From positions 868,001 through 932,000 of the forward strand of contig NZ_CP126095.1 in the NCBI RefSeq assembly GCF_030123105.1: a stretch of DNA of 64,000 bases, written 5' to 3'. Within the stretch, counting starts at the first letter, position 1. Each line of letters begins with the position of its first letter. Source of the DNA: Paenibacillus sp. G2S3 (lineage in GTDB: Bacteria > Bacillota > Bacilli > Paenibacillales > Paenibacillaceae). Below, piece by piece: positions 1-64,000 of this stretch. A program made the position numbers and the translations under genes. Below the pieces are notes generated by a model, which ran no database searches, was not told the origin of the DNA, and saw nothing but the letters and a program-made list of their open reading frames with translations.

Positions 1-756
1 TCACGTACAAGATACACGACAGAAGATAAACTAAATCATCAATCCCAGCTGACCATTATCGTGAATACCCAAACTATGATCGTGACGAATGATCTGGGAA
101 GATTCCAGAAGAATCATGTTAGCCACTCTTTTGATCAATATGTATTGTTTGATGGTGCTACGCATGTTCTAGTGGATCATGGTGATGCCTATCCTCGTTC
201 GATTGTGCTGAATAAAGGAAATGGAACCAGCTATAACGAGGTAGACCTGTTTAATATCCCCGGCAAAATCGGAGCGAACACCACAGGCGTTTCTATAGGC
301 GGATTTGAGATATCTTCGGCGAACTATATTGTCGCTATGAATACGATTGACCATTCGCTTGTCAAGGAATATACGTCTTATGAGATGGTGGGACTGGAGA
401 AGGACCAGAGAGATATCGTTCTTAGTGTACTGCCAAAAGCTAACCTGTCTAGCACAGCAGTGAACCACATCACCTTGGCTAAATATGTAGGTACGAACCA
501 GATCGCTTCCATTCCTAAACTAGTGAAAATAACAGACGATAGGCTGATGGTGCTGTGGCAGGAATTTGATAAGGAGAATCATCCGGGTGACTTGAAATAT
601 GTTCTTATAAATGGAGAGGGTGCAACCACTGGCGGTATCCAAACGATTAAGAACTTTGCACTATCAGAAAGCAACCCTATTGTTAGTGGGGACAAAATTG
701 TATGGTATACCAATAACAAAGGATCCAGACTGTTTTATTCGATCTCATTAAATTAA
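1..756 (+). CDS. C-terminal part of an unknown, probably beta-rich protein
   Basis: The reading frame is open from base 1 with no start visible, so the gene begins outside the window and only its last 251 codons are seen. An internal GTG at 61 has no convincing ribosome site and is probably not the start. The residues alternate hydrophobic and polar with many Gly, Asn, Thr and Ser, and short strand-turn units recur (for example YVLFDGATHVLVDHGD and LVKITDDRLMVLWQEF). This suggests a beta-propeller or similar all-beta fold. No catalytic motif or anchor is seen in the visible part. I do not recognise the family. A strong hairpin terminator follows at 821, so this gene is transcriptionally separate from the hydrolase downstream. 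Confidence 0.7.
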   Translation, partial: SRTRYTTEDKLNHQSQLTIIVNTQTMIVTNDLGRFQKNHVSHSFDQYVLFDGATHVLVDHGDAYPRSIVLNKGNGTSYNEVDLFNIPGKIGANTTGVSIGGFEISSANYIVAMNTIDHSLVKEYTSYEMVGLEKDQRDIVLSVLPKANLSSTAVNHITLAKYVGTNQIASIPKLVKITDDRLMVLWQEFDKENHPGDLKYVLINGEGATTGGIQTIKNFALSESNPIVSGDKIVWYTNNKGSRLFYSISLN

Positions 757-820
757 TTCACAATCTTTTTTGAATTGTAAGTAGCATACACGAGCGATTT
801 AAATCGAATTCCCAGCAAAA

Positions 821-869
821 GGTTATCCTGTTAATGCCAATATGAGGTATACAGGATAGCCTCTTTTCA
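821..869 (+). terminator. Rho-independent terminator
   Basis: An 11-bp stem (GGTTATCCTGT at 821-831 with ACAGGATAGCC at 851-861, one G-T pair) is followed by TCTTTTCATT. It ends the partial gene. The rest of the 757-1079 gap, up to the next ribosome site, shows no gene; it presumably holds the promoter of the hydrolase, but no convincing -35/-10 pair is seen. Confidence 0.75.
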
Positions 870-1079
870 TTAAGCAGCATTCTAGACGTCGTCTTTGTTG
901 GAAATCATGACATGCTAACATTTGTACCCCTGATCATCTAACAAAAAGACACCCGTGTACGCGTCAGACTTCTCACTCCAACAATATGACTCCCCATCGC
1001 TAACACCTGTCTGTTCCGCATACCTGACTCCTTAGATAAAATGAAAGCGCATACTTCTTTTGAAAAGGAGTCCAACGAT

Positions 1080-2786
1080 ATGAACTTTAATCTTAACGAG
1101 GTACCCTTCAGCCGAAGAGGCACCTTTCTGGCTATTTCTGAACTACCTGAATCGGATGTTAGGGCGGAGGGACTTTATTTACGAACTGTGCGTGGTGGTG
1201 ATGATAAATTTGGTGAAGCTTTTCAAATTGAACTGCTGGACGAGAATAATCAGTATATCCCGTATGAGGCCAAGGCCGAGCCTACGCTGCTTCGTTTGAA
1301 TACGGATACCGAAAACATCTATGCGGAAATCTGTATTACAGATGGCCGTACGGTCCGGTTCAAGAGCAGAGGATGTGGCATTCGCCTCGCCTTCCGTACC
1401 TCAGCCTACGATTATGCTTATGAACACACCGCAGGCAGTTGGGAAGTAAACAGCTTCACCCATGAATGCCGGTTCATGCTCACCCGGCTAACCGGGGCGC
1501 TTCGGATGGAGGTACCTTGGGACAAAATCAAAAGTTCCCGCATTGTGGCGGAGTTCGTCCCTGAAGCGGGTACGGAAATTGCCGAGTTCGCGGTGGAAGA
1601 ATTCCGTACGGTATGGGAACAGCGTGAGGCCTGGAGGTCATGGGAGGAAGCGGTACTAGAGGTGCAACAGGAATATGACCAGTGGCTGGGTGCCAGCTTG
1701 ACAGTTCCCGAACGCTGGCAGGACGGCCGTGAACTGGCGGCTTATATTACCTGGTCCTGTCTGGTTCCCGCGGAAGGATGCTTGACCCGACCTGCTATGT
1801 ATATGTCGAAGAACTGGATGACGAATATTTGGAGCTGGGATCACTGCTTCAATGCGATGGCTCTTGTAAGACATCATCCAGAGCTGGCCTGGGACCAGTT
1901 TATGATCTTCTTCGACCGCCAGGATGAGAGCGGCCTGATTCCGGACTTTATCAACGACAAGTACGAGCTTTGGAACTGCAACAAGCCGCCTATTCATGGC
2001 TGGACGCTGGCCTGGATGATGCAGCGGACGGATTATATTAAGGAATCCCATCTTCGAGAAGTGTATGGACCCTTGAGCAAGTGGACGAACTGGTGGTTCC
2101 ATTACCGGGATAACGACAAGGACGGTATACCACAGTACAATCATGGAAACGATTCGGGTTGGGACAACAGTACTGCCTTTAATAACGGGATTCCGGTGGA
2201 GAGTCCGGATCTGGCAGCATTTTTGATCCTGCAGATCGAACTGCTTGCCGAAATTGCTGGGCTTCTGGGGCTTACCGACGAAAGCACCGCATGGAGACGA
2301 TTAGGCGAGGAGACCCTGGAGAAAATGCTGCGTCATTTCTGGAAGGATGGAAGGTTCACCGCTTGCCGTTCTGGAACTCACGAAGCATCCGACGGCGACA
2401 GCCTGCTGCTCTTCGTGCCCATTCTGCTTGGCAAGCGGCTGCCGGAGCCAATCCTGCGCGCACTGCTGGATGGCCTGCGGGATGAGAGCCGCTTCTTGAC
2501 GCCGAACGGCTGGGCTACAGAGAGTGTGAAGAGCCCTTACTACACGCCGGATGGCTATTGGCGAGGCCCAATCTGGGCGCCATCAACCATGCTGCTCGTG
2601 GAAGGTGTGGCCGCGGCGGGGGATGTTGAGCTGGCAAGTGAGGTAGCCCGGCGATTCTGCAATATGCTGAACAAGAGTGGCATGGCCGAGAACTTCGATG
2701 CCCTGACGGGTCAAGGGCTTCGCGACAGGGCGTTTACTTGGACCTCAAGTGTCTTCTTAATCCTAGGGCACGAGTATACAACCTAA
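1080..2786 (+). CDS. Trehalase/GH63-like (alpha/alpha)6 glycoside hydrolase
   Basis: A 568-residue protein with no signal peptide, so probably cytoplasmic. An in-frame ATG at 1041 is less likely as the start, because AAAAGGAG (1063-1070) sits 9 nt before the ATG at 1080. The N-terminal 210 residues look like a beta-sandwich. The C-terminal part has the aromatic-rich helical barrel of GH63/GH37-type enzymes: WSWDHCFNAMAL, IHGWTLAWMM and NDSGWDNSTAF. In trehalases the Asp of the matching GWD motif is the general acid, so D362 is the likely acid here. E537 in MAENFDALTG sits where the general base is expected. The substrate is not shown; a short alpha-linked oligosaccharide imported by the downstream ABC system is a reasonable guess. 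It has its own terminator. Confidence 0.8.
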   Translation: MNFNLNEVPFSRRGTFLAISELPESDVRAEGLYLRTVRGGDDKFGEAFQIELLDENNQYIPYEAKAEPTLLRLNTDTENIYAEICITDGRTVRFKSRGCGIRLAFRTSAYDYAYEHTAGSWEVNSFTHECRFMLTRLTGALRMEVPWDKIKSSRIVAEFVPEAGTEIAEFAVEEFRTVWEQREAWRSWEEAVLEVQQEYDQWLGASLTVPERWQDGRELAAYITWSCLVPAEGCLTRPAMYMSKNWMTNIWSWDHCFNAMALVRHHPELAWDQFMIFFDRQDESGLIPDFINDKYELWNCNKPPIHGWTLAWMMQRTDYIKESHLREVYGPLSKWTNWWFHYRDNDKDGIPQYNHGNDSGWDNSTAFNNGIPVESPDLAAFLILQIELLAEIAGLLGLTDESTAWRRLGEETLEKMLRHFWKDGRFTACRSGTHEASDGDSLLLFVPILLGKRLPEPILRALLDGLRDESRFLTPNGWATESVKSPYYTPDGYWRGPIWAPSTMLLVEGVAAAGDVELASEVARRFCNMLNKSGMAENFDALTGQGLRDRAFTWTSSVFLILGHEYTT

Positions 2787-2796
2787 AAACATACGG

Positions 2797-2845
2797 GCAC
2801 TTCCTCCTGGTCAAGACCGGCGTGAGGGGAAGTGCTTTCCCATTT
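2797..2845 (+). terminator. Rho-independent terminator
   Basis: Arms GCACTTCC (2797-2804) and GGAAGTGC (2828-2835) are followed by TTTCCCATTTT. It separates the hydrolase gene from the sensor-kinase operon. Confidence 0.7.
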
Positions 2846-2925
2846 TCCGAGATATTCCCGAGTGTGCCAGTCCGTGCTACACTTCAACTATAAAAATGAA
2901 ATATATAAGGCGGGGATGAGAAGTC

Positions 2926-4674
2926 ATGTGGAGTCATTTCTTTAAGAAGTTATATCATCGCTTCTCTATTCGCTCTTATTTCAGCATCCGGACTAAGCTG
3001 CTCTTTTGCTTTCTTATTGTCGCGATTATTCCGCTACTGTCACTGGGAGCCTTGAACTATTATCAATCCGCTATAGTCATTAACTCCCAATTCGGGAAAT
3101 ACGGGGAGAACACCGTGGCACAACTTGATCAGCAGATCAGCTCCGCTTTGAACCGGATGAATCAGACGACAGGAACGATCTATTCATATCTCCTTGATCC
3201 TGCGCGGGTGGGACTAGGTGATCACGTTCCGACTACGTATCAGGAGATTATGGATAAAGATGACTTCGAGGCGCTGCTTAAATCACTTAAGACGGATCTG
3301 ACGAGAGGGATTTATCTGATTACCCGCTCTGGTTATTACTATGGAGAGAATAATCTGGATGTCAGTAAGCTTAATGATATTCCTGCCTGGCGGGCCCTTA
3401 CTTATTCATCCAAAGGTCCCTATTGGCTGGGCTTCTATCCTATGAATCATGGCATGGAAGCTTCGGATACCGGAGATCCTATCCTGGGGCTCGCTGTACG
3501 GATTAATAATCCGGCTGGAACCCAGCATGGAAGCACGATCTTAATAGAAGAGAATGCGCAGGTTCTTCTAGATATGTTCCATATGTTTGAGGAAGATACC
3601 AAAGCGCATTTGACGATAACTGGTTCTGAAGGGCAACCCATTTACCAGTCAGATTCTCCATTCACTCCAGACGATAGTGATGTGGTGTGGAATAGGACAC
3701 TGGCAGCCAACGGATGGAAGATTGAAGCAAGGCTGCCAGCCAAAGCATTTTATTTTTCCTCGAGCCTGATCCGCTCCAACACAGTACTTGTAGCCATTGT
3801 TTCTTGTCTGCTTGCCTTTGGGCTAGCTTATATATTCTCATCGAAATTCACAGCTCGAATTCGCAGGCTGAAAGACTCGATGCAGAAGGTCAGCTTTGGC
3901 AAGCTACACACGAGGACCCTGGTGGAAGGCAAGGATGAACTCGGCAGCCTGGACACCAGCTTCAACCGTATGGTAGGGGGAATTCAATCCCTTGTGCAGG
4001 AAGTGGAGCAGAGTGAGCGGCTGAAGAAGGAGGCCGAGCTTAAGGCATTCCACTACCAAATTAATCCACACCTGCTCTTTAATACGCTGAATTCTATCCA
4101 GTGGAAGGCAAGGCTCCAAGGGGCAGAGGATATCCGCCAGATGCTCTATCATCTGACGATGGTGCTCGAAGGTAATCTGGATATCTCTCAGGAGTTGATC
4201 ACGTTAGGCCGTGAACTCCGAATGATTGAGCATTTTTTGAAAATACAAGAGATCCGTTACGGGTCCGCATTCAGTTATGAACAGACCTGTGACGAAGAGT
4301 TTAAGCCGTATCTGATTCCCCGTATGACCCTTCAGCCGCTCTTCGAGAACATCTTTTTTCATGGATTTGAAGATGGGGCGGGTAACATCTCGTTAAGTGT
4401 ACGGGAGGAAGGCGATCATCTGTTGTTAACATTGTCTGATGACGGTGCAGGGATCACTGCAGAGAAGCTGAAGGCGCTTATGCGTGCAAAGCCGGAAAGC
4501 AAACCGCAGGGACGCGGAGGACTCGGCGTTCAGAACGCGAATCAGAAGTTCAAGCTTCATTTCGGACAGCAGTATGGCTTGACGGTGCATTCTACGAAAG
4601 GTGAAGGCACTACTATCGTAATTAGGTGGCCCAAGAAGGAGGAGAGTCCGCATGGAGACAACCAAGACCATTAA
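2926..4674 (+). CDS. YesM-family sensor histidine kinase
   Basis: A 582-residue membrane kinase. Two membrane segments (about residues 25-45 and 285-305) flank a large extracellular sensor region. A HAMP domain follows, then the LytS/YesM-type kinase core with its QINPHLLFNTLNSI box (residues 378-391), and an ATPase domain with PLFENIFFHGF, SDDGAGI and GGLGVQNANQ. Kinases of this family sense extracellular sugars or a sugar-loaded binding protein, and phosphorylate an AraC-type regulator. Here the regulator gene overlaps the 3' end by 23 bp and a sugar importer follows, so the pair very likely controls the galactoside block downstream. The ligand is not known. Confidence 0.93.
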   Translation: MWSHFFKKLYHRFSIRSYFSIRTKLLFCFLIVAIIPLLSLGALNYYQSAIVINSQFGKYGENTVAQLDQQISSALNRMNQTTGTIYSYLLDPARVGLGDHVPTTYQEIMDKDDFEALLKSLKTDLTRGIYLITRSGYYYGENNLDVSKLNDIPAWRALTYSSKGPYWLGFYPMNHGMEASDTGDPILGLAVRINNPAGTQHGSTILIEENAQVLLDMFHMFEEDTKAHLTITGSEGQPIYQSDSPFTPDDSDVVWNRTLAANGWKIEARLPAKAFYFSSSLIRSNTVLVAIVSCLLAFGLAYIFSSKFTARIRRLKDSMQKVSFGKLHTRTLVEGKDELGSLDTSFNRMVGGIQSLVQEVEQSERLKKEAELKAFHYQINPHLLFNTLNSIQWKARLQGAEDIRQMLYHLTMVLEGNLDISQELITLGRELRMIEHFLKIQEIRYGSAFSYEQTCDEEFKPYLIPRMTLQPLFENIFFHGFEDGAGNISLSVREEGDHLLLTLSDDGAGITAEKLKALMRAKPESKPQGRGGLGVQNANQKFKLHFGQQYGLTVHSTKGEGTTIVIRWPKKEESPHGDNQDH

Positions 4675-5872
4675 AGTGTTAATTGCAGATGATGAGAGTA
4701 TCGTGCGCAAAGGACTTCGCTCTACAATTCCTTGGCATAAGTATGGGATGGAAGTGGTGGCGGATGCGCCGAACGGCCTTAAAGCCTGGGAGGCCTATCA
4801 GATTCACCTGCCTCAAATAGTGATCACCGATATCGTCATGCCGGAGATGAATGGGATTGAACTGTTACGCAAAGTTAAAGAGGTCGATAAGGACACCCGG
4901 ATTATTCTGCTGAGCTGTCACCGTGACTTTGAGTTTGCTCAGCAGGGAATTAAGCTTGGGGCTTCAGGATATCTGCTTAAGACGGCCTTTGAAGATGAAG
5001 AGCTGGAAGGAATGCTGGAGAAGTTCCAGAGGGAGCTGACATCGTCTGCTCCCATAGCAGATGCTGAAACAAGCGAAATCTATGGAGAACGTCTGGGCTC
5101 TCTCTTGTTTGCCTGGCAGAGTGGACACAGCAGCAAATTTGTTGACGAAATAGATAAGCTCATTAGGGAGAAGCTGCCGCTGAATAGGGAACCCTTGTAC
5201 ATTTATCTGATCAAGACCTGTGGATGCGATTGTACTTACCTGGATCTCGTCAAGCTTAATGAGGATGAGAATAGCCGGATGCCCCACAGCGCATCTGTTA
5301 TCATCCCATACGGTGAGGACCTTTGCTACTGGATTGTACCTGGTGACGAGCTGGAGATTGCGGACAGTCTGCTCGTTCAGATGAAAAGCCAAATCGAGAA
5401 GCTGAAATGGGCTAAGAGAGGACCGCTGGGCAACGCTGAAGATTTAAGCAAGGCCATCATGGCGCTTCACAAGGAAGCGGAAGTGGAGAAGCTGCATGGT
5501 ATTTCGTCTCAGGACTGGCCTGAACCGATATGGAAGGCCGTGAAGCTTCTGCATGAGAACCCTGGAGCGGATTGGTCGGTTAGCGATTTGGCGAGCCAGG
5601 TGGGACTTAGCCGAAGCCATTTCTCGATCTTATTTAAGAAGACGGTTGGCGACAGCTTTGTGGCTTTTCAATATAAAAGGAAGCTTAAGCTGGCCAAGGC
5701 ATTGCTACGGGATACGCAGTTGACGATGCAGGATATTGCGGAGCGGACAGGGCTGGGCGACAGTAAATATTTCAGCAAATGGTTCAAGCGCTGCACGGGT
5801 CAGACGCCTAGTTATTACCGCATACAACAAAAAGACGCCGTGATTCGAACAGATGGACACCCCGGCCTGTAA
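4652..5872 (+). CDS. YesN-type response regulator, receiver plus AraC DNA-binding domain
   Basis: A 406-residue regulator. The receiver domain (1-125) has the acidic pocket ADDE near residue 12, the phosphoacceptor D60 in VITDIVMP, and LLSCHRDF with the late Lys in YLLKTAF. A poorly conserved middle region follows, then two AraC-type helix-turn-helix motifs at 300-400 (WSVSDLASQVGLSRSHFSILFKK and MQDIAERTGLGDSKYFSKWFKR regions, joined by a linker helix). The ATG at 4652 follows AAGGAGGA and overlaps the kinase gene, indicating translational coupling. It likely activates the solute-binding-protein operon at 5988. Confidence 0.93.
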   Translation: METTKTIKVLIADDESIVRKGLRSTIPWHKYGMEVVADAPNGLKAWEAYQIHLPQIVITDIVMPEMNGIELLRKVKEVDKDTRIILLSCHRDFEFAQQGIKLGASGYLLKTAFEDEELEGMLEKFQRELTSSAPIADAETSEIYGERLGSLLFAWQSGHSSKFVDEIDKLIREKLPLNREPLYIYLIKTCGCDCTYLDLVKLNEDENSRMPHSASVIIPYGEDLCYWIVPGDELEIADSLLVQMKSQIEKLKWAKRGPLGNAEDLSKAIMALHKEAEVEKLHGISSQDWPEPIWKAVKLLHENPGADWSVSDLASQVGLSRSHFSILFKKTVGDSFVAFQYKRKLKLAKALLRDTQLTMQDIAERTGLGDSKYFSKWFKRCTGQTPSYYRIQQKDAVIRTDGHPGL

Positions 5873-5912
5873 ATCGAACAAAAGTACGCAAACATTCGAA
5901 TAGATATCGGTT

Positions 5913-5952
5913 TTGAACCGCTTTCATAAAAGTTAAGATGAAAGCGGTTCAA
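5913..5952. promoter_or_regulatory. Perfect 15-bp inverted repeat between the two-component pair and the importer
   Basis: TTGAACCGCTTTCAT (5913-5927) and ATGAAAGCGGTTCAA (5938-5952) are exact reverse complements around a 10-nt loop. The following AATTATTATT is a poor U-tract, so termination alone is uncertain. Each arm also resembles a half-symmetric CG-centred operator (TGAAAGCGGTTCA). It lies 35 nt before the importer gene. It may be a regulator site, an mRNA-stabilising 5' hairpin, or a weak terminator. Confidence 0.6.
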
Positions 5953-5987
5953 TTATTATTACCTCATTCAAAGGGGAGGCTGCCACA

Positions 5988-7253
5988 GTGAAAAAGAAAA
6001 TTTCTCTTATTGTACTTGCCACTACGTTAATGGCAACTATGGTCACAGCTTGCGGGGGGAACAGTGAGCCTTCATCATCCACAGGTGCCGCAGGCTCAGG
6101 GGAGACGAAGACGCTTCGTTTTGCGACATGGGATACCGGAGACGCGCTCAAGATTGAGCAAGACATCGCCAAGAAATTCGAAGCAGCCCATCCGGGCACG
6201 AAGGTTCAGGTAGAGGCTTATGCAGACGGTTTTGACCAGAAGCTTGCCGCTGGATTCGGGGCGACCAATCCGCCTGATGTGATGTATATGTGGGATTTCC
6301 CAACCTATCATCAATCTCTAGAACCGCTGGACAGCTATTCGAGCAATGATAAAGAATTGAACATCGAAGATTTCTATCCGGGATTGTTCAACTATGGCAA
6401 AATTGACGGCAAGCTATATGGCATTCCGGCAGGGTTCACCACACGCGTGGTCTATTACAACAAGAAGCTGTTCGAGGATGCCAAGATCCCTTATCCGAAG
6501 GATGGATGGACATGGACGGAGTTCCAGGACATCGCGGCCAAGCTCAGCGATAAGTCGAAGAAGCAGTACGGATTCGGGGTTCGCGCAGAGAACGATACGT
6601 ATGACCTTCAGAGCTTCGTATGGAGCAACGGAAGCTCGTTCATCTCCGATGACGGGAAAACGATTGAAGGATTTATGAACAGCAAAGAGACAGCTGAGTC
6701 CATCCAGATGCTCGGCGACATGGTTAAGAACGGCTCGGCTGTGCTGACCGGAGGCAAAGGCCAGCAGAGCGGAGATGACATTTTTAAAGCGGGTAAAATC
6801 GCTATGTGGGAGAGCGGTATCTGGCCGCTGGAATCGTTCAAGACGGCAGGCATAAATGTAGGTACGGTCGAAATTCCTGCGTTCCCGGGCAAACCGGTCA
6901 AAGGCGTGCTCGCGGAGTCCGCTTTGTCCATCGCCAAGGATTCGAAGCAGAAAGATCTGGCCTGGGAATTCGTGAAATTCTATGTGTCTAATGATTCGAT
7001 CAAGATGCGTGTGGCAGATCTGCCTGTAAGGGTCAGTGTCGTAAACGAGCTGAAGAAAGATCAGGACCCGCTCTATAAACCGTATTACACAATGCTGGAA
7101 CGTTCCAGCAATACACCTGCGTTCCTGCTAAATCCGAAATGGAATGAAGTGAACCGCCAGCTCTCTGCTGCGGTGGAAGCGGTTATGCACGGCAGCAATG
7201 CCCAGGAAGTGCTGAATCAGGCTGTTAAAGATAGTCAACGTTATTTGAAATAA
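5988..7253 (+). CDS. ABC sugar importer, solute-binding lipoprotein
   Basis: A 421-residue family-1 extracellular solute-binding protein. The signal peptide ends in a lipobox (VTAC, Cys22) followed by a Gly/Ser-rich linker, so it is lipid-anchored outside the membrane. Family motifs include TLRFATWDTGD at the mature N terminus, KKFEAAHPGTKV, FGATNPPDVMYM, LYGIPAGFTTRVVYYNKKLFE (split by family variation) and IAMWESGIWPLESF. A GGGGAGG ribosome site precedes the start. It delivers a sugar, probably a galactoside-type oligosaccharide given the GH2 enzyme downstream, to the two permeases. No ATPase gene is in the window; such systems usually share an MsmX-type ATPase. Confidence 0.93.
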   Translation: MKKKISLIVLATTLMATMVTACGGNSEPSSSTGAAGSGETKTLRFATWDTGDALKIEQDIAKKFEAAHPGTKVQVEAYADGFDQKLAAGFGATNPPDVMYMWDFPTYHQSLEPLDSYSSNDKELNIEDFYPGLFNYGKIDGKLYGIPAGFTTRVVYYNKKLFEDAKIPYPKDGWTWTEFQDIAAKLSDKSKKQYGFGVRAENDTYDLQSFVWSNGSSFISDDGKTIEGFMNSKETAESIQMLGDMVKNGSAVLTGGKGQQSGDDIFKAGKIAMWESGIWPLESFKTAGINVGTVEIPAFPGKPVKGVLAESALSIAKDSKQKDLAWEFVKFYVSNDSIKMRVADLPVRVSVVNELKKDQDPLYKPYYTMLERSSNTPAFLLNPKWNEVNRQLSAAVEAVMHGSNAQEVLNQAVKDSQRYLK

Positions 7254-7278
7254 CACTTTACAGAAAGAAGGTTAAGAG

Positions 7279-8268
7279 ATGGCTCAGACCTTTCTGCATC
7301 AAGCAGGGGAGCCTATGGCCCAGCTCAAGCCTACACGAAGACGTAGTTGGGGTAGGGCTGTTCCCTACCTCTTCATTTTTCCTTGGATCTTCGGATTCCT
7401 CGTGTTCACCTTGGGGCCATTGTTATTTTCCCTTATCATCTCTTTTTTTGATTGGCCGATTGTCGGCGAAGTGCACTTTATCGGGTTTGGCAATTATGCG
7501 GAAATGTTTACGGATGACCCGTTATTCTGGACCTCACTCGGGGTCACCCTCAAATTTGCGGCTCTGTTCGTTCCATTGAACATCATTGTGGCGCTTGGCC
7601 TTGCGATTCTCTTGAATCAGAAGACACGGGGCAGTGCTATATTCCGAACCGCCTTTTATATTCCCTCCGTTATATCCGGTGTCGCTCTGGCAATGATCTG
7701 GTCTTGGGTATACAGCGGTGATTATGGGATTCTGAATTACTTCCTGTCTCTAATCGGTATTCAGGGCCCTGATTGGCTCAACGATAAGCAATGGTCATTA
7801 GTAGCAATGGTGATTGCAAGTCTTTGGGGACAAGGCTCGATGATGCTGATCTTTCTGGCTGGTCTTAAAGGGATTCCAAAAGATCTTTATGAATCCGCTT
7901 CCATTGATGGGGCAGGTAAGCTCAGACAATTCTTCAGTGTGACGATTCCGATGATCACTCCGACGATTTTATTCAACTTAATTACTTCCATTATTGCAGC
8001 CTTCCAGCAGCTGACTCTGGCTTTATTGCTGACCGGAGGCGGTCCAATGAAAGCAACCTATTTCTATGCCATGTACATGTATGAGAATGCGTTTAAGTAT
8101 TTCAAAATGGGATATTCGGCAGCTAACGCCTGGTTCATGTTCCTGATCGTGCTCGGCTTGACCTTTCTTGTGTTCAAATCCTCGGAAGCCTGGGTGTTCT
8201 ACGAAGGTGAAATGAAGAAGAATCCTCAGGAGAAGCTGAAGGCTCAAGGAAGGAGACGTTCTTTGTGA
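7279..8268 (+). CDS. ABC sugar importer, permease (MalF/UgpA type)
   Basis: A 329-residue inner-membrane permease with six predicted membrane helices starting near residue 28 (AVPYLFIFPWIFGFLVFTLG) and the cytoplasmic EAA loop (ESASIDGAGKLRQFF) that docks on the ATPase. The ATG at 7279 follows AAGAAGG at good spacing. A second in-frame ATG at 7315 has its ribosome site too close and is less likely. It lies 25 nt after the binding protein and overlaps the next permease by 4 bp (GTGA). Confidence 0.92.
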   Translation: MAQTFLHQAGEPMAQLKPTRRRSWGRAVPYLFIFPWIFGFLVFTLGPLLFSLIISFFDWPIVGEVHFIGFGNYAEMFTDDPLFWTSLGVTLKFAALFVPLNIIVALGLAILLNQKTRGSAIFRTAFYIPSVISGVALAMIWSWVYSGDYGILNYFLSLIGIQGPDWLNDKQWSLVAMVIASLWGQGSMMLIFLAGLKGIPKDLYESASIDGAGKLRQFFSVTIPMITPTILFNLITSIIAAFQQLTLALLLTGGGPMKATYFYAMYMYENAFKYFKMGYSAANAWFMFLIVLGLTFLVFKSSEAWVFYEGEMKKNPQEKLKAQGRRRSL

Positions 8269-9077
8269 AGAAAATACTCGTATACGTTCTGCTGCTCTTT
8301 TTTTCACTGTTGTTCATAGCCCCGCTGTTCTGGGCGGTTACGACTGCGCTCAAGTCACAGTCCGAGCTGTATCTTTTTCCACCTAAATGGATTCCTTCTG
8401 TATGGAAGTTCAGCAATTTTGCAGAGGCGTGGAACATTCAGCCCTTCAATATGTTTCTGAAAAACACACTGATTATTACCATCCTGTCAACGTTCGGCCA
8501 ACTGATTTCATGCACGCTCGTAGCCTATGGATTCGCCAGATTTCAGTTCAAGGGCAGGGACTTTCTGTTCCTGGTTGTGTTGGCAACAATGATGATTCCT
8601 TGGGAAGTCACTATGATTCCGCAGTATATGCTATTCAACGTTCTGGGATGGATTAATACGCTCAAATCCCTTATTGTTCCGTCTTTCTTCGGATCCGCCT
8701 ATTTCATTTTCCTGCTGCGGCAGTTCATTCTCACCATCCCGCGTGAGTTAGACGAAGCAGCTACAATCGACGGTGCCAATAAGCTAACCGTATTGACGCG
8801 GATTATTGTCCCGCTGATGGGGCCTTCGCTGATCCTGGTCGCTGTGTTCCAGATAATGGGCTGTTGGAATGATTATCTTGGGCCGCTCATTTTCCTTAAC
8901 GACCAAACAAAATACACATTGACCCTAGGACTCTCACAATTCAAAGGGATGTACGGTGTGGATATGCAGTCCATTATGGCGATTACAGTTCTGATCTCGA
9001 TCCCGCCGCTGGCAATCTTCTTTTTCGCCCAGCGCTACATCGTTGGCGGCATTGCGACTACAGGCATTAAAGGTTAG
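8265..9077 (+). CDS. ABC sugar importer, permease (MalG/UgpE type)
   Basis: A 270-residue permease with six membrane helices and the EAA loop (LDEAATIDGANKL). It starts with GTG inside the stop of the preceding permease, with AAGGAGGAG-like sequence about 10 nt upstream, so the two are translationally coupled. It pairs with the upstream permease to form the channel. WNDYLGPLIFL and the C-terminal YIVGGIATTGIKG are typical of this subfamily. Confidence 0.92.
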   Translation: MKKILVYVLLLFFSLLFIAPLFWAVTTALKSQSELYLFPPKWIPSVWKFSNFAEAWNIQPFNMFLKNTLIITILSTFGQLISCTLVAYGFARFQFKGRDFLFLVVLATMMIPWEVTMIPQYMLFNVLGWINTLKSLIVPSFFGSAYFIFLLRQFILTIPRELDEAATIDGANKLTVLTRIIVPLMGPSLILVAVFQIMGCWNDYLGPLIFLNDQTKYTLTLGLSQFKGMYGVDMQSIMAITVLISIPPLAIFFFAQRYIVGGIATTGIKG

Positions 9078-9147
9078 TTCGCCGCAGCGGGTTCGGAAAT
9101 CTAATAACAGCACACAGCGCAGAGTAGAGAAAAGAGAGGAGAAATGA

Positions 9148-12303
<3,156 letters not shown>

Positions 12304-12320
12304 TGAGAGGAGGGCACAGC

Positions 12321-13103
12321 ATGCTCCACACACAGGATGTACTCAATTTAAGCGGAAAGATAGCTGTTGTTACCGGAGGTGCTTCAGGTATTGGCCTTGC
12401 TACGGCCGGACTGCTTGCAGATTTCGGAGCACACGTGGTTGTGCTGGACATCAATGTAAGGCAGGGGGAGCAGGCTGTTCATGAGATTAAAGGGCGGGGA
12501 GGGGAAGGAAGCTTCCACCGCTGCGATGTCTCCTCTTCGGAGGACTGCAAGCGTGCCGCCTCAGAGATTGAGAACGCGCACGGCAAAGTCGATATTCTGT
12601 TCAACAATGCAGGGATAATCCGCCGCAAGACCGTTGTCGAGCTTGAGGAAGCCGACTGGGATCTGGTGATGGATGTATCACTTAAGGGCGTCTATCTGCT
12701 CTCCAAATATATGATCCCGGTGATGGAGCACGGAGGCGGTGGCAGCATCATTAATACCGGCTCCGGCTGGGGCCTTAAAGGCGGGGACCGCGCCGCTTCC
12801 TACTGTGCAGCCAAGGCTGGAGTGGTCAATCTCACCCGAGCCATGGCCATTGACCACGGTCCCGCGAACATTCGCGTGAACTGCGTGTCCCCAGGCGACA
12901 CGGATACGCCGCTTTTACGCGATGAAGCCAAGCAGCTTCAACAGGACGAAGCTACCTTCCTCGTAGCCTCTGCTGGGGGACGTCCATTGGAGCGATTGGG
13001 TACACCACGTGATATCGCAAATGCGGTATTGTTCCTAGCCAGCGATCTGTCTTCCTGGGTCACCGGAAGCGTACTTGTTGTGGATGGCGGGGGCATTGCC
13101 TAA
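12321..13103 (+). CDS. Short-chain dehydrogenase/reductase (SDR), NAD(P)-dependent
   Basis: A 260-residue classical SDR. It has the cofactor motif TGGASGIG near the N terminus, VLDIN after the second strand (favouring NAD), NNAG near 90, and the catalytic Tyr161/Lys165 in YCAAK with the preceding Ser cluster. PGDTDTPL and the C-terminal GSVLVVDGGGIA are typical. The ATG at 12303 lies in the stop of lacZ, but AGAGGAGG at 12305-12313 places the start at 12321. The substrate is unknown; a sugar or hydroxy acid fits the operon. It may supply the substrate for the two PLP-enzyme subunits encoded next. Confidence 0.9.
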   Translation: MLHTQDVLNLSGKIAVVTGGASGIGLATAGLLADFGAHVVVLDINVRQGEQAVHEIKGRGGEGSFHRCDVSSSEDCKRAASEIENAHGKVDILFNNAGIIRRKTVVELEEADWDLVMDVSLKGVYLLSKYMIPVMEHGGGGSIINTGSGWGLKGGDRAASYCAAKAGVVNLTRAMAIDHGPANIRVNCVSPGDTDTPLLRDEAKQLQQDEATFLVASAGGRPLERLGTPRDIANAVLFLASDLSSWVTGSVLVVDGGGIA

Positions 13104-13156
13104 CGACTAAGAAATGAACACTTAACATCAACCTTTTAAGGACGGAGGCGTTAACC

Positions 13157-14560
13157 TTGTCTGAACACAGAACTTATGCCCATCCCTATATTCCGAACAC
13201 AGTACCAGAAGTCCGGGAGGCCATGCTGAAGGAAATCGGCCTGAGCTCCATCGACCAGCTGCATGATGCGATTCCGGATAGTCTGAAGCTCAAGCGGGAG
13301 ATGAATCTTCCTTCAGCTATGAATGAATATGAGCTTCGTCGACATATCGAGGCTCTGCTTGCGAAGAACAAGCATGGCGCCGATTATATCAACTTCCTCG
13401 GGGCTGGCTGTTGGCAGCATTTCGTTCCGGCGGTATGCGACGAAATTAATCAGCGCTCGGAGTTCGTGACGGCTTATGCAGGAGAGCCTTACGAAGACCA
13501 CGGCCGATTTCAGTCCTTGTTCGAGTATCAAAGCCTGATGGCCGAACTGGTTGATATGGACGTAGTTAACGTTCCAACCTTCGACTGGGCACAGGCGGCC
13601 TCCACAGCCATTCGAATGGCTGGTCGGATTACAGGCCGTAGGATTGCGCTGCTCTCCAGCTCCGTCGATCCGGATAAAGCCAAGATTATAAGCAATTACT
13701 GTACACCTGTAATGGAAATTAGGTACGTGGAAATTGATCCGGTGACTGGAAAGATAGATCTGGAGGATCTGCAGGGTAAGCTTGAGGAAGGAACAGCGGC
13801 GTTCTACTTCGAGAATCCGGGGTATCTGGGAGTTATAGAGGATCAGGGCGCTGAAATATCTGAGCTTGTGCACGCGGTGAATGCTATTACTATTGTGGGC
13901 GTTGATCCGATATCCCTTGGCGTACTGGAACCTCCAAGCCGCTACGGTGCTGATATTGTCTGTGGGGATTTGCAGCCGCTAGGCATGCATATGAACTATG
14001 GCGGGGGTCAAGCCGGATTCATCGCTACCCGGGATGAAGAGACATATGTGATGGAATATCCGTCCCGCCTGTTCGGTATTGTTCCAACAGAAGTGGAAGG
14101 CGAGTATGGCTTCGGAGATGTGGCCTATGAGCGTACATCCTTTGCCCTTCGGGAGAAGGGGAAGGAATCGGTTGGAACACAGACAGCGCTGTGGGGAATT
14201 ACCGCTGGAGTCTACCTATCCCTGCTTGGACCAGCGGGTATGCAGGAAGTAGGGGAGACCATTATGCAGAAATCCCAGTATGCTGCGGATAAGCTGTGTG
14301 CCATTCCCGGGGTCTCTTTGCGATTCAAAGATACAGCCTTTTTCAAAGAATTTATCTTAGATTTCAACGAGACCGGAATGTCTGTCGCTGAGATTAACAA
14401 GTGTCTTTTGGAAAAAGGGATTTTTGGAGGAAAAGATCTGTCGTCTGCTTATCCCCAGTGGGGACAATGTGCTCTTTATTGCGTAACTGAAATTCATATG
14501 CAGTCAGATCTGGACCGGCTTGCGTCAGCTATCGAGAGCATTGTCTGCAAGCCTCAATAA
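13157..14560 (+). CDS. Divergent paralog of glycine decarboxylase alpha subunit (GcvPA-like)
   Basis: A 467-residue protein with a TTG start after GGAGG. It aligns along its length with GcvPA: YIPNTVPEVREAMLKEIG, FLGAGCWQHFVPAVCDEI and the C-terminal FKEFILDFN region. Several segments usual in GcvPA are replaced. The TPYQPEISQGELQ loop reads AGEPYEDHGRFQ, SSMYDGGTA reads VPTFDWAQAAS, FGIPSAYGGPHCGFFA reads LGMHMNYGGGQAGFIA, and the QHIRRxKATSNIC segment is absent. With no gcvT or gcvH nearby, and carbohydrate genes on both sides, it is more likely a heteromeric PLP lyase or decarboxylase of unknown substrate than the housekeeping glycine cleavage enzyme. The comparison uses remembered family sequences, not an alignment run. 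Confidence 0.75.
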   Translation: MSEHRTYAHPYIPNTVPEVREAMLKEIGLSSIDQLHDAIPDSLKLKREMNLPSAMNEYELRRHIEALLAKNKHGADYINFLGAGCWQHFVPAVCDEINQRSEFVTAYAGEPYEDHGRFQSLFEYQSLMAELVDMDVVNVPTFDWAQAASTAIRMAGRITGRRIALLSSSVDPDKAKIISNYCTPVMEIRYVEIDPVTGKIDLEDLQGKLEEGTAAFYFENPGYLGVIEDQGAEISELVHAVNAITIVGVDPISLGVLEPPSRYGADIVCGDLQPLGMHMNYGGGQAGFIATRDEETYVMEYPSRLFGIVPTEVEGEYGFGDVAYERTSFALREKGKESVGTQTALWGITAGVYLSLLGPAGMQEVGETIMQKSQYAADKLCAIPGVSLRFKDTAFFKEFILDFNETGMSVAEINKCLLEKGIFGGKDLSSAYPQWGQCALYCVTEIHMQSDLDRLASAIESIVCKPQ

Positions 14561-14583
14561 TACAGAAGAGTAGGAGGAAAGCC

Positions 14584-16143
14584 ATGAAACGGATTCGTAG
14601 AGATCATAAGGTGCGCCGCTTTCACCAAGCCAAATGGGATGAACCGGTGATCTTCGAGCTTCACCGACCGGGTGAGCGCGGAGTGATCCCGCCAGGCACT
14701 GAGGCTGGAATTGCCGAGGTTGTCGGTCAAGGCTCAGCCCGAATTCCATCAGCCATGCGGAGAAAAGAAGCGCCGGCACTTCCCGAAATTGGTCAGGCTA
14801 AAGTTCTTAGACATTATTTAAGACTCTCTCAAGAGACTTTAGGTTCCGATCTTAACGTAGAGATCGGACAGGGGACATGTACGATGAAGTATATTCCCCG
14901 TATCAATGAAATGCTTATACGTACCCCAAATCTGATGGAGCTGCATCCACTGCAGGATGCCGGATCCGTTCAGGGGATCCTGGAAATCTACTATAAGCTG
15001 GACCTGATGATGCGTGAAATATCAGGGATGGACGCCTTCTCGTTCCAGCCGAGCAGTGGCACCCAGGCCTTGCTGGCCATGGCTTCCATTGTCCGCGCAT
15101 ATCACGATTCACGGGGCGAGGGAGACCAACGGGATGAGATCATTACGACCATCTTCTCACATCCGTCCCAAGCGGCAACCGCAGCGGTTAAGGGGTATAA
15201 GATCATTACACTGCATCCTGATGAAGACGGATTCCCTGATCTGGAGAAGCTGAAGAATGCCATTTCCGAACGCACGGCGGGTTTCGTCGTGGCCAATCCG
15301 GAAGACACAGGTATATACAACCATCGCATCCGCGAGTTCACGGACGTGGTTCATGAAGCAGGAGGAATCTGCTTCTACGATCAGGCGAACGCGAATGGGC
15401 TACTGGGTATCACTCGAGCCAAAGAAGCCGGGTTTGATATGTGTTTCTTCAACCTGCATAAGACCTTTGCCGCACCTCACATGTGCGGAGGGCCAGCTAC
15501 TGGGGCTCTTGGGGTAACTGATTCCCTTAAGCGTTTCCTGCCGGGGCCGCTTGTTGACTGGGACGGAAGTCGTTATGTCCTTGCAGAGCAAAGCGATGAC
15601 AGCATTGGCAAAGTACGCAGCTTCCACGGCGTGGCCCAGACTGTGCTTCGTTCCTACGCTTGGATTATGAGCCTGGGGCCGGACGGTCTTAAGAATGTAG
15701 CCCAGATCGCTGTACTGAATAATAACTATCTGTATCACAAAATTCTGCAAATCCGTGGAGCCAGTGCTCCTTACATCAAAGGTCGGCGTCTTGAACAGGT
15801 AAGGTACAGTTGGAAGCAGCTTACGGATGAGACTGGGGTAACAACGGAAGACATCACCCGCCGGATGTGTGATTTCGGCCTGCATTATTGGACATCCCAT
15901 CATCCGTACATCGTTGCGCAGCCGTTCACGCTGGAGCCAACTGAATCTTATTCGAAGGAAGATCTTGATGAATATATCGAGGCGCTGACCCATATTTCGA
16001 ATGAAGCTTACACGCAGCCGCATATCGTCAAATTAGCTCCGCACAACAGCACCGTTCACCGGAATGTGGAATCTTCTCTTGATGATCCTGCAAAGTGGTG
16101 TATTACGTGGCGGGCTTATCTAAAGAAGACAGAGCCGGAATAG
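14584..16143 (+). CDS. Divergent paralog of glycine decarboxylase beta subunit (GcvPB-like), PLP enzyme
   Basis: A 519-residue PLP fold-type I subunit. It keeps the cofactor lysine K293 in FFNLHKTFAAPH, and the CTMKY and LHPLQDAGSVQG segments of GcvPB. Other active-site motifs differ: YPLGSCTMKY reads IGQGTCTMKY, QPAAGAHGEW reads QPSSGTQALL, SAHGTNPAS reads FSHPSQAAT, YYDGANLNA reads FYDQANANG, and GPHGGGGPGSG reads APHMCGGPATG. The protein lies 23 nt after the alpha-like subunit, so the two probably form one enzyme. The changes around the PLP and substrate pocket suggest a substrate other than glycine, or no transfer to lipoyl-H protein. A terminator follows. Confidence 0.78.
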   Translation: MKRIRRDHKVRRFHQAKWDEPVIFELHRPGERGVIPPGTEAGIAEVVGQGSARIPSAMRRKEAPALPEIGQAKVLRHYLRLSQETLGSDLNVEIGQGTCTMKYIPRINEMLIRTPNLMELHPLQDAGSVQGILEIYYKLDLMMREISGMDAFSFQPSSGTQALLAMASIVRAYHDSRGEGDQRDEIITTIFSHPSQAATAAVKGYKIITLHPDEDGFPDLEKLKNAISERTAGFVVANPEDTGIYNHRIREFTDVVHEAGGICFYDQANANGLLGITRAKEAGFDMCFFNLHKTFAAPHMCGGPATGALGVTDSLKRFLPGPLVDWDGSRYVLAEQSDDSIGKVRSFHGVAQTVLRSYAWIMSLGPDGLKNVAQIAVLNNNYLYHKILQIRGASAPYIKGRRLEQVRYSWKQLTDETGVTTEDITRRMCDFGLHYWTSHHPYIVAQPFTLEPTESYSKEDLDEYIEALTHISNEAYTQPHIVKLAPHNSTVHRNVESSLDDPAKWCITWRAYLKKTEPE

Positions 16144-16182
16144 GGCTTGGTCCTTACAATTAAAATATACATTTGAAAGTAG

Positions 16183-16208
16183 AGGGGCTCCGAATGGAGC
16201 CCTTCCTA
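16183..16208 (+). terminator. Rho-independent terminator
   Basis: GGGCTCC (16185-16191), loop GAAT, GGAGCCC (16196-16202), then TTCCTATTT. It closes the YesMN/galactosidase/GcvP-like block before the MFS gene. Confidence 0.8.
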
Positions 16209-16242
16209 TTTGACTGTATCACCAAGGAAAGGGGTTATGGGT

Positions 16243-17478
16243 ATGTCTGGGTATATGAGGAACTTGCTGCGCCTGTCTGTCGGCGTCCGCCGGTTTCTTA
16301 TGACCGAAGCCATGTATGGCATCGGCATCGGTATGTATTCGCTAGTTCTTAATTTGCACTTGCTGTCCAAAGGGATGAAGGAGGATGAAATCGGGCTGCT
16401 CATGTCCATAGGTATACTGATCATGGGTGCATTGGCTATTCCTGTATCCATATCGGCAAACCGTATAGGTCGTAAAAAGCTGCTAGTATCCGGCATCCTG
16501 TTTATAGCGGCAGGAAGTGCACTTTATGCGATTGGCAATCATTCCGGCATATTCTATTTGGCTCAAACTTTGGTCTCAATTGGCCTTACTCTTGTGGAGA
16601 CGACTGAGGTGCAGTTGCTATTCCACTATTGTGGCTCGCGAAAGGAAGAAGCAAGTGCCTTCTCCCTGATGTTTGCCGTGTTTACTGCATTTACAGGGGC
16701 AGGAACCCTGGCTGCCGGATACTTGCCGAATTCGGCTGATAGTGGGGATGGGTATGGGCTTACGCTACTGCTTGCTGCACTAGTTTTCGTTGTTCACAGT
16801 ATGATTAGAGGACTCTGGCTTCCCTCTGAGGGGAGGGAAAGCGAAACGGTTAGAACCTCTGAAGTTCTGGAAGTGAACCGTGAAGTCTCTAGCTTGAGGA
16901 AAAAGCTGCCTTCCGGCACACTCTGGCTGTTCTCGGTATTCATGGCCCTGCTCGGAGGCGCGATAGCCATCACTGGGTCATTCCTTAATGTAATTGTGAA
17001 GTATAGACTGAACTGGATGGATGATAAAGTGTCCATTCTGCTGGCGGTAAGCGGAGTTGTTTTGTTTGCAGCTTCTTTAATGACGCCTTATGTATTAGAG
17101 CGTTTTGGCCACAATGTGGCCATCGTATCTGTCTTTTTGGCTAACATACTCGTGTTCGCCTCATTATCCTGGGCTATGCCAGTCTGGATGTTCACAATTG
17201 TGTTCCTGGTTCGCGGGGGAGGGCTTACGATGCTGTCTAATCTGCTGGATAGTCAGTTGATGTCTGCCTTTAAGGAGCGGGAGAGGAATCTCTACGCAGG
17301 GATGAGATCCGTATTTCGGAGCCTCGGATCATCCGGCGCCGCTCTGCTTACGGGATGGATTTTGATTGGACAGGATTATGAAATCCCCTTTTTTCTGACA
17401 TCTGTAGTACTGCTTCTCTGTCTGGTTTATTATATCTGGTTCATCCGCCCAATTCTGGATAAAAGGCTGAAAGAATGA
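16243..17478 (+). CDS. MFS transporter
   Basis: A 411-residue membrane protein with 12 predicted helices in two halves. A charged cytoplasmic loop (EGRESETVRTSEVLEVNREVSS region, about residues 200-225) lies between helices 6 and 7, and ANRIGRKKLL follows helix 2, as expected for the major facilitator loop 2-3 motif. Translation most likely starts at the ATG at 16243, 8 nt after AAGGAAAGGGG; upstream TTG at 16210 and ATG at 16237 are badly spaced. The transported compound cannot be read. It follows the terminator, so it may be separately expressed. Confidence 0.85.
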   Translation: MSGYMRNLLRLSVGVRRFLMTEAMYGIGIGMYSLVLNLHLLSKGMKEDEIGLLMSIGILIMGALAIPVSISANRIGRKKLLVSGILFIAAGSALYAIGNHSGIFYLAQTLVSIGLTLVETTEVQLLFHYCGSRKEEASAFSLMFAVFTAFTGAGTLAAGYLPNSADSGDGYGLTLLLAALVFVVHSMIRGLWLPSEGRESETVRTSEVLEVNREVSSLRKKLPSGTLWLFSVFMALLGGAIAITGSFLNVIVKYRLNWMDDKVSILLAVSGVVLFAASLMTPYVLERFGHNVAIVSVFLANILVFASLSWAMPVWMFTIVFLVRGGGLTMLSNLLDSQLMSAFKERERNLYAGMRSVFRSLGSSGAALLTGWILIGQDYEIPFFLTSVVLLLCLVYYIWFIRPILDKRLKE

Positions 17479-17701
17479 ATCGCTGTCATCGTCGGCGCAG
17501 CGTTCGGTATGGCTTACATAGGGGATTCATCGTTTGAAATTTAAGCTTGGAACGTATCGCATTCATTTGAATTAATATGTATAGCAAGTTATACTTTGAT
17601 GAGAAATACGGACCCGCTTATCCTTTAACAGATCCGTCCTTAATAAGGTAGGGATCTTATTTTTCGTAGGTATAATTTCATTCAGATATGGAGGCGTAAC
17701 C

Positions 17702-18046
17702 TTGCAGCTAATTAATCAATCCGAAATACAAGAGAGGATCGACCTGCTTAAAGATCAGGATCTATATATCCATCTTGAGATGACGACGGGAGCATACGCT
17801 GCCCATTTCGATAGTTCTAAGCACCCAGCGGCTACTTTCATTACTAATGCTGTGATCCGATATTCTCATGGTTCGATTTCCGGTCATGGACCTTATCGCG
17901 TCGGCCTAAAAATGTCACAGGGCTGGGTGTACTCGGAAGGACTAACTCACTATGAAGAGAGTGAGACCGAAAGATTAATTCTGGCCGGGCATGACAGCCA
18001 AGGCAAACTGGTCGTATCCTTACAATTAAGCCGGGAGCCGTTCTAA
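17702..18046 (+). CDS. yojF: YojF family protein (DUF1806), partner of BshB2
   Basis: A 114-residue protein with TTG start after ATGGAGGCG. It matches the YojF family in length and composition (LYIHLEMTTGAYAAHF, GLKMSQGWVYSEGLTHYE). Its stop overlaps the bshB2 start, the conserved arrangement in Bacilli. Its exact role in bacillithiol metabolism is not established. The 223-bp gap upstream shows no gene; a weak hairpin (AATAAG/CTTATT near 17640-17660) is present. Confidence 0.85.
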   Translation: MQLINQSEIQERIDLLKDQDLYIHLEMTTGAYAAHFDSSKHPAATFITNAVIRYSHGSISGHGPYRVGLKMSQGWVYSEGLTHYEESETERLILAGHDSQGKLVVSLQLSREPF

Positions 18047-18723
18047 TGGTAGAGGAGATGAGGAGTTCAGTGGAAAGACATATTCTAGTTATATTACCGC
18101 ATCCGGATGACGAGGCCTTCGGTATATCTGGAACACTAGCTAAACATGTGCAAAACGGCACCCAAGTTACCTATGCTTGTCTGACACTTGGAGAGATGGG
18201 CCGGAATATGGGCGTGCCGCCTTTTGCGAATCGGGTAACCCTCCCAGAGATCCGTAAAAAAGAGCTGGAAGAATCCTGCCGGGCGATTGGAATACAGGAT
18301 TTGAGAATGCTTGGTTTCCACGATAAGACCATTGAATTTGAGGATCAAGCTCTGCTTGAGGGCCATATTGATGCGCTTCTGAAGGAGCTTAACCCCTCAC
18401 TGGTCATTACGTTCTATCCGGGGTACAGCGTTCATCCTGATCATGATGCTACCGGAGCTGCAGTGGTTCGAACGGTTGGTAGAATGCCCAAGGCAGAGAG
18501 ACCTCCTGTTCACTGTATAGCTTTCGCCAATAATATTGAAGAGATTGGAAAGCCTCAGGTTATCATTGATGTGAAAGATTTCTTGAAGCAAAAGATGGCG
18601 TCCATTCAGGCGCATAAATCCCAATTCCAAGCCGCTGAACTGTTAGGCAGCAAAACGCTAGAGGATAAAGAAATCCAAGATCGTTTTGGAACAGAGCGTT
18701 TCTGGATCTATCCATTTGAATGA
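18046..18723 (+). CDS. bshB2: Bacillithiol biosynthesis deacetylase BshB2
   Basis: A 225-residue LmbE/PIG-L family zinc deacetylase. HPDDEAFG near the N terminus carries the catalytic Asp and two zinc ligands, and HPDHDATGAAV gives the third ligand. The family removes the acetyl group from GlcNAc-malate to make GlcN-malate, the precursor of bacillithiol, or acts on bacillithiol S-conjugates. Starts at 18046, 18058 and GTG 18070 are all possible; 18046 couples to yojF by TAATG overlap. A tandem pair of terminators follows. Confidence 0.9.
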   Translation: MVEEMRSSVERHILVILPHPDDEAFGISGTLAKHVQNGTQVTYACLTLGEMGRNMGVPPFANRVTLPEIRKKELEESCRAIGIQDLRMLGFHDKTIEFEDQALLEGHIDALLKELNPSLVITFYPGYSVHPDHDATGAAVVRTVGRMPKAERPPVHCIAFANNIEEIGKPQVIIDVKDFLKQKMASIQAHKSQFQAAELLGSKTLEDKEIQDRFGTERFWIYPFE

Positions 18724-18728
18724 TATTA

Positions 18729-18760
18729 AGTCCGAGCATAAACGCTCGGGCTTTTTCTTT
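18729..18760 (+). terminator. Rho-independent terminator
   Basis: GTCCGAGC (18730-18737), loop ATAAAC, GCTCGGGC (18744-18751), then TTTTTCTTT. It ends yojF-bshB2. Confidence 0.85.
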
Positions 18761-18797
18761 GTGGCCCACCAGTGGGCATGCTTTGTTTTTCTAATAT

Positions 18798-18823
18798 AAG
18801 GCATGAATAGCTGTGCCTTTTTT
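18798..18823 (+). terminator. Second, downstream rho-independent terminator
   Basis: AAGGCA (18798-18803) and TGCCTT (18814-18819) are followed by a T-run. Between it and the first terminator lies another small hairpin, GCCCAC/GTGGGC (18764-18777). Confidence 0.6.
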
Positions 18824-18846
18824 CAAATATATGGTAAGGGCTAGGA

Positions 18847-18868
18847 GGTTGATCAACCAAACCGGTTT
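18847..18868. promoter_or_regulatory. Two abutting perfect palindromes upstream of a lipoprotein gene
   Basis: GGTTGATCAACC (18847-18858) is followed directly by AAACCGGTTT (18859-18868), both perfectly self-complementary. They lie 25 nt upstream of the lipoprotein start and may be regulator-binding sites. No regulator can be assigned. Confidence 0.35.
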
Positions 18869-18892
18869 CGTCAGGCAAGGAGGCGTATTCGT

Positions 18893-19489
18893 TTGAAAAA
18901 ATCATATATCAATCTCATTTGTGGAATAGTCATTCTTTTGCTGGTATTCACTGCATGCAGTAAGGCGAGACCCAAGTATGCTGAGCTTTTCACACATGTG
19001 GAAGAGCATCGGGCTGTCTTCATGCAGCCGCGTGAAGAAGGGCTTGCTGCTTTGCAAATTGCGGATGCTGTGGGTGAATACGATACAACCTTGGGTACAA
19101 TTATGCAGGATGATATCTTATCCGTGAATCAAAAGGAGTTTATACAGCAGATTGTGGTAGATGTTAAGACCAATAAAATCATTGGTTACCGGGTAGGAAC
19201 GGTTTTCCCCAGATCGGAAAGCGGTTATCAAGATGCGAGAGAGCTGGTACGTGCTTTTATGAACCAATACAAACCTGCGGATGAGGAGGCGGCTGAAAAA
19301 GTCGAAAAATCTATCCTAACGATTGACAGGATGACTCTTCCGCTAAAGCCATTAACAGGCTCTATCAAAGAATCATGGTCATACGGCAAGGGCGAGGATA
19401 AATTGTATATCACCTACAGGATGTCGAACAGTTTACAAAGTGATGATGAATTGCCTTTGAACTTTTATTTCAGCTATGAGGGGAAGTAA
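18893..19489 (+). CDS. Unknown lipoprotein
   Basis: A 198-residue protein with TTG start after AAGGAGGCG. The N terminus is a lipoprotein signal: two Lys, a hydrophobic stretch and the lipobox FTAC (Cys19). The mature part is soluble and mixed alpha/beta, with no motif I recognise. It shares a region with the downstream membrane glycosyltransferase, 118 nt away, but no clear functional link can be read. Confidence 0.75.
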   Translation: MKKSYINLICGIVILLLVFTACSKARPKYAELFTHVEEHRAVFMQPREEGLAALQIADAVGEYDTTLGTIMQDDILSVNQKEFIQQIVVDVKTNKIIGYRVGTVFPRSESGYQDARELVRAFMNQYKPADEEAAEKVEKSILTIDRMTLPLKPLTGSIKESWSYGKGEDKLYITYRMSNSLQSDDELPLNFYFSYEGK

Positions 19490-19607
19490 GGAACGAAGAA
19501 ACAAGATGTGATTTACAAAAAAATACATAAAGACTATTATATTTCTATAGGTAATTATATCCTTTTTTTCCTAAACTATTGTTTGAACAAAGTAACTGGA
19601 GGATCAA

Positions 19608-20981
19608 ATGAAAAAGCACGACAAAATCATTTCCTTCATCTTCATACTTGTTATGATGGTGACGGCTATTTACTGGGCAATTACGACCGATACTTGGACC
19701 GTGATGGGCACCCTTGCTTCGGTGATCTGTTTTGTAATTTTTGTATTATTAGGGCTTCGCACTATCCCTGTTTTGACAGAATTTGTGCTAACGAATCCAG
19801 CCCTTGAAGTGACTCGAGAAAGTAAAGAGCGGGATAGAAGGCAGGCTTGGCTACGTATTATTGGCTGGATATTGGCGAGTCGTATCCTGCTTATGCTCAT
19901 CGGTTATGCATTTTTGATTATCCAGAATGGTTATTCCGGGGGGCTGTTTAGCAAAATCACCGACACCTGGCATATATTCGGGATCGACGCTTCACATTAT
20001 TTGGGGATTGCTGAGAACTGGTACCAGACGGAGGGAGATCCGAGGTACCATATTGTGTTTTTTCCTTTTTTTCCAAATTTAATTAAAGTAGTTAAGGTAT
20101 TTGTAGGGAACTATCTTGTTGCTGGCTTTATCGTTTCAAATATCTCTTCCATTGTCGCCGCTTTGGTCGCTTATGAGCTTGCTGCACTAGATATGCATCG
20201 GAAGAATGCCATGCGAGTCGTTAAGTATATTTTTATATTCCCGGCTGCGTTCTTTTTCTTCATTCCAATGACTGAAGCTCTATTTCTGGCTTTATCTTTG
20301 TTGTGTTTATATTTTGTGAGAAAAAAAGAATGGTTCATCGGATGCTTATGCGGTGCACTTGCAGCGTATACTCGTTCTCCTGGGGTGCTGCTTATTGTGC
20401 CGGTTGCGATTGAATTTGGACGGGATCTGATAGGCAACTATAAATTGTTAAATAAAAAAGCGTTTATACATAGGATTACCACCGCCGTTAGCTGTCTCGC
20501 TATCATATCATTAGGTTTGCTGGCTTATCTGTATATCAATTACTACGTGACGGGAAATGCGTTTCAGTTCAGTATTTACCAGAGGGAGCATTGGTCTCAG
20601 CGATTTTATCTCTTTTTTGATACCGTAAGATATCAGATGGAATACGCTGTGGGTACCTTTAAGAGTGGAGATCATCGTTCTTTCCTTGGGATGTGGCTGC
20701 CCAATTTAATCGCTATATTCTCAGCACTAATTATCATGTTCATGGGTGCGAAAAAGATACGTCCTTCATACACCGCCTATTTCATCGTGTACTTTGCATT
20801 CGTAGTGGGAGCTACCTGGCTGCTGTCAGCCCCGCGGTATTTGCTGGTTGCGTTTCCACTAGCTTTTGCTGCTGTCGCGCTTACTGAAGAGAAATCAAAG
20901 GATGTTATCCTTACTGTAGTTTCTGTTGCGGGGAGTCTTTTGTATTTAGCGATGTTTGTGGCAGGATATCCAGTGTATTGA
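19608..20981 (+). CDS. Polytopic membrane protein, PIG-V-like mannosyltransferase family
   Basis: A 457-residue protein with about 10-12 membrane helices and an ATG after GGAGG. Helices near the N terminus are followed by an extracellular loop, GIDASHYLGIAENWYQ and then HIVFFPFFPNLIKV. A D-x-x-HYL-x-IA / FFPxxP pattern is typical of GT-C glycosyltransferases of the PIG-V group, where the Asp is essential. Bacterial members are thought to use a polyprenyl-phosphate sugar donor to glycosylate surface molecules. Donor and acceptor are unknown here. The preceding 118-nt gap is AT-rich and probably carries its promoter. Confidence 0.7.
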   Translation: MKKHDKIISFIFILVMMVTAIYWAITTDTWTVMGTLASVICFVIFVLLGLRTIPVLTEFVLTNPALEVTRESKERDRRQAWLRIIGWILASRILLMLIGYAFLIIQNGYSGGLFSKITDTWHIFGIDASHYLGIAENWYQTEGDPRYHIVFFPFFPNLIKVVKVFVGNYLVAGFIVSNISSIVAALVAYELAALDMHRKNAMRVVKYIFIFPAAFFFFIPMTEALFLALSLLCLYFVRKKEWFIGCLCGALAAYTRSPGVLLIVPVAIEFGRDLIGNYKLLNKKAFIHRITTAVSCLAIISLGLLAYLYINYYVTGNAFQFSIYQREHWSQRFYLFFDTVRYQMEYAVGTFKSGDHRSFLGMWLPNLIAIFSALIIMFMGAKKIRPSYTAYFIVYFAFVVGATWLLSAPRYLLVAFPLAFAAVALTEEKSKDVILTVVSVAGSLLYLAMFVAGYPVY

Positions 20982-21018
20982 GGACCCTTTCATTTTTTTA
21001 TAATTTAATATAAAATGA

Positions 21019-21034
21019 TTGAAACTGGTTTCAA
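21019..21034. promoter_or_regulatory. LacI-type operator in front of the lacI-family gene
   Basis: TTGAAACTGGTTTCAA is a 16-bp near-palindrome (14 of 16 positions symmetric). It resembles the operators at 22208 and 22299 and suggests autoregulation. Confidence 0.6.
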
Positions 21035-21064
21035 AAACTGTCCCTATCTGGAGTGAGTGTAGAA

Positions 21065-22057
21065 ATGGCAAATATTTTAGATGTGGCGCGTTTAGCAGGA
21101 GTGTCTAAGACGACCGTATCCCGAGTAATCAATAACTATCCTCATATTTCAGCAGATAAAAGAGAATTGGTATTACAAGCAATGGAAGAGCTTGAATATA
21201 CCCCGAATCTCTCGGCAAGAAGATTAAGAGGACAAGTGACAACGACGATAGCTGTCGTAGTTCCTAGAATTGTGAATCCTTTTTTCTCCTATTTAGTTGA
21301 TTCCATAGAGAAGGTTGGTTACAGAAACGGCTACCAAACCTTGATATGTCAGACTAATGAGGATAAAGAGAGAGAATTAACCTATTTGAATTTGTTGAAG
21401 ACCAAACAAGCGGACGGCATCATTATGGCATCCATTGAGAATGATTGGGAAGTCATTGAACCGTATACTGAATTCGGGCCTATTGTGTTATGTAATGAAT
21501 ATGTGAGTAATGCAAAAATCCCAATGATTCGGCTGGATCAATTTAAAGGTACATACTTAGGAATCAAGCACCTAATAGAAAGAGGACACCGTAAAATTGC
21601 TTACTGTACGGGAGGTCTGTTTACCGAGTTCGGAAAAGATAAAGACCGTAACCTAGGTTATCAAAAAGCATTAGAGGAAGCCGGTATTCAAGTGAACCCT
21701 AACTGGATTTTGGTCAACCAGCATACCATTGAAGATGGGAAAAGAGTAATGAAGCTCTTGCTTGAAATGAAGGATCGTCCAACCGCTGTGTTTACGGGTA
21801 GTGATGAAATTGCTGGTGGTTTGATGATGGCTGCGAAAAAGGAAGGGCTAAGTATCCCACGAGATCTAGCGATCATTGGATTCGATGACCAACCCCTCGC
21901 AGAAATGTTGAATCCCGCATTAACCACTATACGGCAGCCTATAGAGCAGATGGGGCGTAAGGCAGGGGAAGTTCTTATGGAGATGCTGGATAATTCCGAT
22001 GTAGAGCCAGCTACTTATGAGCTCCCGGTTGAACTGGTAGTTCGAGAATCTACGTAA
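21065..22057 (+). CDS. LacI-family transcriptional regulator of the alpha-glucoside operon
   Basis: A 330-residue repressor. The N-terminal helix-turn-helix reads ILDVARLAGVSKTTVSRVINN, with the hinge helix NLSARRLRG near residue 50. A periplasmic-binding-protein-like sugar domain follows (IAVVVPRIVNPFF, HRKIAYCTGG, TAVFTGSDEIAGG, IIGFDDQPLAEMLNPALTTIRQP). The GTG at 21053 has no ribosome site; GGAG at 21050 favours the ATG at 21065. It is followed by its own terminator and then the importer operon, which carries three operator-like sites, so it most likely represses that operon until an alpha-glucoside or derivative binds. Confidence 0.93.
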   Translation: MANILDVARLAGVSKTTVSRVINNYPHISADKRELVLQAMEELEYTPNLSARRLRGQVTTTIAVVVPRIVNPFFSYLVDSIEKVGYRNGYQTLICQTNEDKERELTYLNLLKTKQADGIIMASIENDWEVIEPYTEFGPIVLCNEYVSNAKIPMIRLDQFKGTYLGIKHLIERGHRKIAYCTGGLFTEFGKDKDRNLGYQKALEEAGIQVNPNWILVNQHTIEDGKRVMKLLLEMKDRPTAVFTGSDEIAGGLMMAAKKEGLSIPRDLAIIGFDDQPLAEMLNPALTTIRQPIEQMGRKAGEVLMEMLDNSDVEPATYELPVELVVREST

Positions 22058-22064
22058 CACCGAT

Positions 22065-22099
22065 AAGCGAATTTGCAATGCAGACTCGCTTTTTTTATT
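22065..22099 (+). terminator. Rho-independent terminator
   Basis: AAGCGA (22065-22070) pairs with TCGCTT (22086-22091), followed by TTTTTTA. It separates the regulator from the importer operon. Confidence 0.75.
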
Positions 22100-22107
22100 T
22101 ATCTTTA

Positions 22108-22124
22108 TTGGTACCGATACCACA
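22108..22124. promoter_or_regulatory. LacI-type operator 1 of the alpha-glucoside operon
   Basis: TTGGTACCGATACCACA has near-dyad symmetry about its CG centre and shares CCGATACCA with operator 2. It lies 100 bp upstream of the promoter, at a distance that could support repressor looping. Confidence 0.6.
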
Positions 22125-22207
22125 CGATATAAATAAGAATAAAACTAAAATAACCTTATATACCAGTTGAAGTTCCGGTTATTTTATAAACTTAGTTTTA
22201 AATTGTA

Positions 22208-22236
22208 TTGAAACCGATACCAAGTGATGTTACAAT
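22208..22236 (+). promoter_or_regulatory. Sigma-A promoter overlapped by LacI-type operator 2
   Basis: The -35 TTGAAA (22208-22213) and -10 TACAAT (22231-22236) are 17 nt apart. The operator TTGAAACCGATACCAAG (22208-22224) covers the -35 box and spacer, so bound repressor would block RNA polymerase. Confidence 0.7.
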
Positions 22237-22298
22237 ACAGGCAAGAAAGCTTTCTAGTATATAAACCAACTGAATTTATGAAGAGTTTTTTGAATTGA

Positions 22299-22313
22299 TG
22301 AAAACGGTATCAA
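22299..22313. promoter_or_regulatory. LacI-type operator 3 of the alpha-glucoside operon
   Basis: TGAAAACGGTATCAA matches operator 2 at the dyad positions (TGAAA-CG-TA-CAA). It lies downstream of the promoter in the 5' untranslated region. Confidence 0.55.
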
Positions 22314-22376
22314 TCTGATGTTCAGACTTTTATAGGGGTCTAGCATATAAAAAAGCACAAAATGGAGGGGTTTTGT

Positions 22377-23672
22377 TTGAAAAAGATATCTGTTTTATTA
22401 TTTGTTCTTTTGCTTGCTGTTTCATTGACAGCTTGTGGAGGATCCAACGGAGCGGGCTCCAGTCCGGCAGCGAACTCGAAGGATGAGCAAGTCAGCATAA
22501 TTATTACGAACGGTAAAGGTGAAATCGCTTCCCAATGGGAACAGGCGGCTAAAGATTTCATGGCAGCGAATCCGAATATCAAGGTTGAGGCTGTCTCTGG
22601 AGCTGTTGGAGATACCGTTAATTTGCTGGATAAACTTACGGCATCCGGTAAAACGGTAACTATGGCGATGATGTCCCCCGATTCCATTGTGAACAAATAT
22701 AAAGATTTCGGTATAGAACTTTCAGGTGAGAAGTGGAATGAAGAGACGGTTTACGGCGTTAAAGACGCAGAGGGGAAAATTGCAGGTTTTCCATTTTCAA
22801 TAGAAGGCTTCGGTCTCGTGTACAACAAGAGCGTACTTGATAAGGCTGTTGGCGGTACTTTCGATCCGCACTCTATCAATACTCGTGACAAGCTAAAACA
22901 ATTACTGGATCAAATTAAAGCTTCCGGCGTGAAATATCCGGTTGCATATCAAACCGAAAACTGGTCCGTAGCGAACCATTACAGTACACAGTTTGTGAAT
23001 CAGGAAGAAGATCCAAATACGATTGTAGAGCAACTAAAAGCCGGAACATTTGATTTGGCAAGTAATGATGTTTGGAATGGTTACTACGATACGATGGATC
23101 TGCTGGTATCCAAAGAATACAACAAATACGGTGAACGTCCACTCGGCAAGTACTATGACGATGCGCATGTAAGTGTAGGAAAAGGGGAGTCAGCTATCCT
23201 GTTTAACGGGAACTGGGCTTATGATTCATTGCAGGCGGTTAGTGGAGAATCCTTCGGATTTATACCTGTCCCAGTAGATAACAATCCAGACAATCCGCTG
23301 AACAATAAGATTGCTGCAGGTCCAACTAATATTCTGGTGATTAATAAAGCGGCAACCCCGGCTGAGCAAGAAGCAGCTAAGAAGTTCCTGAACTGGCTCG
23401 TTTATGATGAAAAAGGTCAAGATTTTCTGGTGAACCAGTCGCAAGTCGTCTCAGCCTTTAAGAACAACTCTTTGAAAGTTAACAATCCACTCGGATCAGC
23501 GATTGCGGATGCTGTGGTGGCCGGCAATACGATGCCGTTCAGCTCAAACTATGTAAAGGTCGAAGATTGGGGTAACATTCTTGCACCGGATATTCAGAAA
23601 TATATCGCCCAAAAAGAATCCCGTGCTGATCTTGCCAAAGCTATTGAAACCTATTACAAAAGCCAAAAGTAA
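22377..23672 (+). CDS. ABC sugar importer, solute-binding lipoprotein (alpha-glucoside operon)
   Basis: A 431-residue family-1 solute-binding protein. The ATG at 22362 overlaps the ribosome site itself; ATGGAGGGG places the TTG at 22377 as start. The signal peptide ends in the lipobox LTAC (Cys20). Family features include WEQAAKDFMAANPNIKV, KIAGFPFSIEGFGLVYNKSVLDK region and GESAILFNGNWAYDSL. It feeds the two permeases downstream; with an alpha-glucosidase and sucrose-phosphorylase-like enzyme in the operon, the ligand is probably an alpha-glucoside. Confidence 0.92.
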   Translation: MKKISVLLFVLLLAVSLTACGGSNGAGSSPAANSKDEQVSIIITNGKGEIASQWEQAAKDFMAANPNIKVEAVSGAVGDTVNLLDKLTASGKTVTMAMMSPDSIVNKYKDFGIELSGEKWNEETVYGVKDAEGKIAGFPFSIEGFGLVYNKSVLDKAVGGTFDPHSINTRDKLKQLLDQIKASGVKYPVAYQTENWSVANHYSTQFVNQEEDPNTIVEQLKAGTFDLASNDVWNGYYDTMDLLVSKEYNKYGERPLGKYYDDAHVSVGKGESAILFNGNWAYDSLQAVSGESFGFIPVPVDNNPDNPLNNKIAAGPTNILVINKAATPAEQEAAKKFLNWLVYDEKGQDFLVNQSQVVSAFKNNSLKVNNPLGSAIADAVVAGNTMPFSSNYVKVEDWGNILAPDIQKYIAQKESRADLAKAIETYYKSQK

Positions 23673-23693
23673 TTAATCATTTGCTGAATTGCG

Positions 23694-23726
23694 GGAAACG
23701 GGTTGGGGTGACTCTCGCCTGTTTCC
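23694..23726 (+). other. Intercistronic hairpin after the binding-protein gene
   Basis: GGAAACGGG (23694-23702) pairs with CCTGTTTCC (23718-23726), a 9-bp stem with one G-T pair and no U-tract. Such hairpins often protect the 3' end of the binding-protein mRNA and raise its level over the permeases. Confidence 0.5.
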
Positions 23727-23757
23727 TCCTTAAAGCAATTAGGGGTGTGCTAAACGT

Positions 23758-24642
23758 ATGATATCAGAAAAACGTCTGATCAAACGAATGGGCAACCAGT
23801 TATTTTTCACCGGTCCCACGATCATTTTCTTTACGATTGCCGTGCTGATTCCTTTTGCATATGGATTATATCTGACCTTTACCAATATGACCTCTCCATT
23901 AAATCCAATAGAGTTCTCAGGTTTAGCTAACTATAAGACAGCATTTACGGACTCCAAGTTTTGGGATTCTCTTTTATTGACCGTTAAGTTTGTCGTGACA
24001 ACCGTTATTATCATCAATATTCTCGGTTTTATATTGGCTTATTTAGTGACTTCCGGCGTGAAGATGCAAAATTTCTTTCGAACTTCCCTGTTTACACCGA
24101 ATTTAATTGGTGGCTTGATTCTGGGTTACATCTGGCAGTTTATATTCGTACAAACCATGCCTTCTATTGGTGAAAAGTTTGGGATAGAATGGCTGCGTTT
24201 AGGGTGGCTAGGGGATGAACATTTAGCTTTCTGGGCCATTGTTATTGTGTCGATCTGGCAATCAGCGGGTTATATGATGATCATTTTTGTCGCTGGCTTA
24301 GTCAATGTGCCAAAAGATGTAGTGGAAGCAGCCACAATTGATGGCGCCAATGGATGGCAACGGTTGAGAAAGGTTACTTTGCCGCTGATGGTTCCTTCCT
24401 TTGTAGTGACTATCTTTTTAACTCTGAAGAATGCCTTTATGGTTTACGACGTTAACTATTCTCTAACAGCAGGCGGACCATATGATAGTACAACTATGGT
24501 ATCGATGCATGTGGTAAAAAAGGCCTTTGTTGAAAATAATTATGGCGTAGGCCAAGCGGAAGCCTTTGTGTTGTTTGCTATCGTTGCGGTTGTTACCGGT
24601 CTGCAGGTTTATTTCAGTAAGAAATTGGAGGTTGCTGCATGA
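23758..24642 (+). CDS. ABC sugar importer, permease (MalF type)
   Basis: A 294-residue permease with six membrane helices, the first at about residues 13-35, and the EAA loop VEAATIDGANGWQRL. The C-terminal half has SLTAGGPYDSTTMVSMHVV, typical of this subfamily. It lies 85 nt after the binding protein, beyond the hairpin, and overlaps the next permease. Confidence 0.92.
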   Translation: MISEKRLIKRMGNQLFFTGPTIIFFTIAVLIPFAYGLYLTFTNMTSPLNPIEFSGLANYKTAFTDSKFWDSLLLTVKFVVTTVIIINILGFILAYLVTSGVKMQNFFRTSLFTPNLIGGLILGYIWQFIFVQTMPSIGEKFGIEWLRLGWLGDEHLAFWAIVIVSIWQSAGYMMIIFVAGLVNVPKDVVEAATIDGANGWQRLRKVTLPLMVPSFVVTIFLTLKNAFMVYDVNYSLTAGGPYDSTTMVSMHVVKKAFVENNYGVGQAEAFVLFAIVAVVTGLQVYFSKKLEVAA

Positions 24643-25478
24643 TGAGTGCTAGACGAAAAACTTCCGTGATTCTGACTTATTTATTTTTAGTTGTGTTTTT
24701 CATCATTTTTGTTTTTCCATTCTTTCTTATGATCGTCAATTCCTTCAAGAGCAATGGTCAAATTCTCGAAAGCCCTTTTTCACTGCCGACCAGCTTAAAC
24801 TTTGGACATTTTGCTGAAGTCATTGATAAAATGAATTTCTTTGTCTCGTTTAGAAACACAGTCGTAGTCACCTTTTTCAGTGTCCTATTCATTGGTGTCT
24901 TTGCAGCAATGACCGCCTATTACATGGTGAGACATTCGACTAAATTTAATAATGGTTTCTTTGCTCTAATGGTGGCTTCCATGATTATTCCGTTTCAGTC
25001 CATTATGATTCCCCTGATTTATATCTACGGGGCAAAGCTTCACTGGATCGATGCGGCGCCTATTCCATTATTGATTATTTTGTACATTGGCTTCGGAAGT
25101 GCGTTATCGGTATTTATGTACCATGGTTTTGTGAAGTCGATTCCTTATGAATTGGAAGAGGCGTCACTGCTCGATGGATGTAATCGTAGACAGACTTTCT
25201 TTAAGATTGTACTGCCTATGTTGGCTCCAACATCAGTGACAATTGCGATTCTGAATGTGTTATGGATTTGGAATGATTATCTGCTACCTTCATTGGTGCT
25301 GACTAAGGATAACCATTTTACTATGCCTATTAAGATGAAAGTGTTTAACGGAACGTATATGAATAACTGGGAGCTGTTGATACCAGCACTTCTGTTAACG
25401 ATCCTGCCGATTCTTATTGCTTATTTGTTTGGTCAACGTTACATCATCAGAGGCGTCAGCCAAGGCGCTATTAAATAA
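24639..25478 (+). CDS. ABC sugar importer, permease (MalG type)
   Basis: A 279-residue permease with six membrane helices and the EAA loop LEEASLLDGCNRRQTF. WNDYLLPSLVL and the C-terminal QRYIIRGVSQGAIK are family hallmarks. Two adjacent start codons (24639 and 24642) share GGAGG upstream; the first overlaps the stop of the previous gene (ATGA), indicating coupling. Confidence 0.92.
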   Translation: MMSARRKTSVILTYLFLVVFFIIFVFPFFLMIVNSFKSNGQILESPFSLPTSLNFGHFAEVIDKMNFFVSFRNTVVVTFFSVLFIGVFAAMTAYYMVRHSTKFNNGFFALMVASMIIPFQSIMIPLIYIYGAKLHWIDAAPIPLLIILYIGFGSALSVFMYHGFVKSIPYELEEASLLDGCNRRQTFFKIVLPMLAPTSVTIAILNVLWIWNDYLLPSLVLTKDNHFTMPIKMKVFNGTYMNNWELLIPALLLTILPILIAYLFGQRYIIRGVSQGAIK

Positions 25479-25523
25479 GATAAAGAAAGCCCTAGACTCG
25501 GGTGCTGGAGGAAGTGTGGAGTT

Positions 25524-27206
25524 ATGGAGACTAGAGACAGCAACTGGTGGAAAGAAAGTGTGGTTTATCAAATTTACCCGCGGAGTTTTCAGGATTCAAA
25601 TGGAGATGGAGTAGGGGATTTGCGTGGAATCATTAACCGACTCGGGTATTTAAAGGATTTGGGCATCAATGTTATTTGGTTGTGTCCGGTCTACGATTCA
25701 CCTAATGATGACAATGGGTATGACATTCGGGATTTCTATAAAATTCAGGATGAGTTTGGAAGTATGGAAGATATGCTGGAATTGATCACACAAGCAGAAG
25801 CTTACGGAATTCGTATGATTATGGATCTGGTAGCGAATCACACCTCGGATGAACATGCTTGGTTTATGGAGTCCAGAAGTTCTAAGGAGAGTCCAAAGCG
25901 TGACTGGTATATATGGAAGCCGGGGAATGAAGGTCAGGAACCGACCAACTGGGAATCGAACTTTGGAGGTTCAGCTTGGGAATATGACGAGATCTCACAG
26001 GAATATTATTTACATTGTTTCTCTAAGAAACAACCGGATCTCAATTGGGAGAATCCCGAAGTTCGCCAAAGCATCTTTTCCATGATGGATTGGTGGATTG
26101 ACCGGGGAATAGCCGGATTTCGCATTGATGCGATCACATTTATTAAAAAGAATCAGCAATTTCCACACCTTAAGTCTGAAGACGATCGCCGCTATGTGCC
26201 TCTGGCAGAAGCTTGTTTGAATCAATCCGGAATTTTGGATTTTCTTCACGAGATGAAACAGGAGGTTCTGGAACCTCGCAATGTGATGACGGTTGCGGAA
26301 GCTCCAGGGGTTCCGATAGAGCAAATTCATGAATATGTAGATGAGCAGAACGGCGTCTTTAATATGATATTTCAATTTGATCATGTAGATCTGGATGCCA
26401 AGCCCATGGCTAAAGGAATCTATCATCCTTGGAAGCTGACTGAATTTAAGCACGCGTTATCTAAATGGCAGATTGAGACAGCCAATAAGGGCTGGATGGC
26501 ACTTTTTATGGAGAATCATGACCATGTGCGTTCGGTTTCGAAATTTGGCAACGACGGGATTTACCATAAAGAATCAGCCAAAATGCTGGCCGCCTATTAT
26601 TTCTTAATGCGCGGAACACCGTTTATATATCAAGGACAAGAGATTGGGATGACCAATTATTTCATGGCTTCAATTGAAGAGTATAGAGATATTGAGAGCT
26701 TAAATTATCACCGTAATGAAACTGCACTGGGTAGGCCGGAGGCAGATATCCTGAACTATTTAGCGATCAGAAGCCGAGATCAGGGCCGCACACCGATGCA
26801 ATGGAGTTCAGAACCTATGGCCGGATTTACGGATGGGGAGCCATGGATTCATGTGAATCCGAATTACTCGTCGATTAATGTGGAGGAAGAGCTACAAGAC
26901 GGTAATTCTATCCTTCACTTTTATCGGGAATTAATCAAGCTGAGACGGGACAATAAAGCGTTAATTTATGGAGATTATCATGAGATTTATGTGGACTCGA
27001 ATGAGCTTGGTGGATATGTTCGAACTTACGGGAAGGAGTGTTGGACGGTAATTTGTAATTTTACGGATCAAACGATTCCATTAACCGACCCTCTTGAAGG
27101 TTATGTTGTGCTGTCTAACATTAATAATCATGATGACGGTCTGTTGAAGCCTTATGAGGCTTTAATATGCAAAGGGGAAAAGAACGCAGATGCAGCTGCT
27201 ATCTAA
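25524..27206 (+). CDS. Alpha-glucosidase, GH13 (oligo-1,6-glucosidase-like)
   Basis: A 560-residue cytoplasmic GH13 enzyme of the subfamily-31 type. The start region (WWKESVVYQIYPRSFQDSNGDG) is diagnostic. Catalytic residues are nucleophile D202 (GFRIDAI), acid/base E259 (TVAEAPG) and transition-state stabiliser D333 (ENHDHVRS). The domain order is barrel with B domain near 105-170, then a C-terminal beta domain. It should split alpha-glucosides such as isomaltose, sucrose or trehalulose types inside the cell. It is followed 15 nt later by a phosphorylase-like gene in the same operon. Confidence 0.93.
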   Translation: METRDSNWWKESVVYQIYPRSFQDSNGDGVGDLRGIINRLGYLKDLGINVIWLCPVYDSPNDDNGYDIRDFYKIQDEFGSMEDMLELITQAEAYGIRMIMDLVANHTSDEHAWFMESRSSKESPKRDWYIWKPGNEGQEPTNWESNFGGSAWEYDEISQEYYLHCFSKKQPDLNWENPEVRQSIFSMMDWWIDRGIAGFRIDAITFIKKNQQFPHLKSEDDRRYVPLAEACLNQSGILDFLHEMKQEVLEPRNVMTVAEAPGVPIEQIHEYVDEQNGVFNMIFQFDHVDLDAKPMAKGIYHPWKLTEFKHALSKWQIETANKGWMALFMENHDHVRSVSKFGNDGIYHKESAKMLAAYYFLMRGTPFIYQGQEIGMTNYFMASIEEYRDIESLNYHRNETALGRPEADILNYLAIRSRDQGRTPMQWSSEPMAGFTDGEPWIHVNPNYSSINVEEELQDGNSILHFYRELIKLRRDNKALIYGDYHEIYVDSNELGGYVRTYGKECWTVICNFTDQTIPLTDPLEGYVVLSNINNHDDGLLKPYEALICKGEKNADAAAI

Positions 27207-27221
27207 TGAGGGGGATTTGTG

Positions 27222-28667
27222 ATGCAAATTAAGAATGAAGCTATGTTGATTACCTATGCGGATAGCCTCGGGCGTGACTTAAAAGAATTACACGAAGTAT
27301 TAGATAAGCATCTGCGAGGCGTCGTTGGAGGTGTTCATTTACTACCCTTTTATCCTTCTTCGGGAGACAGAGGTTTTGCACCAATGGATTATACCAAGGT
27401 AGATCCTGCATTCGGAGATTGGTCGGACGTCGAGATGATGAGTAAAGATTATTATATGATGTTTGATTTTATGATTAATCATATCTCCAGACAATCACCT
27501 TATTTTCAGGACTTTCTTGAGAAAAAGGATGAATCAGAATATGCGGATTTGTTTATCCGTTACAAGGATTTTTGGCCGAACGGGGAGCCCTCTCAGGAAG
27601 ATGTAGATTTAATCTATAAGCGTAAACCACGTGCTCCATACGTAGAGGTTGCCTTTAAGGATGGTAGCTTGGAGAAAGTATGGTGTACCTTTGATGAAGA
27701 GCAGATTGATCTGGATGTGACAACAGAAACGACGCGGAAATTCATAACGGACAATCTTACTTTTTTGGCGGAAAAAGGAGCCTCAATTATTCGACTAGAT
27801 GCTTTCGCATATGCAAACAAAAAAATCGGCACGAATTGTTTCTTTGTTGAGCCGGATATTTGGGAGATGCTGAATCACTCTGAGCAGACCGTTGCCCCTT
27901 ATGGCGTGACCGTTTTGCCTGAAATTCATGAGCATTATAGCATCCAGTTAAAAATCGCAGATCAAGATTACTATGTATATGATTTTGCGTTACCGATGCT
28001 AGTGCTACATGCTTTATTTAGTGGGAAAGTAAACCGGCTGGTTCATTGGCTGGAGATCTGCCCGAGAAAGCAGTTTACAACACTAGACACGCATGATGGT
28101 ATTGGTGTGGTGGATGTAAAGGATCTTTTGAGCGATGAAGAAGCAGAAATGACAAGAGAAAGTCTCTATAGCCAAGGAGCTAATGTCAAAAAAATATATA
28201 GCACTGAAGCATATAACAACCTTGATATTTACCAAATCAACTGTACCTATTATTCAGCACTTGGGAATGATGATCAGGCTTATTTGCTGGCGAGAGCCAT
28301 CCAATGCTTTGCCCCAGGTATACCGCAGATTTATTATGTGGGGTTATTAGCTGGAGTGAATGATATAGAGCTTCTGGAAAAGACGAAAGAAGGACGGAAT
28401 ATTAATCGGCATTATTATACCCAGGATGAGATTGATGTTGAAGTAGGGCGTCCGGTTGTGCAAAAGCTCTTTAGCATTTTGAAGTTCCGAAATAGTAATC
28501 CGGCCTTTGACGGTGATATTCAGATTGAACAGTTGGATGAGAATAATGTGGTGATCACCTGGAAAAACTCGATGAATGAAGCAAAATTGGAAGCAAATCT
28601 GTTGACAAAGGCTTTTACAATTTCGCAAAAAGGACAGACAGCGGATTGGGAAATGGTTGCATTGTAA
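27222..28667 (+). CDS. Sucrose-phosphorylase-family enzyme (GH13_18)
   Basis: A 481-residue enzyme. TGAGGGGG favours the ATG at 27222 over the GTG just before it. Family motifs are [35 protein letters not shown] and the catalytic set D193 (IIRLDAF), E234 (VLPEIHEH) and D292 (TLDTHDGIG), matching in spacing the D192/E232/D290 of the Bifidobacterium enzyme. These enzymes use phosphate to split sucrose, sucrose 6-phosphate or glucosylglycerol/glucosylglycerate, giving glucose 1-phosphate. The acceptor cannot be assigned from sequence here. Confidence 0.88.
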
Positions 28668-28707
28668 AGGAATATCCAGTGTGTTGAGGAATCATGTTAA
28701 AATAGGG

Positions 28708-28737
28708 GGACGCTAAAACGCGTTCTTCTTTTTTTTG
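28708..28737 (+). terminator. Rho-independent terminator
   Basis: GGACGC (28708-28713) pairs with GCGTTC (28720-28725), followed by TTCTT and a T8 run. It ends the alpha-glucoside operon. Confidence 0.75.
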
Positions 28738-28757
28738 CGAATAACCTTATAGAAACG

Positions 28758-29420
28758 ATGGTGGGTATGAAGATTGATTACGACAATCAGGTGATCGAGT
28801 TTAATGTTCAATATGGAAATGGCAAGAAAATCTCCATTCATATAGATTCTTCAGGGCGTATAACGCTCAAAGCTCCCAAGAAAACAAGTGAAGAGACGAT
28901 TAAAAGCGTGGTAGAGCGTAATGGGAAATTAATAGTGGAGAAGCTGCAAAGCATTGAAGCGAACCGAGAAACGCCAAAGGTTAAAGAGTATGAAGACGAG
29001 GGTAAGTTCCTGTATCTAGGCAAATATTATTCGCTGCAAGAGCTAATAGAGACAGGGGATTTAAATGAGGAAGAGCTTAAACTTAAGCTGAAGAAATTCT
29101 ATTTCGCTAGCTGTAAGAAGATTGTAGGCGAACGGATCAATAAATATCAGACACAGCTTAGGGTAAAGCCTAAGACGATTGATATTGTAGAGTCTAGAAC
29201 CAAGTGGGGAAGCTGTAGCTCGGATAAAAAGCTAACCTTTAACTATCGCTTAGCGATGGCTCCAGTGGAGGTTATCGACTATGTGATCATCCATGAACTG
29301 TGTCATTTGCTTCATATGAATCATGATCGTTCCTTTTGGCGGCGTGTTGGCAGTCTAATGCCGGATTATAAGGAGAAGGAAGAGTATTTAGCTAGATATG
29401 GGCGTGCTATGACGCTGTGA
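28758..29420 (+). CDS. YgjP-like zinc metalloprotein (DUF45/M48-type)
   Basis: A 220-residue soluble protein. The C-terminal half has TKWGSCSSDKKLTFNYRLAMAP and the metal site VIIHELCHLLHMNHDRSFW (HExxH plus a downstream His), the signature of the YgjP/WrbP family. It is probably a zinc peptidase or hydrolase; the cellular substrate is not known. The start is unsure: ATG at 28758 or 28767, both with weak ribosome sites. It sits alone between a terminator and a convergent regulator gene. Confidence 0.85.
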   Translation: MVGMKIDYDNQVIEFNVQYGNGKKISIHIDSSGRITLKAPKKTSEETIKSVVERNGKLIVEKLQSIEANRETPKVKEYEDEGKFLYLGKYYSLQELIETGDLNEEELKLKLKKFYFASCKKIVGERINKYQTQLRVKPKTIDIVESRTKWGSCSSDKKLTFNYRLAMAPVEVIDYVIIHELCHLLHMNHDRSFWRRVGSLMPDYKEKEEYLARYGRAMTL

Positions 29421-29452
29421 TAAATTAGTATTGATTCACGATTTGAAACAAC

Positions 29453-29490
29453 ACAAGGATGTCCCTAATGAAGGGATATCCTTGTTTATT
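29453..29490. terminator. Bidirectional terminator between convergent genes
   Basis: ACAAGGATGTCCC (29453-29465) pairs with GGGATATCCTTGT (29473-29485), with one G-T pair. T-rich sequence follows on the plus strand and A-rich sequence precedes the stem, so it can end both the metalloprotein gene and the LacI gene. Confidence 0.7.
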
Positions 29491-29511
29491 GTTAATGCGT
29501 TCCTCATGATG

Positions 29512-30522
29512 TTAAAGGGTACGAACGCTATCTCTTTTTATTAGCTCGCTAGGAAGCATGACATGATGAATAGCTTGTTGTTTCTCTAGTAGATCTATGA
29601 GAATCTGAGCAGCGTTGGTACCTAGCTCGTATTTATGTTGGTTCACTGTAGTCAAAGCTGGTGTGCAATACGCTGTCAGATCAATATTATCATAACCAAT
29701 AATTGAAATATCCTCGGGCACCGATTTTCCGGCTTCCTTCACACCCTGCATAGCTCCGAACGCCATCAAATCACTTGCACAAAAAATAGCAGTGACTTCA
29801 GGATGGCTGGACATCATTTGCTGAGCCGCTTCTTTTCCTCCTTGTTCGGAGAATAATCCGTTAAACACGAGGGATTCGTCAAAAGGAATACCGTAATTCT
29901 CAAGAGCGAGTCTATAACCTTCTAATCGAAGAAGCGTTACATCTGCTTGCGTATGTCCGTTAATCATAGCGATATGGCGATGTCCTGATTCCAGCAGATG
30001 AGTTACTGCGTGAAGCGCCCCTTTTGTATTATCAGAGGTGACATAACCGACATTTGGCCCTTCAAGTGTAATATCAATGAGCACGCAAGGAATATCAGAG
30101 GATACGATTTCCTTGAGATAGGGATCATCTAGTCGAATCCCCATAATAATGACACCATCTACACCTCTTTCCTGGCATAATGTCTTATAAGATTTCACTC
30201 TTTGCTTCTGAGGGGTTGTGCTGAAGAGTACAAGGTCATAATCCAGCTCTCCTGAACGATCATTGATCCCGCATAACACTTCAAAGGCTATATTGTCTTT
30301 GGAACTATCTCTTGTAACGTTGGAGAGTAGGAGACCTAGCGTTTTTGTTTTTTTAGATATAAGAGATCTCGCAGCCATGTTAGGGCTATAGCCTAATTGG
30401 TCTGCAATAGTTTTGATCTTGAGCCTAGTACCTTCGTTAACATCGTCATAACCATTTAAAGCTCGGGAGACGGTAGTTACGGATACGCTGGCGGCTTTGG
30501 CAATATCTTTTATAGTAACCAT
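29512..30522 (-). CDS. LacI-family transcriptional regulator
   Basis: A 336-residue repressor read on the minus strand, with a strong AGGAGG before its ATG. The HTH is IKDIAKAASVSVTTVSRALNGYDDV, with the hinge NMAARSLISKKT. The sugar-binding domain has TLGLLLSNVTRDSS, HRHIAMINGH, TAIFCASDLMAFGAM and IIGYDNIDLTAYCTPALTTVNQ. It diverges from a debranching-type hydrolase and importer operon; two CCGAAACGTTT sites lie in the shared promoter region, so it probably represses that operon and itself. It is distinct from the regulator at 21065. Confidence 0.92.
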   Translation of the reverse strand: MVTIKDIAKAASVSVTTVSRALNGYDDVNEGTRLKIKTIADQLGYSPNMAARSLISKKTKTLGLLLSNVTRDSSKDNIAFEVLCGINDRSGELDYDLVLFSTTPQKQRVKSYKTLCQERGVDGVIIMGIRLDDPYLKEIVSSDIPCVLIDITLEGPNVGYVTSDNTKGALHAVTHLLESGHRHIAMINGHTQADVTLLRLEGYRLALENYGIPFDESLVFNGLFSEQGGKEAAQQMMSSHPEVTAIFCASDLMAFGAMQGVKEAGKSVPEDISIIGYDNIDLTAYCTPALTTVNQHKYELGTNAAQILIDLLEKQQAIHHVMLPSELIKRDSVRTL

Positions 30523-30603
30523 AGGATACCTCCTTCATATTTAGGGACAATAAGGCAATATGTAGTATTTAAATATTAAAAAAATAAAATATAAAAAGCA
30601 TCT

Positions 30604-30617
30604 TGTAAATGCTTTCA
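30604..30617. promoter_or_regulatory. Candidate CcpA catabolite-repression site (cre)
   Basis: TGTAAATGCTTTCA matches the cre consensus TGTAANCGNTNWCA at all but one position (T for the first base of CG). It lies in the divergent promoter region of the lacI-like and debranching genes. Confidence 0.45.
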
Positions 30618-30646
30618 TCATGATTTATAATTCGATTATACCTTAT

Positions 30647-30660
30647 CCGAAACGTTTTGG
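30647..30660. promoter_or_regulatory. LacI-type operator, distal copy
   Basis: CCGAAACGTTTTGG differs from the perfect palindrome at 30712 by one base. It is nearer the minus-strand regulator gene and probably mediates autoregulation or looping with the other copy 65 bp away. Confidence 0.65.
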
Positions 30661-30711
30661 TAAGTCTGTGAGCATTAGATTATTTGAAGTCATATATTTT
30701 TTTATGCTTTT

Positions 30712-30727
30712 TCCGAAACGTTTCGGA
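30712..30727. promoter_or_regulatory. LacI-type operator, perfect palindrome
   Basis: TCCGAAACGTTTCGGA is a perfect 16-bp palindrome with the central CG usual for LacI-family sites. It lies 27 nt before the debranching gene start. Confidence 0.75.
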
Positions 30728-30754
30728 TACACAGCGAAGAAATGAGGGGAAGTT

Positions 30755-32848
30755 TTGAATTATCGAGTTATTAAAGAAAATGATCTGTTTTTAATGACGG
30801 ACAAAGGTGGGGACATTCCGGACAATGATCAATCGGGTCTAGGTCTCTATACCAGAGATACCCGGTTCTTAAGCCGAATGGAAATCCGAATTAATAATCA
30901 GCGACCGATATTGTTATCCTCAGCTGCCGATGAGAATTATATCTCTACCATTCGTCTTACCAATCCTCATATGGAGGAAGACGGTAAATTGATTTTATGG
31001 CGTGAGTCTGTAGAGATTGAACGTACGCGCTTTATTTATGAGGGTGCATTATACGAGACCTTCAAGCTAACAAGTTATTATCCAAAAGCAATCCAATTCG
31101 ATTTCTCTGTGCTGTTAGATGCGGATTTTACAGATATGTTCGTGATTCGTGGGTTTCAGCATGGCAAGCTAGGAAGTAAGACAGGTGAACGAAGAGCTTC
31201 AGGTGAAAGAGTGATCAGTTATCTCGGAGCAGATGAGCTGCTGAGAGAAACCAAGGTGAAATGGGATACTCAGGAAAGCCGAATAAGCGAGACAGGCGAG
31301 GTGCATTTCGATGTCGAGCTGAAGCATCAGGAAAGTGTTGAAATCGCTTTCTTCATTGCTCCGATGATAGATGGCAACGAGCCGCTGCAGTATGAAACTA
31401 AGGAAGCAATGAATAAGCTCAGAGCATCCTACGCTACTTGGAATGCTTCATCAACTTCCATCAGCAGCGATATGCCATTATTTAACAAGCTGTACCATCG
31501 AGGGGTTCAAGATTTACGGGTACTGCTTACAGACCTCGGTTATGGACAGTTTCCGGTTGCGGGCTTGCCTTGGTACTCCGTTCCCTTTGGACGCGACAGC
31601 CTGATTGCAGCGCTGCAGATGTTATCTCTGAATCCTCAAATTGCTAAGGGAACCTTACTTACAATGGCTGCTTACCAAGGACAGAAGGAAGATGAGTGGC
31701 GCGACGAGCAGCCAGGCAAAGTGATGCACGAAATCCGATATGGTGAATTAGCCGCTACTAACCAGGTTCCGTTCACACCTTATTACGGCACAATCGATGC
31801 AACACCTCTGTTCCTACTGCTTACCGCCGAGTATTACCACTGGACAGGAGATCTTGAATTTGTTAGCTCATTAATGCCGCATCTTAACGCTGCGTTGAAT
31901 TGGATTAAAGAATATGGCGATTATGATAATGATTCCTTTGTGGAGTATTATCAGAAGTCGTCCAAGGGAATTGCCAATCAGGGATGGAAGGATTCTGCGG
32001 ATTCCGTTATTCATAGTAATGGTGATTATGCGGAGGCCCCGATCGCACTAGTTGAGGTTCAAGGTTATGTGTATCAGGCGCTGACTCGACTTGCTCCTAT
32101 CTTCAAGAGCCTAGGTCACGAAGAACAGGCCGAGGTTATGGAAAAAGATGCAGCTCAGCTGCAAACCCGTTTCGAGGAAGACTTCTGGATGGACGATGAG
32201 CAATTCTATGCAATCGCCTTGGATAAGGATAAGAAACGGGTAGACTCTGTTACTTCGAATGCAGGACATATTCTGATGTCAGGAATTGCTTCGCCAGAGC
32301 GGGCAAAAGCAGTTGCTGCAAGACTAGTAGCCCCTGATCTCTTCGGAGGATACGGTATTCGAACCATGAGTACTGCAGCTACGGGTTATAATCCGATGAG
32401 CTATCATGACGGAAGTGTATGGCCACATGATAACTCACTCTGTTTGCTCGGCCTTAGTCAGTCCGGGTTCACAGAGGAAGCAATCACCGTTATGCAAGGA
32501 TTGCTGAACGCAGCTGACCAATTTGAATATTACAGATTGCCTGAATTGTACTGTGGTTACAGTGATCAACTCGGCGCTCCTGTTCCTTACCCGGTAGCCT
32601 GTTCTCCACAGGCATGGGCGGCTGGAACACCATTGACGTTCGTGCAAGCGCTGCTTGGTCTTCAACCGAATGCTCTAACCCGACAAATTACGATCAAGCC
32701 TGCACTGCTAAACGGTATGAATGACTTAAAGGTGGAGCAATTACAGATTGGCAATGGCACACTCAGCCTACGCATTAGTCGTGTGGATAACGAGCTAAAG
32801 CTGGAGGTTTTATCTAACCAGACGGGTTATGAACTAGTGATTCTATAG
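30755..32848 (+). CDS. Amylo-alpha-1,6-glucosidase-like glycoside hydrolase
   Basis: A 697-residue cytoplasmic protein with TTG start after GAGGGGAAG. The N-terminal beta-sandwich (1-230) begins with YRVIKENDLFLMTDKGG and LGLYTRDTRFLSRME, characteristic of the GDE_N_bis domain. The C-terminal (alpha/alpha)6 barrel has GLPWYSVPFGRDSLIAALQM, YYGTIDATPLFLLL, GWKDSADSVIH and YHDGSVWPHDNSL. The family debranches glycogen-like or plant-derived alpha-glucans, but several members act on small glycosides. The substrate here is probably delivered by the importer that follows 50 nt downstream. Confidence 0.88.
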   Translation: MNYRVIKENDLFLMTDKGGDIPDNDQSGLGLYTRDTRFLSRMEIRINNQRPILLSSAADENYISTIRLTNPHMEEDGKLILWRESVEIERTRFIYEGALYETFKLTSYYPKAIQFDFSVLLDADFTDMFVIRGFQHGKLGSKTGERRASGERVISYLGADELLRETKVKWDTQESRISETGEVHFDVELKHQESVEIAFFIAPMIDGNEPLQYETKEAMNKLRASYATWNASSTSISSDMPLFNKLYHRGVQDLRVLLTDLGYGQFPVAGLPWYSVPFGRDSLIAALQMLSLNPQIAKGTLLTMAAYQGQKEDEWRDEQPGKVMHEIRYGELAATNQVPFTPYYGTIDATPLFLLLTAEYYHWTGDLEFVSSLMPHLNAALNWIKEYGDYDNDSFVEYYQKSSKGIANQGWKDSADSVIHSNGDYAEAPIALVEVQGYVYQALTRLAPIFKSLGHEEQAEVMEKDAAQLQTRFEEDFWMDDEQFYAIALDKDKKRVDSVTSNAGHILMSGIASPERAKAVAARLVAPDLFGGYGIRTMSTAATGYNPMSYHDGSVWPHDNSLCLLGLSQSGFTEEAITVMQGLLNAADQFEYYRLPELYCGYSDQLGAPVPYPVACSPQAWAAGTPLTFVQALLGLQPNALTRQITIKPALLNGMNDLKVEQLQIGNGTLSLRISRVDNELKLEVLSNQTGYELVIL

Positions 32849-32900
32849 GCATTACGTAATTTTTTTATATAAAAAGCCTGACAATACTAAGGAGGTTGTA

Positions 32901-34223
32901 TTGAAAATGAGAAAATCGGGGTTAATAATTCTATCTTTGATGCTGGTTACTGGGCTAATGTTGACTGCATGTGGTGGCAACAAAACAAACAGTAACACAG
33001 GAGCAGCAGCAACAAATAATGGCACAAATAAAGAAACAGCAGCACCGACAACGGATGAGCCGGTTACGATTACACTAGCAGGCTGGGGAGCGAGTCCAGA
33101 AGAGCAGGATCTGCTAAATCAGACGCTGAAGGAGTTCGAAACTAAATATCCGAATGTGAAGGTTAACTACGAGGTTATTGCCGATCAATACATGGATGTT
33201 ATCAAGACTAGACTTATCGGTGGAGAAGGTCCTGACGTCTTCTATCTGGACGCATTCGAGGCGCCTGGTCTCATTGAAGCTAATGTACTGGAGCCATTGG
33301 ACAGCTATGTAACACCTGAGTTTGATGTTGCAGACTTTGAACAGCCCATGGTTGATGCTTTTAAGAAAGATAATGTATCCTACGGATTCCCTAAGGATTT
33401 CTCTACGCTCGCTATGTTCTACAATAAAAAGGATTTTTCCGAAGCGGGAATTACAACTCCTCCAACAACTTGGGATGAACTGAAAGCAGACGCGATTAAG
33501 CTGACCAAAAAAGAGGGTGATAAAGTCACTCGTTATGGTTTCGGCGTCGCTCCTGAGCTTGCGCGTCAAATGTTCATGATCCAAGCTTTTGGTGGAAAAG
33601 TTTCGGACGAAGAAGGTAAAGCAACCTTCGCATCTGCGGAAGCTCTCCCAGGCTTACAGCTTGTTGTAGATATGCACAACGTTGACAAATCCTCCGGTGA
33701 GCCTAAGGAAGTAGGCGCTGGCTGGGGTGGAGAAATGTTCGGGCAAGGCAAGGCTTCTATCGTATTCGAAGGCAACTGGGCGATTCCATTCCTGGAATCC
33801 AACTATAAGGAACTGGATTATGCTACCGCTGAGCTTCCGACGGTGAACGGCACTAAAGGCACAATGGCCTTTACGGTAGCCTATGTAATGAACAAGCAAT
33901 CGAAGAAGAAAGAAGCGGCTTGGCAGCTAATCTCTTTCTTGACAGGCAAGGACGGAATGAAAACATGGACCAGCAAAGGGTTCGCACTTCCTACACGGAA
34001 ATCGGTCGCACAGGAGCTGGGCTACGACAAGGATGAACTGCGTGGAGCAATTGTAGCGGGTGCCTCCTATGCAACGCCATGGCAAGCCGCATCTACGCTG
34101 CCTACCATCACTAATAACTTCAATAACCAATTTGTAGATACATTTATGGGCAACTCCAAGCTTGAGGATGCTATGAAGAAAGCTGAAGATGTAGCGAATA
34201 AGGAAATTGAAGCAGCAAAATAA
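32901..34223 (+). CDS. ABC sugar importer, solute-binding lipoprotein (third system)
   Basis: A 440-residue family-1 binding protein. AAGGAGG precedes a TTG (32901) and an in-frame ATG (32907); either is possible. The lipobox is LTAC (Cys24), followed by an Asn/Thr-rich linker. Motifs include ITLAGWGASPEEQDLL, GEGPDVFYLDAFEAPGL, YGFPKDFSTLAMFYNKKDF and KASIVFEGNWAIPFL. It works with the two permeases downstream and the debranching-type enzyme upstream. Confidence 0.92.
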   Translation: MKMRKSGLIILSLMLVTGLMLTACGGNKTNSNTGAAATNNGTNKETAAPTTDEPVTITLAGWGASPEEQDLLNQTLKEFETKYPNVKVNYEVIADQYMDVIKTRLIGGEGPDVFYLDAFEAPGLIEANVLEPLDSYVTPEFDVADFEQPMVDAFKKDNVSYGFPKDFSTLAMFYNKKDFSEAGITTPPTTWDELKADAIKLTKKEGDKVTRYGFGVAPELARQMFMIQAFGGKVSDEEGKATFASAEALPGLQLVVDMHNVDKSSGEPKEVGAGWGGEMFGQGKASIVFEGNWAIPFLESNYKELDYATAELPTVNGTKGTMAFTVAYVMNKQSKKKEAAWQLISFLTGKDGMKTWTSKGFALPTRKSVAQELGYDKDELRGAIVAGASYATPWQAASTLPTITNNFNNQFVDTFMGNSKLEDAMKKAEDVANKEIEAAK

Positions 34224-34230
34224 ACGGATT

Positions 34231-34261
34231 GAAGAGGGGAGGGTCTTCGGACCACCCCTTC
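34231..34261 (+). other. Intercistronic hairpin with UUCG tetraloop
   Basis: GGTC-TTCG-GACC forms the top of a longer stem (GAAG..GGGG with CCCC..TTC). No U-tract follows. It occupies the same place as the hairpin at 23694, just after a binding-protein gene, and likely stabilises the upstream mRNA. Confidence 0.55.
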
Positions 34262-34296
34262 ATTCTTTCATTCTGATACGAAAGGAAAAGTGAAGC

Positions 34297-35196
34297 ATGA
34301 CTCAAGTCTCAACATTTAAAAAGAAGCTAAGAAATAATGTGACGGCCTATCTGTTCCTGCTTCCTACTATTCTTGTACTGGGCACTTTTTTGTTCCTGCC
34401 TGTTTTTTATTCGCTTTATCTATCAGGACATAAGGTAAATTTACTTGGTGATGTCAGTTACAAGTGGGTTGGATTCAATAACTTTACACGTATGGCCGGT
34501 GACGAGAGAGCTTGGATTGCACTGAAAAACACAGCATCCTTCGCGCTGTTCGTTGTACCGTTGCAGACTGCATTTGCTATTTTATTAGCCGTTATTTTGA
34601 ATGCTAAGCTTAGATTTAAAAATTTCTTCCGAATCGTCTTTTTTATGCCGACGGTTACTTCCTCGGCGGTATTGTCACTTATTTTTATGTGGATTTACAA
34701 TTCAAACGGTCTGCTGAACCGTGTGCTTGAGTTCGTAGGTTTACATGGTTTCAACTGGCTTGGAGATCCGGCGGTCGCTCTTAAGGCGATCATGCTTATG
34801 AATATATGGTCTACTGCTCCGTTTTTTATGGTAGTCTTCTTAGCTGCACTGCAAGATATCCCTGATGCATTGTACGAGTCGGCCATGCTGGATGGGGCAG
34901 GAGGATTTAGACGTTTCATTTCTATTACGCTTCCTATGATTAAGCCAGCGACCTTCTTCACGGTAGTCATGGGAATCATCGGTACCTTTCAGCTCTTCGA
35001 TCAATCGTATATTTTTTCGGCTGGCTCCGGCGGTCCGAATAACTCCACCTTAACGGTGGCTCTGCTTATCTATCAGTATGCGTTTAAAAATCTCGACTTC
35101 GGTTACGCTTCTGCGCTCGCTGTTATGTTGGCTGCGGTCATTATGATCGTAACGCTGATCCAGCGGAAGCTATTCTCCGAAGAGAAGCTGAACTAG
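34297..35196 (+). CDS. ABC sugar importer, permease (MalF type)
   Basis: A 299-residue permease with six membrane helices beginning near residue 18 and the EAA loop ESAMLDGAGGFRRF. IFSAGSGGPNNSTLTVALLIY marks the subfamily. It starts 73 nt after the binding protein, beyond the hairpin, with AAAGGAAAAG upstream. Confidence 0.92.
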   Translation: MTQVSTFKKKLRNNVTAYLFLLPTILVLGTFLFLPVFYSLYLSGHKVNLLGDVSYKWVGFNNFTRMAGDERAWIALKNTASFALFVVPLQTAFAILLAVILNAKLRFKNFFRIVFFMPTVTSSAVLSLIFMWIYNSNGLLNRVLEFVGLHGFNWLGDPAVALKAIMLMNIWSTAPFFMVVFLAALQDIPDALYESAMLDGAGGFRRFISITLPMIKPATFFTVVMGIIGTFQLFDQSYIFSAGSGGPNNSTLTVALLIYQYAFKNLDFGYASALAVMLAAVIMIVTLIQRKLFSEEKLN

Positions 35197-35208
35197 GAGG
35201 ACGATCAG

Positions 35209-36039
35209 GTGGTAATTAACTATTCCAAAGGGGTTAAGGTGGTACTGTATTTCCTGTTATTCGCATACGGGTGCGTAACGGTCATACCTTTCCTATGGGC
35301 ACTATCCTCGTCGTTTAAACCGTTAAGCGAGATTGTGTCAGGAAGTATCAACTTTATACCGAAACAGTTCACATTCCAGAACTATTACGACATCTTCGTG
35401 AAGGAACCACTGTTCCTCAGATGGATGTTCAACAGTGCACTTATCGCTGTAGTTTCAACGCTGTGCAATATCTTGTTCAACTCTATGGCAGGCTATGCCC
35501 TTGCGCGTATTGATTTTACAGGCAGCAAGGTTGTGTTTTTTCTTATCTTGGCAGTACAGATGATTCCCGGTCAATTGACTATCGTGCCTGCTTATCTGAT
35601 CATGAAACAGCTTGATTTGTTGAACACTTATGCCGCGCTGACGCTGCCGATGATGGTAAATGCGACGTTCATCTTTATGATGCGGCAATTCTTCCTGAGC
35701 TTTCCGAAAGAGCTGGAAGAGGCTGCCGAGATGGACGGTCTAAATAAGTTCGGAACATTTTTCCGCATTGCTCTGCCACTGGCTATCCCCGCATTGGCAG
35801 CTCAGACGATCTTTGTATTCATGGGAGCATGGAATGAATTTCTGAAGCCACTGATGTTCATGTCAGACAAGTCGATGTTCACACTGACACTCGGTCTCAA
35901 TACATTTAAGGGCCAGTATATTAGCCATTGGAATTATATTATGGCCGCATCGATGGTGTTTACCCTACCCGCACTACTTATTTATGCATTCTTCAACCGC
36001 TTCTTTATAAAAGGAATTACGTTTACCGGAAGCAAATAA
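35209..36039 (+). CDS. ABC sugar importer, permease (MalG type)
   Basis: A 276-residue permease with six membrane helices, GTG start after TAGGAGG, and the EAA loop LEEAAEMDGLNKFGTF. MGAWNEFLKPLMFM and the C-terminal RFFIKGITFTGSK are typical. A terminator ends the operon. Confidence 0.92.
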   Translation: MVINYSKGVKVVLYFLLFAYGCVTVIPFLWALSSSFKPLSEIVSGSINFIPKQFTFQNYYDIFVKEPLFLRWMFNSALIAVVSTLCNILFNSMAGYALARIDFTGSKVVFFLILAVQMIPGQLTIVPAYLIMKQLDLLNTYAALTLPMMVNATFIFMMRQFFLSFPKELEEAAEMDGLNKFGTFFRIALPLAIPALAAQTIFVFMGAWNEFLKPLMFMSDKSMFTLTLGLNTFKGQYISHWNYIMAASMVFTLPALLIYAFFNRFFIKGITFTGSK

Positions 36040-36053
36040 TTCGATTTACTAGG

Positions 36054-36086
36054 ACCGCCACTGATCTTAAATCAGGGCGGTTTTTT
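36054..36086 (+). terminator. Rho-independent terminator
   Basis: ACCGCC-A-CTGAT (36054-36065) pairs with ATCAGGGCGGT (36071-36081) with a one-base bulge, followed by TTTTTT. It ends the third sugar operon. Confidence 0.9.
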
Positions 36087-36210
36087 GATATGTTCATGAA
36101 TTGTTACCATTCTATCGATCTTATATGGGGAAGTTGGGGTATAAAAGGAAGGGAAGAGGTAAAACTATGTTCACTAAATAGAACTGGAAGAAATTTAAAT
36201 GCGGAGGTAA

Positions 36211-36768
36211 ATGATGACACAGAATAAAGGAAATTCACAACGTCAGATTCGAACTTCAATTCTTTGTTTGATCTGTGCCTGCACCGTCCTATTAAGTGGC
36301 TGCTCTAAAGCTGCCAATGAAACCACACAAGTAACTCCAACGCCTACAACAGAAGCCACTGCACCTGCAGCTACGAACAGTGCCACTGAACAACCCAATA
36401 CCTCGTCCGGTACAAATACAGAGGGACTTCCGGCGGGTGTTAGTGTTAAGAGGGTGATTAAGGAAGTTGCTTTAAAGGATGGCTATCATAAAAAGATTGA
36501 GCTGCTGACAGACGGCGGCAAGCGGGTTACCATAACGGATGCGACTCAAAAGATTGTTTTGCAGCAGATTGAATATGATGGGAGGATTACTACGTCTAAA
36601 GGTAAACAGGTTACCATTAAAGTCGAAGGTGGGGGAGAGCAAAGCATAACCATTCCCGATCATTTAGTGATCGAAGATGAGGACAAGCTTGGATTGATGC
36701 CAGGTGTTGATATCGAGTGGACAGTGAATGCCGAGGGGCAAATCGAAAGTGTTGAACTGGAGGATTAA
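36211..36768 (+). CDS. Unknown lipoprotein with Thr/Pro-rich linker
   Basis: A 185-residue protein with start ATG at 36211 (or 36214) after GCGGAGG. The signal peptide ends in the lipobox LSGC (Cys30). A low-complexity Thr/Ala/Pro/Ser linker (about 35-75) is followed by a compact beta-rich domain with alternating Lys and Val/Ile residues. I recognise no family. It is followed 25 nt later by a small membrane-protein gene, probably in the same transcript. Confidence 0.75.
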   Translation: MMTQNKGNSQRQIRTSILCLICACTVLLSGCSKAANETTQVTPTPTTEATAPAATNSATEQPNTSSGTNTEGLPAGVSVKRVIKEVALKDGYHKKIELLTDGGKRVTITDATQKIVLQQIEYDGRITTSKGKQVTIKVEGGGEQSITIPDHLVIEDEDKLGLMPGVDIEWTVNAEGQIESVELED

Positions 36769-36793
36769 AAGAGATACTGAGGTGGCTGGCTAG

Positions 36794-37087
36794 ATGAAAT
36801 TTCTAATCGTATTTGGCAGTATAGTGGTTCCCATCGTGATGCTAATGATACAACATAAATGGATAAAGTGGCGTATTGTTTTTAATGTCGCTTCTGTGTT
36901 ATCTACGCTTATTTTAGGTAATATTTCTGCCCTAGCCATATATGAAATATTAAGAGATAACACGGTATTTATGACCTCGATCCATGCGATTTTTCTGAAT
37001 CCGATGTTCCTTTTGACAGGAGCCTATCTTGGAGTATATCTGGTCTATCGCTTGATGTTGATGACTTATGAAGAAGTATACGTATGA
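36794..37087 (+). CDS. Small three-helix membrane protein of unknown function
   Basis: A 97-residue protein with GAGGTGG 8 nt before its ATG. Hydrophobic stretches at about 2-18, 30-50 and 65-88 indicate three membrane helices, with short polar ends. No motif is recognised. It lies between the lipoprotein gene and a convergent terminator. Confidence 0.7.
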   Translation: MKFLIVFGSIVVPIVMLMIQHKWIKWRIVFNVASVLSTLILGNISALAIYEILRDNTVFMTSIHAIFLNPMFLLTGAYLGVYLVYRLMLMTYEEVYV

Positions 37088-37099
37088 TGTACTTAAAAG

Positions 37100-37129
37100 T
37101 AGGAGTGTCCCCGTGAAGGGACACTCCTA
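37100..37129. terminator. Bidirectional terminator between convergent genes
   Basis: TAGGAGTGTCCC (37100-37111) and GGGACACTCCTA (37118-37129) form a perfect 12-bp stem with a 6-nt loop. T-tracts are weak on both sides, but the position between convergent genes supports termination. Confidence 0.7.
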
Positions 37130-37149
37130 TTCATGTTATGCAGCGAAAG

Positions 37150-38871
37150 CTAAGAAGACTTTCCTACAACGTTTGTTCCACTCTTCGTGATCTTGTACGT
37201 AAGGATATCACCATTCCAGAAGTGGAATTTCAGGATAACCTCTCCGTCTTTAACATCTTTAAAGAACGCTGGTAGCAGCTTGATTTCTTTCGTGTTATAA
37301 GAGGGAGAGAAGGTATTGCCGAACTCCTTGAATGGAGTCCAGTCCTGCGGGCCTGCATTGCCACCAGCGGTATAGACAGCCTCCATCGTGGCAAGCTGGT
37401 TACCGTTAAAGGTAGTTGGAATCGCAAACGATTCAGTCGTCCCTTTGGCATCGCTTAATTTGGCAGTGTCATTCACGATGATCTTTAGTCTCCACGCAAC
37501 ACCTTTGTTGAATTTCAGCGTTAGCACGGCATTTTCACCGTATTTTTGCGAAGCTGTGAGTTTTTTGAGTTGGCTGGCCTTGAGTGTGAGCTCCTCGCCA
37601 TTCAAGGTGTAATCTTTGCCCTTGGTTAAATATTTCCCATTTACACTAATCGTTGTTAGCTTATTGCCGTTTAGGTTCAGCTTCACCTTGGTGTCTTTGA
37701 TCGTTGCACCTTTTTTTAGATAGACCAGATCGCTCTCGGTGCTGGAGGAACGTTCCTTCAGACCAGACATTAATACGTTGTGGAGCTCGGAATCGGACCA
37801 CTTATACGTTTTGCGGTTGAAATGTTGCCCGTTATCCCAGAGCATGGAAGTCATTTTCTTTTCTTTTAAATAATAGGTAAGATACTCGAAGAATTTCAGT
37901 TTCTCGCCTTGTTCAATCACACCTGTGTCTTTATCGAAGCCCAGTAGTCCGAACTCACCGACGATGACAGGAATACCTTTAGCTACAAATGTGTTGTAAA
38001 CGTTATCAAAAGTTTGGATGATATCGTTTTTTGTATCTTTTTCAAACGTGGTGTAACCAGCGATATTCACACTGAACGGCCAGAAGCCATAGTAGTGAAC
38101 GGTCGCGATTATGTTCGGATCTTTAAGAGCTGTAATCGTCTTGTAAAGCTGATCCATTCTAGGTTGCGTAGGAGAAGTCTCTAATGAAGGTAGAACTAGC
38201 GGACGGACATCATTCTTTCCACCGGAGTTCCGAACGATCTGATGGAAGGAAGTGTTGAGCTCTGTAAGCATTTGCTCCATCTTCGCTTCATCGGTGCTTC
38301 CGCCATCTGTGAAGCGGGGTTCATTGATGCTTTCGAACATCAGCTTATCGGATTTATCCTTGAAGCGGTCCGCAATTTGAGTCCATGCTGCATTATAACG
38401 CGCCAGTGTCTCATCATGCTTCTCTTCTATATGACTTACCCATAACCAGGAGTCGTGATGGACGTTAATCATTACATATAACTTGGCGTCCAGCGCCCAG
38501 CCTACAACTTCTTCGACACGGTCGAGGTAAGCTTTTTCAATAGTGTAGTTCGGTGCTTCGCCTATGTGTGAATCCCAAGTGATAGGAATACGGATACTTT
38601 TGTAGCCTTGTGCGGCGATTTTCTTAATCAGTTCTTGGGTCACACGCGGATTGCCCCAGGAGGTTTCATCCTCACCTGTAGCATCTAGAGTATTGCCAAG
38701 GTTCCATCCGGGCTGCATATCGTCTACATAGGATTGGATCTTACTCTTTGGTGCTGCCTTAGCTTGTTGCTCGTCCTTAGTAGCAGCGGCGGCAATGGAT
38801 GAGAACAAAGAGAGCAGAAGAGCGGTGACAAGGGTCAATGATAAGAAGGATTTCTGGATTCGAGTAGTCAT
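37150..38871 (-). CDS. Secreted endoglucanase, GH5 + X2 + CBM46-like
   Basis: A 573-residue secreted protein. The signal peptide ends near residue 30 (AAA before TKDEQQ). The GH5 barrel (about 45-370) has GWNLGNTLDA, IRIPITWDSH, NVHHDSW, acid/base E184 (SINEPR), VHYYGFWPFS and nucleophile E306 (VIVGEFG), fitting subfamily 4 endo-beta-1,4-glucanases or xyloglucanases. Residues 382-468 are an X2/Ig-like module and 480-570 resemble CBM46, the layout of the Bacillus licheniformis tri-modular Cel5B. AAAGGAG precedes the ATG. A cre-like site lies about 100 bp upstream of the start, consistent with carbon catabolite repression. Confidence 0.93.
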   Translation of the reverse strand: MTTRIQKSFLSLTLVTALLLSLFSSIAAAATKDEQQAKAAPKSKIQSYVDDMQPGWNLGNTLDATGEDETSWGNPRVTQELIKKIAAQGYKSIRIPITWDSHIGEAPNYTIEKAYLDRVEEVVGWALDAKLYVMINVHHDSWLWVSHIEEKHDETLARYNAAWTQIADRFKDKSDKLMFESINEPRFTDGGSTDEAKMEQMLTELNTSFHQIVRNSGGKNDVRPLVLPSLETSPTQPRMDQLYKTITALKDPNIIATVHYYGFWPFSVNIAGYTTFEKDTKNDIIQTFDNVYNTFVAKGIPVIVGEFGLLGFDKDTGVIEQGEKLKFFEYLTYYLKEKKMTSMLWDNGQHFNRKTYKWSDSELHNVLMSGLKERSSSTESDLVYLKKGATIKDTKVKLNLNGNKLTTISVNGKYLTKGKDYTLNGEELTLKASQLKKLTASQKYGENAVLTLKFNKGVAWRLKIIVNDTAKLSDAKGTTESFAIPTTFNGNQLATMEAVYTAGGNAGPQDWTPFKEFGNTFSPSYNTKEIKLLPAFFKDVKDGEVILKFHFWNGDILTYKITKSGTNVVGKSS

Positions 38872-38969
38872 TGAATTCTCCTTTGTAAGATCATTTTTGA
38901 GGATGCTTAAACCTGACCTTCCTTAGTACTTTGGTGCTTAGATGAACACGTACACCTCCAATATTTTGT

Positions 38970-38983
38970 TGTAAACGCTTACC
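38970..38983. promoter_or_regulatory. Candidate CcpA cre site upstream of the endoglucanase
   Basis: TGTAAACGCTTACC matches the cre consensus TGTAANCGNTNACA at 13 of 14 positions. It lies between the divergent endoglucanase and the unknown gene at 39091. Confidence 0.6.
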
Positions 38984-39090
38984 AAATACCCTAACATAGA
39001 ACATTTGCTGTGAGTACCTTACTAATTTGTGGTAAATTCATATATGAATTAGTGATTTGAAGTGATTCCAAAGTTATGGAGGGCAATCCA

Positions 39091-39669
39091 GTGAGCAGAT
39101 TTCATTACATAGGCTCGGCTACAGAGCTTCCGTTAGGAGAAAGAGGCAGTGTGCTGTCAGCAAAGACATATAATGAAGTGAAAAATTCCCCGGAGTATAA
39201 GAAACAAAGAGAGGCTCTGCGCCTGCAAGGCATAATTCCTTTGGATGACATCGCAGATCTATCTCATTTAAGAGATGAGGACTGTCTTGTATATGACTCG
39301 GAAGAAGATGCAGCGGGAGTTTTTATAGAGGAACTTGGGTATTGGAACGATGAGATTCGCAAGCATTTTCGGAGTCCGTATGTGTACCGGATTTCACCGA
39401 ATTGGGGTGGCTTCTCTGTATCGCCTAAGCTAAAAGATACTCTACCGGGATCGTATAACGCCTCACTCAAGTGTTGTAAGGAGTTATTTAAGCTTATGAC
39501 AGATTATGGGGTATCTGGTGCCGAGTTTGAGCTTTATACATGCTGGGCTGAGGAAGAAGGGCTCCCACGTAATAAAAAGTATGATCGAATCCTTGATTTG
39601 GCCTCTTTGTCACTGGAGGAGGGCTTTGAGCTGAGGGAAAAAGAGTATATTGTGGTTAAAATGATTTGA
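39091..39669 (+). CDS. Unknown soluble protein
   Basis: A 192-residue protein without signal peptide or membrane segment. An ATG at 39076 overlaps the ribosome site; GGAGGG at 39077-39083 fits the GTG at 39091 better (MSRFHYIGSATELPLG). The sequence is acidic, with several aromatic residues and one short Cys-Cys (CCKELF). No family or catalytic motif is recognised. It is divergent from the endoglucanase gene and ends about 50 bp before the promoter of the cobalamin operon. Confidence 0.75.
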   Translation: MSRFHYIGSATELPLGERGSVLSAKTYNEVKNSPEYKKQREALRLQGIIPLDDIADLSHLRDEDCLVYDSEEDAAGVFIEELGYWNDEIRKHFRSPYVYRISPNWGGFSVSPKLKDTLPGSYNASLKCCKELFKLMTDYGVSGAEFELYTCWAEEEGLPRNKKYDRILDLASLSLEEGFELREKEYIVVKMI

Positions 39670-39716
39670 TATTCAATAGGATTATCGCTAGCTACTCGTT
39701 ATACAAAAAACAAATA

Positions 39717-39745
39717 TTGCATGACAAAAGCAACTATATTAGATA
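39717..39745 (+). promoter_or_regulatory. Sigma-A promoter of the cobalamin operon
   Basis: TTGCAT (39717-39722) and TAGATA (39740-39745) are 17 nt apart, placed so that transcription would start just before the riboswitch. Confidence 0.55.
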
Positions 39746-39772
39746 TGATGAAGCATGAAAAAATTAATATTA

Positions 39773-39960
39773 GCAATAGGTGCCAATTATGAATGTTTCG
39801 GAGATACAATCATAGATTGGTTAAATGGAAAGCGGGTGTGAATCCCGCGCGGTCCCGCCGCTGTGAAAGAGGAATCCTTGCAAGGTACCACTGGGAAACT
39901 GGGAAGGTAGCAAGGGTGATGATACTTGAGCCAGAATATCTGCCTGTTTCTGATACACCA
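39773..39960 (+). ncRNA. Cobalamin (B12) riboswitch aptamer
   Basis: The conserved core GCGGTCCCGCCGCTGTGA (39849-39866), the preceding AAAGCGGGTGTGAATCCCGC arm, CCACTGGGAAACTGGGAAGG, GGTGATGA, and the B12 box GAGCCAGAATATCTGCCTG (39928-39946) occur in the right order and spacing. The family binds adenosyl- or other cobalamins and turns off B12 synthesis or uptake genes. Here it lies in a 480-nt leader of the surface-protein/ECF operon and is followed by an antiterminator/terminator pair. An open frame crossing it is not a gene. Confidence 0.93.
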
Positions 39961-39980
39961 TTAAACTCTACGAGCGATAG

Positions 39981-40063
39981 AGAGGTGTTTGATATAGTAT
40001 ATGCCTGCTATTGTTGCGGTTCACTATCTTAAACCTCTTGACGTTATGTTGAGTGGTTTTTTT
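39981..40063 (+). terminator. Riboswitch expression platform: antiterminator and terminator
   Basis: Terminator: AACCTCTTGAC (40032-40042) pairs with GTTGAGTGGTT (40048-40058), followed by T7. A competing stem joins AGAGGTGTTTGATATAGT (39981-39998) to ACTATCTTAAACCTCT (40023-40038), which uses part of the terminator's left arm. The two cannot form together, so B12 binding likely favours the terminator and ends transcription. Confidence 0.8.
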
Positions 40064-40139
40064 GTAGTGTTAAAAATATAAGAAAGTATAAGTTTAGCAT
40101 CTATACTCTATGTCTTATATTTCTCGCTAAACGCATACC

Positions 40140-40153
40140 GTCCTTATAAGGAC
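40140..40153 (+). other. Perfect 14-bp palindrome in the operon leader
   Basis: GTCCTTATAAGGAC lies between the riboswitch terminator and the first gene, with GTTTAGC/GCTAAAC (around 40091 and 40126) forming another stem just upstream. It may be a structural part of the 5' leader or a protein-binding site. The 40064-40225 stretch holds no gene. Confidence 0.4.
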
Positions 40154-40225
40154 GCCGAGGGCGTTATGCTTGGAAAGTTTATTCTGTTTTTTAACATAGG
40201 AAGAGAAGGGAAGGGTTATGGAAAC

Positions 40226-43200
40226 ATGAAGAAAAATAAGTTTTTAGCTTGGTTACTTATTGTAGCAGTATTTATCACGACGTTCTCTACAAGTATAATC
40301 CCGGCTCATGCGAATGAAGCAATTGCTGATAGTGCAGTTGTAAGAACAGAGGTTGATCAAGCTCTACTAGAGCAGATTAATGCGCTAGTACAAGAGCCAG
40401 ATACAGAGAAGCCTACTATTTCAATAGAAGGTATACAAGATAAACAGGAAGTATCCAGTAAAGATGTAAGCTTCAAAGTAGTGGTTACAGACAATGTTTA
40501 TAAAGACATTATACCAGTAGTAAAGCTGAACCAAGTCGTTCTGACAGCTACTAATGGTGAGTACAAAGCATCTCTAAACCCAGGTAGTAACGTAATCGCA
40601 GTAACAGCTATAGATGGCGCAGGAAACAAAGCAGATAATGTAACCTATCAGGTTACTTATAAAATCACTGCTAAAGAACAGTTAGATAAAAGCTTGGCCT
40701 ACATCGTTAACACCGTAAAGAATCCGTCATTTGGAACAGGTAGCGGAGAATGGTCGATTCTTTCTCTAGCACGTGCGAACTACAAGGTTCCTAACGGTTA
40801 TTACAATCTCTATTACAACAATGTAGCAACGCGAATAGCAACGATAATTAAGGATGGAAAACTCGACGCTAATAAAAGCACAGAGAATTCCAGAGCAATT
40901 CTAGGACTGACCTCTATCGGAAAAGATATCACGAATGTTGCAGGTCATGATCTAAGAAATGCACTCGCTGATTATCAATATATTCAGAAGCAAGGGAACA
41001 ACGGTCCCATATTTGCTCTGATTGCACTAGATAGTCATAACTATGACATTCCAGTATTATTCCCTGATCCTGATGAGAAGGGAGTAATATATCAAAGCAC
41101 AAGAGAAAACCTGGTTCAGTACATCTTAGATAGAGAAGTTAAAAAAGGTGCAGCAGATGCCGGGGGCTGGGCTTTAGGTGTAACCAAAGCCGACGTCGAT
41201 ATGACCGGGATGGCGATGCAAGCACTTGCGCCTTATTACGCAAAGGATTCTAATGTAAAAGCTGCCGTGGATCGGGCGATTACATGGTTATCGAGTGTAC
41301 AAAATGCTCAAGGTGGATTTACAAGCTGGGGAAGCACAAGCAGTGAGAGCATCGCACAGGTTGTTGTTGCCTTAACTGGCGTAGGTGTAGACCCGCACAG
41401 TGACCCTAGGTTTATTAAAGAAGGAAATTCACTTATAGATGCTTTACTTAGCTTCTCTGGGCCGGATGGTGGATTCAAGCATATTCTCACCGGAAAAGTA
41501 GACGCTATGGCTACGGATCAAGGTACATATGCACTCGTATCCTATGATCGTCTGATCAATAATAGCAACCGTCTCTATGACATGAATGATGTTCAATTAG
41601 AGCAGCCGGAAGTGCCGACTTCAGATGTAGCCAAGCTACATTTGGATAAGAGCCTTGCCTATCTTGTTAAAACCGTAACGAATCCGACCTATTTCGGAGA
41701 GTGGTCCATTCTTTCTTTAGCACGTGCAAACTACGATGTGCCTAATGGTTATTATGATCTCTATTACAACAATATAGCTACGAAAGTAGCAGCCTTAATA
41801 AAGGATGGAAAACTCGATACTACTGTAAGTACAGAGTATTCCAGATTGATTTTAGGACTTACCTCTATTGGAAAAGATATCACTAATGTCGCGGGGTATG
41901 ATCTGAGAAAAACGCTTGCTGATTATCAATACATTCAGAAGCAAGGAAATAATGGTCCTATATTTGCTCTGATTGCGCTAGATAGTCATAACTATGATAT
42001 TCCCGTAGCGCCAGCAGGTAAAGTTCAAACCACAAGAGAAAACCTGATTCAGTATATTTTAGATAATGAGATTAAAAAGGGTACAGTAGAAGCCGGTGGT
42101 TGGGCATTAGGTACGGCGAAAGCCGATGTCGATATGACTGCTATGGCAATACAAGCACTTGCACCTTATTACGCAAAGGATTCTAATGTAAAAGCTGCCG
42201 TAGATCGGGCCATTCTATGGTTATCAATTAATCAAAATAATGATGGTAGTTATACAAGCTGGGGAAGCACAAGTAGTGAAAGCATCTCGCAAGTTATTGT
42301 TGCTTTAACTAGCGTAGGTGTAAACCCAGACAATGATGTTAGGTTTATCAAGAATGGCAAGTCCCTTATTGATGCATTACTTGCCTTTGCTGCACCTGAT
42401 GGTGGATTTAAGCACACCTTAACAGGATCAGTAAATGGAATGGCTACGGATCAAGGTACGTATGCACTCGTATCTTATGATCGTCTGCTTAAGGATAGTA
42501 ACCGTCTCTTTGATATGAATGATGTGAAATTGGAACAACCAGAAGGACCGGGACCTGGGCAACCAGAGGGTCCAAAAGAACTTCCTTTACCGTCTGGTGA
42601 TAACCCAAAAGTTGATATCCCAAATGACTCTCAAGATTATATCGTTCCGATCAGCACAGGAGATAGCAACAAGGAAATAACGGTAGTTATTCCTAAAGAC
42701 CAACAATCGAAAGTTAGTGTTAGTTTACCTAGTAACAGCGACCTTCCTCAGATAGAGGCTACCAAAGGTGACGTATCTGTAGTCATTCCTAAGGGTGCAA
42801 AAGTTACCAGTGGAGATGCCTCAGCGATTGAACTGATGTCACCTTTAACAGGCACAGAAGCTGCACTAAAAGATAGTCTGAATCAGATTATTTCCCAGGA
42901 TAAGAAGCTGGAGAGCATTATTCAAGCGTTTTCCATGGGTGGCAGCGCAAGAGTAGAATTTAGTCAATTTATAACATTAACCTTTAAGGACCTTAAAGGA
43001 AAAGATGCAGCTTATATTCAAGAGGGTACACCTCATGCGATTCAAAAATTTGCAAGTGATGACTTAGGCATTGCGAGCGGCAAGTCTGAGTATGCCTTTG
43101 ATAGTGGAAATGACTTAATCGTAAAAACCAATCACTTCACTGATTACATTGCGTACACATCCAGTGTAGTTCAGACACCTGGTGGCGACGGTGGTAGTGG

Positions 43201-45202
43201 CAATGGTGAAGGAAATGGCGGTGGCAATGGTGGAGGAACTACTCCATCGAAGCAATATGTAACCCTATCCGTGGATAAGCTTACGATTAAGAAGGGATAC
43301 GTTGTTCCATCTGTACAGGTAGAGCTACAATCTGGTGACACAGTGTGGTCTTTATTCGAAAGAGTACTAGATAGCCGCGGTATCGACTATAGATATTCTT
43401 GGAACAGTACATTTGGAAGTGTGTATGTTGAATCCATAGCTGGTGATGGAGAATTTGACCATGGTAGCGGTAGTGGCTGGATGTATAATGTGAACGGAGT
43501 TTATCCTAATTATGGTGCATCTTCATATAACCTAAGTGCCGGGGATAGAATTCAGTGGCGTTATACTACGAATTTGGGTGTGGATCTAAATGCACCGATA
43601 CCAACAGCGAGTCCGACTCCAAAACCAACACCTAAACCTAGCGGTACTCCTGCTCCGGGTGATGTAACTATTCCGGAAGGTAACGGTAATCCGACAGCGA
43701 GTCCATCTCCAACAGCGACTCCTAATGATATCAAGCAAGTGTATAAAGACGCCGATAAGATCTCATCATGGGCGTTCTCAGCGATTGAAACAGCTACAGT
43801 AAAAGGGTACATCCAAGGTAACAATGGTCAGGTGAATCCGAAGGATTACATTACAAAAGCAGAATTTACTAAGATCCTAGTATCAGCATTGGAACTGGAT
43901 ACCAAGAGTGACAAAGGCATTACCTATAAGGATGTAGCTCTGGGAGATTGGTTCTATCCATATGTGAATGCTGCTCATAAAGCAGGGTTAATTACAGGCT
44001 TTAATAATGAATTTAAGCCAAATGACAAGATTACTCGCGAGCAAATGGCAGCCATAATCGTCAGAGCATTATCAATCCCGGCTACGAAGCCAGGGACAGC
44101 CATTAAAGATATCAATACCGCGTCCGCGTGGGCAAAAGCAGATGTGGAAACCATTGTTGCCACCGGACTTATGTTAGGCGATAATAATCAGTTTAAGCCT
44201 AAAGAGCTTGTAACTAGAGAAATGGCAGCTGTGGTAGCTACTAGAACCCATGATTATAAGAGTGGCGACAAAGCAGTTAGTCCATATATTCAAAACACAG
44301 CAGCCTTTTTGCAAAAAACAGTAACAAACCCGGTCATCGCCTCGGTTGGCGGGGATTGGACAGTGTTTGGGCTGGCACGTTCTGGTGTGAAGGTTCCAGA
44401 TAGTTATTACGCTAAGTACTATGCGAATGTAGAAGCAACCCTTAAAGAAAAAGCTGGGAAGCTGCATAGCGTAAAATATACGGAATATGATAGAGTTATT
44501 TTGGCATTAACTTCAATCGGTAAAAATATTGATAAAGTGGCGGGTTATAACCTACTGGAACCGCTCGCGGATTTTGATACTGTAATCAAGCAAGGTATTA
44601 ATGGACCTGTGTTTGCCTTGATTGCACTGGATAGTAATCATTACGACATTCCAGTGGTTAAGGATGTTAAGACGCAGACAACAAGAGAGATGCTCATTGA
44701 TTACATTTTGGGCAGAGAGATCAACGGTGGCGGATGGGCACTAGGCAGTAATGCTACTGCGGCCGATCCGGATATCACTGGGATGGTTATTCAAAGCTTG
44801 ACCCCTTATTACAAAACGAATGCCAAAGTAACGGCTGCTGTGGATCGTGGAATTGCTTGGTTATCCAAAACGCAAACAGCAGACGGAGGTTATGCAAGCT
44901 GGGAGTCTACGAACTCCGAAAGCATTGCTCAGGTGATCGTAGCTTTAGCTGGCCTTGGTATAGATCCGCATAAGGATTCCAGATTCATTAAAAATGGCCG
45001 ATCAGCGGTAGATGCGTTGCTTGGCTTTGCTGCACCTGAAGGTGGCTTCTATCACGTGAAGCAGGGTGGAGTAGGTAACGGGGGCGCGAAACCCGGAGAA
45101 GTAGATCTTATGGCTACGGATCAAGCGATGTATGCAACGGTCGCTTATGATCGGCTGGTTAAGGGTCAGACGAGTCTTTATGACATGAAAGACGTTAAAT
45201 AG
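40226..45202 (+). CDS. Surface transcobalamin-like protein: three toroid domains, DUF4430, SLH anchors
   Basis: A 1658-residue exported protein; the ATG at 40226 begins a clear signal peptide (cleaved after AHA, about residue 29), and the upstream in-frame ATG at 40166 would spoil it. Order: Ig-like domain (59-152); toroid 1 (152-457); toroid 2 (470-769); beta domain (789-982); Gly-rich linker; DUF4430 (1007-1122, GSGWMYNVNGVYPNYG); Pro/Thr linker; three SLH domains (1170-1345); toroid 3 (1352-1658). Each toroid is the size of a transcobalamin alpha domain, with NNGPIFALIALDSHNYDIP and GGWALG..DVDMTGMAMQALAPYY; the latter resembles the animal B12-binding-protein signature around VDT. DUF4430 is like the transcobalamin C-terminal domain. 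Under riboswitch control and followed by an ECF importer, it probably captures B12 at the cell wall. Confidence 0.88.
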   Translation: MKKNKFLAWLLIVAVFITTFSTSIIPAHANEAIADSAVVRTEVDQALLEQINALVQEPDTEKPTISIEGIQDKQEVSSKDVSFKVVVTDNVYKDIIPVVKLNQVVLTATNGEYKASLNPGSNVIAVTAIDGAGNKADNVTYQVTYKITAKEQLDKSLAYIVNTVKNPSFGTGSGEWSILSLARANYKVPNGYYNLYYNNVATRIATIIKDGKLDANKSTENSRAILGLTSIGKDITNVAGHDLRNALADYQYIQKQGNNGPIFALIALDSHNYDIPVLFPDPDEKGVIYQSTRENLVQYILDREVKKGAADAGGWALGVTKADVDMTGMAMQALAPYYAKDSNVKAAVDRAITWLSSVQNAQGGFTSWGSTSSESIAQVVVALTGVGVDPHSDPRFIKEGNSLIDALLSFSGPDGGFKHILTGKVDAMATDQGTYALVSYDRLINNSNRLYDMNDVQLEQPEVPTSDVAKLHLDKSLAYLVKTVTNPTYFGEWSILSLARANYDVPNGYYDLYYNNIATKVAALIKDGKLDTTVSTEYSRLILGLTSIGKDITNVAGYDLRKTLADYQYIQKQGNNGPIFALIALDSHNYDIPVAPAGKVQTTRENLIQYILDNEIKKGTVEAGGWALGTAKADVDMTAMAIQALAPYYAKDSNVKAAVDRAILWLSINQNNDGSYTSWGSTSSESISQVIVALTSVGVNPDNDVRFIKNGKSLIDALLAFAAPDGGFKHTLTGSVNGMATDQGTYALVSYDRLLKDSNRLFDMNDVKLEQPEGPGPGQPEGPKELPLPSGDNPKVDIPNDSQDYIVPISTGDSNKEITVVIPKDQQSKVSVSLPSNSDLPQIEATKGDVSVVIPKGAKVTSGDASAIELMSPLTGTEAALKDSLNQIISQDKKLESIIQAFSMGGSARVEFSQFITLTFKDLKGKDAAYIQEGTPHAIQKFASDDLGIASGKSEYAFDSGNDLIVKTNHFTDYIAYTSSVVQTPGGDGGSGNGEGNGGGNGGGTTPSKQYVTLSVDKLTIKKGYVVPSVQVELQSGDTVWSLFERVLDSRGIDYRYSWNSTFGSVYVESIAGDGEFDHGSGSGWMYNVNGVYPNYGASSYNLSAGDRIQWRYTTNLGVDLNAPIPTASPTPKPTPKPSGTPAPGDVTIPEGNGNPTASPSPTATPNDIKQVYKDADKISSWAFSAIETATVKGYIQGNNGQVNPKDYITKAEFTKILVSALELDTKSDKGITYKDVALGDWFYPYVNAAHKAGLITGFNNEFKPNDKITREQMAAIIVRALSIPATKPGTAIKDINTASAWAKADVETIVATGLMLGDNNQFKPKELVTREMAAVVATRTHDYKSGDKAVSPYIQNTAAFLQKTVTNPVIASVGGDWTVFGLARSGVKVPDSYYAKYYANVEATLKEKAGKLHSVKYTEYDRVILALTSIGKNIDKVAGYNLLEPLADFDTVIKQGINGPVFALIALDSNHYDIPVVKDVKTQTTREMLIDYILGREINGGGWALGSNATAADPDITGMVIQSLTPYYKTNAKVTAAVDRGIAWLSKTQTADGGYASWESTNSESIAQVIVALAGLGIDPHKDSRFIKNGRSAVDALLGFAAPEGGFYHVKQGGVGNGGAKPGEVDLMATDQAMYATVAYDRLVKGQTSLYDMKDVK
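40679..42530 (+). repeat. Tandem internal duplication (toroids 1 and 2)
   Basis: The segment at about 40679-41596 is repeated at 41635-42530 with high DNA identity. For example, a stretch of about 45 nt ending in CTGCCGTGGATCGGGC in copy 1 recurs nearly unchanged in copy 2 (around 41230 and 42160). Toroid 3 (44278-45199) matches at protein level but much less at DNA level, so the 1/2 duplication is more recent. Confidence 0.85.
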
Positions 45203-45218
45203 AACTTTATTTAAAGAG

Positions 45219-45256
45219 ATAAGCAAGGGTAGCATGTATACCCTTGCTTATTATTT
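45219..45256 (+). terminator. Intraoperon terminator-like hairpin
   Basis: ATAAGCAAGGGTA (45219-45231) and TACCCTTGCTTAT (45239-45251) form a perfect 13-bp stem followed by TATTT. It lies between the surface-protein gene and the rest of the operon. The short U-tract suggests partial termination, so the surface protein would be made in excess of the transporter. Confidence 0.7.
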
Positions 45257-45275
45257 AAGGTGGGGAACTTAAGAA

Positions 45276-46244
45276 ATGAATAAGAAAAAATGGCTAACAG
45301 CGATACTAATTATTGGTGTGTTGGCGATTGCCTTCTTTTGGGGCGGGAATTATCAGAAGAGCCCGAACAAGGTTGCAAGTAACAATGTTGAATCTCAAGT
45401 TGTAGAATCAGCCAATACGGCTTCCAATCAGAATGTTGATGTAGAGCCTACAACCTCAAGTGATGCAGAGACAACGGAGATAGCTCCTACAGCTACACCT
45501 GATGAAACAGCTAAGCCTGTTGAAACGGTAAAACCAACAGAAGAGGTAACGCCAACCGAAACTGCGGTAACAGAGGTTGAAAAGCCGACCGCAACACCTA
45601 AATCGGATACACAGGCACAACCGACCGCAACACCGAAAGCGGCTAAAACATCCGTGCCGGAAACGAAAGCGACGGCAAAACCAGTAACCAAACCGGATTC
45701 AAAAGTAGCGACAACAGAAACCAAGCAGGAACCGAAAAAGGATAAATTCCTTACCGATCCAGTGCCGAGCGGGAAACCTAAGCCCGTGGAATGGCAAGAT
45801 GCAACGGTAGATAAGAAGAAGCAATTAACGGCTACTTTGTCTGTGTCGGCAGCAACGATTTTAGATAATATGGATATTTTCAATAAGGATAAGGTTGAAG
45901 TATTGCCTGCAGATGGTATCATTTATAAAGCGCAGAAGGTAACCTTTTATGAAGGGGAGTCTGTGTTTGATGTTTTGCTAAGAGAGATGAAGAAGAATAA
46001 AATCCATATGGAATTCAGCATGACCCCGATCTATAACAGTAATTATATTGAAGGCATAAATAATCTGTATGAATTTGATGCTGGAGAGCTCAGTGGATGG
46101 ATGTACAAAGTAAATGGCTGGTTCCCTAACTATGGCAGCAGTCGTTATGTGCTTAAGGACGGCGATGTCGTTGAATGGGTATACACCTGTGATTTAGGTC
46201 GAGATGTAGGTGGTTATGTAGCCACAGGAGGAGCACAGAAATAA
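45276..46244 (+). CDS. Membrane-anchored DUF4430 protein
   Basis: A 322-residue protein. A single N-terminal membrane helix (residues 6-23, no lipobox) is followed by a long Thr/Pro/Glu/Lys-rich linker (about 30-165) that could cross the cell wall, then a DUF4430 domain (185-315). The domain carries VTFYEGESVFDVLLREM, LSGWMYKVNGWFPNYGSSRY and GDVVEWVYTCDLGRD. It has no toroid, unlike its upstream neighbour. In this operon it may receive B12 from the wall-bound protein and hand it to the ECF transporter. The stop overlaps the start of the T-component gene (TAATG). Confidence 0.88.
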   Translation: MNKKKWLTAILIIGVLAIAFFWGGNYQKSPNKVASNNVESQVVESANTASNQNVDVEPTTSSDAETTEIAPTATPDETAKPVETVKPTEEVTPTETAVTEVEKPTATPKSDTQAQPTATPKAAKTSVPETKATAKPVTKPDSKVATTETKQEPKKDKFLTDPVPSGKPKPVEWQDATVDKKKQLTATLSVSAATILDNMDIFNKDKVEVLPADGIIYKAQKVTFYEGESVFDVLLREMKKNKIHMEFSMTPIYNSNYIEGINNLYEFDAGELSGWMYKVNGWFPNYGSSRYVLKDGDVVEWVYTCDLGRDVGGYVATGGAQK

Positions 46245-47134
46245 TGAAGGATAGCTTTTCTACCTTTCATCCGTTTGTGAATTTTCTTTATTTTGTTGTT
46301 GTGTTGTTATTTAGCATGGTGTTCATGCATCCCATATTTCAGGTGATTGCCCTTATCAGTGCAGTGGTCTACTCCTTTATGTTAAAAGGCAAGAAAGCCG
46401 TTCGATTTAATCTGCTGTACATGGTTCCGTTTCTACTATTTATGGCGATTATGAACCCTGTTTTTAATCATCAAGGGGTAACGATCTTGTTCTATTTGCA
46501 CAATGGAAATCCCATTACGAAGGAATCCATTCTTTATGGCATAGCAGCGGCGTGCATGTTTGTGACGGTAATCATATGGTTCTCCTGTTATAACGTTGTG
46601 ATGACCTCGGATAAGTTTATTTATATATTCGGAAAAATACTGCCGGCACTGTCGTTGATTTTTTCGATGGTGCTTCGTTTTGTTCCTAGATATTTAGCGC
46701 AAATCAAGGTAATTTCGAATGCTCAAAAATGTATTGGCCGGGATGTCACGCAGGGAAATCTCCTCGCGCGAGCGCGGAATGGGATTACGATCCTATCGAT
46801 AATGACCACCTGGGCCCTGGAAAATGCGATTGAGACGGCGGATTCCATGAAGTCAAGAGGATATGGATTGCCTGGACGTACAAGCTTTTCGATCTTCCGT
46901 CTAGATGCCCGGGACAAAGTAGCCCTTTTGATCATGACAGGCTTAATTACGATGGTAGCCGTCGGCGCAGCGATGGGTGAGAACACGATGAGATATTATC
47001 CGTCGATTAAAGCGAGCGCAATTACACCTTTTAGTATCCTTGTATATATCGCTTATTTTGCGCTATGTATGATCCCTGTGCTCATCAATATGGTGGAGGC
47101 AATGAAATGGAAATCTATCGAATCGAAGAACTAA
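46244..47134 (+). CDS. ecfT: ECF transporter transmembrane (T) component, CbiQ/EcfT family
   Basis: A 296-residue protein with five to six membrane helices. The cytoplasmic coupling region contains ENAIETADSMKSRGYG and related Arg-Gly motifs that join EcfT to the ATPases. It couples ATP hydrolysis to toppling of the S component. Overlaps on both sides (TAATG with the DUF4430 gene, 28 bp with the ATPase gene) show a tightly coupled operon. Confidence 0.9.
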   Translation: MKDSFSTFHPFVNFLYFVVVLLFSMVFMHPIFQVIALISAVVYSFMLKGKKAVRFNLLYMVPFLLFMAIMNPVFNHQGVTILFYLHNGNPITKESILYGIAAACMFVTVIIWFSCYNVVMTSDKFIYIFGKILPALSLIFSMVLRFVPRYLAQIKVISNAQKCIGRDVTQGNLLARARNGITILSIMTTWALENAIETADSMKSRGYGLPGRTSFSIFRLDARDKVALLIMTGLITMVAVGAAMGENTMRYYPSIKASAITPFSILVYIAYFALCMIPVLINMVEAMKWKSIESKN

Positions 47135-48777
47135 GCTTTGCTTTTCCTGAACAAGAGCAGATGGCTCTTTCGAATATTAATCTTACGATTGCAAGCGGAG
47201 ACTTTGTTACTGTTTGTGGAAAGTCAGGCTGCGGCAAAAGTACCTTACTAAGACAACTGAAAACAATCCTAACCCCACATGGCAAACGCCAAGGGGCGAT
47301 TTATTATAAGGGTCAACCTGTAGAGGAGATCGATCAACGGACACAAGCAGCGGAAATCGGTTATGTACTCCAAAGTCCGGACAATCAAATTGTGACAGAC
47401 AAGGTGTGGCATGAGCTGGCTTTTGGTCTTGAAAGCTTAGGTTATGACAATTCTACGATTCGTTTGCGCGTGGCTGAGATGGCGAGCTTTTTCGGAATTC
47501 AGACCTGGTTCCATAAAAGTGTGACTGAGCTATCGGGTGGCCAGAAGCAGCTACTCAATTTAGCGGCGATTATGGCTATGCATCCCTCGGTTCTAATCCT
47601 TGATGAGCCTACCTCTCAGTTAGATCCTATCGCGGCTTCCGATTTTTTGGAGACGGTTAAAAAGATTAATCGCGAGCTTGGAACAACCGTTATCATGACC
47701 GAGCATCGTCTAGAGGATGTTCTTCCGCTTACAGATCGGCTGATTGTGCTGAATGAGGGCATCGTGATTGCTGATGATACCCCGCAAAGGGTTGGAGAAG
47801 CTCTAAGCAAGCTGAACCATCCGATGTTTCTGTCCATGCCCTCACCGATGCAAATTTACGCAGGCGTAGAGAATGACTTAGCATGGCCTGTTACAGTAAA
47901 GGAAGGACGCCAATGGTTGGATGCTTTTCTAGAGGATAAGACACCTGCAACGATCGCGGAATCTCCGCCAAGCACGAAAGAGGACGGCCCAGTAGTCATA
48001 AAGTTCAAGGATGTATGGTTTAAATATGATAAGCACGGACCGGATATTATTAAAGATTTGTCCTTTGAAGTGAAGCAGGGACAGTTCTATTGCATTGTTG
48101 GTGGAAACGGAACGGGCAAGACATCGACGCTGTCGCTAATGAGCGGCATTCTTCAGCCCTATAGAGGCAAAGTTCAAATTGGCGGGAACAACCCTGCGAA
48201 GATGAATGCCAAAGAACTGTTTACTAACAATCTGGGCATCCTCCCGCAAAATCCGCAAACCTTATTTGTGAAGAAAACAGTCGAGTTAGATTTATACGAA
48301 ATGTTATCCCAGCTCCCTTTAACGAAGGAAGAAAAGACGGCTAAAGTTGAGGCCGTGGTTAAGTTCGCAGAACTGGAACATCTTCTCTCCATGCATCCGT
48401 ATGATCTTAGCGGGGGAGAACAGCAGCGGGCGGCGCTGGCTAAGGTGCTTTTGTTAGAACCAAAGATTCTGCTGCTGGATGAACCGACTAAAGGATTGGA
48501 TGGACCTTTTAAGGAGAAACTCGCTTTATTCCTACAGAAGCTTATTGCCGATGGTGTTACCATCGTAATGGTCTCGCATGATGTTGAATTCTGTGCCAAA
48601 TACGCGGAAGTTTGCGCGATGTTCTTTGATGGAAGTATCATCACTACGAATGAAGCCCAGAAGTTTTTTGCGGGAAACAGCTTCTATACGACTGCCGCCA
48701 ACCGTATGGCGCGTCATGTATGGAGCGAGGGAGTAACGATAGAGGGTGTGATTGCTTTATGTCAACGAAGCAGGTAA
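47107..48777 (+). CDS. ECF transporter ATPase, fused A-A' subunits
   Basis: A 556-residue protein with two complete ABC ATPase domains in one chain. The first has Walker A CGKSGCGKST (near residue 40), LSGGQKQL and LILDEPTSQLD; the second has GGNGTGKTS (near 333), LSGGEQQR and LLLDEPTKGLD. An ATG at 47065 is less likely; GGTGGAGG precedes the ATG at 47107. Most Bacillota ECF systems encode A and A' separately and share them among S components; a fused, operon-dedicated pair indicates a group I (dedicated) transporter. It overlaps ecfT and the S-component gene. Confidence 0.92.
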   Translation: MEIYRIEELSFAFPEQEQMALSNINLTIASGDFVTVCGKSGCGKSTLLRQLKTILTPHGKRQGAIYYKGQPVEEIDQRTQAAEIGYVLQSPDNQIVTDKVWHELAFGLESLGYDNSTIRLRVAEMASFFGIQTWFHKSVTELSGGQKQLLNLAAIMAMHPSVLILDEPTSQLDPIAASDFLETVKKINRELGTTVIMTEHRLEDVLPLTDRLIVLNEGIVIADDTPQRVGEALSKLNHPMFLSMPSPMQIYAGVENDLAWPVTVKEGRQWLDAFLEDKTPATIAESPPSTKEDGPVVIKFKDVWFKYDKHGPDIIKDLSFEVKQGQFYCIVGGNGTGKTSTLSLMSGILQPYRGKVQIGGNNPAKMNAKELFTNNLGILPQNPQTLFVKKTVELDLYEMLSQLPLTKEEKTAKVEAVVKFAELEHLLSMHPYDLSGGEQQRAALAKVLLLEPKILLLDEPTKGLDGPFKEKLALFLQKLIADGVTIVMVSHDVEFCAKYAEVCAMFFDGSIITTNEAQKFFAGNSFYTTAANRMARHVWSEGVTIEGVIALCQRSR

Positions 48778-49487
48778 CAGGTCGTCGTTTGAGTCGTCGA
48801 ACTTTATTAGCGGGACTACTAATCTTTATAGTTATTCCAGCTACAATTTTGTTAGGTATCTTTGTCCTAGACGATCGCAAATATTACTTTATTAGTCTCT
48901 TGATCGTCCTCTATACGATGATTCCGTTTGCGATGGTGTTCGAGAATCGGAAGCCGCAGGCGAGGGAACTGATTGTCATAGCGGTGCTAGCAGCGATTGC
49001 CGTTGCTGGACGTGCAGCCTTTTTCATGTTGCCGCAGTTTAAGCCGGTGGTTGCTATAGTAATCATCGCAGGTGTGAGTTTGGGTGCTGAGGCAGGATTT
49101 CTGGTGGGTGCTGTTGCGGGCTTCGTCTCCAATTTCTTCTTTGGGCAGGGACCTTGGACGCCTTGGCAAATGTTTTGTTTTGGCATCATTGGCTTCCTGG
49201 CGGGTATTTTCTTCAAGAAAGGTCTGCTTAAAAAGACTAAGCTATCGCTGTGTATATTCGGAGGGCTAGCGACATTCTTGGTATATGGTGGCATTATCAA
49301 TATAGGCTCGCTGATGATGTTCACTTCAGAGTTCTCATGGTCGGCTTTGATGACGACTTATGTTTCCGCCTTTTGGTTTGATATGGTGCATGCGATTTCG
49401 ACGGTGGTGTTTTTGTTTTTTATTGCTCATCCTATGATTGAGAAGTTGGATCGGATAAAAACGAAGTATGGGTTGATTGAGCCTTAG
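48759..49487 (+). CDS. ECF transporter substrate-binding (S) component, probable cobalamin
   Basis: A 242-residue membrane protein with about six helices. Motifs such as AVLAAIAVAGRAAFFMLPQFKPVVA, GVSLGAEAGFLVGAVAGFVSNFFFGQGPWTPWQM and GFLAGIFF are typical of ECF S components. The ATG at 48759 is used; the upstream ATG at 48720 lies within the ATPase gene. It overlaps the ATPase gene by 19 bp. Because the operon has a cobalamin riboswitch, B12 (CbrT-like role) is the most likely substrate, though no B12-binding residues can be verified by eye. Confidence 0.85.
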   Translation: MSTKQVTGRRLSRRTLLAGLLIFIVIPATILLGIFVLDDRKYYFISLLIVLYTMIPFAMVFENRKPQARELIVIAVLAAIAVAGRAAFFMLPQFKPVVAIVIIAGVSLGAEAGFLVGAVAGFVSNFFFGQGPWTPWQMFCFGIIGFLAGIFFKKGLLKKTKLSLCIFGGLATFLVYGGIINIGSLMMFTSEFSWSALMTTYVSAFWFDMVHAISTVVFLFFIAHPMIEKLDRIKTKYGLIEP

Positions 49488-49515
49488 GGTGTTTGTGCGG
49501 GGTGTTGTGCGCTTT

Positions 49516-49665
49516 GCGCTGGCGGATGCTCCGAGAACGGACTGTTGTTACAATCGCTGTTGTGTCCAGATTTTTTTGAATTTTTCCCCTAGGGTAAAAT
49601 CCGTACACAAAGGCGAACGCTCCGCTTTTCCACAATCAGTCCGTTCTCTCCGCTGCTATCAGCGC
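49516..49665. repeat. 150-bp imperfect palindromic element (MITE/REP-like)
   Basis: The whole block is symmetric about CCCTAGGG (49587-49594). Outer arms are 49516-49548 and 49632-49665, with a perfect 12-bp core GAGAACGGACTG / CAGTCCGTTCTC. Inner arms CGCTGTTGTGTCCAGAT (49555-49571) and ATCCGTACACAAAGGCG (49599-49615) also pair. It is more GC-rich than its surroundings and codes for nothing. It may be a dispersed palindromic repeat; copies elsewhere in the genome cannot be checked here. It also could act as the terminator of the cobalamin operon. Confidence 0.75.
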
Positions 49666-49701
49666 GAAACCCAAACCCACATCGACGAAAGGCTCAAAGA
49701 A

Positions 49702-49730
49702 CCCCCCATCGGTTTTTAGCCGAAGGGGGG
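49702..49730. other. Strong GC hairpin next to the palindromic element
   Basis: CCCCCC (49702-49707) with GGGGGG (49725-49730) and CGG/CCG inside, around a TTTTTAG loop. A purpose is not evident. The rest of 49731-49819 shows nothing recognisable. Confidence 0.45.
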
Positions 49731-49819
49731 CGGTAGTACCTAGTGGCTGGAGGTTTGGCCATTATAAGATATTACAATCGGTATGGAATTCTAGTAGCGA
49801 TGCTCCTAGATCTAACCTT

Positions 49820-49863
49820 AAAAAACAGGCGATGCTCCGGTCTACCGGTATCGCCTGTTTTTT
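49820..49863. terminator. Bidirectional rho-independent terminator
   Basis: AAAAAACAGGCGAT (49820-49833) and ATCGCCTGTTTTTT (49850-49863) pair perfectly, with an inner CCGG/CCGG stem. It ends the minus-strand kinase gene and can stop transcription from the left. Confidence 0.9.
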
Positions 49864-49865
49864 GA

Positions 49866-51290
49866 TTATTCTCTTACGATATCCATAGGTGCTGAGGTAT
49901 CTTCAAAGGGCTTAAGGCTCTTTCGGCTGGGAGCAGAAAGGGAGACTGGCAACCTAACGATAATTGTCGTTCCCTCTCCAACCGCACCATCTACCTCTAT
50001 GCTTCCCTGATGCAGAGAGACAATTTTTTTTACGATCGCAAGTCCCAGACCGTTGCCATTGTTGTTTCCGTTCCGCGATTTGTCTATTTTATAAAATCTT
50101 TGGAATACGGCGTTGAACTCTTCCGGGGACATCCCGATTCCATTATCGCTGATGGTGACGGATACTTCTGCCGCACTACTATCTATACTGATGCGGATAT
50201 TCCCGCCTACCGGTGTAAATTTGATGCTGTTGCTGAGCAAATTCATCCATACTTGCTTCAGCTGATCTTCATCACCCTTAATTTTGACCGCTTCCGGCAG
50301 CTCTAGATCGATAACGATACCTTTGGCTGACCATTGGGGCTCACAGGTCACAACGATGGTTCTAATCTGCTCGTCAAGATTGAAGGGACTTGCGTTGAAG
50401 GGATGATGTTCAGAATCTAGTGAAGCGAGCTTCAGTAAATTATCACTTAACCTCGACAGACGTTCACTCTCCGCAATGATGATATCAAGATATTCGCTGC
50501 GTTCCTCTTCCACAATCAAATCATGGTTCTGCAACGCCTTGGCAAAGCCGGAAATAGATGTGAGCGGTGTCTGGATTTCATGAGAAACGTTGGATACGAA
50601 ATCCTGTCTCATCTGTTCCAACTGCTTCAGCTCTCCTGCCATCTCCACATAGCTCTGTGTCAATTCCCCGATTTCATCTATTCGGTTCACTTTAAGCTCC
50701 ACCTCGAAATCACCCTTGGCCAGCCTTTTTGTCGCATTCGTCAGTGCTTTGATCGGCTCCACCAAATATCTGGCGGCAATAAGAATGCATACACTCCCCA
50801 GCAAAAGCACGAGTAAAAGCACAAAGAGCATCATCCGATTGACGACATTTTCGTTCTCAGCAGAATACTGCAAGAACATCGCACGCCACTCCCCGTCCAA
50901 CATAAAGGGCATCCCGATAAAAATGTCCTTATCTTCCTCGGAGGAACGGTAGAGCTTTCCTTGCAGCACTTGTTTGACAGCTTCGAGAGGTACAGTGACA
51001 GCCGGACTACCTTTGAGCCCATAAAAAGTATGTTCACCGGCATGATTGTACAGGTGGATAGGGTATGCGGATACCTTAACCATACTATTCAGGAACTCGT
51101 CCGTATCCTTTGGTGTGGCATCATCATAGCGGTGAATGATCTCTTTTCCCACTAGGATCATTTCATTCTGTCCCTCGTAACTTATCTGTTTCTGAAAGAC
51201 ATACAAGCCAATGAAAAAGGAACAGATTAGACTAAAGATAATGATGCCTAGAAACGTGAGAATGACGCGTACGTATAACGTCTTGATCAT
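49866..51290 (-). CDS. Sensor histidine kinase (HAMP-HisKA-HATPase)
   Basis: A 474-residue kinase on the minus strand. Membrane helices at about 10-32 and 153-173 enclose an extracellular sensor of about 120 residues. HAMP (175-228) is followed by the phosphoacceptor H237 in FVSNVSHEIQTPL and an ATPase domain with LLSNSIKFTP, ISDNGIGM and NGNGLGLAIVKKI. The start overlaps the regulator stop by 4 bp. With the serine hydrolase upstream it forms one probable operon. A cell-envelope signal is plausible but not shown. Confidence 0.93.
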   Translation of the reverse strand: MIKTLYVRVILTFLGIIIFSLICSFFIGLYVFQKQISYEGQNEMILVGKEIIHRYDDATPKDTDEFLNSMVKVSAYPIHLYNHAGEHTFYGLKGSPAVTVPLEAVKQVLQGKLYRSSEEDKDIFIGMPFMLDGEWRAMFLQYSAENENVVNRMMLFVLLLVLLLGSVCILIAARYLVEPIKALTNATKRLAKGDFEVELKVNRIDEIGELTQSYVEMAGELKQLEQMRQDFVSNVSHEIQTPLTSISGFAKALQNHDLIVEEERSEYLDIIIAESERLSRLSDNLLKLASLDSEHHPFNASPFNLDEQIRTIVVTCEPQWSAKGIVIDLELPEAVKIKGDEDQLKQVWMNLLSNSIKFTPVGGNIRISIDSSAAEVSVTISDNGIGMSPEEFNAVFQRFYKIDKSRNGNNNGNGLGLAIVKKIVSLHQGSIEVDGAVGEGTTIIVRLPVSLSAPSRKSLKPFEDTSAPMDIVRE

Positions 51291-51964
51291 GGCGTAGGGA
51301 TCAGCCGATATCCCAGACCGCGGGCCGTTTCGATTTGGAATTGCTCGCCTTTGCCGCTGAATTTCTCCCTCAACCGACTTATATGCACATCTACAGTTCG
51401 GCCGTCTCCTTCATAATTTAATCCCCAGATTTGAAGGATCAATTGTTCTCTTGTGAAGATTTGCCCAGGATGACTGGCCAGCAGAAACAGCAGCTCAAAT
51501 TCCTTCAAAGGAATTGTGACCGGTTCTTCTCCACGCGTGACCTGAAAAGTGCGGCGGTTAAGCGCCACATTGCCCAACTGCACAGACTGGGAAGAAACGA
51601 CCAGCGAGCGTTTAAGCAAAGCTTTTACTCGCATCACTAGTTCAAGCGGATCAAACGGTTTGGTCAGATAGTCATCCGTACCAAGTTGAAAGCCTTTTAC
51701 TTTGTGTGCGGATTCCGCTTTAGCCGTCACCATGAGGAGGGGGATGTTGGCATCCCAGCGCCTGATTTCTCTGCATAGATCCCAACCATCCAATCCTGGC
51801 ATCATAATATCTAGAATGACGAGATCGACTCGCGAGTTCTGTATAATGGACAGGGCTTTGGTACCATCCCTGGCTTCTTTGAGGTCAAAGCCTTCTTTTC
51901 GCAAAAATAAAGACATTAGCTTTCGGATGTTATCATCATCATCAGCGATAAGTATAGTAGCCAC
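51287..51964 (-). CDS. OmpR-family response regulator
   Basis: A 225-residue regulator with a GTG start after GAGGAGG. Receiver domain: acidic pocket DDD (8-10), phosphoacceptor D52 in VILDIMMPG, MVTAKAES and K101-region DDYLTKPF. The C-terminal winged helix has LLASHPGQIFTREQL, GDGRTVDVHISRLREK and ARGLGYRL. It is coupled to the kinase gene and lies 59 nt after the serine hydrolase gene. Confidence 0.94.
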   Translation of the reverse strand: MATILIADDDDNIRKLMSLFLRKEGFDLKEARDGTKALSIIQNSRVDLVILDIMMPGLDGWDLCREIRRWDANIPLLMVTAKAESAHKVKGFQLGTDDYLTKPFDPLELVMRVKALLKRSLVVSSQSVQLGNVALNRRTFQVTRGEEPVTIPLKEFELLFLLASHPGQIFTREQLILQIWGLNYEGDGRTVDVHISRLREKFSGKGEQFQIETARGLGYRLIPTP

Positions 51965-52023
51965 GATTTTCCTCCTCTATTAAGCTTTCATTATATCTGA
52001 TTTGTTCTTGGCAAGTAATGGCG

Positions 52024-53997
52024 TTATCCGAACTGCCAACCCAACAGATTCCAATAGTAGAAGAACAGAGTCATCGCCACAGCCGAAAGCGCCACTAACG
52101 TATAATGCACACGCTTGAAAGCTGTCCAGTACTTATTCTTCCAAACCAGTATAGCCGAGATTAACAGAGCTAAAGTCAAACCAACCAAAATGATTGGCAT
52201 AACTAAACTGAGAGAAAGCGAAAGACTGATCCCGCTGAACTTCTGCATCATGTCCATGGACATAACCACCATGAATATCGTGACGAAAGATAGCAGCGCC
52301 CAACCAGCAGTTCCCGCAGATAGGCGGATGGCCCATTTTTCCGGAGGCGTCATCGCTTTGATCTTGCGTCTGGAGAAGATTAGTCCAAGTAATGAAGTGA
52401 TGAAGATCAACCCCAAGAACCCTAGGACGATAAGCCAAAATTTATTCTGATCCAAGAGAGGCGTACGCTCCAGCGGCATATCCGGTACCATTCCTAAGAT
52501 CATATGTGTAACTTTACCGGAATCATTTGTGCGGAAGGCAATCTGTTCGGTACCTCCCTCGAGTTGGAACAGATTTGGACCGACTTCTCTATACAATTGT
52601 TGTTCACTACCACTTCCCAAGGATAGCTTATTATCCTCAACCGAGACATTCAGCTGAGCGAAAAAGTTAAAAAACTTATCAATATCACTGATGTTTCGGC
52701 GTGTAAATTGATAGGCTCCTGCATATTTTTGAATAGATTCATCAGAAGCGATAAATTCAGGCTGACTCACATCAGGAGCAGGGTAGTAGCGGTTGAAAAA
52801 GGCTTGGATGAGGTCTTCTGCGGAATCACCGCCCTCACCGCCGTTGTAGGATACAAAGATGCCTACATGCTTGGCAGGCACAAGATATAATCCCGTATTA
52901 AACATGGGGTCAGAACCACCATGAGTGATCAGCGTGAGCCCATTGATTTGTTTCTCTGCGAACCCAAGATCCACTCCCGGCAGACGTTTATCAAATTGAA
53001 ACGCCGTTGAATGCATTAGTTCTGCCGTCTCGGGTCTCAGAATCTGCTGATCACCATATTTCCCGTTCTGAAGATGGGCGATCATGAAATGCGCCATATC
53101 TACTGCAGATACGGTACCCGAGCCGGCAGGACGAAAGCCGCCCTCGAATGTAGGTGTGCCCGGAATAAAACTGCCATTCTCGCTCTTGTACCCCACAACT
53201 TTGTTGGGCATAAATGACTCTGGTAAAGGTTCTACCACAGTCGAATATTTCATGTCGAGCGGATCAAATATATATTTCTTTATATAATCATTGTAAGGAA
53301 CACCGCTAACTTCTTCTACAATTAGACCCGCGAGTGTAGCTCCGTAGTTCGAATAAGAACTTATCTGTCCGGGTGGTCTTACCCGTGCCAACCTATGCTT
53401 ATTGAGTGTTTCCGAGATTGACCCCGGCAATTTGGCAGGGTCTGTAGTGATTTGATAACCAACTCCACCTTCCTCGAACCCTGCTGTATGTGTCATCAAA
53501 TGGCGCATAGTGATAGGCTCAGGATAAGTAGCAGGGATCTTCACTGATTTCAGGTAGATGTTAATATCCGTGTCTAGATCAATTTTGCCTTGCTCGACCA
53601 GTTGCATCACCGCTGTCCAGGTGAACAGCTTTGTCGTTGAAGCGATTCGAAACATGCTGGTTGTCGGGTCAACGGGGGCTGCTGCCTCTAGATTGGAACT
53701 ACCATAACCTTTAGCCAAAATAATCTTGTCATCTTTTACGATGGAGATCACGGCTCCCGGAATTTGTAGCCGATTCATATCTTTTTCCATGATGCCATCA
53801 ACGAAGGTAGTCAGACTCTCGGTATCATCGAGATTGGCAGGGGCTTCAGTCTGAGTTAAAGTTAGCGCGGTTTGATCCGTCTTAGTCTCGGCCGATGCCT
53901 GTTTCCCGGGCAACACCAGGCTTGCGCCTAATCCGGCACTAATCACAGCCAATAGGGTTAGACCAGCGATCAGTCTTTTTTTTATAGATGTTAACAT
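52024..53997 (-). CDS. Membrane serine hydrolase, class C beta-lactamase/PBP4-like
   Basis: A 657-residue protein. The ATG at 54018 lacks a ribosome site; GCGGAGG precedes the ATG at 53997. After an N-terminal signal/anchor (6-30), the hydrolase domain has S120-TT-K123 (the SxxK nucleophile pair), Y215-SN and H359-GG. Three to four membrane helices (about 515-655) make up the C terminus, as in Bacillus PbpE/FmtA-like proteins. It probably acts on D-amino-acid esters or peptides in the cell envelope rather than on beta-lactams. It likely shares a transcript with the two-component system. Confidence 0.9.
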   Translation of the reverse strand: MLTSIKKRLIAGLTLLAVISAGLGASLVLPGKQASAETKTDQTALTLTQTEAPANLDDTESLTTFVDGIMEKDMNRLQIPGAVISIVKDDKIILAKGYGSSNLEAAAPVDPTTSMFRIASTTKLFTWTAVMQLVEQGKIDLDTDINIYLKSVKIPATYPEPITMRHLMTHTAGFEEGGVGYQITTDPAKLPGSISETLNKHRLARVRPPGQISSYSNYGATLAGLIVEEVSGVPYNDYIKKYIFDPLDMKYSTVVEPLPESFMPNKVVGYKSENGSFIPGTPTFEGGFRPAGSGTVSAVDMAHFMIAHLQNGKYGDQQILRPETAELMHSTAFQFDKRLPGVDLGFAEKQINGLTLITHGGSDPMFNTGLYLVPAKHVGIFVSYNGGEGGDSAEDLIQAFFNRYYPAPDVSQPEFIASDESIQKYAGAYQFTRRNISDIDKFFNFFAQLNVSVEDNKLSLGSGSEQQLYREVGPNLFQLEGGTEQIAFRTNDSGKVTHMILGMVPDMPLERTPLLDQNKFWLIVLGFLGLIFITSLLGLIFSRRKIKAMTPPEKWAIRLSAGTAGWALLSFVTIFMVVMSMDMMQKFSGISLSLSLSLVMPIILVGLTLALLISAILVWKNKYWTAFKRVHYTLVALSAVAMTLFFYYWNLLGWQFG

Positions 53998-54099
53998 TAT
54001 TATCCTCCGCATCATCATTTATTGGGCTTGGATGATCATCCACCTAACGCTTATGAGATTATCAGAGTAGTGTGAATGGAACGTTAACAAGACTATAAA

Positions 54100-54148
54100 A
54101 AAATAGACTGCCATCCACCGCATTTAACGACAGATGGTAGTCTATTTT
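54100..54148. terminator. Bidirectional terminator
   Basis: AAAATAGACTGCCATC (54100-54115) pairs with GATGGTAGTCTATTTT (54133-54148), one G-T pair. It lies after the minus-strand MFS gene and upstream of the serine-hydrolase gene. Confidence 0.85.
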
Positions 54149-54155
54149 CATTCTT

Positions 54156-55430
54156 TCATCGTTCAGCTACAACACCTTGTGACGGAACTTCCACAACGGG
54201 GCGCCTATGGGTGGCCTCAAGGATGGAAAGGTCACCATCCAGCGCTTTGAGTCCGGGGAGTAGCAAGGCTGCGCTAGCACAGAGCATTGGAAGCAGTCCG
54301 GCGATTATAAAAAGTACGGGCACCCCATAATGCTGGGCAATCGCACCACCGGCAAAAGCACCAAAAGGCTGCAAGCTGCCACCGATCAGAAAGCGAATAG
54401 AATTGACTCTTCCTTGCAGATTGCTCGGAACTAGACGTCCATGGAGTGAAGAGCTTAACGAACCGAAGAAGGGAGCTAACGTTCCAGTAGCAAATACGGC
54501 AGCGAGAGCAAAAGAAAAACTAGGAAATAACCCCCATAATGTAGTCACTAAACCTATGGTCCCCAGACTGCCAAGCATAACAAGCCGCCTTTTTTTAATT
54601 TCCCCTATCATGGAAATCACACTTAGCCCGACTAATGTTCCCAGCGCGAAAACTGTACTTAGTGTGCCCATCGTCGCCGCATCACGGTGGAGCACTTCGC
54701 GTACAAAAGGGACCATCATCGTCCAGACGGCAATTGAGCTTAAATTACTGATGGAGGCCATGATCATAATCGTAAGCATTGCAGGGAATTGTTTATAGAA
54801 GGTAAAGCCCTCGGCTATCTCACGAACGTAAACGGAGATGGAGAAACGGCCTGGGGCTGGAGAAGGTTTCGGCAGCTTTTTCAAGCACAGCAGGGTAGTG
54901 ATAGCGGCTAAGTAACATAACATGTTGATGCCGAGGGCTGGCAGCGCTCCACTAGCAGCAGTCAATGCGCCTGCTAAGGCAGGTCCCAGCAGGACTGCTG
55001 CGCTTTTGCTGCCATCGATGATTGCAAAAGCCCGCACCAGCTTCCGGCTGTCGGCAACGCCGGGAATAACAGCCATCGCCGTTGGCATGAACAGGGCGGC
55101 GCAGGCTCCGCTTAGACCGGCGGCGACAAACAGATGCCACAGCTGCAGTTGGCCAGCCAGGCCCATGCCGAGTGGCAATGCTATAGCCAGCAAGCGAATG
55201 GCTGCCAAGCAGGCCATAAAACGGACGCGGTGCAGCCGATCGGACAACGGTGAACCGAGCAAGCGCAGCAGCAGCTCAGGTATGCCCGAGCTGAGCGCGA
55301 GTGCTCCCATCGCTAGCTTAGAACCGGTCAGCTCATAAACAAGCCATTCCATAGCCAGCAAGCCAAAAGCATCTCCAAAAGCGCTTAAAGTAATGGTCGA
55401 AAGAAGACCATAATAGCTGCGTTTTATCAT
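54156..55430 (-). CDS. MFS exporter (MFS_3/EntS-like)
   Basis: A 424-residue membrane protein with about 12 helices and AAAGGAG before its ATG. MIKRSYYGLLSTITLSAFGDAF and the loop PLSDRLHRVRFM resemble the enterobactin-exporter-type MFS group. It follows an ArsR-type regulator gene with an 18-nt gap, a common drug-efflux arrangement. GC content is higher than in neighbours. The substrate is unknown. Confidence 0.88.
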   Translation of the reverse strand: MIKRSYYGLLSTITLSAFGDAFGLLAMEWLVYELTGSKLAMGALALSSGIPELLLRLLGSPLSDRLHRVRFMACLAAIRLLAIALPLGMGLAGQLQLWHLFVAAGLSGACAALFMPTAMAVIPGVADSRKLVRAFAIIDGSKSAAVLLGPALAGALTAASGALPALGINMLCYLAAITTLLCLKKLPKPSPAPGRFSISVYVREIAEGFTFYKQFPAMLTIMIMASISNLSSIAVWTMMVPFVREVLHRDAATMGTLSTVFALGTLVGLSVISMIGEIKKRRLVMLGSLGTIGLVTTLWGLFPSFSFALAAVFATGTLAPFFGSLSSSLHGRLVPSNLQGRVNSIRFLIGGSLQPFGAFAGGAIAQHYGVPVLFIIAGLLPMLCASAALLLPGLKALDGDLSILEATHRRPVVEVPSQGVVAER

Positions 55431-55448
55431 TGCTTGGTAGCTCCTTTC

Positions 55449-56354
55449 TTAACTCTCCAAATACGCCCCAATCTGCTGAGGCAGCCCGTTTAAGGCCTCT
55501 AAACGTAGGCTGTACGAAGTGCTTTTAATATTGCTATGAACAATGACCAGCCCAGCCGCTCGAAGCGCAATGAGATGGTAGTGAATTGTACTTTTGGAAA
55601 GCCCGACCTCTCGTACGATTTCTGTGAAATTGAGCTGCTTGCCTGTGAGCAAACGGAGGATATATAGCCGCGTCTCATCGGAGAGTGCTCGGGTAAGGCG
55701 AAGTAGTGCAGGAGCAGGCCGTCCAGCTTCCGGAGGGAGAACATCGCAAGAGTAGCTAGTGAACACGAATTCATCATAAATAGAGGTAGTAACCAACGGA
55801 CGAGCATGATATTGCGGAATGATAATGACCTGCTTCAGATGCTCAGTTGGATATAGGCGCATTCCGGCGGTAGCTGTTTCAAAGACTTCCATGTCATTGT
55901 TTCCGTTCAACATTGTTCGTCTTGATTCGGCTTCCTGCTCAAGCCCCTTGATGATATTAGGGTCGATTCCGCTGAAGTATCCTGTATTCCATTCGCGCAG
56001 GATATCAGAGGCAGTGTCCCTGAGCTCCGCGAGATTGGAGGGAACCGATTGGCCGAAGCGTCCGGATATTTCATACAGTTCGCCCGACGTTAAACCATCG
56101 AACCAATCCAAAAAGCCGTCAACCGAACGTTCTCCCGGACAGCTCCATATATAGGGAGCCAAACTGAAATCATCGAGTTTCTTAACGACCTCTTGCATTT
56201 TACGAAGTAGCATGGGTGCGAATCTTGCCTGAACATCGCGAACCCAGAGCTTGCCGGAATCCATGGCAGTATGGTTCTGCTTGCTTAGAAAAGAAGTCAT
56301 ACTACTAACGCATTCATACATAGGTGCAAAATCGACTTCTACTTTATAATCCAT
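55449..56354 (-). CDS. ArsR-type winged-helix regulator with large N-terminal domain
   Basis: A 301-residue protein; the ATG at 56366 is possible, but GGAG fits better to the ATG at 56354. The N-terminal 190 residues are helical with no known motif. The C-terminal winged helix (about 215-290) reads LTRALSDETRLYILRLLTGKQLNFTEIVREVGLSKSTIHYHLIALRAAGLV, split in three helices, typical of ArsR. The large N-terminal region is unusual for ArsR proteins and could sense the ligand. It is the first gene of the MFS operon and has a palindrome in its promoter. Confidence 0.85.
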   Translation of the reverse strand: MDYKVEVDFAPMYECVSSMTSFLSKQNHTAMDSGKLWVRDVQARFAPMLLRKMQEVVKKLDDFSLAPYIWSCPGERSVDGFLDWFDGLTSGELYEISGRFGQSVPSNLAELRDTASDILREWNTGYFSGIDPNIIKGLEQEAESRRTMLNGNNDMEVFETATAGMRLYPTEHLKQVIIIPQYHARPLVTTSIYDEFVFTSYSCDVLPPEAGRPAPALLRLTRALSDETRLYILRLLTGKQLNFTEIVREVGLSKSTIHYHLIALRAAGLVIVHSNIKSTSYSLRLEALNGLPQQIGAYLES

Positions 56355-56396
56355 GAGCTGCTCCATTCTTTCAGTGAGATACTGAATTGAATACTT

Positions 56397-56414
56397 GTTC
56401 TATAAATATAGAAC
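56397..56414. promoter_or_regulatory. Candidate ArsR operator
   Basis: GTTCTATA-AA-TATAGAAC has perfect 8-bp arms about a 2-bp centre. It lies about 43 bp upstream of the minus-strand regulator start, over a likely -10 region (TTTACA on the minus strand is 17 nt upstream of TTCTAT). Confidence 0.6.
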
Positions 56415-56500
56415 TAATTATTTGTTTTATTGTAAACGAACTAATCTTTCTTTTCAATAGCCTTTTCGCCGAAAAATTCAAACTCAAAATATTGTTCGAA

Positions 56501-56537
56501 TATAATCAATTGATTATATAAGTGTTTGATTATATAA
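56501..56537. promoter_or_regulatory. Palindrome and direct repeats upstream of the MATE gene
   Basis: TATAATCAATTGATTATA (56501-56518) is a perfect 18-bp palindrome. TTGATTATATAA occurs at 56510-56521 and again at 56526-56537, 16 bp apart. This arrangement suits binding by a MarR- or similar dimeric regulator. Confidence 0.6.
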
Positions 56538-56574
56538 TGAATCTGAAAATTAGATGAAGAAGGTGTTATGAGAT

Positions 56575-57928
56575 TTGAAGGACTTAAAGGACGCAAACGA
56601 TTTAACTCAGGGTTCTATTATGCCTACCTTAATGAAATTAACGCTTCCCATTATTGCGACGAATTTCATCTCTACTACTTATGGTTTAGTCGATATGATT
56701 TGGGTTGGAAGATTAGGAAGTGGTCCGGTTGCCGCGATTGGTACAGCGAGTTTTTTCATTAATCTAGCGATTGCTTTATCGACTATGGTTACGATCGGCA
56801 CAGGGATTAAGGTGGCGCATTGTATGGGATCTGGCCAGATAGAGAAGGCTAAATCTTATATAAAGAACGGATTTATGATGTCTATTTTATTAGGACTGCT
56901 CTATATGAGTTTAGTGCTATTAACCAAGAATCAGTTGATTGGTTTTTTTTGATCTTGGAAGTGATGAAGTAGAGCGGATGGCTAGACAATTTCTAATGAT
57001 TTCGATATTTGGATCGGTATTTTCTATCGTGAATACGTTATTCGCAACTCTCTTAAACGCTATGGGAAATAGTAAACAACCGTTTCAGATCTTCTCCATT
57101 GGTCTTATGGTTAATATTGTCCTTGATCCATTTTTGATTTTTGGCTGGGGCAGTTTTGAGGGATGGGGAGTAGCGGGGGCAGCTATTGCAACATTAACGG
57201 CGAACATCTTGGTTACGGCTCTTTTTATCCTAAAGACAAGAAAGTCAGAGATCATTTCAAACACATCCGTGTGGAACAGTCGTCAAATGAAAGAAGTCAT
57301 CCGTATGGGGCTTCCGATAACGATCCAACGGGTCACCTTTACGATCATATCGATCATCATTGCCAAGATCATCGTGCGTTTTGGAGCGGATGCCATAGCG
57401 GTTCAAAAAGTAGGAATCCAAATTGAATCTATTTCCTATATGACCATTGGAGGACTACAGGGAGCTATTGCCGCCTTTTTTGGCCAAAATTATGGAGCAC
57501 GTCGATTAGATCGTATTAGGCAGGGGTATCGGCAGGCCTTGATTTTAACCTCCATCTTCGGTGTGATCGTGTCGCTTATATTTATTGCGTTCCCGCAGCA
57601 GTTATTTTCATTGTTTTTATCAGATCAGACAAGTCTGGAATTGGGCGCAGATTATATGCGGATCATCGGTTACTCACAATTATTCATGTGTATGGAATTG
57701 ATGACAGTTGGTGCTTTTAACGGCATGGGTCAAACCCACATTCCACCGATATTCAGTATTACATTTACTGCACTCCGAATTCCGCTAGCCATACTCTTAT
57801 CCGGTCCTTTTGGCTTGAATGGAGTGTGGATGTCGATTGCTCTAAGTAGTGTGTTCAAAGGAGTCATTCTTGTGTTCTGGTTTAGAAGATCTTTATTCAG
57901 AATGAACAAACAGCAGGTAACAACTTAG
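56575..57928 (+). pseudogene. MATE efflux transporter, split by frameshift at a T8 run
   Basis: Residues MKDLKDANDLTQGSIMPTLM to KNQLIGF in the first frame end at a TGA after the run of eight T at 56943-56950. The second frame, FDLGSDEVERMARQF onward to 57928, continues the same MATE protein. With seven T the frames join into 450 residues, the normal MATE length, with 12 helices. The cause may be a homopolymer sequencing error, a phase-variable switch, or a true mutation. The first frame starts at TTG 56575 (an ATG at 56568 is in another frame). The substrate is unknown. Confidence 0.85.
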
Positions 57929-57946
57929 CAAAGGATGATAGTAGAC

Positions 57947-60286
57947 ATGGCATTATTAAATCGTAAACTCATAAAGCTTCTGACGGATCACCATCTAAAT
58001 AAGGAACTTTTCCACGGGCAATTTGGTTTAGAAAAAGAAAATGTCAGAGTGGATCCAGAGGGAAGACTTGCGCTGACACCACATCCAAAAGCCTTTGGCA
58101 ACAAGCTGGAGAACCCATATATTCAAACGGATTTCTCAGAGAGTCAGATTGAAATGGTGACACCCTCTTTTGATTCTATTGAAGAGACTTACAACTTTCT
58201 GGAGGCGCTGCAGGATATTGTGTCGCTAGAGCTTAATGAAGAATATCTGTGGCCGAGTAGTAATCCTCCCATGCTACCGAATGATAAGGCCATTCCCATT
58301 GCCAAAATGGGCAATCCGGTAGAGGACAAATATAGACATCAGCTAGCCGACAAGTATGGTCGTAAAAGACAATTGCTGAGCGGGATCCATTATAATTTCT
58401 CTTTTGACGAACAATTTCTTAAGCAGCTTCATGACATTGTAAATCCGCAGTTGAGTTTTAAAGATTTCAAAGACGCGACTTATTTAAAAATAGCCCGCAA
58501 CCTATTGCGATACCGCTGGCTTTTAATCTATTTAACAGGTGCTAGCCCTGTTTTTGATAAGACTTATATGGAGCAATGTGTCGCACGAGGCGAGTCGGAT
58601 GACCAGAATAGCTATTATGTTCAAAATATGAATTCACTTCGGAATAGCGAATGCGGATATCGAAATGAAAAACCTCTTTATGTGTCTTTTGATTCGCTTA
58701 CGGACTATGTACATGATTTACAAGCGTTGATTGAATCGGAACACTTATTAAGTGTAAAAGAGTTCTATAGCCCGGTTAGACTGAAGACGACAAGAGGCAA
58801 ACATCCGTTAGAGGAGCTGCTGCAGGATGGGATTGCCTATTTGGAGCTTCGTTTTATTGATCTCAATCCACTCTACAAAATAGGAATTAGCAAAGAAACG
58901 ATGATTTTCATTCATCTGTTTATCCTCTATATGCTACTGAAAGAGGACGAACCGTTCGGGGTAGAGGATCAGAAGATGGCGAACCTTAATCATGATCAAT
59001 TGATCATGGAGGGGATAAAAGGCTGCTTGCATGATTACGGAGATTCTTGTGGGGCGATGGAACAGAAGGCTTTAATTTGTATTCAAGAGATGCAGGATAT
59101 GATTCAGCTGTTGAACCCAGAAGATAAACAGTTTCCGAACGTTTTGAAAGTAGCCAAGGATAAGATTCTAAATCCGGATCAGAGCTTTGCAGTGATTGTG
59201 AAGTCGGAGGTTCAACAATCCTCTTTTGTACACTATCATCTGAATAAAGCTAAACAATATGCTAAGGAAAGTCTTGCGAATGGATACCGATTTGCGGGAT
59301 ATGAGGATCTGGAGCTATCTACACAGCTTCTACTGAAGGCAGCAGTTAAACGTGGGATTAAGTTTCAATTGCTCGATCGGGAAGAGAACTTCGTTCTACT
59401 TACGAACGGCGATCATAAAGAATACGTTAAGCAGGCTACGAAGACATCCCTGGATTCTTACAGCACAGTACTAATTATGGAGAATAAAATTGTTACGAAG
59501 GAAGTACTCAAACAACAAGGCATTCGTGTTCCCGCAGGTGAGGCTTTTGGAGATTTGGAAGCGGCGATGGAGGCATATGGCACTTATCATAATAAAGCAA
59601 TCGTGATCAAACCCAAATCAACGAATTTTGGACTTGGCATTACTATTTTTACAGATGAATTCTCCAAAGAGGATTATCAAAAAGCCTTCACAATCGCCTT
59701 CGAGCATGATCGAACAGTGCTGCTTGAGGAATTTATGACGGGGAAAGAATATCGTTTTCTAGTGATGGGCGATGAGGTAGTCGGAGTATTGCACCGGGTT
59801 CCGGCAAATGTGGTCGGTGATGGTGTACATACGATCGAAGAGCTGGTCCACGAAAAGAACAAAGATCCGTTAAGGGGTCATGGGTATAAAACACCCCTTG
59901 AACAAATTCAGATCGGCGAAGCAGAAGAGATGTTCTTGAAGAACCATGCTCAGACTTGGAGCGATATCCCTCCATTGAATGAGATCATCTACCTGCGGGA
60001 GAATTCGAATATTAGTACAGGTGGAGACAGCTTAGACTTTACAGATGAGATTCCGGACAGCTATAAAGATCTAGCGATCCAGTCGGCTAAAGCTGCGGGG
60101 GCTACTATTTGTGGCGTAGATATGATGATTGATGATATTAAGGAAGATGCCACGGGTACCAATTACAGCATTATTGAGATCAATTTTAATCCAGCGATTC
60201 ATATCCACTGTTATCCCTATAAAGGAAAGAATCGCAAAGTGGATGAACGGATTCTGGATCTGTTGTTTGATTCCCACCCCTTGTGA
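57947..60286 (+). CDS. gshF: Bifunctional glutamate-cysteine ligase/glutathione synthetase (GshF)
   Basis: A 779-residue fusion enzyme. The N-terminal ligase (about 1-480) has HGQFGLEKENVRVDP, QTDFSESQIEMVTP and LRFIDLNPL; the C-terminal ATP-grasp part (490-770) has IKPKSTNFGLGI, LLEEFMTGKEYRFLVM, STGGDSLDFTDEIP and IIEINFNPAIHIH. It makes glutathione from Glu, Cys and Gly in two steps. AAAGGATG supports the ATG at 57947 rather than the in-frame ATG at 57935. It follows the MATE gene and precedes the GH5 lipoprotein. The genome also has bshB2, so two thiol systems may coexist. Confidence 0.95.
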   Translation: MALLNRKLIKLLTDHHLNKELFHGQFGLEKENVRVDPEGRLALTPHPKAFGNKLENPYIQTDFSESQIEMVTPSFDSIEETYNFLEALQDIVSLELNEEYLWPSSNPPMLPNDKAIPIAKMGNPVEDKYRHQLADKYGRKRQLLSGIHYNFSFDEQFLKQLHDIVNPQLSFKDFKDATYLKIARNLLRYRWLLIYLTGASPVFDKTYMEQCVARGESDDQNSYYVQNMNSLRNSECGYRNEKPLYVSFDSLTDYVHDLQALIESEHLLSVKEFYSPVRLKTTRGKHPLEELLQDGIAYLELRFIDLNPLYKIGISKETMIFIHLFILYMLLKEDEPFGVEDQKMANLNHDQLIMEGIKGCLHDYGDSCGAMEQKALICIQEMQDMIQLLNPEDKQFPNVLKVAKDKILNPDQSFAVIVKSEVQQSSFVHYHLNKAKQYAKESLANGYRFAGYEDLELSTQLLLKAAVKRGIKFQLLDREENFVLLTNGDHKEYVKQATKTSLDSYSTVLIMENKIVTKEVLKQQGIRVPAGEAFGDLEAAMEAYGTYHNKAIVIKPKSTNFGLGITIFTDEFSKEDYQKAFTIAFEHDRTVLLEEFMTGKEYRFLVMGDEVVGVLHRVPANVVGDGVHTIEELVHEKNKDPLRGHGYKTPLEQIQIGEAEEMFLKNHAQTWSDIPPLNEIIYLRENSNISTGGDSLDFTDEIPDSYKDLAIQSAKAAGATICGVDMMIDDIKEDATGTNYSIIEINFNPAIHIHCYPYKGKNRKVDERILDLLFDSHPL

Positions 60287-60332
60287 CACTCTTGTAACAG
60301 AGATTCGTTACGATTGGCTACGAGGTGAGAAA

Positions 60333-61616
60333 ATGAAGAAATCTAAAGCTTTTATCGTGTTGATCTTATTGTTGGTTGTCGGATGCAGTTCGGTGCCACC
60401 GCAAGCCAATCCAGAACTGAAGAAAGAAGAGAAGAAGGAAGAAACGAAAGAAAGGAATGAGAAGTTAGCCTTCTGGGATAGCCAGAGAAAAGGAACCAAC
60501 TTCATGAATTCGAAATCTTTACCGGATAACTATGAAGCTGCCAAAGAGCAGAATATTGAATTCATTCGTTTGGCACCAGATAAATGGGCTAAAGACAGTG
60601 ACTTTTTATTTAATGACAAACCGGATGCGAACCCGGATAAAGATTTTCTAATAGGGAATGCAGATAAGTATGAAGGGATTGTTGAGGAGGATTTTGCCGA
60701 GTTAAAAGCGGACCTAGATGCAGCCGAGGCTCGGGGCTCCAAAGTGGTGCTGACCGTCCTCAGTCTCCCCGGAGATCGCTGGAGACAGTTCAATAATTAC
60801 AAAAATGATGACCGGATATGGAAAGATTTTAGTTATCATGAACAAGCGGCAGTGTTTTGGAGAGATCTAGCAAGCCGGTTGAAAGACCATCCTGCGGTAA
60901 TCGGTTATAACCTGATTAATGAGCCGCATCCAGAGACCGCCACGGGATTTAATGACTTCTGGACACAGGATTACAGCGAATGGTATAGCTCAGTAGAGAA
61001 CACCCCTGCGGATTTGAATCTTTTATATGAGACGATAGTGACCGCTATTCGTACCGTAGATACCAAGACACCAATTATCGTAAATTCTGGCCTGTATGCT
61101 ACACCTTGGGCTTTTAAATATTTAAAACCGATCGATGATGAGAATGTGTTGTATGCTTTTCATATGTACGAGCCTTACGAGCTAACCAGTCAAAATAAGA
61201 AAAAAGGGTTAACCTATGAATATCCTGGAACGATAAAAGTAGGAGAAGATAAAACGGAAAAAGCTTTTAACAAGGAAGCCTTAAAGGAATTTCTAGAACC
61301 TGTTGCACAGTGGGCAAAGGAAAATAACATCCCCGCAAATCGGATTGTTGCAGAAGAGTTTGGAACGAATCGGCTAGTAAAAGGTGCAGATCAATACATG
61401 GCTGATTTAATTTCGATTTTTGATGATTACGGCTGGCACTGGGCGTTTTATGCCTTCCGCGAGGATACTTGGGACGGTATGGATTATGAATTGGGAAGTA
61501 AGCCCCCAACCTGGGAATATTGGCAAGCGATAGAGAAAGGCGAACAGCCTCCTCGAAAAGCAGTCGACAGCCCGATATGGGAAGTATTGAAGAAAGGACT
61601 TGAAGGAAAGGAGTAA
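60333..61616 (+). CDS. GH5-family glycoside hydrolase lipoprotein
   Basis: A 427-residue lipoprotein. The long in-frame extension to 60129 overlaps gshF and is rejected; GAGGTGAG precedes the ATG at 60333. The lipobox is VVGC (Cys18), followed by a charged Lys/Glu linker. The barrel has IRLAPDKWAK, acid/base E197 (NLINEPHP), FHMYEPYE and nucleophile E342 (VAEEFG). It likely splits beta-glucans at the cell surface. It lies 46 nt after gshF and 10 nt before the two-component regulator, so it may be co-transcribed with these. Confidence 0.9.
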   Translation: MKKSKAFIVLILLLVVGCSSVPPQANPELKKEEKKEETKERNEKLAFWDSQRKGTNFMNSKSLPDNYEAAKEQNIEFIRLAPDKWAKDSDFLFNDKPDANPDKDFLIGNADKYEGIVEEDFAELKADLDAAEARGSKVVLTVLSLPGDRWRQFNNYKNDDRIWKDFSYHEQAAVFWRDLASRLKDHPAVIGYNLINEPHPETATGFNDFWTQDYSEWYSSVENTPADLNLLYETIVTAIRTVDTKTPIIVNSGLYATPWAFKYLKPIDDENVLYAFHMYEPYELTSQNKKKGLTYEYPGTIKVGEDKTEKAFNKEALKEFLEPVAQWAKENNIPANRIVAEEFGTNRLVKGADQYMADLISIFDDYGWHWAFYAFREDTWDGMDYELGSKPPTWEYWQAIEKGEQPPRKAVDSPIWEVLKKGLEGKE

Positions 61617-61626
61617 ATGATGCTAA

Positions 61627-62274
61627 TTGAACATTCTAATTGCGGATGATGAGAAACATATGACCAACATATTGAAGACTTATTTTGAAAAAGAGGGCTA
61701 TAACGTTTGGGTAGCTGCGGATGGGGAGGAGGCGCTAGAGCTCTTTTTTTCGAATAAGATCGATCTTGTGGTACTGGATTGGATGATGCCTAAGCGAAGC
61801 GGGATTGAGGTTTGTAATGAAATCAAGCAGGTTAGTTTAGCTAAGGTGGTCATGTTGACCGCTCGTTCTTCCCATGATGATGAATTTAGCGCATTAGATA
61901 TAGGTGCAGATGAATATATAAGAAAACCATTCGATCCACGGATCTTAATGCTGAGAATCAAAAAAATGCTAGGGACCGAAAAAGTTGCAGCTATACGGGA
62001 CTTAGAAATTGATTTTGAGCGGAAGAAAGTATATAAGAATGGGGAGGAACTGTCCCTTTATAAAAAAGAGTTTGAACTGCTAACCTTCCTATATGAGAAT
62101 AAAGGCCGGATTTTGTCCAGAGATTCTTTGTTATCTTCTGTTTGGGGGATGGATTACCTTGGCGAAGAACGAACCGTGGATACACATATCAAAAGATTAC
62201 GCGATAAGATTGGGGCTGACCACGTAATCACACACAGGGGAATGGGGTACAGCTTCCATGATAAAAATCAATAA
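61627..62274 (+). CDS. OmpR-family response regulator
   Basis: A 215-residue regulator with TTG start 13 nt after AAAGGAG. Receiver: ADDE (6-9), phosphoacceptor D51 in VVLDWMMPK, MLTARSS and DEYIRKPF. Winged helix: LYENKGRILSRDSL, ERTVDTHIKRLRDK and HRGMGYSF. It lies 10 nt after the GH5 lipoprotein gene and overlaps the kinase gene by 17 bp. Confidence 0.93.
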   Translation: MNILIADDEKHMTNILKTYFEKEGYNVWVAADGEEALELFFSNKIDLVVLDWMMPKRSGIEVCNEIKQVSLAKVVMLTARSSHDDEFSALDIGADEYIRKPFDPRILMLRIKKMLGTEKVAAIRDLEIDFERKKVYKNGEELSLYKKEFELLTFLYENKGRILSRDSLLSSVWGMDYLGEERTVDTHIKRLRDKIGADHVITHRGMGYSFHDKNQ

Positions 62275-63667
62275 AATAAGCACGAAGTTATTGATTATGG
62301 TAAGTATAATTCTGCTGATTGTGTTTGGGACGTCCTATTCATTGCACAATTTTTTCTCGTCTGATTATTACCTTTATAAAATGAAAACCAAGATCAGCTC
62401 CATTTATGATGAAGTGAAGGATTTGAGTCTGGAACAGCTCCAGGAGAAAGAATCAGCGATCGAGAACAAAAACAACATAACGATTGTTAGGGTTGAAAAC
62501 AGAGGAAGCACAACAGAAATTAACGATAACATACAATTTGCTCTCTTTAAAGATAAGGTGGCCCTTAATAAGTTCTGGATCACGGAAAAAGTATTGGAAA
62601 AGGTAAACGAAGGAAATACGGTGAATCTATTATTTAATCAGGGGAAATTGAAGTCCAGCCTGTTAACGAAAATATATGAGCAGGATGGCAGTCTAATCCT
62701 CATCGGCACTGTGGTTGTGCATAATACAGATGCTTTAAACATCGTAAATCAATTCAGCTTCTATTCCATTCTTTTGGGGATTATTATCAGTTTGCTGTTA
62801 GTGGCTTATTTTTCGAGGAAAATCATTACTCCGTTAGAGCAATTGCAGGATGTGGCGAAGGATATCTCCAATCTTGATTTTAAACAAGTGACGATTAAAT
62901 CGGGGGATGAAATCGAAGAATTATCAAAGAGCATTAACCAGATGAGTCAGCGTTTGAAAAGCGCACATGCAGAGCTGGAGAAGAAAAATCAAAGCTTAAA
63001 CACATTGATCTCAAGCATCTCACATGAGGTGAAAACACCGTTATCCTTAATCCAAGCTTATACGATTGGTATTCAAGACGATCTGGATGATGGCACGTAT
63101 ACGGATATCATTTTAGAGCAGGTAAAATATACGTCTGATATGGTGGATTACTTAATTAAACTATCCAAGATCCAAAAGACCGTAGTGCATAAAGAAAAAT
63201 TCGATCTTAAAGAGCTTCTGCTCAAAGTGATCTCACAATATAATATTACGTTCAAAAATAAAAACCTGATCTTACAGACCGACTTCCATTCGGTTGAACG
63301 ATCCATCGTTGAGGAGGATAGCAGCCAGATAGAGATTGTATTCAACAACTTAATTAGTAATGCCATTAAATATGGGGAAGAGAATGTCTTTAGCATCTCA
63401 TTAGCGAGTGACACACACAATGCACTGAAATTCACCATTACTAATAAAACCACGCGCCTGAAAGAGGAGCATTTAGCGTATATTTGGGACCCGTTCTATG
63501 TCATCGAGGAGTCTCGTAATAAAGAAATCTCCGGTACTGGACTTGGCCTGTCTATCGTCGCGGAGATTCTAGCTAAGAATGGTCTGAAATACGAAGCCAC
63601 ATTAGAGGATTCGTATATTAGTTTTAGTGTTTGGTTTGATGTTGAGGTTACAGAAAATAATTGCTAG
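62258..63667 (+). CDS. Sensor histidine kinase (HAMP-HisKA-HATPase)
   Basis: A 469-residue kinase. Membrane helices at about 10-28 and 168-186 flank an extracellular sensor of about 140 residues. HAMP (187-240) leads to H256 in ISSISHEVKTPL, and the ATPase domain has FNNLISNAIKYGE and GTGLGLSIVAEIL. The overlap with the regulator gene shows coupling. A 34-codon small ORF follows it directly. Confidence 0.93.
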   Translation: MIKINKISTKLLIMVSIILLIVFGTSYSLHNFFSSDYYLYKMKTKISSIYDEVKDLSLEQLQEKESAIENKNNITIVRVENRGSTTEINDNIQFALFKDKVALNKFWITEKVLEKVNEGNTVNLLFNQGKLKSSLLTKIYEQDGSLILIGTVVVHNTDALNIVNQFSFYSILLGIIISLLLVAYFSRKIITPLEQLQDVAKDISNLDFKQVTIKSGDEIEELSKSINQMSQRLKSAHAELEKKNQSLNTLISSISHEVKTPLSLIQAYTIGIQDDLDDGTYTDIILEQVKYTSDMVDYLIKLSKIQKTVVHKEKFDLKELLLKVISQYNITFKNKNLILQTDFHSVERSIVEEDSSQIEIVFNNLISNAIKYGEENVFSISLASDTHNALKFTITNKTTRLKEEHLAYIWDPFYVIEESRNKEISGTGLGLSIVAEILAKNGLKYEATLEDSYISFSVWFDVEVTENNC

Positions 63668-63677
63668 TGGGAGGAAA

Positions 63678-63782
63678 ATGTCCCTTAAGAAATCTTCAGT
63701 TATTGTTGCAACTCTTTCACTCTTAATCAACCTCATAATGAATATGTATCAGGCACTATCAATGATTAAATGTTTAGATTAG
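63678..63782 (+). CDS. Candidate 34-residue membrane peptide
   Basis: The ATG at 63678 follows a near-ideal GTGGGAGG. It encodes a 34-residue peptide with Lys-Lys near the start and one hydrophobic segment (VIVATLSLLINLIMNMY), ending in CLD at a TAG. The start lies 11 nt after the kinase stop, and the stop codon overlaps the first repeat hairpin. It could be a small regulator of the kinase or a chance ORF. Confidence 0.5.
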   Translation: MSLKKSSVIVATLSLLINLIMNMYQALSMIKCLD

Positions 63783-63797
63783 GGAAAACCTCCCTAA
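63779..63797. repeat. Short hairpin repeat, copy 1
   Basis: TTAGGGA-AAACC-TCCCTAA: perfect 7-bp arms with a 5-nt loop. Confidence 0.75.
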
Positions 63798-63824
63798 TTA
63801 TGTGAGATTTATCGTGCTCCAAGC

Positions 63825-63852
63825 GATAATTAGGGAAAATCTCCCCAATTAT
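63825..63852. repeat. Short hairpin repeat, copy 2
   Basis: The core TTAGGGAAAATCTCCCCAA (63830-63848) has one mismatch in the right arm. The stem is extended by GATAA and TTATC on the two sides. Confidence 0.75.
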
Positions 63853-63891
63853 CAGGGTGTTTCATTCATAAAGAGGGTATTCTCGTATTTA

Positions 63892-63910
63892 TTAGGGAGG
63901 ATTTCCCTAA
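63892..63910. repeat. Short hairpin repeat, copy 3 (inverted)
   Basis: TTAGGGA-GGATT-TCCCTAA; read on the minus strand its loop is AATCC, matching copies 1 and 2. The remaining 63911-63984 shows no gene. Confidence 0.75.
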
Positions 63911-63984
63911 TCCGCAAAGTGGTGTGATGTGAAGCTTAATGCAACGCTAGTGGAATTGAATTGCAGCTCATAATAAATGAAGCA

Positions 63985-63998
63985 CTCCTTCAAGGAGG
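63985..63998 (+). promoter_or_regulatory. Ribosome site for a gene beyond the right edge, within a self-complementary sequence
   Basis: AAGGAGG (63992-63998) is a full Shine-Dalgarno sequence, so a start codon is expected just after 64000. CTCCTT (63985-63990) is its complement one base away, so the site may be partly hidden in the mRNA. Confidence 0.5.
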
Positions 63999-64000
63999 AT

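What the first reader, a model, noticed from the sequence alone, without database searches (positions are those of the whole stretch)
39717..49487. Riboswitch-controlled, transcobalamin-like B12 capture and ECF import operon
A cobalamin riboswitch with terminator precedes, in one run of coupled genes, a wall-anchored protein with transcobalamin-sized toroid domains plus DUF4430, a membrane-anchored DUF4430 protein, and a full ECF transporter (T, fused A-A', S). Animal transcobalamin, intrinsic factor and haptocorrin are made of the same two parts: an alpha6/alpha6 toroid and a small beta domain that clamp B12 between them. The cluster therefore suggests a Gram-positive relay: wall capture, hand-over by the anchored DUF4430 protein, then ECF import. 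Seen: gene order, riboswitch, domains. Known: riboswitch and ECF families, transcobalamin fold. Inferred: B12 binding by the surface proteins. I know of no characterised bacterial system of this design, but cannot search.
Basis: partly seen in the sequence, partly recalled or inferred. Interest (0 to 1): 0.93.

Follow-up and report, generated by a model that had tools for sequence, protein, structure and literature searches.

The report
Transcobalamin-like vitamin B12 import operon
A Paenibacillus-type bacterium carries a vitamin B12-controlled set of genes that pairs surface proteins resembling parts of our own B12-carrying proteins with a membrane importer for the vitamin, a design predicted in 2007 for which I found no bench test.

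Summary

Seven of 47 genomes gave no toroid match, so DUF4430 plus S looks like the core.

The idea is not new: Burroughs et al. 2007 predicted B12 scavenging by such operons and transfer to animals. Added here: riboswitch link, CbrT-type S pairing, split-chain layout, with counts.

The parts
39761..39961 (+). Cobalamin riboswitch aptamer (RF00174)
   Evidence: 97.3 bits against gathering 31.5, full model 1-189; found again in the own-genome search. Model R1 also finds it, but it was among the sequences R1 was built from.
39980..40039 (+). Antiterminator that can pair with the 5' arm of the terminator
   Evidence: ViennaRNA -17.5 kcal/mol for 39978-40045; role inferred
40031..40063 (+). Intrinsic terminator of the riboswitch (hairpin plus seven T)
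   Evidence: -9.8 kcal/mol; leader 39955-40075 z-score -2.49; not listed by the consensus scan
40226..45202 (+). Gene 1: secreted, SLH-bearing multi-toroid/DUF4430 surface protein, 1658 aa
40691..41530 (+). Toroid T1 of gene 1 (alpha/alpha toroid, terpene cyclase/TED class)
   Evidence: session profile E 1.8e-121 (the profile was seeded with this toroid); Pfam SQHop_cyclase_C; 77.5% identical to T2
41651..42463 (+). Toroid T2 of gene 1
   Evidence: session profile E 2.8e-121
42464..43294 (+). Unclassified 277-aa stretch between T2 and DUF4430, aligned with the same stretch of 28 relatives
   Evidence: no Pfam family over cut-off; alignment A2, whose rows were chosen for this spacing
43295..43588 (+). 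DUF4430 (transcobalamin-beta-like) domain of gene 1
   Evidence: Pfam PF14478 8.2e-19; session profile 1.5e-39; not modelled itself
43766..44245 (+). Three SLH domains of gene 1 (wall anchor)
   Evidence: PF00395 6.5e-29; match to solved SLH domains of S-layer protein Sap; two PF04230 pyruvyl-transferase matches in the genome
44297..45133 (+). Toroid T3 of gene 1, counterpart of the stand-alone SLH-toroid protein of relatives
   Evidence: 77.8% mean identity to 7 stand-alone SLH-toroid proteins, 56.6-57.6% to T1 and T2
45276..46244 (+). Gene 2: membrane-anchored DUF4430 protein, 322 aa
   Evidence: PF14478 3.7e-18; N-terminal hydrophobic anchor read from sequence
45915..46211 (+). DUF4430 (transcobalamin-beta-like) domain of gene 2
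   Evidence: AlphaFold2 model of window 45774-46241, pLDDT 87.8; best structural matches haptocorrin, intrinsic factor, transcobalamin
46244..47134 (+). ECF T component (CbiQ/EcfT family)
   Evidence: PF02361 3.1e-8
47107..48777 (+). ECF fused ATPases A-A'
   Evidence: two ABC_tran stretches; NCBIfam TIGR04520 4.4e-108
48759..49487 (+). ECF S component, CbrT-like (cobalamin)
   Evidence: PDB 6fnp_A 1.6e-13 alone, 7.9e-15 as profile; next PDB chain 4hzu_S 0.034. 6fnp_A is labelled only Membrane protein (182 aa); taken as CbrT because 6FNP is the ECF-CbrT entry
49820..49863 (.). Possible terminator after the operon, shared with the convergent gene
   Evidence: inverted repeat with A and T tracts, read from sequence, not scored

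Best explanation
A B12-repressed corrinoid capture and import operon. When adenosylcobalamin is scarce the riboswitch lets transcription pass the terminator. The SLH protein displays toroids and a transcobalamin-beta-like DUF4430 domain in the wall and traps B12. The membrane-anchored DUF4430 protein, the steady partner of the S component, receives B12, most likely closing on it together with a toroid of the wall protein as a split transcobalamin, and passes it to the CbrT-like S component. T and A-A' then drive import. Shown here: riboswitch, gene order and its conservation, fold of the gene 2 DUF4430 domain, S-component kinship, B12-dependent enzymes without CbiC. Inferred: B12 binding by DUF4430 and toroids, joint clamping, hand-over, direction of flow.
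Against: No binding data. Toroid profiles do not reach transcobalamin, and no cobalamin-carrier family is among the 23 Pfam families listed for either toroid set (52 and 37 members). Four DUF4430 genomes showed no B12 riboswitch (G049, G058, G095, G124), and in G095 and G058 the DUF4430-S pair sits in a carboxylase-type gene row (Pfam run on G095 proteins only), so some members may carry another ligand. In PMC5997447 CbrT imports B12 apparently without CbrS, a name that occurs once in the text, so extra surface proteins need not be essential. Lack of CbiC alone does not prove lack of all B12 synthesis. The gene 1 DUF4430 domain was not modelled.
Confidence: 0.82

Rival explanations
1. Cobalt importer: CbiO/CbiQ-like parts bring in Co2+ and the surface proteins bind metal.
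For: T matches Pfam CbiQ and the ATPases match cobalt-transporter models; a solved DUF4430 relative, 3u7z, is labelled putative metal binding protein; cobalt importers also follow B12 riboswitches (PMC11477304, passages).
Against: The S component is CbrT-like; no CbiC match in the genome, so imported cobalt would have little use in B12 synthesis; DUF4430 has the B12-carrier beta fold.
Confidence: 0.05
2. The importer is for B12, but the surface proteins do not bind it: DUF4430 and toroid domains act as wall-binding or spacer modules, co-regulated only.
For: CbrT imports B12 apparently without such partners in the published assay (PMC5997447, passages); toroids look like terpene cyclase or TED domains by sequence; DUF4430 occurs in 4 of 47 genomes without any B12 riboswitch found.
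Against: Near-perfect pairing of DUF4430 with this S type (45 of 47 against 0 of 102); fold shared specifically with B12 carriers; the human beta domain binds B12 alone; strong conservation of the gene 2 domain (partly a selection effect).
Confidence: 0.12
3. The ligand is a corrinoid precursor or another cobamide (for example cobinamide) rather than cobalamin.
For: CbrT and transcobalamin beta both bind cobinamide (PMC5997447; PMC5599065).
Against: Nothing here tells cobamides apart; completing enzymes were not searched.
Confidence: 0.2
4. Riboflavin or folate ECF transporter mis-assigned to B12.
For: Pfam ECF-ribofla_trS 42.7 bits, over its cut-off; NCBIfam riboflavin and folate hits below cut-off.
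Against: B12 riboswitch and no other Rfam match in the window; the PDB profile ranks 6FNP at 7.9e-15 and the next chain (4hzu_S) at 0.034.
Confidence: 0.02

Closest known systems
SLBB transcobalamin-like clade operons (Burroughs, Balaji, Iyer, Aravind 2007, PMC1796856; abstract and passages seen)
   Same: Toroid-SLBB(DUF4430) surface proteins, often a second paralogous SLBB gene, with CbiO-like ATPase and CbiQ-like membrane genes in low-GC Gram-positives usually lacking key B12 synthesis enzymes; B12 scavenging predicted; toroid-SLBB version said to have passed to animals.
   Different: The word riboswitch does not occur in that text and I saw no S component in the passages read; here riboswitch control, CbrT-type S, SLH anchoring, three toroids and the separate-chain layout are added, with counts.
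ECF-CbrT of Lactobacillus delbrueckii (Santos et al. 2018, PMC5997447, PDB 6FNP; passages seen)
   Same: B12-type S component with T, A and A'.
   Different: The window has its own fused A-A' and T and co-encoded surface proteins. The Lactobacillus cluster is nrdJ-cbrS-cbrT-pduO; whether CbrS is a DUF4430 protein was not tested.
Animal transcobalamin, intrinsic factor, haptocorrin
   Different: Bacterial toroids did not match transcobalamin by sequence; toroid and beta domain are on separate chains or 277 aa apart; wall and membrane anchors.
BtuG of gut Bacteroides (PMC6143338, passages seen)
   Same: Surface-exposed capture of B12 ahead of a membrane transporter.
   Different: Surface lipoprotein working with BtuB in Gram-negatives; no kinship claimed or tested here.

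Membership tests
Cobalamin riboswitch RF00174 | Covariance-model score over the curated cut-off | tested here: met
   97.3 bits against 31.5
Cobalamin riboswitch RF00174 | Binds adenosylcobalamin and switches expression | not testable with these tools
   terminator and antiterminator are only folded
ECF transporter with its own module | T, A, A' and S encoded together | tested here: met
   found together with a toroid gene in 68 of 80 loci
CbrT-type cobalamin S component | Sequence kinship to CbrT above other S components | tested here: met
   6fnp_A 1.6e-13 single, 7.9e-15 profile, next 4hzu_S 0.034
CbrT-type cobalamin S component | Cobalamin binding and transport | not testable with these tools
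   needs assay
SLBB, transcobalamin-like clade (DUF4430) | Beta-grasp fold with beta-hairpin inserted after the helix | tested here: met
   gene 2 model has helix 64-74 followed by strands 79-84 and 89-95 before strand 108-113 (my reading of the list); fold matches; definition from PMC1796856
Transcobalamin / intrinsic factor / haptocorrin | Beta domain homologous to the animal carriers | tested here: met
Transcobalamin / intrinsic factor / haptocorrin | Alpha6/alpha6 toroid homologous to the carriers' alpha domain | tested here: inconclusive
Transcobalamin / intrinsic factor / haptocorrin | Toroid followed by beta domain in one chain | tested here: inconclusive
   window T2 and DUF4430 are in one chain but 277 aa apart; in the paralogue L010 they are adjacent (T 73-314, D 350-442)
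Transcobalamin / intrinsic factor / haptocorrin | Very tight cobalamin binding between the two domains | not testable with these tools
   needs binding assay

The most novel reading that the evidence does not exclude
Bacillota use a split transcobalamin: a wall-anchored toroid and a separate membrane-anchored beta domain close around B12 between them, and the beta-domain protein docks on the CbrT-like S component, making this an ECF transporter with its own extracellular substrate-binding proteins and the likely source of the animal B12 carriers.
Probability: 0.4. Interest if true: 0.88.

Novelty: new variant of a known kind. Interest (0 to 1): 0.72.

Why it matters
B12 uptake by many Gram-positives has no assigned transporter; one survey of twelve subsurface isolates, a Paenibacillus among them, found no CbrT in any genome and said other entry routes must exist (PMC10378866, abstract start and passages). 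DUF4430 with this S type was found in 45 of 149 sampled genomes of the phylum, so the operon type is a strong and widespread candidate. ECF S-components usually take their vitamin directly (general knowledge), so dedicated extracellular partners would be a new feature of that transporter class, and a working bacterial transcobalamin would make the 2007 proposal of a bacterial origin for animal B12 carriers directly testable.

Tried and rejected
A loose regular-expression search for B12 boxes over 90 loci gave many false positives and was dropped; replaced by Rfam on 31 of the 80 relatives and the session model R1 on all 80 plus the window. PDB searches with gene 2 alone and with the narrow profile A1 did not find transcobalamin; only the wide profile A6 did, and there unrelated chains begin at E 0.019, ahead of intrinsic factor (0.28). 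Toroid profiles A4 and A7 and Pfam scans of their members did not single out transcobalamin. Cobalt and riboflavin readings were rejected on S-component kinship. Literature: ten searches listed no bench study of a bacterial DUF4430 or toroid-DUF4430 protein with B12, judged from titles and abstract starts plus passages of the ten papers opened; the library lacks most subscription journals, and Rodionov et al. 2009 was not held, so absence is not proven.

Limits of the counts: the RF00174 listing was cut, so 28 of the 47 DUF4430 genomes were searched again; for the other 19 only hits seen (for G000) on the relevant contigs were entered, so the downstream (3 of 47) and opposite-strand (1 of 47) controls at 5 kb are lower bounds. 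The 0.4 expectation assumes at least 4 riboswitches and 2 DUF4430 clusters per 2.6 Mb genome. The 80 loci are the best of 261 confirmed and were picked by similarity to gene 2, which also favours high conservation of gene 2. Profile A5 was built from S genes beside DUF4430, so the 45-against-0 result (E below 1e-10; 46 against 3 at 0.001) concerns that S subfamily. Some of the 7 genomes without a toroid match are fragmented assemblies.
Full report
WHAT IS THERE. The window lies at 868001-932000 of a one-contig 6.70 Mb genome. The closest named gene 2 relative listed is from Paenibacillus odorifer, 98% identical. A cobalamin riboswitch at 39761-39961 is followed by a terminator and an alternative antiterminator helix, then five genes on the same strand with a 73-base gap and overlaps of 1, 28 and 19 bases. 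Gene 1 is a secreted protein with two toroids, a 277-aa unclassified stretch, a DUF4430 domain, three SLH domains and a third toroid. Gene 2 is an N-terminally anchored DUF4430 protein; a lipobox-like motif was found in only 2 of 80 relatives. Genes 3-5 are ECF T, fused A-A' and S.

CONSERVATION. Of 261 confirmed relatives of gene 2 the best 80 were kept, from Paenibacillus, Cohnella and many clostridial records. In these, a toroid gene adjoins gene 2 in 76, T is present in 76, A-A' in 76, S in 72, all four in 68, and a B12 riboswitch lies on the same strand within the up to 10 kb held upstream in 63 (L087 comes from Rfam; L072 and L080 are weak at 30.7 and 24.5 bits). Of the 17 without one, 5 hold under 3 kb upstream. 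With Rfam itself 31 of the 80 were searched: by my reading have a same-strand B12 riboswitch ahead of the operon, one is ambiguous (L062) and 7 have none ahead of it (L046, L050, L054, L064, L067, L076, L086). In 38 relatives the SLH and toroid unit is a separate ORF of about 540-620 aa (31 toroid-SLH, 7 SLH-toroid); the window's T3 is on average 77.8% identical to the toroids of the 7 stand-alone SLH-toroid proteins, 50.4% to those of the 31 toroid-SLH proteins, and about 57% to T1 and T2, which are 77.5% identical to each other. So gene 1 reads as a fusion of a toroid-toroid-DUF4430 protein with an SLH-toroid protein. In 24 of 80 loci A, A' and S lie in one ORF. Distances of gene 2, S and T across 68 loci correlate (Mantel r 0.67-0.86, permuted maximum 0.22), and the gene 2 domain is the most conserved part (82.7% mean identity against 69.5% for S and 61.4% for T), partly because the loci were chosen by gene 2.

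SURVEY NOT CHOSEN BY GENE 2. In 149 genomes drawn evenly from the phylum, 47 have DUF4430 and 141 have a B12 riboswitch. Among the 47, 36 have a same-strand riboswitch within 5 kb upstream of DUF4430 and 37 within 8 kb; about 0.4 would be expected. Of the 10 without one at 8 kb, four genomes showed none at all (G049, G058, G095, G124), in three the DUF4430 genes sit near a contig start (G072, G115, G127), one has only a sub-threshold match (G063), and two have none near (G026, G129). The CbrT-like S type (profile A5, E below 1e-10) is in 45 of 47 DUF4430 genomes and 0 of 102 others; at E 0.001 it is 46 of 47 and 3 of 102. In 39 of the 45 it lies within 8 kb downstream on the same strand. A toroid match is in 40 of 47, near DUF4430 in 39. 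Hence DUF4430 plus S looks like the core and the toroid a frequent partner. G014 shows a riboswitch, a DUF4430 gene and a 167-aa membrane protein of S-component size that no Pfam family recognises.

SUBSTRATE. The S component matches chain 6fnp_A at 1.6e-13 and as a profile at 7.9e-15, with the next PDB chain (4hzu_S) at 0.034; 6FNP is the ECF-CbrT entry. The genome has a Met_synt_B12 match in a 1175-aa frame that ends in a normal stop, an NrdJ match over its cut-off and a cobalamin adenosyltransferase match, and none to CbiC. Its other two B12 riboswitches precede a metE-like gene and an nrd cluster (named by eye). This fits an organism that uses B12 enzymes when B12 can be imported, and this operon is the only transport locus behind its three riboswitches.

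HOW IT PROBABLY WORKS. Human transcobalamin beta domain binds B12 alone, and separately expressed alpha and beta domains join only when B12 is present (PMC5599065, abstract and passages). The bacterial layout, with a toroid on the wall protein and a beta domain on a membrane protein, is what such ligand-driven assembly would need. I therefore favour a split clamp that delivers B12 to S. That step, like binding itself, is inference.

WHAT IS KNOWN. Burroughs et al. 2007 (abstract and passages read) described this domain superfamily, its fusion to toroids, the CbiO/CbiQ operons, the usual lack of key B12 synthesis enzymes in carriers, the likely B12 scavenging role, and transfer to animals. UniRef already labels some orthologues Transcobalamin-like C-terminal. 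ECF-CbrT was characterised in 2018 (PMC5997447, passages). BtuG shows surface capture of B12 in Bacteroides (PMC6143338, passages). The riboswitch link, the S-component pairing and the split layout I did not see in the passages and listings of my ten searches.

Noticed in passing
L010 6602-9181 (G000:C1:1043601-1046180): A paralogue with one toroid and three DUF4430 domains has no B12 riboswitch in this genome, while the same gene in the sister genome G020 has one (1035539-1035741). The surrounding DNA aligns at 79%; the aptamer is missing in G000 and a terminator-like hairpin with T-rich tail remains, so this copy seems to have left B12 control.
   Followed up: partly
L094 4535-5412, L095 3982-4883 (genomes G095, G058): A small DUF4430 gene directly before a short S-component gene sits between a lactate-racemase-like gene and an SDR-like gene on one side and a biotin carrier and an oxaloacetate-decarboxylase beta subunit on the other, with no B12 riboswitch found in the genome; possible other ligand or constitutive B12 supply (Pfam on L094 only).
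   Followed up: partly
L099 3603-4798 (genome G014): Small form: B12 riboswitch, 134-aa DUF4430 protein, 167-aa membrane protein without a Pfam family; no toroid match in the genome.
   Followed up: partly
L100 1250-6463 (genome G122): A riboswitch-led 1222-aa DUF4430 protein and a 434-aa toroid protein, both with Cu_amine_oxidN1 domains, without a match to this S component in the genome.
   Followed up: partly
L049 14349-18257 and the same region of L056, L057, L071: A second, convergent surface gene with DUF4430 and SLH domains under its own B12 riboswitch beside the operon.
   Followed up: no
24 of the 80 loci, e.g. L049 11766-14261: A, A' and S in one ORF, a full A-A'-S fusion of an ECF transporter.
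   Followed up: no
L012 3667-4557: The T component is split over two ORFs in this draft assembly; broken gene or sequence error. Not mended.
   Followed up: no
37150-38871 (-): GH5 cellulase with CBM_X2 and CBM46 domains upstream of the operon.
   Followed up: no
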